This document shows, in pieces, positions 1 through 25,954 of a DNA stretch of 25,954 nucleotides. The first letter of the stretch is position 1. Every line of letters begins with the position of its first letter. The DNA comes from Candidatus Neomicrothrix sp. UBA4742 (lineage in GTDB: Bacteria > Actinomycetota > Acidimicrobiia > Acidimicrobiales > Acidimicrobilacustridaceae): positions 1 to 25,954 of the forward strand of contig DHIQ01000107.1 of NCBI GenBank assembly GCA_002403895.1, read 5' to 3'. The notes under the pieces are model-generated. The model was not told where the DNA came from. It ran no database searches and was given only the letters and a program-made list of their open reading frames with translations. The position numbers and the translations under genes were made by a program.

Positions 1-236
1 TCTTGTCCACGGACGCCACCCATTGATGGTACCGCAGGCAGTACCACTAGACAAAAGGTCATCGCTCGCCCGCGGCGTCGCTCTTCTCAGGTGCCGGGGG
101 CCAAGGGCCGTCCGCACATCGGCTAGTTGCGCGAGTTCACTCTCGGCGGCAGTTGAGGATGTTTCCTAACGTGACTCTGACTCACTGGTCAGCGGGCGTC
201 AGGATGACCTACCAGTCGAGCACCCGCTCGCGGGCT
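1..236. other. Left-edge stretch with no recognised gene
   Basis: No convincing coding region was found on either strand. The only structure seen is a perfect 6-base inverted repeat, TGGTAC at 27-32 and GTACCA at 41-46 around an 8-base loop. It has no T-run, so it is not a clear terminator. The stretch lies just downstream of the broken SnoaL-like gene. Confidence 0.4.
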
Positions 237-543
237 TCATCTGAAGGCGGTTAGCCGGAACGGAGCGCGCTGCTCACCGCCTTGGTCGGTGACCACGATG
301 TCGCCGAAGCCGGCAAGCCCGAGGGTCCCAGGACTCTGATGGAAGACCACGACGTCCCGCCAGACCTATCTCAGTGCCAGGAGCTTCAACGACCGCAGTC
401 AGATACTCACGGACTGCCTCCTGCCCGAAGCAGTGGCCAGCGGTACCGACCAGGACCGCATCACGGTCGAACAGCTCCATCAGCGCATCGGCGTCTCTTG
501 CGTCCACCGCAGACTGCCAGCGGGTCAGGATGGCCGAAAGCGG
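237..543 (-). pseudogene. SnoaL-like (NTF2-fold) protein, frameshifted
   Basis: Two pieces of one NTF2/SnoaL-like domain lie in adjacent minus-strand frames. The N-terminal piece runs from about 543 to 363 and reads LTRWQSAVDARDADALMELF, followed by a region resembling the family's DAVLVG...G..AVREYL pattern. The C-terminal piece runs from 362 to the TGA at 239-237 and contains WRDVVVFHQSPGTLGLAGFG, then a strand ending APFRLTAFR. The frame changes by one base between about 372 and 361; the second frame has a TAG just upstream of that point. In the first frame the only usual start is a GTG at 507, which falls inside the conserved first helix, so the true N-terminus may also be damaged. Proteins of this fold are small enzymes or binding proteins of about 110-150 residues; the substrate cannot be inferred. 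A sequencing error instead of real decay cannot be excluded. Confidence 0.6.
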
Positions 544-676
544 TTGAAGAGGCGTCCTGATCAGGAATCTGGAAGAGGGTCACCTGTCACGTCCGCCTGG
601 GTACGTACTGCCTAGCCTCAAGGAGCTGTTCAACGCGATCCTCCGCTTTGCCGTTCCGGATTCGCTTCCCACGTGC

Positions 677-1468
677 TCAGGTCCGCTGCTCAGGACGGAG
701 ATTCAGAGAGAACTGAGCGGACGTGGCGTCAGTGAACAGGTCCCATGTCTCTTGCGTCTGCCATCCAGTCGCCTCATACAGCGGCAGACCCGCAGGGGTC
801 GCGCCGAGCAGGCCCAAAACGGCGCCGTCTTCGCGGGCCGTATCCAGAACCGAGGCGAGGATTGCCTTGCCGTAGCCCCGGCGGCCGAACCTCTGCGGTG
901 TTCCCATGCACCACACCGACACGCTGTCCTCTACCCGAATCGTCGTCACGGTGGAGACCGCCTCGCCGCCCACCTCCAGGAGCCAGATGCTCGTAACCGT
1001 TGAGCCCTCAGCCAGCAGTGGTGCTGTGGCTAACGCGGCGACCTCCCGATCAAATCCGTACGCTTCTGCGAGGAGGTCCGTGACGGTGGCTTCGTCCTCA
1101 CGGCCCGCCCGTCGGACTCTCGGGTCACTGGCCCGGGGGGTCGATGAAAGGTCCGCGGCCATGATCGGCATGCTGCCCACAGCCAGGAAGCTCGCCGGCA
1201 GCTGATCTGCGAGGGACTTACCAGCGCCGGCCAGCATCAAGAGGGAAGGGCAGGCTCGTTGGGCGAGCTGGGTAAGTGGCTCGACGAGCAACTCAGGGTC
1301 GGCCGAGTGAATCAGCGCCATATTCATGTCGGGGGCCAGGCTTCCTGTCAACACGCTCCAGGACCGGGCCCCCACCGAGCCGAACATGGATGGCGAACTC
1401 ACCCAGCCCTGCGCTCCGGTCCCCATCATGGTGCGGCGGTGGGCGAGGTCGACCTCAGGTATGTCCAT
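677..1468 (-). CDS. GNAT family N-acetyltransferase
   Basis: 263 residues. The C-terminal half (about 118-240) is a GNAT acetyltransferase domain, which transfers an acetyl group from acetyl-CoA to an amine or similar group. Motif A, the pyrophosphate-binding loop, is visible at about 187-203 as MGTPQRFGRRGYGKAIL, matching the R/Q-x-x-G-x-G/A pattern; it is followed by the typical YEATGW segment (residues 231-236). The N-terminal 110 residues form an extra region without a motif I know, which may be a degenerate second GNAT repeat. The ATG at 1468 has no Shine-Dalgarno sequence, but an extended -10 element ends 6 bases before it, which suggests leaderless expression. The acceptor is unknown. 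The gene stands alone and has no evident link to the polysaccharide locus. Confidence 0.85.
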   Translation of the reverse strand: MDIPEVDLAHRRTMMGTGAQGWVSSPSMFGSVGARSWSVLTGSLAPDMNMALIHSADPELLVEPLTQLAQRACPSLLMLAGAGKSLADQLPASFLAVGSMPIMAADLSSTPRASDPRVRRAGREDEATVTDLLAEAYGFDREVAALATAPLLAEGSTVTSIWLLEVGGEAVSTVTTIRVEDSVSVWCMGTPQRFGRRGYGKAILASVLDTAREDGAVLGLLGATPAGLPLYEATGWQTQETWDLFTDATSAQFSLNLRPEQRT

Positions 1469-1474
1469 TAGGGG

Positions 1475-1483
1475 AACCTAACA
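1475..1483 (-). promoter_or_regulatory. Probable extended -10 promoter for a leaderless mRNA
   Basis: Read on the minus strand, this is TGT followed by TAGGTT, matching the extended -10 form TGn-TAnnnT. Its end is 6 bases before the ATG of the acetyltransferase, so transcription would begin at or next to the start codon. No ribosome binding site is present in between and no good -35 box is seen. Confidence 0.4.
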
Positions 1484-1747
1484 TCGGTTTTGTTCGCAGT
1501 GGGGGAAAGCCCCTAAAGCACTGGTCCCGATTGTGGATCCTCTATGGACGATCCCCTATCGGACTACGAATCATGTGGTGCCCCTTGGTGCAGTTTGCTC
1601 GCGGCCCATGTCCGGTTGGCCTACGCGCCGGGCCAGTTTCTGCCCGTCCAACTGTCGCGGACCCGCTGTCTGGATTCAGGGTGAGGATGAGGATGATCGA
1701 GAACATGTGGACTGAGTGCAGCAAGAAAGAATCGCGGATCATGCACC
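1484..1747. other. Gap without a supported gene
   Basis: This separates the acetyltransferase from the nuclease-like fragment. A 46-codon open frame runs from the ATG at 1544 to about 1684 on the plus strand. It has no ribosome binding site and I do not recognise the product, so it is not called. No repeats or terminator were seen. Confidence 0.4.
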
Positions 1748-2002
1748 ATGGATAGCGACATCGTTCTGAAGATCGGGACGTGGAACGTCCAGTACGGGCG
1801 CGGAGCCGAGAAGAACGCCACACGGCTGGGGCTGCTCCTCGCACACAAGGCCGACGTGTGGGTGCTGACGGAGACCCATTCCGATCTCGACCTTTCGCCG
1901 GAGTACACAAGTTCTACGATTGCGCGTGCGGGGCACACGGTCGGCACTGCAGGCGTGGGAATCCCGGATACGCCATTCGGACGACCCGCGGCGGCACGCT
2001 GA
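1748..2002 (+). pseudogene. Endonuclease/exonuclease/phosphatase family fragment
   Basis: 84 residues. The first 55 or so match the N-terminus of the EEP (DNase I-like) superfamily: a first strand with IGTWNVQYGRG, including the metal-site Asn, then about 25 residues later DVWVLTETHSDLDLSPEY, including the catalytic Glu in the LTET element. Full-length members have about 220-300 residues with later HxD and SDH motifs. None of these follows; after about residue 55 the reading becomes unlike the family and stops. The 3' part has probably been lost by deletion next to the PAP2 gene. The alternative is a short functional gene, which is unlikely because most catalytic residues are absent. No good ribosome binding site precedes the ATG. 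Confidence 0.55.
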
Positions 2003-2124
2003 GTCGTAGCATCGACAAGGCGCATCGGCCGACCACCACCGGCAGACCGGGGACTCGGCGGGTCACGAGACCCCGATGGGGCGTGTCACGGCTCGGTCGA
2101 CCCGCTCCCGGAGGTCCAGTGCGC

Positions 2125-2775
2125 GTGAGGTGGGCAGGTCCGGCTTTGTGTGCCGCGATGGCGGCCGCAGCCTTCTTGGTCCTCACCGGACTCGTGGCCA
2201 CGGGCGCGACGCACGCGGTCGACGTCGGGCTGCTGGCCAGGCTGCGTCCGGGCGACGAGTGGGGTCCGACACAGGTTCGGTTCAGTCCGTGGATGTCCCG
2301 GTTGCAGCCGAGCCACATGTTCGGGCTGTTGACGATCGTGACCGCCGTGGCGGTGACCCTCCGGCGGTCCTGGCGACCGCTGGTGTCCGGGGTCCTCGTG
2401 GGGGCCTCGACGGTGGCGCTGACGACGCTGGTCAAGCTGGCGCTGGAGCGTCCGGACCCTCACGGCTCGGTGCCCGGTAGTGGGGGCAGCTTCCCCTCCG
2501 GCCACATGGCGGCTGTGGTCGCGTGCCTCGCGGGATGCGTTGTGGTGCTCCACCCGAGGATGCGCTGGTGGCACTGGGTTCCCGCCTCCGCGGGGGCTGC
2601 GACGATCGGGTTCGCACAGCTCGTGTCGGCCGCCCACTGGCCGAGCGATCTCGCTGGCGGTGCGCTGCTCGCCCTGGTCGTGGTGTGTGCGACGCGGAGG
2701 GTCGATCCGGGGCATCCAAGCCGATCGGTGACGCGGGACATCCCACGTGGGGCGCTCCCCGGATTCCGGCCATGA
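2125..2775 (+). CDS. PAP2-superfamily membrane phosphatase
   Basis: 216 residues from the GTG at 2125, chosen because GGAGGT at 2110-2115 lies 9 bases upstream and the protein then opens with a hydrophobic segment. Another GTG at 2119 is too close to that site. PAP2 enzymes remove phosphate from lipid phosphates such as undecaprenyl pyrophosphate or phosphatidic acid, at the membrane. Visible motifs are KLALERPDP (104-112), GGSFPSGHMA (120-129) with the motif-2 His127, and SAAHWPSDLAGG (168-179) with His171 and Asp175. About five hydrophobic segments are visible. Two usual arginines seem replaced: the motif-1 RPRP form reads RPDP, and the position six before His171 is Gln rather than Arg. Activity is therefore uncertain. 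The gene sits just outside the glycan locus, so a role in lipid-carrier recycling is possible but unproven. Confidence 0.8.
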   Translation: MRWAGPALCAAMAAAAFLVLTGLVATGATHAVDVGLLARLRPGDEWGPTQVRFSPWMSRLQPSHMFGLLTIVTAVAVTLRRSWRPLVSGVLVGASTVALTTLVKLALERPDPHGSVPGSGGSFPSGHMAAVVACLAGCVVVLHPRMRWWHWVPASAGAATIGFAQLVSAAHWPSDLAGGALLALVVVCATRRVDPGHPSRSVTRDIPRGALPGFRP

Positions 2776-2864
2776 CACACGACGCTCTACAGCATTCGTA
2801 GGAGGCGTGCGTCGACACCGCTCGCTAGGTTGGGTGCGTTACGGATGGTCCGAGGGGTGGTGAT

Positions 2865-3488
2865 GTGGGAATGAGGGCTCACTGGTTGCTGACCGCAGCG
2901 GTGGTGGCCGGAGGTGTGCTGGCCGGCTGCTCAGACGGCGGGACGCCACAGCAGCAGGTGTCGTCGGGGAGCAGCACCACGGCACCGCCTGCAAGAGAAC
3001 CTGCGGCCACGACGAAGCCGACCGGCACCGCCAGCACGGCAGTGGATCCTCGCAAGGCCATGCCCGTGGTGAGCCCTGCCATGGTGGACGGAATCGCCTA
3101 CAGCGCGGCCTCCGCGGCTGACCTGGGTCGCTTCAAGAAGGTCGCCAGCGCGTCTGCCGACCTGCTGACCACGTCGACGTTCAGTGCCGTCTCCGTCGGC
3201 GGCAAGGACGCCGGGGCCGTGGCCGTCTACGGGACCAAGCGGGGCGTGGCCAAGAGCCCGATGTTCCAGGACCAGTACATCGTCCAGCTCGTCAACGCCA
3301 TCACGGGTTCCAAGTCCGCACCTAAGTTTGTCCGCACCCGGGGACAGGTCATGGCCCTGTCAACGGGCCGCGTGTACGTGGCCGGATGGTTCAAGGGCGA
3401 TGACGTGGTGCTCCTCTATCGCAAGGACGGCGCCCCCGACCTCGTGCGTCTCGCCACGAGCATCCAGGCCAAGCCGCCGGCACGGTGA
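2865..3488 (+). CDS. Putative secreted lipoprotein of unknown function
   Basis: 207 residues from the GTG at 2865; an ATG at 2871 is an equally possible start, with GA-rich sequence at 2852-2859 upstream. A type II signal peptide is clear: a short basic start, a hydrophobic core, and the lipobox VLAGC with the lipidated Cys at residue 22. The mature protein should be anchored on the outer face of the membrane. Residues 24-65 are a Ser/Thr/Pro/Gly-rich linker, followed by a folded domain of about 140 residues that contains VSVGGKDAGAVAVYGTKRGV and ends in a strand-rich VYVAGWFKGDDVVLLYR region. I do not recognise the domain. A possible -10 element, TAGGTT, is at 2826-2831. The stop is 21 bases from the end of the convergent glycosyltransferase gene. 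Confidence 0.75.
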   Translation: MGMRAHWLLTAAVVAGGVLAGCSDGGTPQQQVSSGSSTTAPPAREPAATTKPTGTASTAVDPRKAMPVVSPAMVDGIAYSAASAADLGRFKKVASASADLLTTSTFSAVSVGGKDAGAVAVYGTKRGVAKSPMFQDQYIVQLVNAITGSKSAPKFVRTRGQVMALSTGRVYVAGWFKGDDVVLLYRKDGAPDLVRLATSIQAKPPAR

Positions 3489-3509
3489 TGCGGCCCGTTC
3501 GGGACGCGC

Positions 3510-4691
3510 TCACCGCCGCAGACCGGACGGCTCGCCCTCCAGGAAGCCCACGAGCCGCGGCGCGACCGCTGCCGCCTCGTAGTCGCGCAGGAACCGCTCC
3601 CGTGCAGCGGCGCCGGCGCGCCGCAGCTCCACCGCCGATCCGGTGAGGTCGATGAGCACACGGGCGGCGGCTTCGGCGTCATCCAGCGGCCAGAACCGCC
3701 CCTCGCCGGGGTCGTCGAACAGCTCGCCCAGCGCGCCGGCCAGCCCGGACACGACCGGAAGCCCCGCGGCCATGGCCTCCATGATGGCCAGCGACGAGGA
3801 CTCCGAGTACGACGCGTGCACGTAGGCCGCATGGCCAGGCAAGCGCTGCTGCACGTCCGTGCAGAACCCCTGCAGCCGCAGGAGGTCGTGGACCCCGAGC
3901 TCGGTCGCGAGAGCCAGGAGGCCGCCGCGTTCAGGCCCTTCACCCAGCACGTCGAGGGTATGGTCGTGACCCAGCCCGCGGGCTGCAGCCAGGACCTGCA
4001 GCAGGTAGCGGTGGTTCTTCACCGGCTCGAGGCTGCCGGTGGTTACCAGACTCGCCGGTCGGATCGTGACCGGCTGGACCTCGACGCCTTCGACGAAGTT
4101 GTGCAGCACGGTTCCCTCGACCCAGCCGGCCTCTGGCATCCACTCCAGCAGCGCTGACCTGGCCCACTGGGACACGAACACGAGCCCGTCGACCTGGGGC
4201 ACCACCCGATGCTCGAACGCCCGGATCCGCCGGTGGACCAGGCCGTCGCGCGCGATCGACCCCTTGTTGGCCCACTCGTCGGCCTGTGAGACCCGGAAGT
4301 GGACGGCGAGCACGACCCGCTGGTGAGGGCCGCGGCGGGCGCGCAGCGCGGCATTGGCAGCCACGGGGCACTGGGCGTACACGGCGCACGGTCCCTCGTC
4401 GCGCAGTCGACGCTGGAGGGCACGGCGCAGGAAGTACGCGTGCGAGGCGCGGTACCACGCGACGTGCGCTGGGCCCGATACCCGCTCCAGCACCAGCCGC
4501 GCCCCGAACAGCACGCCGAGCACTGCCCTGCGCCAAAGGCTCGCTCCCGCCCACGTGTGGGGGGTCACGACGTCGACGCCCCCTGGACGGGCGACGCGTT
4601 CGATGTGCCGGCGCAGCTGGTGGACGTGGGTGTGCACGCCCGTGGTCCCGCGTTCACGGGCCAAAGACGCCACGACCAGCGGAGTCGTCAC
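3510..4691 (-). CDS. GT4 family glycosyltransferase
   Basis: 393 residues starting at a GTG whose bases overlap the TGA of the methyltransferase gene (GTGA), which implies translational coupling; a longer in-frame start would run into the methyltransferase. GT4 enzymes transfer a sugar from a nucleotide donor with retention of configuration, here probably to the lipid-linked repeat unit at the inner membrane face. The N-terminal Rossmann half has a GTTGVHTHVHQL glycine loop (15-26). The donor half begins at about 210 with LVTTGSLEPVKNHRYLL, then has a VLGEGPE element (248-254) and the EX7E-type motif ESSSLAIMEAMAAGLPVVSG (297-316). It is the last gene of the ten-gene operon and ends 21 bases from the convergent lipoprotein gene. 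Donor and acceptor sugars cannot be read from the sequence. Confidence 0.9.
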   Translation of the reverse strand: MTTPLVVASLARERGTTGVHTHVHQLRRHIERVARPGGVDVVTPHTWAGASLWRRAVLGVLFGARLVLERVSGPAHVAWYRASHAYFLRRALQRRLRDEGPCAVYAQCPVAANAALRARRGPHQRVVLAVHFRVSQADEWANKGSIARDGLVHRRIRAFEHRVVPQVDGLVFVSQWARSALLEWMPEAGWVEGTVLHNFVEGVEVQPVTIRPASLVTTGSLEPVKNHRYLLQVLAAARGLGHDHTLDVLGEGPERGGLLALATELGVHDLLRLQGFCTDVQQRLPGHAAYVHASYSESSSLAIMEAMAAGLPVVSGLAGALGELFDDPGEGRFWPLDDAEAAARVLIDLTGSAVELRRAGAAARERFLRDYEAAAVAPRLVGFLEGEPSGLRR

Positions 4692-5596
4692 CTGCCGCCA
4701 CTGCCGTCCCCCGGGCGAACGGCTGTGCCGTCGCGGGAGGCCTCGAGCCACACCCACAGGTGCCAGCCGAGGCTACGCTCCAGCGGGCGGAGGTGGTGCA
4801 CCGGCAGCGGCGGGGCGTGCATGTATCGCTTGGTCCACGACACCGGCTCGAAGCTCGGAAAATCCCGCCGCACGTCCGCGAGGTCGTAGACCCGGGCGAA
4901 CGGGTTGAGCGGGCCGTCGGTGTTGTGGTGGGTGAAGGTCTCGAGGTCCAGGTAGTGGCTCAGCCCCACACGCTCGGCGTTTTCCAGGTGCTGGCGGAGC
5001 ATGCCTTCCCGGGGCGCGAGGCGGGTGTGGCGCACCGGCAGGGCAGCCACGAGCGCGGCTCGGCGCAGCAGCCGGATGCTCACCTGGTAGTTGAGCGAGC
5101 GACGGGCGTAGAGCATGGCCACGAGGAGGCCGCCCGGGCGCAGCACGCGGTGGATCTCGGCCTGGGCACGGTGGATGTCGGGCACGTGGTGGAGGACCCC
5201 GTGGCTGAACACGACGTCGAAGCTGTCGTCCGGCCAGGGAATCTCGAGGGCCGAGCCCTGGACGAGCCGGTCGTGGTCGAGACCGTGCAGCCGCAGCCGC
5301 GCTGCGACGCGGTCCACCGATTCACGAGTCAGGTCGAGACCGGACCACCGGGCGCCGCGGCGGATGAGCTGTTCGGACTCCGCGCCCTGCCCGAGCCCGA
5401 TCTCGAGCACCTGCTTGCCGCCCCAGTCGGTCAGGTCCAGGCAGTCCGGGATGTGCGACTCCCGGTCGTAGCGCCACGCGTCGTAGGCGCGGAAGAAGCG
5501 CTCGTGATCGTCGTCGTACCGACCCTGCAGCCCGCCGACGATGTGGTCGCCGCAGGGGTGCGCGTTCCAGAACTCCTGCACTTGTTCCTCGTCCAT
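4688..5596 (-). CDS. SAM-dependent class I methyltransferase
   Basis: 302 residues. The start is the ATG at 5596, preceded on the minus strand by AGGAGG with a 4-5 base spacer and 17 bases after the polymerase gene stop. It is a Rossmann-fold methyltransferase using S-adenosylmethionine: motif I VLEIGLGQGAESEQL (63-77), an acidic loop after GLDLT (86-90), a post-motif SALEIPWPDDSFDVVFSHGV (115-134), and LRPGGLLVAMLY (152-163). The N-terminal FWNAHPCGD segment is often seen in methyltransferases of glycan and lipid loci. The C-terminal third (165-302) is an extension that may bind the acceptor. In this setting it probably methylates a sugar hydroxyl or carboxyl of the repeat unit or caps the chain; that is inference. 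Confidence 0.88.
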   Translation of the reverse strand: MDEEQVQEFWNAHPCGDHIVGGLQGRYDDDHERFFRAYDAWRYDRESHIPDCLDLTDWGGKQVLEIGLGQGAESEQLIRRGARWSGLDLTRESVDRVAARLRLHGLDHDRLVQGSALEIPWPDDSFDVVFSHGVLHHVPDIHRAQAEIHRVLRPGGLLVAMLYARRSLNYQVSIRLLRRAALVAALPVRHTRLAPREGMLRQHLENAERVGLSHYLDLETFTHHNTDGPLNPFARVYDLADVRRDFPSFEPVSWTKRYMHAPPLPVHHLRPLERSLGWHLWVWLEASRDGTAVRPGDGSGGR

Positions 5597-5613
5597 GGGT
5601 CCTCCTCGGTCGT

Positions 5614-6963
5614 TCAGTTCGTCCACCTCGTCGATGGCTCCATCTCCGTCGTCCATTCCGACGCCGGGTGAAGCACCACGCCCACCCGGGGACTCTGCGG
5701 CGGCCCGCCGTCGGCCTTCGCGCGTGGTCGGGCTGCTGCCCTCAGCCCCCGACCCGGCTCGGGGACCAGCAGCGCCGCCGCCACCACGAGGTCCAGGATG
5801 TAGATGGAGGCGTCCGCCGTCCCCACCTCGGTCAACGAGGCGACGATGCCGTAGACGATGAGGAAGAGGGCCACGGCCCGCCGAGCGCCACGCACGTGGG
5901 TGACCGCCATGCCGAGCAGGAGCAGGAAGAAAGCCACCTGGACGACGATGCCGAACCAGCCGAGGTCGAGGTACGTGGCGATCCAGTTGCTGTCGACAGG
6001 CAGGCCGTTGAACGACTTGTTGGACAGCCCGTCCCCGAAGAGCTCCTGCCACCCCGACCTCGCCTGGTCCAGCGATGCCGACCAGACCTTGGCCCTGCCG
6101 GTCAACTGGACAGTATCCTGCGCCGACTGACCCCTGGCCGCCCAGGCGAGTAGTTCCGGGGCGAAGAGCGTGCCCGCGACGACCGCAAAGACCACGCCTG
6201 AGACCGACGTGCGCCGCACCCTCGCGTGACCGAGAAAGAGGCTCGCCGAGGCGATCGCGAGACCCAGGACCATGGCGAGCAGAGCGGTCCGTGTGTGGGT
6301 GCCGATGAGGACCGCGACGCTCACGACGATCCCGAGCAGGGCGTGGCTGCCACCGATGAGGCGACACATCCAGAGGATGACCGAGGTCCCGAGCAGCACC
6401 GCGGCATAGTGCGCAACCTGCGGGGACGGCATCGGCCAGACCGTGCCGGCCAGCCGGCCCTCGGAGGCGAAAGCCCTGCCTGGGGCCACGACGGCGCCTA
6501 CGACCACCGTGGACAACGCCCCCCACAACCAGAGCCGGTGGGCCCGTAGGAGGACGAGGTCGCGCCTGCCCCACCACGGGGTGAGGAGCCACAGGCACGC
6601 CACGAAAGCGATGAGGCGCATGGACCGGTAGGTGGACCCCACGAGGAACTCGCTGTGGATGCTCACCGCGAGGGCCATGACGGCCATGAGCGAGAGGAAC
6701 ACGAGGAACGCGCTCGGCCGGATGACAATGCGCGGGTTCGCGAGCAGGGCGAGCACCAACGCCAGGAGCAGCGACCCCTGGGCCACAGCCTGGTTGATCG
6801 GCTGCGGGATCGGCACCAAGGTCGGGTTGCTCGACGGCGTCAGGACGTTGAGGAGCAGGGCGCCCCACGCCAGCACCAGCAGGACCGGCAGCCGCCGTGC
6901 GCTCGTCCGAATCGAGGACGACGAGTCCGGGAGCGTCGGGAGGCTCGCGACCAGCCCGGTCAT
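5614..6963 (-). CDS. O-antigen ligase/polymerase (Wzy-type) membrane protein
   Basis: 449 residues with about 10-12 hydrophobic segments between residues 26 and 402. Members of the family either polymerise lipid-linked repeat units (Wzy) or ligate glycans to acceptors (WaaL). The family core is visible: a GTHTRTALLAMVLGLA segment (221-236) with its conserved Arg, then a long extracytoplasmic loop with LTGRAKVWSASLDQA (287-301), LFGDGLSNKSFNG (308-320) and DSNWIATYLDLGWFGIV (324-340), the typical Wzy_C pattern. Next to the two Wzz-like genes, a polymerase role is the simplest reading. Its ATG overlaps the stop of the upstream Wzz-like gene (ATGA). The 47 C-terminal residues after about 402 are hydrophilic and probably cytoplasmic. 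Confidence 0.88.
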   Translation of the reverse strand: MTGLVASLPTLPDSSSSIRTSARRLPVLLVLAWGALLLNVLTPSSNPTLVPIPQPINQAVAQGSLLLALVLALLANPRIVIRPSAFLVFLSLMAVMALAVSIHSEFLVGSTYRSMRLIAFVACLWLLTPWWGRRDLVLLRAHRLWLWGALSTVVVGAVVAPGRAFASEGRLAGTVWPMPSPQVAHYAAVLLGTSVILWMCRLIGGSHALLGIVVSVAVLIGTHTRTALLAMVLGLAIASASLFLGHARVRRTSVSGVVFAVVAGTLFAPELLAWAARGQSAQDTVQLTGRAKVWSASLDQARSGWQELFGDGLSNKSFNGLPVDSNWIATYLDLGWFGIVVQVAFFLLLLGMAVTHVRGARRAVALFLIVYGIVASLTEVGTADASIYILDLVVAAALLVPEPGRGLRAAARPRAKADGGPPQSPRVGVVLHPASEWTTEMEPSTRWTN

Positions 6964-8621
6964 GGCCGCCCCGACACTGTCGCGGCTACCGCAGGACCCT
7001 GGGCGGACCGGCCGAGGCTCTCGTCGTGTGGGTCTGCGCCCACCATGAGGGCAAACGGCAAACCGAGTCCAGCCGCCCGGACCAGCTCGGCCGTGGTCTC
7101 GAGCAGCTCAGGCGTCGACTCGCCGGCGGTGACCAACGGGACGACCTGCCCCACCCAGGACGCCAGGCTCTCGGCATCCACACCCGGGTCGACCCCAGCC
7201 AGCACGAGGACCACGTCCGCAGCGGCCCATCTCTCGGCGAGCTGACCAACATCCGACTCGTCATCGGTCCGGGGCGCGGTGGCCAGCTCAAGCGCCCCTG
7301 GCGGTCGCACCACGTCGTGTGGCTCCGCGCCACCACGCGGGGTGCGCCGGCGCACACCGCCCCCTCCTCCGGCCCACTTCTGCAGAGCGCCCGACGGGCT
7401 CAGGTCCACGAGCAGCACTGACCTGCCGTCCTCGCGCATGAGGTCCGCGGTGGCACCTAGGATGTCGGCCGCGGCCGCGGAGTTCCCCATCGCGGCCAGG
7501 GCGAGCCCGTCTCGGCTGATCGGCCTCGCCCTTTCGGGCGCGCCCCGTCGCCGGCCCCCGCCCTCCCGCACCTTCCGGGTCTGGCGTGCGGCGTGCCCGG
7601 GAGCGGACAGCGCGCCGGCCAGCGTCTGTGCCATGGCTGCGAGGTCCTGCCCGTGCCAGGCCCGGTGCAGCGACTTCAAGCCGCCCAGTGGGAAGCGCCG
7701 CTCCGGCCGGCCGCGGGACCGGACACTGAGGCGCACCGGCGTCCGCAGGGCGAGGGAGACGTCTTGGCGTCGGCGCACCCGCGTCGACGTCAAGGCCCGG
7801 AACAGGACCAGGGCCACCCCGAGGGCGGTACCCGCGATGAGGCCCGAGCCCCCGTTGAGGACCAGCGCGCGCTTCTCGGACCGGGGCTGGAGGGTTGCAG
7901 CGTCGAGGACGTGGGTGGACGAGATGGCGGACTCAGAGGTCAGGGAGGCGTCCTCCACGGCCCGCTGCATGTCGACGATCTGCGAACTGAGCTGGCTGCG
8001 GCGAGCGAGCAGCTCGGTCGCCTGATCCTGCCCTGCCTCGCCGCGCGCGGCCACGATCGAGTAGTCGCGGGTGATCGCGGAGACCTGCTCCTGCATCGTG
8101 GTTATGCGGGACTTGTAGCCGCTGATTGTGCCGCTGCTCAGCGACCGCAGCTCGGCCGCCCGGAAGTCGAGGTATTCGCGGGTGAGGGCGTTGACCCGCC
8201 GGACCGCGGACTCGTCGTCCGGCGCGGACACGTTGACCCGCAGGACCACGGTGGTCACGGGTTCGGCGCTCACGCTCCCCTGGAACGCCTCCGGCGGCTC
8301 GTCGAGGCCGAGCGCCCGCACGGTCCGGGTAGCCACCTCGCGCGTCCCGAGCAGGCTCACGTCCGTCGCCATGGCGGACTCGCCGTCGAAGTTGGTGGGG
8401 TGGACCATGAGCATCGTGGTCGAGGCCTTGCTGTTCGGCGGGAGCAGGAACACGGTCGACACGCCGAGCACCGCGCCGAGCAGGGCGGCAAGGACCCACC
8501 ACCGCCGGTCGCAGCGCAGCGCGCTGCGCAGGTAGTGCCAGGTGCCGAGGAGCGGACGCGGAGTCCCCGTCAGCTCCTCGTCGCCGACCTCGTCCTCGAT
8601 CCGCCAGGTTAAGTCGATCAC
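6960..8621 (-). CDS. Wzz-type chain-length protein with degenerate kinase-like domain
   Basis: 553 residues, with a GTG start overlapping the stop of the preceding Wzz-like gene (GTGA). Layout: a cytoplasmic lead, first membrane segment at about 41-61, an extracytoplasmic region with a coiled-coil-like stretch (about 165-225), second membrane segment at about 250-276, then a cytoplasmic C-terminal region from 280. This is the polysaccharide co-polymerase plan. The C-terminal region (about 370-545) looks like the Rossmann/P-loop fold of bacterial tyrosine kinases: a strand and loop LALAAMGNSAAAADILGA, a Walker A'-like SVLLVDLSPSG (401-411) and a Walker B-like ADVVLVLAGVD (468-478). The Walker A loop has no GK[S/T], and no C-terminal tyrosine cluster is present, so kinase activity is unlikely. 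An Arg/Gly-rich linker lies at about 342-368. Confidence 0.82.
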   Translation of the reverse strand: MIDLTWRIEDEVGDEELTGTPRPLLGTWHYLRSALRCDRRWWVLAALLGAVLGVSTVFLLPPNSKASTTMLMVHPTNFDGESAMATDVSLLGTREVATRTVRALGLDEPPEAFQGSVSAEPVTTVVLRVNVSAPDDESAVRRVNALTREYLDFRAAELRSLSSGTISGYKSRITTMQEQVSAITRDYSIVAARGEAGQDQATELLARRSQLSSQIVDMQRAVEDASLTSESAISSTHVLDAATLQPRSEKRALVLNGGSGLIAGTALGVALVLFRALTSTRVRRRQDVSLALRTPVRLSVRSRGRPERRFPLGGLKSLHRAWHGQDLAAMAQTLAGALSAPGHAARQTRKVREGGGRRRGAPERARPISRDGLALAAMGNSAAAADILGATADLMREDGRSVLLVDLSPSGALQKWAGGGGGVRRRTPRGGAEPHDVVRPPGALELATAPRTDDESDVGQLAERWAAADVVLVLAGVDPGVDAESLASWVGQVVPLVTAGESTPELLETTAELVRAAGLGLPFALMVGADPHDESLGRSAQGPAVAATVSGRP

Positions 8622-10201
8622 CGACGCCTCCGCCGTGACTCCAGAGGGGTGGCCTCCGTGGCGCTGGCCGACCCGGTCATCAGCGACGGCAGCGGCACCT
8701 TGACCGCCCGGTCGGACGCGAGCAGCCGGCCGGTCGAGCGGTCGAACGGGTCGGCGTTCACCACGACGGTGCAGGAGATGGGGTGACCGGCGTCGTCGGC
8801 GGCGAGCGCCACCTTGGCGAGCTCGTCGGCCGTCGCCGCCCCCGCCGTGACCGCGAGCAGGGTCACCACGGCGCCGTCGACGGTATGCAACTCCGGCTGC
8901 TCCCGGTCCACCACGGCAAGCTGCAGGGTGAGGTCCGCCGGGAGGTCGACGTCGTGGCGGGGGTCAACGAACAGGCCGGGGCGCGGCTGCTCATCCGGAG
9001 CGATGCCGAAGAAGGCAGCCCAGAGCGCGCTGGCCGACTCGTGCCGCTGCGCCGCGACCAGCCGGGTGCGCAGACCTGTGGACGCCGCGAAGGACGCGAC
9101 CTGCGGGCCCAGGGCCAGCGCATGGGAATCGCCGGCGAGGGTGATGACCAGCACGCTGGGCGACGCCGCGGCGGTCGACGGTTGGACCGCGAGGCTGGCC
9201 GGGTTACCCGGCGTGAGGAGTCGGACCAACTGCCGCAGTGTCCAGGTGTCGACATTGGGCGGTGCGTAGTTGCCCAACAGGCTGGTCCACCCTGCGACCG
9301 ACCGCGGGGAGTGCGCCCGCAGCGATGCCACCACGGGGATGCCGATGGCGTCGGCGACCTGGTCGCGCGAGCTCACGGCGCGCTCCCGGCGCTCCTTGAG
9401 GAGGAGTACCAGCGACACCAGGAGGACCATGGCCACCGCGCCGAGACCGCCGTACAGGCCGTAGCTGAGCAGCAGCGGCGTCCGCACGGCTCGGGACGCG
9501 TGTTGGATGACGCTCGCCGAGGCGCCTGCCTGCGGGACTGGTTGCTCGGTCGCGTCGATCTCCGTGCCGATCTTGTCGATCTGCAGCGCGAGGTTGGCCT
9601 GTTGGGCGGTCAGCGCAGCGAGGGCGGAGGCGTCCGCCCGGCCCTCGGACGTCCGCAGGTCGGCTCCCCTGAGCCGGGCCTGGGTGAGCTTGATCTGGCC
9701 GTTGACGGTGCCGAGTTCGTTCTTGAGGGTGGCGGCCCGGTCCGCGAGCGCGACCCGGGCTTTCTCGTCGACCGTGCTCGCCGCCCCTTCGAGGTAGTCG
9801 AGCTCGCCCTGCGCGACGGCCTCGCACAGGGCGCGAGCCGCGTCGGGGGTCAGATCGCGGGCGGTGATCAGCAGCACGTCCTCGGTGGGAGCCTCGACGT
9901 CAACCCGCTGCGCCACCTCGGCGAAGCGCAGCTCCGGGCGGACCGCGCGGCCCGCCGGACCGAGAACGGCGTCACTGAGGACGATCTGGACCTGCGTGTC
10001 GATGGCGTGGACGGATGATGCCTGGGGGCCTACGGGGGCGGGAGGGAGAAGCACCTTGCTCGTGCTGCTGTAGACCGGGGGTGCGAGATATGCCAGCGCC
10101 CCGCCACCGATCCCGCCCAGCGCCGCCGCGAGCAGCACGACGCCGGAGCGGCGTCGCACGATGTGCCACGTCGACGTGAGATCGATGGCCTGCTCGCTCA
10201 C
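8618..10201 (-). CDS. Wzz-type chain-length protein, second copy with degenerate C-domain
   Basis: 527 residues from a GTG that overlaps the stop of the heparinase-like gene (GTGA). The N-terminus carries the Wzz layout: DLTSTWHIVRRRSG, first membrane segment at about 19-38, a PPVYSSTSKVLL strand (41-52), a coiled-coil-like stretch (about 148-215) and a second membrane segment at about 244-268. Cytoplasmic residues 275-510 include DQVADAIGIPVVASL (280-294), the form often found between Wzz and the kinase domain, then a Rossmann-like strand PSVLVITLAGDSHALALG (348-365) where a Walker A motif would lie. The loop lacks Gly-Lys-Ser/Thr. A later strand, CTVVVNADPFDRSTG (477-491), resembles the end of the kinase fold. 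The protein probably controls chain length or export together with its neighbour; catalytic function is not expected. Confidence 0.8.
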   Translation of the reverse strand: MSEQAIDLTSTWHIVRRRSGVVLLAAALGGIGGGALAYLAPPVYSSTSKVLLPPAPVGPQASSVHAIDTQVQIVLSDAVLGPAGRAVRPELRFAEVAQRVDVEAPTEDVLLITARDLTPDAARALCEAVAQGELDYLEGAASTVDEKARVALADRAATLKNELGTVNGQIKLTQARLRGADLRTSEGRADASALAALTAQQANLALQIDKIGTEIDATEQPVPQAGASASVIQHASRAVRTPLLLSYGLYGGLGAVAMVLLVSLVLLLKERRERAVSSRDQVADAIGIPVVASLRAHSPRSVAGWTSLLGNYAPPNVDTWTLRQLVRLLTPGNPASLAVQPSTAAASPSVLVITLAGDSHALALGPQVASFAASTGLRTRLVAAQRHESASALWAAFFGIAPDEQPRPGLFVDPRHDVDLPADLTLQLAVVDREQPELHTVDGAVVTLLAVTAGAATADELAKVALAADDAGHPISCTVVVNADPFDRSTGRLLASDRAVKVPLPSLMTGSASATEATPLESRRRRR

Positions 10202-12264
10202 CCTCGCCTCCAGCTGCCGGTCAGGACGCTGTCCTTGGCTGCGCCTCCGGCCGCGTCCGGCCGACCTCCCTGGGACGACAAGGCGAGCACAGTGGTCAGG
10301 GTGAGTACGCCCGTCCACTCGCCCGCACCCACCAGCGTCGTACTGGCGACGCGCTCACCGAACCGGGGCGAGTACCAGCCCAGCACGGGGTCGGTCTCAC
10401 CGCGGTGGGCCGACCAGACCAGTCCGTTGGGGAGTTGCAGCACCGCGCCGCCCGGCCCGGATCTGCCCGCCCAGGACAGGTGCGCCTGCCTGTCGGCGAG
10501 GTGCACTTCGACCTCGGGCCCGACGTGCCAGGCGAGCCGCAGTGCGTGACGGGCAGAGCCGTGGAGGGTGTCCCGGAAGGTGATCGTGCGTTGCCCGGCG
10601 TCGAGCTCGACACACCGCACGTGGGTCAGGTCCGGGTCGAGGCGGGTGTAGCCGGCATGGCTCCCGGTCCAGGTTTGCACGTCACCGGACACGGCCGTGT
10701 GCGACACAGCCGCGTCGGCCTGTGTGGTCCAGAGGAACGGGCCGCCCTCGACCGACTGGTTGGTGCCGTCAACCTCGATGGTGTTGTGGGCCGCCGTGGA
10801 CCGGAAGTACCGGCGCCACTCGGGGTCGCCGTGGTAGCAGAACGTCCCGGGGTCGACCAGCACCTCGACACCGTCACAGCGCACCTCGGCGGAGAGGGCG
10901 TCGGCGTGCGCGTGGGCCGCGATCGACAGGAACCCGTGCGGGCCTCCGTCCAGGCGGCACCAGATCTCCGGCCCGTCGACGGACGGCGTGCGCAACAGGT
11001 GGATCCCTGCGTCGGCGAATGCCGTGGGCGCGACTTGCGGCCGACCTGTGACCTCGACGGGCGTCGCCAGCGCCCCGACGACGACGCCGGCCACGCTCAT
11101 GCGGCTGACCGGCCACCATGCCGGTCTCCCGAACACGGTCTCGCCGACGCCCAGCAAGGCACCCCACGGGTCCAGCTCGGGGTCGTCGACGACGAGTGCC
11201 CTGCCCTCGTCCCCGTCACCCTGCCGCGGCGGCTGGCCTGCGGCGTCGACGAGGGCGGCGGCGACGTCGAGCGAGGATGCCAGCAGCGCTCGCGTTGCTG
11301 GCGTCAGTGGGTATCCGGCCCGGTCCCCTTCGACTAGCGCCACCAGGCCCAGCTCGGACACGAACCGGTGGTAGTCAGTGGCCAGTTCGCGGTTGACGCC
11401 GCTCGGGAAGGTGTTGGCGGCCAGGGTCTCCTCGAGCTCGTCGGCGGCGTCCTCGCGCCAGGCCGCGCTCTCGGTGAACCAGGGGAAGGCGCAAGCGGCG
11501 ACGAACCGCCCCACGGCCTCGGCGACGACGTGGTTGTTGGCGGAGGAGCCCCGGCTGCGGAACGCGGCGAGGTACTCCTGGTGCCACCGGATCTGGTGCA
11601 GCGCCGCGGGGTTGTTCTCGAAGAGGTCGTGCGCGCCGGCCCAGCCGTCGAGCAGCCGACGCACCCAGACCCAGCTGGTGAGCCGGACACCCACCTCGAT
11701 CCCGCTCGTCCAGTGCACACCCGAGAGGAACGGGTTGGCCGCCCACCAGGAGCGCAGCTGGGAGTCGATGACCGCCGCATACCGCTCGTCGCCGGTCAGC
11801 CACCAAGCCGCCGCGAGGAGGGTGAGGTGGTGGTGGCGTGATAGCTCCCACACGGACTTGATGTTGCCCGTCACCCTCTCGTCCCGGTGATCGATCCGGA
11901 ACGCGTAGAGGTCCTGAGGCGCGCGACGCCCGGTCACGACGTCGTGGAACCAGTCGGGCTCGGCGATATCTGGCCGTGGCATCCCCAGCAGCGAGTGATC
12001 CCCGGCCAGCAGGCGGTCGGCCGACCGGACGAGCACGGCCGCGACGTCCGGCGGCACCTCGTCGCGGGTCTCCCGGGGCAGGGTGGCGGCGAAGGTGCGA
12101 CCGGTCAGGAGCCCCGGGACCACGGCGGGCAGCCCGGCCCCGGGACGCACCTGGCGCGAGGCCCAGAGCGACTGCCGGCCCCGGTCCCGGACGCGGTGTA
12201 GCATCTCCCCGGCCGACATGCCGCGCAGCCGCCGAAGGTACCACCCGGGAGAGGTCGGAGTCAC
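10198..12264 (-). CDS. Heparinase II/III-like family protein
   Basis: 688 residues from a GTG overlapping the stop of the two-domain oxidoreductase (GTGA). The family contains polysaccharide lyases that cleave uronic-acid-containing glycans, and related proteins common in capsule and exopolysaccharide loci. Residues about 125-345 form the helical toroid part, including NIKSVWELSRHHHL (134-147), SGIEVGVRLTSWVW (187-200) and SRGSSANNHVVAEA (237-250). From about 410 comes the beta-sandwich part, with AAHAHADALSAEV (449-461), DPGTFCYHGDPEWRRYFRST (471-490) and AAHNTIEVDG (491-500); the paired His and Asn residues match the conserved Heparinase II/III region. No signal peptide is visible, so the protein may be cytoplasmic or use another route. 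It may trim or edit a uronate polymer during assembly; an epimerase-like or structural role cannot be excluded. Confidence 0.87.
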   Translation of the reverse strand: MTPTSPGWYLRRLRGMSAGEMLHRVRDRGRQSLWASRQVRPGAGLPAVVPGLLTGRTFAATLPRETRDEVPPDVAAVLVRSADRLLAGDHSLLGMPRPDIAEPDWFHDVVTGRRAPQDLYAFRIDHRDERVTGNIKSVWELSRHHHLTLLAAAWWLTGDERYAAVIDSQLRSWWAANPFLSGVHWTSGIEVGVRLTSWVWVRRLLDGWAGAHDLFENNPAALHQIRWHQEYLAAFRSRGSSANNHVVAEAVGRFVAACAFPWFTESAAWREDAADELEETLAANTFPSGVNRELATDYHRFVSELGLVALVEGDRAGYPLTPATRALLASSLDVAAALVDAAGQPPRQGDGDEGRALVVDDPELDPWGALLGVGETVFGRPAWWPVSRMSVAGVVVGALATPVEVTGRPQVAPTAFADAGIHLLRTPSVDGPEIWCRLDGGPHGFLSIAAHAHADALSAEVRCDGVEVLVDPGTFCYHGDPEWRRYFRSTAAHNTIEVDGTNQSVEGGPFLWTTQADAAVSHTAVSGDVQTWTGSHAGYTRLDPDLTHVRCVELDAGQRTITFRDTLHGSARHALRLAWHVGPEVEVHLADRQAHLSWAGRSGPGGAVLQLPNGLVWSAHRGETDPVLGWYSPRFGERVASTTLVGAGEWTGVLTLTTVLALSSQGGRPDAAGGAAKDSVLTGSWRRG

Positions 12265-14519
12265 GGCACCTCCCCGTGACCAGACACCAGGCTCTCGCCC
12301 ACGGCGATGGTGCTGCGGGTCGTGGCGACCAGCGAGTCCAGCGGAATGGGCATCGGCCCGCCCGTGCGGACGGCCTCGACGAACGCGGCCACCTGGGTGC
12401 GCTGACCCTTGTCCTGACCGGCGAACGACCGCTTGACGTCCTTCCCCGAGCGGGTCCACACCGTCGCCCGGGTGAAGTTGTCCAGCCGGGCGTTACCGCC
12501 ACCGCCCGAGACGTCCAGCGTCTCCTTCGGGAAGCGGGCGTCGCCGTCCGTGGCATAGGTGATCGTGGCCAACGACCCATCCGCGTACCGCAGCACCGCG
12601 GTGAGGTCAAGGCCGTTCGACGTCCGGTACGACACGACCTCCACCGGGTCGTGGCCGACCCACGCGCTGAGGGTGTCGATGAAGTGACCACCCTCGCCGA
12701 GGAACCGCGACCCCTCGAGACCCTCGTTGAGGTACCAGCTCGACGGGTCGAGCCGGCCCGCGTTGACCAGGTAGCGCGCGCTCACCGGGCCGCCCGGATC
12801 GCCGAAACGACGTCGCAGATCGGTGAACAACGGGGCGAACCGCCGGTTGAACCCGACCATCAGCCGGTCGTTGCCCGTGGCGGCGACCACGGCCAGGACG
12901 CGGTCGACCTCCTCCCTAGTGAGCGCAAGCGGCTTCTCGACGAAGACTGCCTTGCCCCGCTCCAGTGCCCGGCAGACGAAGTCCGCGTGCGAGTGGTGCC
13001 GCGTCACGACGAACACCGCGTCGATGGCCGGATCGTCCAGCACCTGCGACACGTCGGTGCTCACCGCCTCGAACCCGAACTTGCGCTGGGCATTGACGGC
13101 AGACAGCGACCGCGTGGTCGCGACCGTCGTCAGGGCAGCGGACGGGAGCTTGGTGAGGTGCGGCAGCAGCATCGAGCTGGCATAGGCACCCGCGCCGATG
13201 AACCCGATCCGGACCGACCCGGCCTGCCCGGTAGCGCTGGTCGAGGGGGAGCGGAGGGTACGCGCGAAGGCCGCCGTAGCGGGGGTGACGAAGCCGTTTA
13301 CGGCACCGTTCACCGACGCATCGGCCCCGGCGGCCGGGGAGCCTGGAACCTCGTGCCCGACCACGTCCGCGGCAGCCCCGTCCCCCGCGTGCGCGTAGGC
13401 GAAGAGGAAGCCCACGCCCTTCAACGACCCGGTGCGCAGCTCCTCGTACACCTGCGTCGCGTCCTCGATGGCCCGCGTACCGGACACCAGCGAGGCGACC
13501 TCAACCGAGCCGTTGGCAACCAGGTCCAGGAAGCAGCCGAGGTTGCGCCGCTCGGTCCACCGCACATAGCCCGCGGGGTAGTCGACGCCGTCGAGCTCGT
13601 ACCGGTCGTCGTACCGCCCGGGTCCGTACGACCGCGAGAACCGGACGTCGAGCTCCTTCTCGTAGTAGGCGTTCCACGGAAGGTCGAGCTTGGTCTTGCC
13701 GATGTCGACGACGCGGGCCCGGTCGCGAGCGAGCCGCGCCGCGAGCTCGACGGGGCCGTTGGACTCGCCGCCGGCGGCGAGGTAGATCTGGTCGGCACCG
13801 AGGCCGCCGGTGGCCTCCAGGACCACCTGCTCGAGGTACGCCGTGCCCTCAACGTCGGGGGCCGCGCACGCGATCGCTCCGGCCTCCTCGGCCATGCGGC
13901 ACCGCACCGGCACCGTGTCGACACCGACCACCCGAATCCCCGCAGCGACGAGCAGCCGGAGGACCAGCTGCCCGATCAAGCCGAGGCCGATGACGCACGC
14001 CATCTCGCCGAGCTGGCCCTCACCGCGGCGCACCCCCTGCATGGCAATGGCACCCACGGTTGCGAAGGCGGCGTGCTCAGGCGCGACGCCGACGGGGACC
14101 GGCACGCAGAGGTTGGTGGGCACCCAGTTGAGCTCCGCGTGCAGGGCGAACTCGTTCCCCGCGGCCGCGACGAGGTCGCCCACCACGAACTCCTCAGCGC
14201 CCGTCCCGACCTCGACGACGACGCCGCACAGCGAGTAGCCGAGCGGCGTGTAGCTGTCGAGGGTGTTGATGGCCTTCTTGTATGTCGCGACGGGTCCCTG
14301 CTGCGACACCGAGTCGATGACCTTGCGCACCTGGTCCGGCCGCGCCCGGGCCTTGCCCACCAGGGACAGCCGCGCCTCGGTGACCTTCATCATCTCGGTC
14401 CCTGTGGAGATCAGGGAGTAGAGGGACCGCACGAGCACTCCACCCGGCTTGCACGCCGGCGCCGGCACGTCAAGCACCACGAGCTCCCCGGACTTGTAGT
14501 TCTGGGCGACTTGCCTCAT
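12261..14519 (-). CDS. Two-domain oxidoreductase (MDR fused to Gfo/Idh/MocA)
   Basis: 752 residues. The start ATG at 14519 has GGAG about 8 bases upstream. Residues 1-375 are a medium-chain dehydrogenase/reductase-like domain with a coenzyme-binding GLGLIGQLVLRLL (178-190). The usual catalytic-zinc Cys position near residue 38 is absent: the segment reads LISTGTEMMK. An Ala/Gly-rich linker spans about 376-434. Residues 435-752 are a Gfo/Idh/MocA-type NAD(P)-binding oxidoreductase with IGFIGAGAYASSMLL (438-452), the EKP motif in VFVEKPLALT (525-534), and a C-terminal domain including LGEGGHFIDTLSAWVGHD. Fusions of this design are often found beside heparinase II/III genes in glycan loci. It probably oxidises, reduces or epimerises a sugar nucleotide or a lipid-linked sugar; the substrate is unknown. 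It lies 73 bases after the amidotransferase gene. Confidence 0.9.
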   Translation of the reverse strand: MRQVAQNYKSGELVVLDVPAPACKPGGVLVRSLYSLISTGTEMMKVTEARLSLVGKARARPDQVRKVIDSVSQQGPVATYKKAINTLDSYTPLGYSLCGVVVEVGTGAEEFVVGDLVAAAGNEFALHAELNWVPTNLCVPVPVGVAPEHAAFATVGAIAMQGVRRGEGQLGEMACVIGLGLIGQLVLRLLVAAGIRVVGVDTVPVRCRMAEEAGAIACAAPDVEGTAYLEQVVLEATGGLGADQIYLAAGGESNGPVELAARLARDRARVVDIGKTKLDLPWNAYYEKELDVRFSRSYGPGRYDDRYELDGVDYPAGYVRWTERRNLGCFLDLVANGSVEVASLVSGTRAIEDATQVYEELRTGSLKGVGFLFAYAHAGDGAAADVVGHEVPGSPAAGADASVNGAVNGFVTPATAAFARTLRSPSTSATGQAGSVRIGFIGAGAYASSMLLPHLTKLPSAALTTVATTRSLSAVNAQRKFGFEAVSTDVSQVLDDPAIDAVFVVTRHHSHADFVCRALERGKAVFVEKPLALTREEVDRVLAVVAATGNDRLMVGFNRRFAPLFTDLRRRFGDPGGPVSARYLVNAGRLDPSSWYLNEGLEGSRFLGEGGHFIDTLSAWVGHDPVEVVSYRTSNGLDLTAVLRYADGSLATITYATDGDARFPKETLDVSGGGGNARLDNFTRATVWTRSGKDVKRSFAGQDKGQRTQVAAFVEAVRTGGPMPIPLDSLVATTRSTIAVGESLVSGHGEVP

Positions 14520-14592
14520 GTGTCCATCTCCGTCCCTGCATCACGCCTGCCACACCGCGGTCCTGCCGCAGCGCTCAGGATTCCCCTGCCGC

Positions 14593-16506
14593 TCATGGCG
14601 CACCCACCCCAGCCGCACGCATGCTGCGGTACCACTGCTCCAGGCAGAGCAGCTGCCAGACCTGCTTGGACTCGTCGCGCCGACCGCTGCGCTGGTCGTC
14701 GACGAGCCGCTGCAGCGGCTGCCGCCGCAGGAACCCGGTGCGCACGAGCTCGCCATCGAGCAGGACGTCGTCGACGAGCGCACGCAGGTCGTTGGTGACC
14801 CACGCACGCAGCGGGGCGCTGAAACTGGCCTTGGGGCGGTCGATCACCTCGTCGGGCAGCCAGGCGCGCGCAGCGTCCTTGAGCACTGCCTTCTGGGTGC
14901 GGCCGCGGATCTTCTGCGACCCGGGGGTCGAGAACGCCGCCGCGAACACGGCCGGGTCGACGAAGGGCACGCGGACCTCGGTGGAGGCGGCCATGCTCGC
15001 CCGGTCGGTATACGTGAGGTTCAGCCCCACCATGAACATCCGGGTGTCCGCCAGGCACATGCGGTCGACCTGGTCGGTGAGCGTGGTGTCCTCGTAGATC
15101 GCGCGGTGCCGGCCGACGACCCCGTCGACGGCGGAGGCGAGCGCCGGGTCGAGCAGGTCCACCAGCTCGTCGCGGTCGTAGAGGGTGTAGCTGCGCCGGA
15201 ACGCCTCCTCCTCCGGCAGCTCGGCGAACGTGAGGAACCGCTGAGCCCACCGGACGCTTCGGAGGCCGCGCTGGCCGACCGCGACGGGCAGGGACCGCAC
15301 CACCGGAGCCACCACCCCAGCCCGCAGCGCCCGCGGCACGCGGCGGTAGCGCGCAGTCAGCAACGTCGCGAGGTGCTTGCGGTAGCCGCCGAAGAGCTCG
15401 TCCGCGCCCATGCCGGACAACAGCACCTTGACGCCCGCCTCGCGAGCCGCGTCGCACATGAGGAGCGTGTTGATCGCGGCCGGGTCACCGATCGGCTCGT
15501 CGAGGATGTCGACCATGCGAGGCAGCAGGTCGACGACGTCAGGGGCAATCTCGATCTCGTGCAACCGGATCCCCAGGTGCTGGGCCATCATCCGCGCGTA
15601 GCGCGCGTCGTCGGGCATGGCCTCCAGCTTCTGGTCCTCCGGGCGGAACGCGATGGTGTACGCCTCGATCGCGGGGTTCGACCGGTGCGCCAGGGCGGTC
15701 ACGATGCTGGAGTCGAGGCCCCCGCTGAGGAACGACGCGACCGGCGCGTCCGAGATGAGGTGGGCCTCGACCGACGCCTCGAGGACCTCGCGCAGATCGA
15801 ACTGCGCGCCGGCTGACGCGCGAGCCGCCTCCTGCGCCGCGTCCCAGTAGACGCCGCTCGCCCGTGAGCCGTCCCTGAAGTAGGTGCTCCAACTCCCCGG
15901 CGGCAGCTTGCGCACGCCGTGGACTGCGTCGTACTCCTGCGGCAGCCAGTAGTACAGGGTCGAGGCGACCATCGCTGCGGGGTCGACGCTCAGCTCGGAG
16001 CCCACGGCGGCGACGATCGCCTTGAGCTCGGAGGCGAAGAGCACGCCCGCACCACGAGGCATGACGTACAGGGGCTTGATGCCGAGCGGGTCGCGGGCCA
16101 GGGCCAGGCTGCCCGTGCGCTCGTCATGGATGGCGAACGCGAACATCCCACGGAACCGCCGGAGGGCGTCCGTCCCCCACGCCCGCCACGCCTCGAGCAC
16201 CACCTCGGTGTCCGAGGCCGAGACGAACCGCACACCCCGCCCCTCGAGCTCGTGCCGGATCTCACGGTAGTTGTAGACCTCACCGTTATAGCTGAGCGTG
16301 AGTCCGTCCTTGCGGAACGGCTGATCGGAGGCCCTGCTCAGGTCGATGATCGAGAGCCGTCTGTGCCCCAGGACCACTGAGGTCTCGGGGTCCACCAGCT
16401 CGACGAGCCCGCAGGCGTCCGGGCCGCGGTGACCGATCCGATCCATCATCGCCCCGACGAGCACCTTGCCGTCCGGCTGCTGGAACGCCCCGACCACGCC
16501 ACACAC
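14593..16506 (-). CDS. asnB: Asparagine synthetase B-like glutamine amidotransferase
   Basis: 637 residues from a GTG at 16506, chosen because it puts Cys at position 2, the glutaminase nucleophile that becomes N-terminal after Met removal; it lies 2 bases after the upstream stop. Residues 1-210 are a class II glutaminase domain (CGVVGAF, RIGHRGPD at 23-30, LSYNGEVYNY at 71-80, and a GTDALRRFRGMFAFAIHDER element). Residues 235-600 are the ATP-pyrophosphatase synthetase domain with the SFLSGGLDSS loop (258-267). The family adenylates a carboxylate and replaces AMP with ammonia from glutamine. Members inside polysaccharide loci can amidate uronic acids (for example WbpS of Pseudomonas aeruginosa). 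Given the GDP-mannose dehydrogenase in the same operon, amidation of a hexuronic acid is more likely than free asparagine synthesis, but this is inference. Confidence 0.9.
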   Translation of the reverse strand: MCGVVGAFQQPDGKVLVGAMMDRIGHRGPDACGLVELVDPETSVVLGHRRLSIIDLSRASDQPFRKDGLTLSYNGEVYNYREIRHELEGRGVRFVSASDTEVVLEAWRAWGTDALRRFRGMFAFAIHDERTGSLALARDPLGIKPLYVMPRGAGVLFASELKAIVAAVGSELSVDPAAMVASTLYYWLPQEYDAVHGVRKLPPGSWSTYFRDGSRASGVYWDAAQEAARASAGAQFDLREVLEASVEAHLISDAPVASFLSGGLDSSIVTALAHRSNPAIEAYTIAFRPEDQKLEAMPDDARYARMMAQHLGIRLHEIEIAPDVVDLLPRMVDILDEPIGDPAAINTLLMCDAAREAGVKVLLSGMGADELFGGYRKHLATLLTARYRRVPRALRAGVVAPVVRSLPVAVGQRGLRSVRWAQRFLTFAELPEEEAFRRSYTLYDRDELVDLLDPALASAVDGVVGRHRAIYEDTTLTDQVDRMCLADTRMFMVGLNLTYTDRASMAASTEVRVPFVDPAVFAAAFSTPGSQKIRGRTQKAVLKDAARAWLPDEVIDRPKASFSAPLRAWVTNDLRALVDDVLLDGELVRTGFLRRQPLQRLVDDQRSGRRDESKQVWQLLCLEQWYRSMRAAGVGAP

Positions 16507-16508
16507 GG

Positions 16509-17771
16509 CTACGCCTCCGCGCGAGTTGGTTCGGCCACGTCGGCGACCGGCGGCACAGTACGCCCGGTCAGCGCGTCGAAGACCGCCAGGTACCCCACCC
16601 GCTGGTGCTGCCACGCAAGCGACCGCTCAACCCGCTCACGGCCACGGCGCCCCATCTCCACACGCGCCTGCGGGTCGTCCACGAGCTCGACCAGGGCCCG
16701 AGCGTAGGCCTCGACGTCCCCCGGCTCGACGTACCGCGCGGCGTCGGCCGCGGACACCCGCGTCTCACGGAGGTCGAAGGCCACCACGGGGAGCCCGTAG
16801 GACATGTACTCCATCGTCTTGTTCATCGTCGAGACGTCGTTGAGCGGGTTGAGGGGATCGGGCGACATGCCCACGTCGGCAGTGGAGAACACCTCCGTGA
16901 CGGTCTCGTCCGGCACTCGCCCCGGCATCTCGACGACATCCTCCAGCCCGAGTCGGTTGCGCTCGACCACCAGGTCCTCCCAGCAGTCACCGCGCCCCAT
17001 GAGCGTGAACGCGATGTCGTCGCGGCCCATCTGGTTAACGATCACGTCGGCGGCTCTCAACACGATGTCCACGCCGTCCTGCGGCCCCATCACCCCGAGG
17101 TAGGTCAGCAGGTGCGGCCGCCCCCGGCGCAGCTCGGGCTTGGCCTCGCGGCGGCGCAGCCGATCGGGGTCGGGTCCGGTGCGCACCACAGTGACGTGCT
17201 CCGGAGCCTTGCCACCCCGAGACCTGGCGATCGCGGCATACGAGTCGTTGGTCGAGGTGACCCGGTCCGCGCAGCGGAACGTCATCCGCTCCAGGAAGAG
17301 CAGGCCGCGCAGCAGCATCGCCGGTCCGTCGGGGAAGCGGGAACGGAACAGCTCCGGGCACAGGTCATGGTGATCGAAGACGAACCGCGTACCGTCCAGC
17401 AGTCGCAGCAGTCTGGCCAGCGGCCAGAAGATGTCTGGCGGGTTGCAGGCCTGCATGACCGCGAACCGTCCGGCTCGCCGGGCCCGGAGCGCGAGCCTGG
17501 CGGTGGCGAGGAAGGAGTAGACGTACTCGACCACGAAGCCGATCGCGCTGCCACCGGGTGCGTACGGCTGGTAGGCGAGGATGCGCACCCCGTCGACGAC
17601 CTGCTCCGGCCCGGTGCCCTCACCGCGCGGACAGACGACCGTGACGTCGTAGCCCGCCCCTTCAAGAGTCTGGCACTCCAGCCACACCCGCCGGTCGAAG
17701 GGCACCGGGAGGTTCTGCACGATGATGAGCACGCGCGACCGGGCGGTATCGGACTGGTTGAGCGAGGTCAC
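16509..17771 (-). CDS. GT4 family glycosyltransferase
   Basis: 420 residues; the GTG start overlaps the dehydrogenase stop (GTGA). The N-terminus VLIIVQNLPVPFDRRVWLEC (14-33) is the characteristic opening of a GT4 subfamily common in exopolysaccharide loci, followed by CNPPDIFWPLA (109-119), which lines the acceptor cleft. The donor half includes LTYLGVMGPQDGVD and, near residue 315-340, STMNKTMEYMSYGLPVVAFD, in which Glu within the KTMEYMSYGLP helix takes the place of the usual EX7E second glutamate. It should transfer a hexose-type residue from a nucleotide sugar to the lipid-linked repeat at the cytoplasmic face. As the neighbour of the GDP-mannose dehydrogenase it might use GDP-mannuronate or GDP-mannose, but the donor is not readable from the sequence. 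Confidence 0.9.
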   Translation of the reverse strand: MTSLNQSDTARSRVLIIVQNLPVPFDRRVWLECQTLEGAGYDVTVVCPRGEGTGPEQVVDGVRILAYQPYAPGGSAIGFVVEYVYSFLATARLALRARRAGRFAVMQACNPPDIFWPLARLLRLLDGTRFVFDHHDLCPELFRSRFPDGPAMLLRGLLFLERMTFRCADRVTSTNDSYAAIARSRGGKAPEHVTVVRTGPDPDRLRRREAKPELRRGRPHLLTYLGVMGPQDGVDIVLRAADVIVNQMGRDDIAFTLMGRGDCWEDLVVERNRLGLEDVVEMPGRVPDETVTEVFSTADVGMSPDPLNPLNDVSTMNKTMEYMSYGLPVVAFDLRETRVSAADAARYVEPGDVEAYARALVELVDDPQARVEMGRRGRERVERSLAWQHQRVGYLAVFDALTGRTVPPVADVAEPTRAEA

Positions 17772-19090
17772 CAGCTCACTCCCGCGTAACCGGCGAGCTG
17801 CTCGATATCGGCGCCGAGGCGCCCGTGCAGGTCGATGACGAGCTTGGGCGACGCAGCCACGACCGCCCGCAGAGCGTCCTTGTCCGAGGAGGAGATGATG
17901 AAGACCTCGGCGCCCTCGACGGCCTCCTCCGGGGTCGCGGCAAGCAGCCGGTTGACGTGCGCGAGCTTGCTCTGCAGGTGGCGCAGGTTGGCACCGACGA
18001 GCCGGTCGGGATTGACGATCGGATCATAGATCCGCACGTCGAGACCCTTGCCCACGAACCGTTCGGCGAGCTCGAGGTTGGGGCTCTCGCGCAGGTCGTC
18101 AGTGTCCATCTTAAAGCTCAGCCCGACGAGGCAGACGCTGCGGTACCCGGTCTGCAGCACCCGGTCGACGACGGAGCGCACGACGACCTCGTTGCTGATG
18201 AGGGCGGAGCCGACCATCGGGATCTCGACGCCGTTAGTGCGGGCCATGCTCTGCAGGGCGCGCAGGTCCTTCGGGAGGCACGAACCGCCAAAGGCGAAGC
18301 CGGGGCGCAGGTAAGCAGGCGAGACGTTGAGCTTGCGATCCTCGCTGAAGATCTCCATCACCCGCCGGCCGTCGACACCGAACGTGGAGAACACCCGCCC
18401 CATCTCGTTGGCGAAGGTGACCTTGACGGCGTGGAACGCGTTGCACGCGTACTTGAGCGACTCCGCCGTGCCGAGGTCGACATGATGGACGTCCTGGCCG
18501 AGGAAGGCGAACATCGCGCCGAGCGCCTCGTGCGCCCTGGTGTCCTCGGTGCCCACGACCACGAACGGCGGGGCGAAGAAGTCCTCCACCCCACAGCCCT
18601 CGCGCAGGAACTCCGGGCACATCGCGGTCGCGACAGACCAGCCCTCCGGCAGGCCTCCGGACGAGAAGACGGGCGCCACCACACCGGCACAGGTGCCCGG
18701 GGGCACGGTCGAGCGGATGACCACGGTGTGGAAGCCACCGGCCGGCGGCGTGGCCACCTCCATGGCGTCACGCACGTCCTCGACCGCGCGGCGGATGTAC
18801 GTGAGGTCCGTGTCGCCGCGGGCAGACGACGGCGTGCCCACACAGATGAGGGAGACGTCGGCCCCCTCCACAGCGAGGCGCGCGTCGGTCGTGGCCTGCA
18901 GCAGCCCGGCTGCGACCGCATCATGGACCAGTACGCCGATGCCGGGCTCGACGACCGGGCTCTCGCCCCGGCAGATAGCCTCCACCTTCATCGCGTCGAC
19001 GTCGACGCCCACGACTTCGTGCCCTCGCGACGCCAACCCGGCCGCGGTGACCGTGCCCACGTAGCCCAGTCCGAAAACGGCGACCTTCAT
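17768..19090 (-). CDS. GDP-mannose 6-dehydrogenase-like protein (AlgD type)
   Basis: 440 residues. The ATG at 19090 has AGGAGGT about 7 bases upstream and begins directly with the NAD-binding MKVAVFGLGYVGTVTAAGLA; a longer in-frame start would add unrelated sequence. The family carries out two-step NAD-dependent oxidation of a nucleotide sugar to its uronic acid. The catalytic Cys is C271 in FAFGGSCLPKDLRAL (265-279). The form GSCLPKD, together with CVGTPSSARGDTDL (83-96) and FHAVKVTFANEMG (219-231), matches GDP-mannose 6-dehydrogenase (AlgD) better than UDP-glucose dehydrogenase, which usually has GSCFPKD. The likely product is GDP-mannuronate. It is the first gene of the ten-gene operon. 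A UDP-sugar substrate remains possible. Confidence 0.85.
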   Translation of the reverse strand: MKVAVFGLGYVGTVTAAGLASRGHEVVGVDVDAMKVEAICRGESPVVEPGIGVLVHDAVAAGLLQATTDARLAVEGADVSLICVGTPSSARGDTDLTYIRRAVEDVRDAMEVATPPAGGFHTVVIRSTVPPGTCAGVVAPVFSSGGLPEGWSVATAMCPEFLREGCGVEDFFAPPFVVVGTEDTRAHEALGAMFAFLGQDVHHVDLGTAESLKYACNAFHAVKVTFANEMGRVFSTFGVDGRRVMEIFSEDRKLNVSPAYLRPGFAFGGSCLPKDLRALQSMARTNGVEIPMVGSALISNEVVVRSVVDRVLQTGYRSVCLVGLSFKMDTDDLRESPNLELAERFVGKGLDVRIYDPIVNPDRLVGANLRHLQSKLAHVNRLLAATPEEAVEGAEVFIISSSDKDALRAVVAASPKLVIDLHGRLGADIEQLAGYAGVSW

Positions 19091-19382
19091 GCCGGGTACC
19101 TCCTGGTCGAAGCCTTCAGGGACGAGCGCGACCCCTTGCTGAGTCACGCTCCGGAGGGTGGCGCCGTGCTGCACGTGCCTGCGGTTGCCCCGGCCCGCCG
19201 GGGCCTCGCCCCTGCGCCTGGGACCACCTCGGGCACCGTCGCACCGTTGCGGCGCGTCCCCTCCACGGCTCATACAACACCCGCAATGGTGTCGGGCGGT
19301 TCGTCCGGAGATCGTACGGTGGTCTCACTCAAATGGTGGAGACGGAACGGCTCTGCGCATGGTCGACGGGATCGTCCGGCGA
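19091..19382. other. Longest intergenic gap inside the locus; likely operon promoter region
   Basis: These 292 bases separate the flippase stop from the dehydrogenase start; both genes are on the minus strand. Apart from the ribosome binding site next to 19090 there is no supported gene. TTGAGT and TACGAT boxes can be picked out on the minus strand, but their spacing does not make a convincing -35/-10 pair. No hairpin with a T-run was seen. The length compared with other junctions suggests a separate promoter for the ten-gene operon. Confidence 0.4.
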
Positions 19383-20918
19383 TCACGCGGGTCGATCACG
19401 CAGCCGTGACGGGCGCAGGCGCAGGAACCGCGCCGCCCAGTTCACGTATCGCTCCGGGACCGGCAGCAGGCCCAACGCGTCACGCATGATCGACCCCGCC
19501 GTGAGCCGGAGCAGCACGAGGTCGAAGGCGGCCGTGGCGACCACGGTCACGGCCAGGACGTCCCAGCCTCCCTCGGTGCCCGACAGCACGCGGTAGAGCA
19601 GGACACCGACACCGGTCGCGATCACCGAGGGCACCAGAACCGTCCCGAACGGCCGGGCGACAGCCCGGACAGGAATCCCGACGATCCGGGCCACGAGCAC
19701 CCACCGGGCGGGCGTGGCGAGCAGGGCGAGGCAGACGAATCCGACCGTCACCCCGACTAGGCCCCACCGCACCGCGACAGCGGTGATAGCGATGCTCGTC
19801 GCGTCGACAGCTACGGCGTACGCGAGCCACGCGCCCGGACGCCCGAGGCCGTAGAACAGTCCGTGGTCGAGCATGGCGCCAATGGTGACGATGCCCGCGA
19901 CAGCCAGCGCCTGAGCGGGCGCGACGCTCTGGCGCCACTGCTCTCCAAACAGGGCCGGCACGAGCCCGGGGGCCGTCACGACGATGATGACCATCACCGG
20001 TGCGACGACTGCATACGCGACGCCGAGGGCCTTAAGGTAGGAGGATCGGAGCCGGTCCATGGACGAGCGCAGCTTGGCGAACACCACGGTCGAGACCGGT
20101 GTCAGTGACACCGCGGTGAGCTCCTGGGCCACCTGCACCAGCCGCTGCGCGATGTTGAGCAGGCCGAGCGCCGCGGGACCGAGGGTGACGGTGATGATCC
20201 AGCTCTCGACCCAGCCGCGCAGGGCCGCGACCAGATCCACGCTGGAGACACGCACCCCGAACACCGCCATCTCCCGAAAGAGGCGTGGTGACAACTCGAG
20301 CGACGGCACCCAGCGGGCGCTGCGCCATGCCAGCACGGCCACCACCCATTGGGTCGTGACCACCTGGCCGACGAGCGCCCACACACCACCGCCGTGCAGC
20401 GCCAGCACCACGGCGACGACCTGGGCGAGCAGGGCCGCGACGAGGCTCTGCAGGGCCACTGCCCGGAACCTCATCGAGCGCCGCAGCAGCGCCATGGGCA
20501 CTGCTGACAGCACGGTGGGCACGACGGCGAGCACGAGGGACCGAAGCACGTCGCGCAGGTCGGCGTTGCGGAAGGCGTCGGCGAGCAACGGCGCGCCGAA
20601 CCAGAGCGCGGCGGACAGGATGACGCCGGCAGCGGCGGAGGCCCAGAACGCGGTACTGAGGCTGCGCCGGTCGACGTCGTCGGCCTGCAGCAGGTAGGTC
20701 GAGAAGCCCAGGTCGGCGAGCAGGTACAGCACCGGGATGAAGGTCATGGCGGCCGCCACGACGCCGAACTCCCGCGGGGTGATGTGCCGCGTCAGCACGA
20801 CCAGCGTGACCAAGCCGCTGATTCGCACGGCCCACTTCTGCGCCGCGAGCCACATCATCCCCGACGCGGCCCGACGCCCGAGCTGTTCGTCCTTCGGCGT
20901 CTCCTGCTGTATGCCCAC
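19383..20918 (-). CDS. Wzx-type oligosaccharide flippase
   Basis: 511 residues with about 12-14 hydrophobic segments, the plan of the MOP/PST transporter group that flips lipid-linked repeat units across the membrane. The N-terminus GRRAASGMMWLAAQKWAVRI, then TRHITPREFGVVAAAMTFI and LADLGFSTYLLQ, matches the WzxC-like family (Polysacc_synt type). Hydrophilic loops contain RSMRFRAVALQSL and GWVESWIITVTLGPAALGLLNIAQ. The GTG start at 20918 lies 11 bases after the aminotransferase stop with no clear ribosome binding site; ATG codons near residue 20 are alternatives, though they would cut into the first helix. It is the last gene of a three-gene set with the two aminotransferases. Confidence 0.9.
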   Translation of the reverse strand: MGIQQETPKDEQLGRRAASGMMWLAAQKWAVRISGLVTLVVLTRHITPREFGVVAAAMTFIPVLYLLADLGFSTYLLQADDVDRRSLSTAFWASAAAGVILSAALWFGAPLLADAFRNADLRDVLRSLVLAVVPTVLSAVPMALLRRSMRFRAVALQSLVAALLAQVVAVVLALHGGGVWALVGQVVTTQWVVAVLAWRSARWVPSLELSPRLFREMAVFGVRVSSVDLVAALRGWVESWIITVTLGPAALGLLNIAQRLVQVAQELTAVSLTPVSTVVFAKLRSSMDRLRSSYLKALGVAYAVVAPVMVIIVVTAPGLVPALFGEQWRQSVAPAQALAVAGIVTIGAMLDHGLFYGLGRPGAWLAYAVAVDATSIAITAVAVRWGLVGVTVGFVCLALLATPARWVLVARIVGIPVRAVARPFGTVLVPSVIATGVGVLLYRVLSGTEGGWDVLAVTVVATAAFDLVLLRLTAGSIMRDALGLLPVPERYVNWAARFLRLRPSRLRDRPA

Positions 20919-20929
20919 CGTGTCGCCGA

Positions 20930-22048
20930 TCAGCCGCGCCCGCGCACGGCGCGATGTAGGACGTAGACCACGCGCTCCTGCTGTTCCCTGGTGATACCTG
21001 GGAACATCGGCAGCGACAGGATCTGGCCGGCCGCCCGCTCCGCGACCGGGAACTGCCCCGGTGCGCCGCCGAGGTGGGCCATGGCGGGAGTGAGGTGGAC
21101 GGGCACCGGGTAGTGCACGCCGGCACCGACCCCCTCCTCGTGGAGTTCACGCAGGACACGGTCACGCTCCGCGACCCGCACGACGTACAGGTGCCAGACG
21201 TGCTCGTTGCCGGCCAGGGTGATGGGTGTGCGGACGTCCTCGGTGCCGGCGAGCAGCTCGTCGTACGCCGCTGCCGCCGCGCGTCGTTCGGCGTTCCAGG
21301 AGTCGAGCCGACGCAGTTTCGCGCGCAGCACCACCGCCTGGAGGGTGTCGAGCCGGGAGTTGAACCCCACGACCATGTGCTCGTACTTCGCCGGACTGCC
21401 GTGCGCACCCAGGAGGCGGACCTGACGGGCCAGATCCTCCCTCGCCGTCGTCACGGCACCGGCGTCCCCGTACGCGCCAAGGTTCTTGCCCGGATAGAAG
21501 CTCGTCGCCGCGACGTCGCCGAACGTTCCCGCACCGCGCCCTGCACGGGTTGCGCCCTGGGACTGGGCACCGTCCTCGACGACGGCGATGCCGCGTTGGC
21601 GCAGCGTCGCCGGCAGCCGCTCGAACGGTGCCACCTGGCCGTACAGGTCGACGGGAACCACGGCACGGGTGCGCTCCGTGAGGACCTGCTCGACCTGGTC
21701 GGGGTTGATCAGCAGGGCGTCGTCGTCCACGTCGACGAAGACCGGACGGGCTCCGGCCCGGACGACCGCCTCGGCCGTGGCGATGAAGGTGTTGGCCGGC
21801 ACCACCACGTCGTCGCCCTGGCCCACACCGATGGCTCGCAGCGCGAGCTCCACGGCGTCGGTCCCGTTGGCGACGCCGACGCAGACGCCGGCGCCGGTGT
21901 ACGCCGCGTACTCCTGCTCGAACGCCGCCACCGCCTTGCCGCCGATGTAGTCGCCGGCGGCCAGCACCTCGGCGAAGCCGGCCCCGACCTCCTCGGAGAT
22001 CTGGGTGTGCTGCAGGGCGAGGTCGACGAGGGGGATGCTGCTACTCAC
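20930..22048 (-). CDS. DegT/DnrJ/EryC1/StrS sugar aminotransferase
   Basis: 372 residues from a GTG at 22048 with GGAGG 7 bases upstream. It is a PLP-dependent aminotransferase that moves an amino group, usually from glutamate, onto a keto group of a nucleotide sugar. The PLP lysine is K188 in SFYPGKNLGAYGDAG (183-197). Other hallmarks are GVANGTDAVELALRA (58-72), VVVPANTFIATAEAV (81-95), the cofactor Asp region VVEDGAQSQGA (156-166) and GFNSRLDTLQAVVL. It resembles enzymes making 3-amino sugars (FdtB/QdtB/WbpE-like), but the regiochemistry cannot be settled by eye. No 4,6-dehydratase or ketoisomerase to supply the keto-sugar is present in the window. It is 42 bases downstream of the other aminotransferase gene. 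Confidence 0.92.
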   Translation of the reverse strand: MSSSIPLVDLALQHTQISEEVGAGFAEVLAAGDYIGGKAVAAFEQEYAAYTGAGVCVGVANGTDAVELALRAIGVGQGDDVVVPANTFIATAEAVVRAGARPVFVDVDDDALLINPDQVEQVLTERTRAVVPVDLYGQVAPFERLPATLRQRGIAVVEDGAQSQGATRAGRGAGTFGDVAATSFYPGKNLGAYGDAGAVTTAREDLARQVRLLGAHGSPAKYEHMVVGFNSRLDTLQAVVLRAKLRRLDSWNAERRAAAAAYDELLAGTEDVRTPITLAGNEHVWHLYVVRVAERDRVLRELHEEGVGAGVHYPVPVHLTPAMAHLGGAPGQFPVAERAAGQILSLPMFPGITREQQERVVYVLHRAVRGRG

Positions 22049-22090
22049 GGATGGGCCTCCAGGCTCGGTGCTCAGTGATGGGAACGGGTG

Positions 22091-23227
22091 TCAGGCGGCG
22101 CGCGACGTGGCGGCGCGCCGCATGACGTCGACGACGTGGTCCTGCTCTGCCGTGGTCATGGTGTGGAAGAGCGGCAGGATGAGGGTGGAGTCGGTGAGTC
22201 GCTCCGTGGTCGTGAGATCGGCGTGCGCGTGCCCGGCGTAGGCGGGCTGGCGGTGGGCCGCCATGATCCCCGCTCGGGCCGAGACACCCTCGGTGAACAG
22301 GGTCGCGAGGAGGTCGCTGCGCGACACCGGGAACCCGGGTTCGAGCTCGACCCAGAACGACTGGAAGTTCGACTCGCCCCACTCGGGATCGCGCACCGTG
22401 CGGACGCCGGGGACGTCGACCAGCGCCGCCTGGTACGCGGCCGCCAGCTCCCTGCGTCGCTGCACCATCGCGCTCAGCTTGCCGAGCTGGACCAAGCCGA
22501 TTGCTGCCTGGATGTCGGTCATGCGGTAGTTGAAGCCCACCTCGAGGTAGTTCTCGATGACCGGCTGGCGGCTTCGGTGGCGCTCCGCCGCGCTGACGCT
22601 CATCCCGTGCTCTCGCAGTCGCCGAGCCCGGCCCGCCAGCCCGGCATCGGCCAGGGTGAGCATGCCGCCTTCTCCGGTGGTCAACAGCTTGCGAGGGTGG
22701 AAGGACCACGCGGCCAGCGTGGCCGACGCACCCACGGGCCGGCCCCGGTACGTGGACCCCGCGGCACACGCCGCGTCCTCAACCAGCACGATCCCCCGCT
22801 CTTCGCACAGCTCACGCAACGGGTCGACATCAGCCGGCACACCACCCTGGTCGACGACCACGATCGCCCGGGTCCGGTCGGTAAGCACAGCCTCGACCGT
22901 GCGCCGGCTCAGGTTGCCGTCCTCCGGCTCGACGTCCGCGAACACCGGGGTGGCTCCCACGTAGACCGCACTGTTGGCGGTCGCGATGAAGGACAGCGAC
23001 GGCACCACGACCTCGTCCCCCGGGTCGAGCCCGAGCAGGTGGAGTGCGACGTGCAAGCCAGTGGTGCACGAGGTGAGAGCGACGCCGTGGGGTGCACCGA
23101 CGCGGGCGGCGAAGGCCGCTTCGAACTCGGCAACCCGCGGACCCTGAGCGAGCCAGCCCGACGCCACGACGTCGGCGGCTGCGCGCGCCTCGTCCTCGCC
23201 CAGCCACGGCTTCATCACCGGAATCAT
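22091..23227 (-). CDS. DegT/DnrJ/EryC1/StrS sugar aminotransferase, second
   Basis: 378 residues from the ATG at 23227, with GGGAGGGT about 5 bases upstream; a longer in-frame start lacks a site and would add non-family sequence. PLP lysine K180 lies in WSFHPRKLLTTGEGG (174-188), a form common in 4-keto-sugar aminotransferases (PseC/ArnB/WecE-like). Also visible are MKPWLGEDEARAAADVVASG (5-24), SCTTGLHVALHLLGL (53-67), LVEDAACAAGS (148-158) and GFNYRMTDIQAAIGLVQL. It is the first gene of the three-gene set with the other aminotransferase and the flippase, and is transcribed away from a divergent glycosyltransferase. It is clearly diverged from its neighbour aminotransferase, so this is not a recent duplication. 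Confidence 0.92.
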   Translation of the reverse strand: MIPVMKPWLGEDEARAAADVVASGWLAQGPRVAEFEAAFAARVGAPHGVALTSCTTGLHVALHLLGLDPGDEVVVPSLSFIATANSAVYVGATPVFADVEPEDGNLSRRTVEAVLTDRTRAIVVVDQGGVPADVDPLRELCEERGIVLVEDAACAAGSTYRGRPVGASATLAAWSFHPRKLLTTGEGGMLTLADAGLAGRARRLREHGMSVSAAERHRSRQPVIENYLEVGFNYRMTDIQAAIGLVQLGKLSAMVQRRRELAAAYQAALVDVPGVRTVRDPEWGESNFQSFWVELEPGFPVSRSDLLATLFTEGVSARAGIMAAHRQPAYAGHAHADLTTTERLTDSTLILPLFHTMTTAEQDHVVDVMRRAATSRAA

Positions 23228-23465
23228 CTGCAACCCTCCCGTCGTCGGCGGCACCTTGGACCCGGCCACCCCCACAGACAGAAGACCCGTGGAAACCCCC
23301 CGGTGATACCGGATCCCCACTTTTCTTCCCCAATCTCATCCACCACGGGCGACGACCGGCGGCTGGTGACCTCCGTAGCTGTGCCAGTAAACGCATTCGG
23401 CCACGCCCGTCCCGGCCGCGTGCGAGCATGCCACCATGGTGGGTGATCCGTCCGAGGGGACGCCG
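23228..23465. promoter_or_regulatory. Divergent promoter region between aminotransferase and glycosyltransferase genes
   Basis: This intergenic stretch separates two divergently transcribed genes and must hold at least one promoter for each if both are first genes. It contains an inverted repeat, CCGGT-GAT-ACCGG, at 23300-23312. On the minus strand TTGGGG and TATCAC lie about 19 bases apart, a weak -35/-10 candidate that would overlap the inverted repeat. A less GC-rich pocket at 23319-23345 fits a promoter. Ribosome binding sites flank each end (GAGGGGA at 23454-23460 on the plus strand). Confidence 0.45.
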
Positions 23466-24620
23466 ATGCGGGTGGCCATGGTGCACAGCTTCTACACGTC
23501 CCGCCAGCCAAGCGGTGAAAACGACGTGGTGAACCAGCAGATCGCGGCGCTGAGGCGGACAGGCATGGAGGTCCTCCTCGTCGCGGAACGCACCGACGAA
23601 CGCGAGCGCGACCCGCTCAACGTGGTCCGGGCCGCCCTCACCGTCGCCACCGGGTACGGTCAGTCCCCCCTGGCCGCTCTGCGAGACTTCGCCCCTGACG
23701 TCGTCCACGTGCACAACCTGTTCCCCAACTTCGGCCGAAGGTGGGTGCGCCACTGGGACGGCCCGCTCGTCGCCCACGCCCACAACTACCGGCCGCTGTG
23801 CCCGGGGGGGACGCTCTACCGCGACGGCCACGTGTGCACGCTGTGCCTCGACCGCGGGAACGCGGTGCCGTCGGTGCGCCATGGGTGCTACCGCGGCAGC
23901 CGTGCCGCCACCGTCCCCCTCGCCCTCTCCACGAAATTCGCCGCGGACCCGCTGCTCGCGCGCGCGGACCGCGTCATCGCTCTCACCGACGCTATGCGGC
24001 AGTTCTACGCGAGGGGTGGGGTTCCGAGCGAGCGGATCGACGTCGTCGAGAACTTCATCCCCTCGAGCGAGGTGCCCGACCCGGGGCCGGGTGGGGACTA
24101 CTGGCTGTATGCCGGTCGCCTCACCAGCGAGAAGGGCGTCCTCGAGCTGGTCCGGGAATGGCCGCCGGGGCGGCGCCTCGTGGTCGCCGGCAGCGGTCCG
24201 CTCGCCGACGACGTGCGGGCTGCCGCAGGCCCCGGCGTCGAGGTAGTGGGACAGCAGACCCGTGAGGACCTACGGGCCCTCATGGCGGGCGCACTGGGCC
24301 TGGTCTTCCCGTCACGCTGGATCGAGGGCCTGGCCCTGGTCGCGCTCGAGGCGCTGGGTGCGGGCACGCCGGTGTTGGCGTGGCACCCCGCTCCCGCGGC
24401 ATCGCTGGTCCAAGAGCTGGGCGTCGGCCTCGCGGGTGGGAACGACCTCATCGCGACACTCGAGCGGGCCGAGGCCGCCTTCCCCTCCTTGCGGCCGCAC
24501 TGCCGGCAGGTCTTCGAGACGCACTTCACCGAGACCGCGTGGGCCGGAGCCATCCGGGCGGTGTACGACCAGGCACGCCGGGCGCGGTCCGAAGCAACGG
24601 ACCTGTCCGGTCAGCGGTAG
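23466..24620 (+). CDS. GT4 family glycosyltransferase with a Cys-rich insert
   Basis: 384 residues from the ATG at 23466, selected because GAGGGGA ends 5 bases upstream; the ATG at 23436 has no such site. The N-terminus MRVAMVHSFYTSRQPSGEND opens the acceptor domain with the Gly loop, and DVVHVHNLFPNFG (78-90) follows. An insert at about 111-145 carries four cysteines (C112, C124, C127, C141) in the pattern LCPGGTLYRDGHVCTLCLDR, then GCYRGS; this recurs in some GT4 enzymes and may bind a metal, which is inference. The donor half has WLYAGRLTSEKGVLEL (213-228), VAGSGPL and an EX7E motif in EGLALVALEALGAGTPVLAW (287-306). It is the only locus gene on the plus strand and overlaps the convergent GT2 gene by 10 bases. 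Confidence 0.9.
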   Translation: MRVAMVHSFYTSRQPSGENDVVNQQIAALRRTGMEVLLVAERTDERERDPLNVVRAALTVATGYGQSPLAALRDFAPDVVHVHNLFPNFGRRWVRHWDGPLVAHAHNYRPLCPGGTLYRDGHVCTLCLDRGNAVPSVRHGCYRGSRAATVPLALSTKFAADPLLARADRVIALTDAMRQFYARGGVPSERIDVVENFIPSSEVPDPGPGGDYWLYAGRLTSEKGVLELVREWPPGRRLVVAGSGPLADDVRAAAGPGVEVVGQQTREDLRALMAGALGLVFPSRWIEGLALVALEALGAGTPVLAWHPAPAASLVQELGVGLAGGNDLIATLERAEAAFPSLRPHCRQVFETHFTETAWAGAIRAVYDQARRARSEATDLSGQR

Positions 24621-25678
24621 CGGGCCCAGGTCCCGGACGACAGCAGCGGGCGCATCGCAGGCAGTCCGAGCCAGGCTGACTCGGCCTTTCGGGCGAGGAC
24701 GGCCGGCAGCGCCAGCGGTTTGAGGTAGGGCATGACGCGCGGGCCGATGGTCCGTCGCAGTTGGAGGGCGCGGTAGATCGGCAGCGACCTCGCGCCCGGC
24801 CAGGTCGCGAGCGCGAACTCGACGAGCTCGTCGATCGGCGTCAGCTCGGTCTCCCCGCGGTCGTAGGCGCGGGAAGCGGTCACGAGTGCCTCCCACGCCA
24901 GTTTGCGCCGGACCAGGCTCGAGAGCCGAGCCGGGTCTTCGAGCCGGTCCGCGCACCGATCGAGCACCGACTCGAACGCAAAGAGGTCCTGCTCGTAGGT
25001 CATCAGCGGCGTGTAGGCGGCCGACATGTTGGTGGCGTGCCGGCGGTAGTACGCCTGGTCGACCCCACGCAGATAGCCGACGTCGCCGTGGGCGGCCAGC
25101 CGCAACCACATCTGGGTGTCCGCGAGATGGGGGAGTCGTTCGTCGTACCCGCCGACCTTCTTCTGCAGCGAGGTCCGCACCACGACCTCGGGCGAGTTGA
25201 TGCCGCTGCGGGCGTGCCGGAACCGGCGCTCCAGCCACGCCTCTCCGTTCCACACCGACCAGCCGCGAGAGCGGTTTCGGGCCCGGGGCAGACGGTCGCC
25301 CTCGTGGAACCACAACACGTTGCCGTAGGCGAACCCCACGTTCGGGTGCGCGTCGAGCAGCTCAGTGGCGCGCTTGAGCGCGCCTGGCGCAAGACGGTCG
25401 TCCGCCGACAGGAGAACGGTATAGTCGCCCGACGCCCAGTCGAGCAGGCCCTCGTTGTAGGTGCCGATATGCCCCCGGTTGGCGGCGTGCACAGAGACCT
25501 CGACGCGGGGGTCACGGCTCGCGATCTCGCGCGCCACGTCCGGGCTGTCGTCGCCAGACGCGTCGTCGATGACCAGGACGCGAACGTCCACGCCCTCCTG
25601 GTCCAGGACGCTTCCCACCGACTCCTCGAGGTAGCGGCCGTACCGGTAGCAGGGGACGACCACGCTCACCGAGCTCAT
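24611..25678 (-). CDS. GT2 family glycosyltransferase
   Basis: 355 residues from the ATG at 25678, with GGAGGGG about 8 bases upstream. GT-A fold, inverting family 2: VSVVVPCYRYGRYLEESVGS (4-23), VLVIDDASGDDS (34-45), NRGHIGTYNEGL (67-78) and the metal-binding SADD (91-94, DXD-like). DTQMWLRLAAHGDVGYL near residue 190-206 supplies the usual acidic ED/catalytic-base region. The C-terminal 130 residues are helical with Arg-rich segments, perhaps membrane-associated. It transfers a sugar from a nucleotide donor to the growing repeat or to another surface acceptor. The stop overlaps the end of the plus-strand GT4 gene by 10 bases. It is separated from the DUF4082 gene by 107 bases without an obvious hairpin. 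Confidence 0.9.
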   Translation of the reverse strand: MSSVSVVVPCYRYGRYLEESVGSVLDQEGVDVRVLVIDDASGDDSPDVAREIASRDPRVEVSVHAANRGHIGTYNEGLLDWASGDYTVLLSADDRLAPGALKRATELLDAHPNVGFAYGNVLWFHEGDRLPRARNRSRGWSVWNGEAWLERRFRHARSGINSPEVVVRTSLQKKVGGYDERLPHLADTQMWLRLAAHGDVGYLRGVDQAYYRRHATNMSAAYTPLMTYEQDLFAFESVLDRCADRLEDPARLSSLVRRKLAWEALVTASRAYDRGETELTPIDELVEFALATWPGARSLPIYRALQLRRTIGPRVMPYLKPLALPAVLARKAESAWLGLPAMRPLLSSGTWARYR

Positions 25679-25785
25679 CGTCCGCACCCCTCCGGTCGAC
25701 GCCAGCGCCTCATGGTCGGCCCATTCGGTCGTGCGTGCTGACTGTCCCACAGTGCCTCACCCCTGATCTCCACCCGACGACTGCC

Positions 25786-25954
25786 CTAGTTCGTGCGGAA
25801 GACGACATCGACCCAGTAGTTCGAAGCCTGGTAGCTGTTCGTCGGGAACGTGCTCGATGCCGAGTACGCGAACACCCCGTTGCCACCACTGACCCCATCC
25901 GCCAACGCGTGCAGCAACCCGCTGTCCACGCCCGTCGACAAACCACCACCGTCC
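25786..25954 (-). CDS. C-terminal end of a DUF4082-domain protein (partial)
   Basis: The last 55 residues of a minus-strand gene that continues beyond the window edge; the stop is TAG at 25788-25786. The visible sequence includes LLHALADGVSGGNGVFAYS, then FPTNSYQASNYWVDVVFRTN at the end. This is the typical C-terminal half of a DUF4082 beta-sandwich module, found in secreted carbohydrate-related and multi-domain surface proteins of actinobacteria. The rest of the protein is not visible, so its enzymatic or structural role is unknown. Its position beside a surface-glycan locus would fit an extracellular carbohydrate-binding or processing protein. Confidence 0.75.
   Translation of the reverse strand, partial: DGGGLSTGVDSGLLHALADGVSGGNGVFAYSASSTFPTNSYQASNYWVDVVFRTN

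Follow-up and report, generated by a model that had tools for sequence, protein, structure and literature searches.

Two adjacent genes of an exopolysaccharide (EPS) locus, here called A and B, almost certainly encode pseudokinase co-polymerases of the EPS pathway in which they lie. The window, that is the whole stretch of 25,954 bases analysed, is the entire contig C80 of draft genome G000 (285 contigs, 79% complete), and the EPS locus fills most of it, mainly on the minus strand. Gene A (527 aa, 8618..10201, minus strand) and gene B (553 aa, 6960..8621, minus strand) each encode a Wzz-type co-polymerase (PCP) with a fused BY-kinase-like domain without a P-loop, and are described below as Ste8-like and Ste9-like respectively. 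The minus-strand set comprises GT2, a DegT aminotransferase, a Wzx-type flippase (19383..20918), a nucleotide-sugar dehydrogenase of the UDP-glucose/GDP-mannose type (17768..19273), a GT4 glycosyltransferase (16509..17771), an asparagine-synthase-type amidotransferase (open frame 14593..16614, with the true start inside), a bi-domain Zn-ADH and GFO/IDH/MocA oxidoreductase (12261..14519), a heparinase II/III-like lyase (open frame 10198..12459), A, B, a Wzy-like polymerase (5614..6963, with a Wzy_C match below cut-off), a methyltransferase and another GT4. One GT4 gene and one PAP2 gene lie on the plus strand. The lyase, A, B and the polymerase are joined by three successive overlaps of 4 nt. 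Database entries for A and B carry only the names 'Wzz/FepE/Etk N-terminal domain-containing protein', 'capsular polysaccharide biosynthesis protein' or 'hypothetical protein'.

A preliminary description of this DNA had proposed two adjacent Wzz-type proteins with a two-membrane-segment plan and a kinase-like C-terminal domain, and this was borne out by predicted models and fold comparison. In both proteins two transmembrane segments flank an extracytoplasmic alpha/beta and helical-hairpin domain, to which a cytoplasmic kinase-like domain is fused. The structural check that the description had called for showed BY-kinase folds without catalytic motifs in both C-terminal domains (A, residues 273-485, 8747..9385, minus strand; B, residues 279-531, 7029..7787, minus strand) when the models were compared with Wzc and CapAB. 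Pfam Wzz was over cut-off for A only. The B profile aligned to Wzc by sequence alone across the P-loop stretch, Walker A' and Walker B (best chain E 1.4e-5); in that chain the P-loop stretch is SPSIGMTF, its Met being residue 540, and the B consensus there is naraaaav. Pfam CbiA matched the kinase-like domain in 1/23 B rows (E 0.037) and CBP_BcsQ in 2/23, and neither matched any of the 25 A rows. When the A profile was searched against PDB sequences, FepE (E 0.078) was among the matches and no BY-kinase was; the BY-kinase likeness of A was revealed by fold comparison only. Homology between A and B extends over the full length of both (hhalign, 467 columns, E 9e-33, probability 99.9). Both resemble the EcpK type in having a BY-kinase fold without Walker A or a Tyr tail linked to a PCP; here the two parts are fused, and single catalytic-site Asp residues remain.

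Motif counts were made on alignment A3, of 82 B rows, and alignment A4, of 80 A rows, from which 11 A hits and, not counting the entry of the window itself, 15 B hits were omitted; one odd row among the 82, P0097, later resembled a Streptomyces-type A protein. The Walker A pattern was absent from the C-terminal half of all 82 B rows and all 80 A rows, in agreement with the earlier reading that neither protein has a GK[S/T] Walker A. Bare GK[ST] occurred in the C-terminal half of three B rows and no A row, and P0048, which was not among the aligned rows, has a Walker A pattern in the linker only. G-x4-GK[ST] is absent from every frame of the window, which rules out a hidden Walker A elsewhere in it. 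A kinase of this type elsewhere in the locus, which the preliminary description regarded as contrary evidence, was likewise not found in the window. The absence of a Tyr-rich tail also held across the families, with no Tyr at all in the tails of 78/82 B and 79/80 A rows and one Tyr in each of the remaining tails; in A the Tyr-rich tail is replaced by a low-confidence Arg-rich tail (residues 501-527, 8621..8701, minus strand). EX2RX2R is the oligomerisation motif of BY-kinases, and was found in 0/80 A and 3/82 B rows; the plain pattern is also missing from 7/14 canonical relatives and is therefore uninformative. That A and B are decayed remnant genes was ruled out by the intact frames in the window and by residues invariant across 80-82 rows.

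The two proteins have retained different residues. At the former Walker A site of A (residues 356-363, AGDSHALA, 9113..9136, minus strand) and just beyond it, D358, Q367 and A369 are present in 80/80 rows, P366 in 77/80 and G365 in 76/80; the former P-loop, usually containing GPQ, has therefore been re-specified, not eroded. The corresponding site of B (residues 379-386, GNSAAAAD, 7464..7487, minus strand) is weakly conserved. At Walker A' of B (residues 403-408, LLVDLS, 7398..7415, minus strand) the first Asp is kept in 80/82 rows and the second position is replaced, by S or T in 81/82; in A the Walker A' Asp is gone, with A, T, P or S at 383 in 77/80 rows. The Walker B site of A (residues 426-433, 8903..8926, minus strand) has Asp432 in 59/80 rows, in a register that is our own reading and not that of a profile, while position 476 of B, in a register taken from the profile, is E in 55 and D in 15 of 82 rows and Gly in the window protein. 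A motif of the type D-x-x-D-x-[ST]-x-G follows the last strand in both: DPFDRSTG in A (residues 484-491, 8729..8752, minus strand), with D487 and G491 invariant in 80 rows, and GADPHDESLG in B (residues 528-537, 7011..7040, minus strand), with D533 invariant in 82 rows. A loose pattern for this motif matched 0/15 relatives without a tandem; the A frames of L053-L057 also lack it, and some B frames end before its site.

The pair is conserved as a pair. Tandem A-B was found at 14 loci (the window, L015-L018, L030, L031, L064, L053-L057 and L065), in hosts that include Pedococcus, Phycicoccus, Nocardioides and Streptomyces, and among 96 B and 90 A database hits there are 23 A/B pairs whose longest contigs agree in length, so that the two members of each probably lie on one contig. 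Beside the pair stands a conserved EPS core of nucleotide-sugar dehydrogenase, GT4, AsnB, bi-domain oxidoreductase and heparinase-like lyase. All four loci from a contig search with the B profile, in Pedococcus sp. 5OH_020, Phycicoccus sp. Soil748, Pedococcus cremeus and Nocardioides ungokensis, have the order GT4-AsnB-oxidoreductase-heparinase-A-B-Wzy, as has G443; the A frame is broken in N. ungokensis. G267 keeps GT4-AsnB-oxidoreductase-heparinase-A-B, with an additional long frame preceding A; in the 19 kb of it that was read, nothing matched the Wzy of the window. G200 has A, B and Wzy on a 6.3-kb contig, with one frame between B and Wzy. The order in G386 and G521, of a genus that is probably Streptomyces, is UGD-GT4-A-B-AsnB-oxidoreductase-heparinase. 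At L054, L056 and L057 inspection covered the pair itself. A linear plasmid of Streptomyces sp. KN37 (NZ_CP139046.1), the one examined of three plasmid matches, carries a sugar transferase, a nucleotide sugar dehydrogenase, GT4, two Wzz genes with a 4-nt overlap, asnB, the bi-domain oxidoreductase and a member of the alginate lyase family; neither Wzz has GK[ST], nor any Tyr in the last 60 residues. The window, L062/L063 and KN37 thus have the same gene set in rearranged order, the pair of the window lying after the lyase.

Relatives without the tandem served as a control. When the A profile was run against 345 genomes of the order, 12 had a match at 1e-20: three of these, G000, G200 and G267 (E <= 3.6e-78), are tandem A-B, and each of the remaining nine has a PCP with no second one inside the 3.5-4.1 kb fetched. 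Four more PCPs without a tandem came from the family search (5/37 genomes at 1e-10) and two from the phylum search, in which the 9/396 genomes matched at 1e-25 were G000, G443, five tandem A-B of one genus and two canonical PCPs; the order and phylum searches scored the best 3-4 candidates per genome, and absences from them are therefore weak. GK[ST] is kept, along with 1-8 Tyr among the last 60 residues, at 14/15 of these PCP loci without a tandem, the exception being L029, with GAGTS and no Tyr. A tree of 46 rows had three groups, namely A (100/100), B (100/100) and the canonical PCPs (99/96), with L029 on a long branch beside the canonical PCPs; as the tree is unrooted, one catalytic loss before the duplication and two separate losses are indistinguishable in it. 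Over 22 pairs, the 23 matched ones less a pair whose A is partial, distances within A and within B were correlated with r 0.83; none of 1000 permutations exceeded 0.33. Common descent alone could give this correlation, which does not separate binding from ancestry.

A short branch of A (rows P0174-P0186, ~430 residues) lacks the helical hairpin and is large in metagenomes, where the short A protein P0179 gave 2098 matches among 7997 candidates scored. Among the matches listed (120), none of the 118 new short A relatives has Walker A at the P-loop place, and GK[ST] occurs in 73/118; 71 of these have it in the extracytoplasmic part, between residues 90 and 130. The late occurrences among the listed relatives are P0229 at 423 and P0274 at 314; the latter, APGPVGKS, fits a loose pattern and was rejected as a Walker A, lying ~45 residues past the former P-loop place. 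Among the 396 phylum genomes, with the best 3-4 candidates per genome scored, the P0179 query matched only G000 and G443.

These data are best explained, we think probably correctly, if one Wzx/Wzy EPS machine contains both A and B as its PCP-2a-like subunits, which would form a mixed co-polymerase working without phosphorylation. Each would be a Wzc-like protein whose cytoplasmic kinase domain became a pseudokinase, and the pseudokinase domains may serve as ring-forming and docking surfaces. That the two act as a heteromer seems, on balance, the better guess, given the tandem overlap, co-inheritance, asymmetric conservation and the precedents of PssP-PssP2 and EcpK-EpsV; they would co-assemble, as a mixed ring or a stacked heteromer, beside a single Wzy, and chain length would be set by assembly geometry or the A:B ratio instead of a cycle of Tyr phosphorylation. 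The two proteins differ in what they keep: where the P-loop used to be, A has a strongly constrained new surface (D358, Q367, A369), and B has retained the Walker A' Asp. More tentatively, and with the chances somewhat against it, the pair may form an obligate two-subunit ring, alternating or stacked, with both kinases dead, the old P-loop of A as docking surface and B providing the rest. If so, actinobacteria own a phosphorylation-free, composition-controlled device for chain length, in the ebosin pathway included.

A and B could instead be two independent homo-oligomeric co-polymerases competing for one Wzy and producing two chain-length classes. They form separate clades, each looks complete as a PCP, and competition between two Wzz proteins is a known arrangement (PMC4182512, in the part available); however, the tandem at 14 loci, with overlaps of 4 nt both in the window and in KN37, and the matched distances go beyond what competition needs, and we regard this reading as unlikely. 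It is quite improbable that one of the pair is the co-polymerase and the other a scaffold that ties either the heparinase-like lyase or export to Wzy. A does sit between the lyase and B in the window, with overlapping ends, the short A clade has no helical hairpin, and P0180 is a single protein that combines a heparinase segment with one of A; but P0180 may be a sequence error, and two genes separate B from the lyase in KN37 and in L062/L063.

The proposal in the preliminary description that the pair works without phosphorylation stood in part. A search with TIGR01007, over the family cut-off, of seven pair-bearing genomes found nothing in G000, G200 and G267 (drafts, 79-92% complete). Against it, seven hits, one or two per genome, were obtained in the two Pedococcus, the Phycicoccus and the Nocardioides. 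Each of the seven has a canonical P-loop and 3-6 Tyr among its last 60 residues, and the fetched loci L015-L018 contain none of them; trans-phosphorylation is therefore possible in these four genomes. A reading in which an unlinked BY-kinase acts on A or B, or the domains bind nucleotide in an unusual way, has in its favour these seven genes and the partly kept Walker A' Asp of B and Walker B Asp of A. Yet A and B have no Tyr-rich tail to phosphorylate, the three drafts gave no hit, and a pair still run by phosphorylation is very improbable. In the standing model co-polymerase cycling is tied to Tyr phosphorylation, and a conserved pair in which both members lack a working kinase offers a natural test of whether that step is required.

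The Streptomyces loci link the pair to ebosin. In the portions available of the source papers for the ste cluster of Streptomyces sp. 139, ste6 is placed among the genes for nucleotide sugar precursors, ste5 and ste7 are classed as glycosyltransferases, ste8 and ste9 are assigned to polymerization and export and ste10 to modification (PMC11078827), ste8 is called Wzz (PMC8902715) and ste10 is an asparagine synthetase according to a cited title (PMC4347597); these portions are silent on kinase motifs. With the numbers taken as gene order, ste5-ste10 fits the tandem locus of KN37 and, from the dehydrogenase onward, that of L062/L063 (probably Streptomyces). The ebosin-type gene set, defined from KN37 and partly documented for ste itself, is matched by the window. 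The published ste8 reverse qPCR primer matched the A genes of L054, L053, L056 and L055 with 0, 2, 3 and 4 mismatches respectively, and the A gene of L057 has no site for it at up to 4 mismatches; at the same tolerance the forward primer matched no A gene among the loci tested. From the gene order and the one primer, A most likely corresponds to Ste8 and B to Ste9. Glucuronic acid is present in ebosin (PMC11078827, in part), which fits the dehydrogenase gene; AsnB may amidate the polymer and the lyase may trim it. A pseudokinase reading would reinterpret ste8, ste9 and the generically named database entries, and the system is tractable, since Streptomyces strains that carry an ebosin-type locus can be cultivated and the polymer they make can be measured.

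Among known systems, Wzc (PCP-2a) and CapAB (PCP-2b) resemble A and B in whole architecture and fold, but Walker A, the full catalytic Asp set and the Tyr tail are missing in A and B. Fused PCP pseudokinases are listed, after Cuthbertson et al., in PMC12004946. These proteins, such as SMc01795 of Sinorhizobium meliloti, have PCP and pseudokinase in one chain, as do A and B, but those named there are single Gram-negative proteins. EcpK-EpsV of Myxococcus xanthus and HfsB-HfsA of Caulobacter are also similar, having a BY-kinase fold without Walker motifs or a Tyr tail that serves a PCP-2; EcpK-EpsV works without phosphorylation motifs, and a phosphorylation-independent model is given there for both systems (PMC12004946). 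EcpK and HfsB are, however, stand-alone pseudokinases beside a kinase-less PCP, whereas in A and B, which are actinobacterial, each PCP has its own fused pseudokinase. PssP and PssP2 of Rhizobium leguminosarum are two similar co-polymerases that form a heterocomplex for one polymer, but, unlike A and B, not a tandem, pssP2 being in region Pss-II and pssP in Pss-I; two Wzz proteins in Shigella, cited in the same source, give two chain-length classes by competition (PMC4182512, in part). For Actinoplanes, the part available of PMC13390465 names one Wzz in each of three clusters and contains neither 'tyrosine' nor 'Walker'. A search of the open-access literature with a limited set of terms found no publication that describes BY pseudokinase co-polymerases in tandem in actinobacteria. 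The novelty is nevertheless smaller than the preliminary description implied, since BY pseudokinases (EcpK, HfsB) and fused examples are already published, as the part seen of PMC12004946 makes plain, and the Streptomyces pair is very likely ste8/ste9. What looks new, as far as searched, is the tandem of two fused pseudokinase PCPs, their differing retention of residues, their spread among actinobacteria and the tie to ebosin.

The trinucleotide composition of contig C80 (window positions 1-25954), which carries the tandem co-polymerase genes A and B, lay at a distance of about 0.06 from that of the Pedococcus, Phycicoccus and Nocardioides loci, and was farther, at 0.145, from seven small pieces of its own draft genome (Candidatus Neomicrothrix sp. 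UBA4742). A strong match to the sequence profile of A was not found in 36 other genomes of the same family. It is possible that the contig was acquired by horizontal transfer or that it was mis-binned. The same draft genome encodes an additional Wzz-family protein on contig C90 (L002:1462-2901), which has no kinase-like domain and terminates shortly past the second membrane segment.

The A frame of Nocardioides ungokensis is interrupted at ~8520-8672 (within L018:7075-10590), and an open frame continues into B. P0180 (867 aa) combines a heparinase segment (61-220) with an A segment (385-647), and is either a natural fusion or a sequence error. Short A-type proteins lacking the helical hairpin (P0188-P0305) form a large family, for the most part metagenomic.

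The Wzz-type protein of L029, a locus of genome G117 without the tandem, has GAGTS where GK[ST] is expected, retains Walker A'-like and Walker B-like motifs, and has no Tyr in its last 60 residues. This protein is possibly a further BY pseudokinase, of independent origin.
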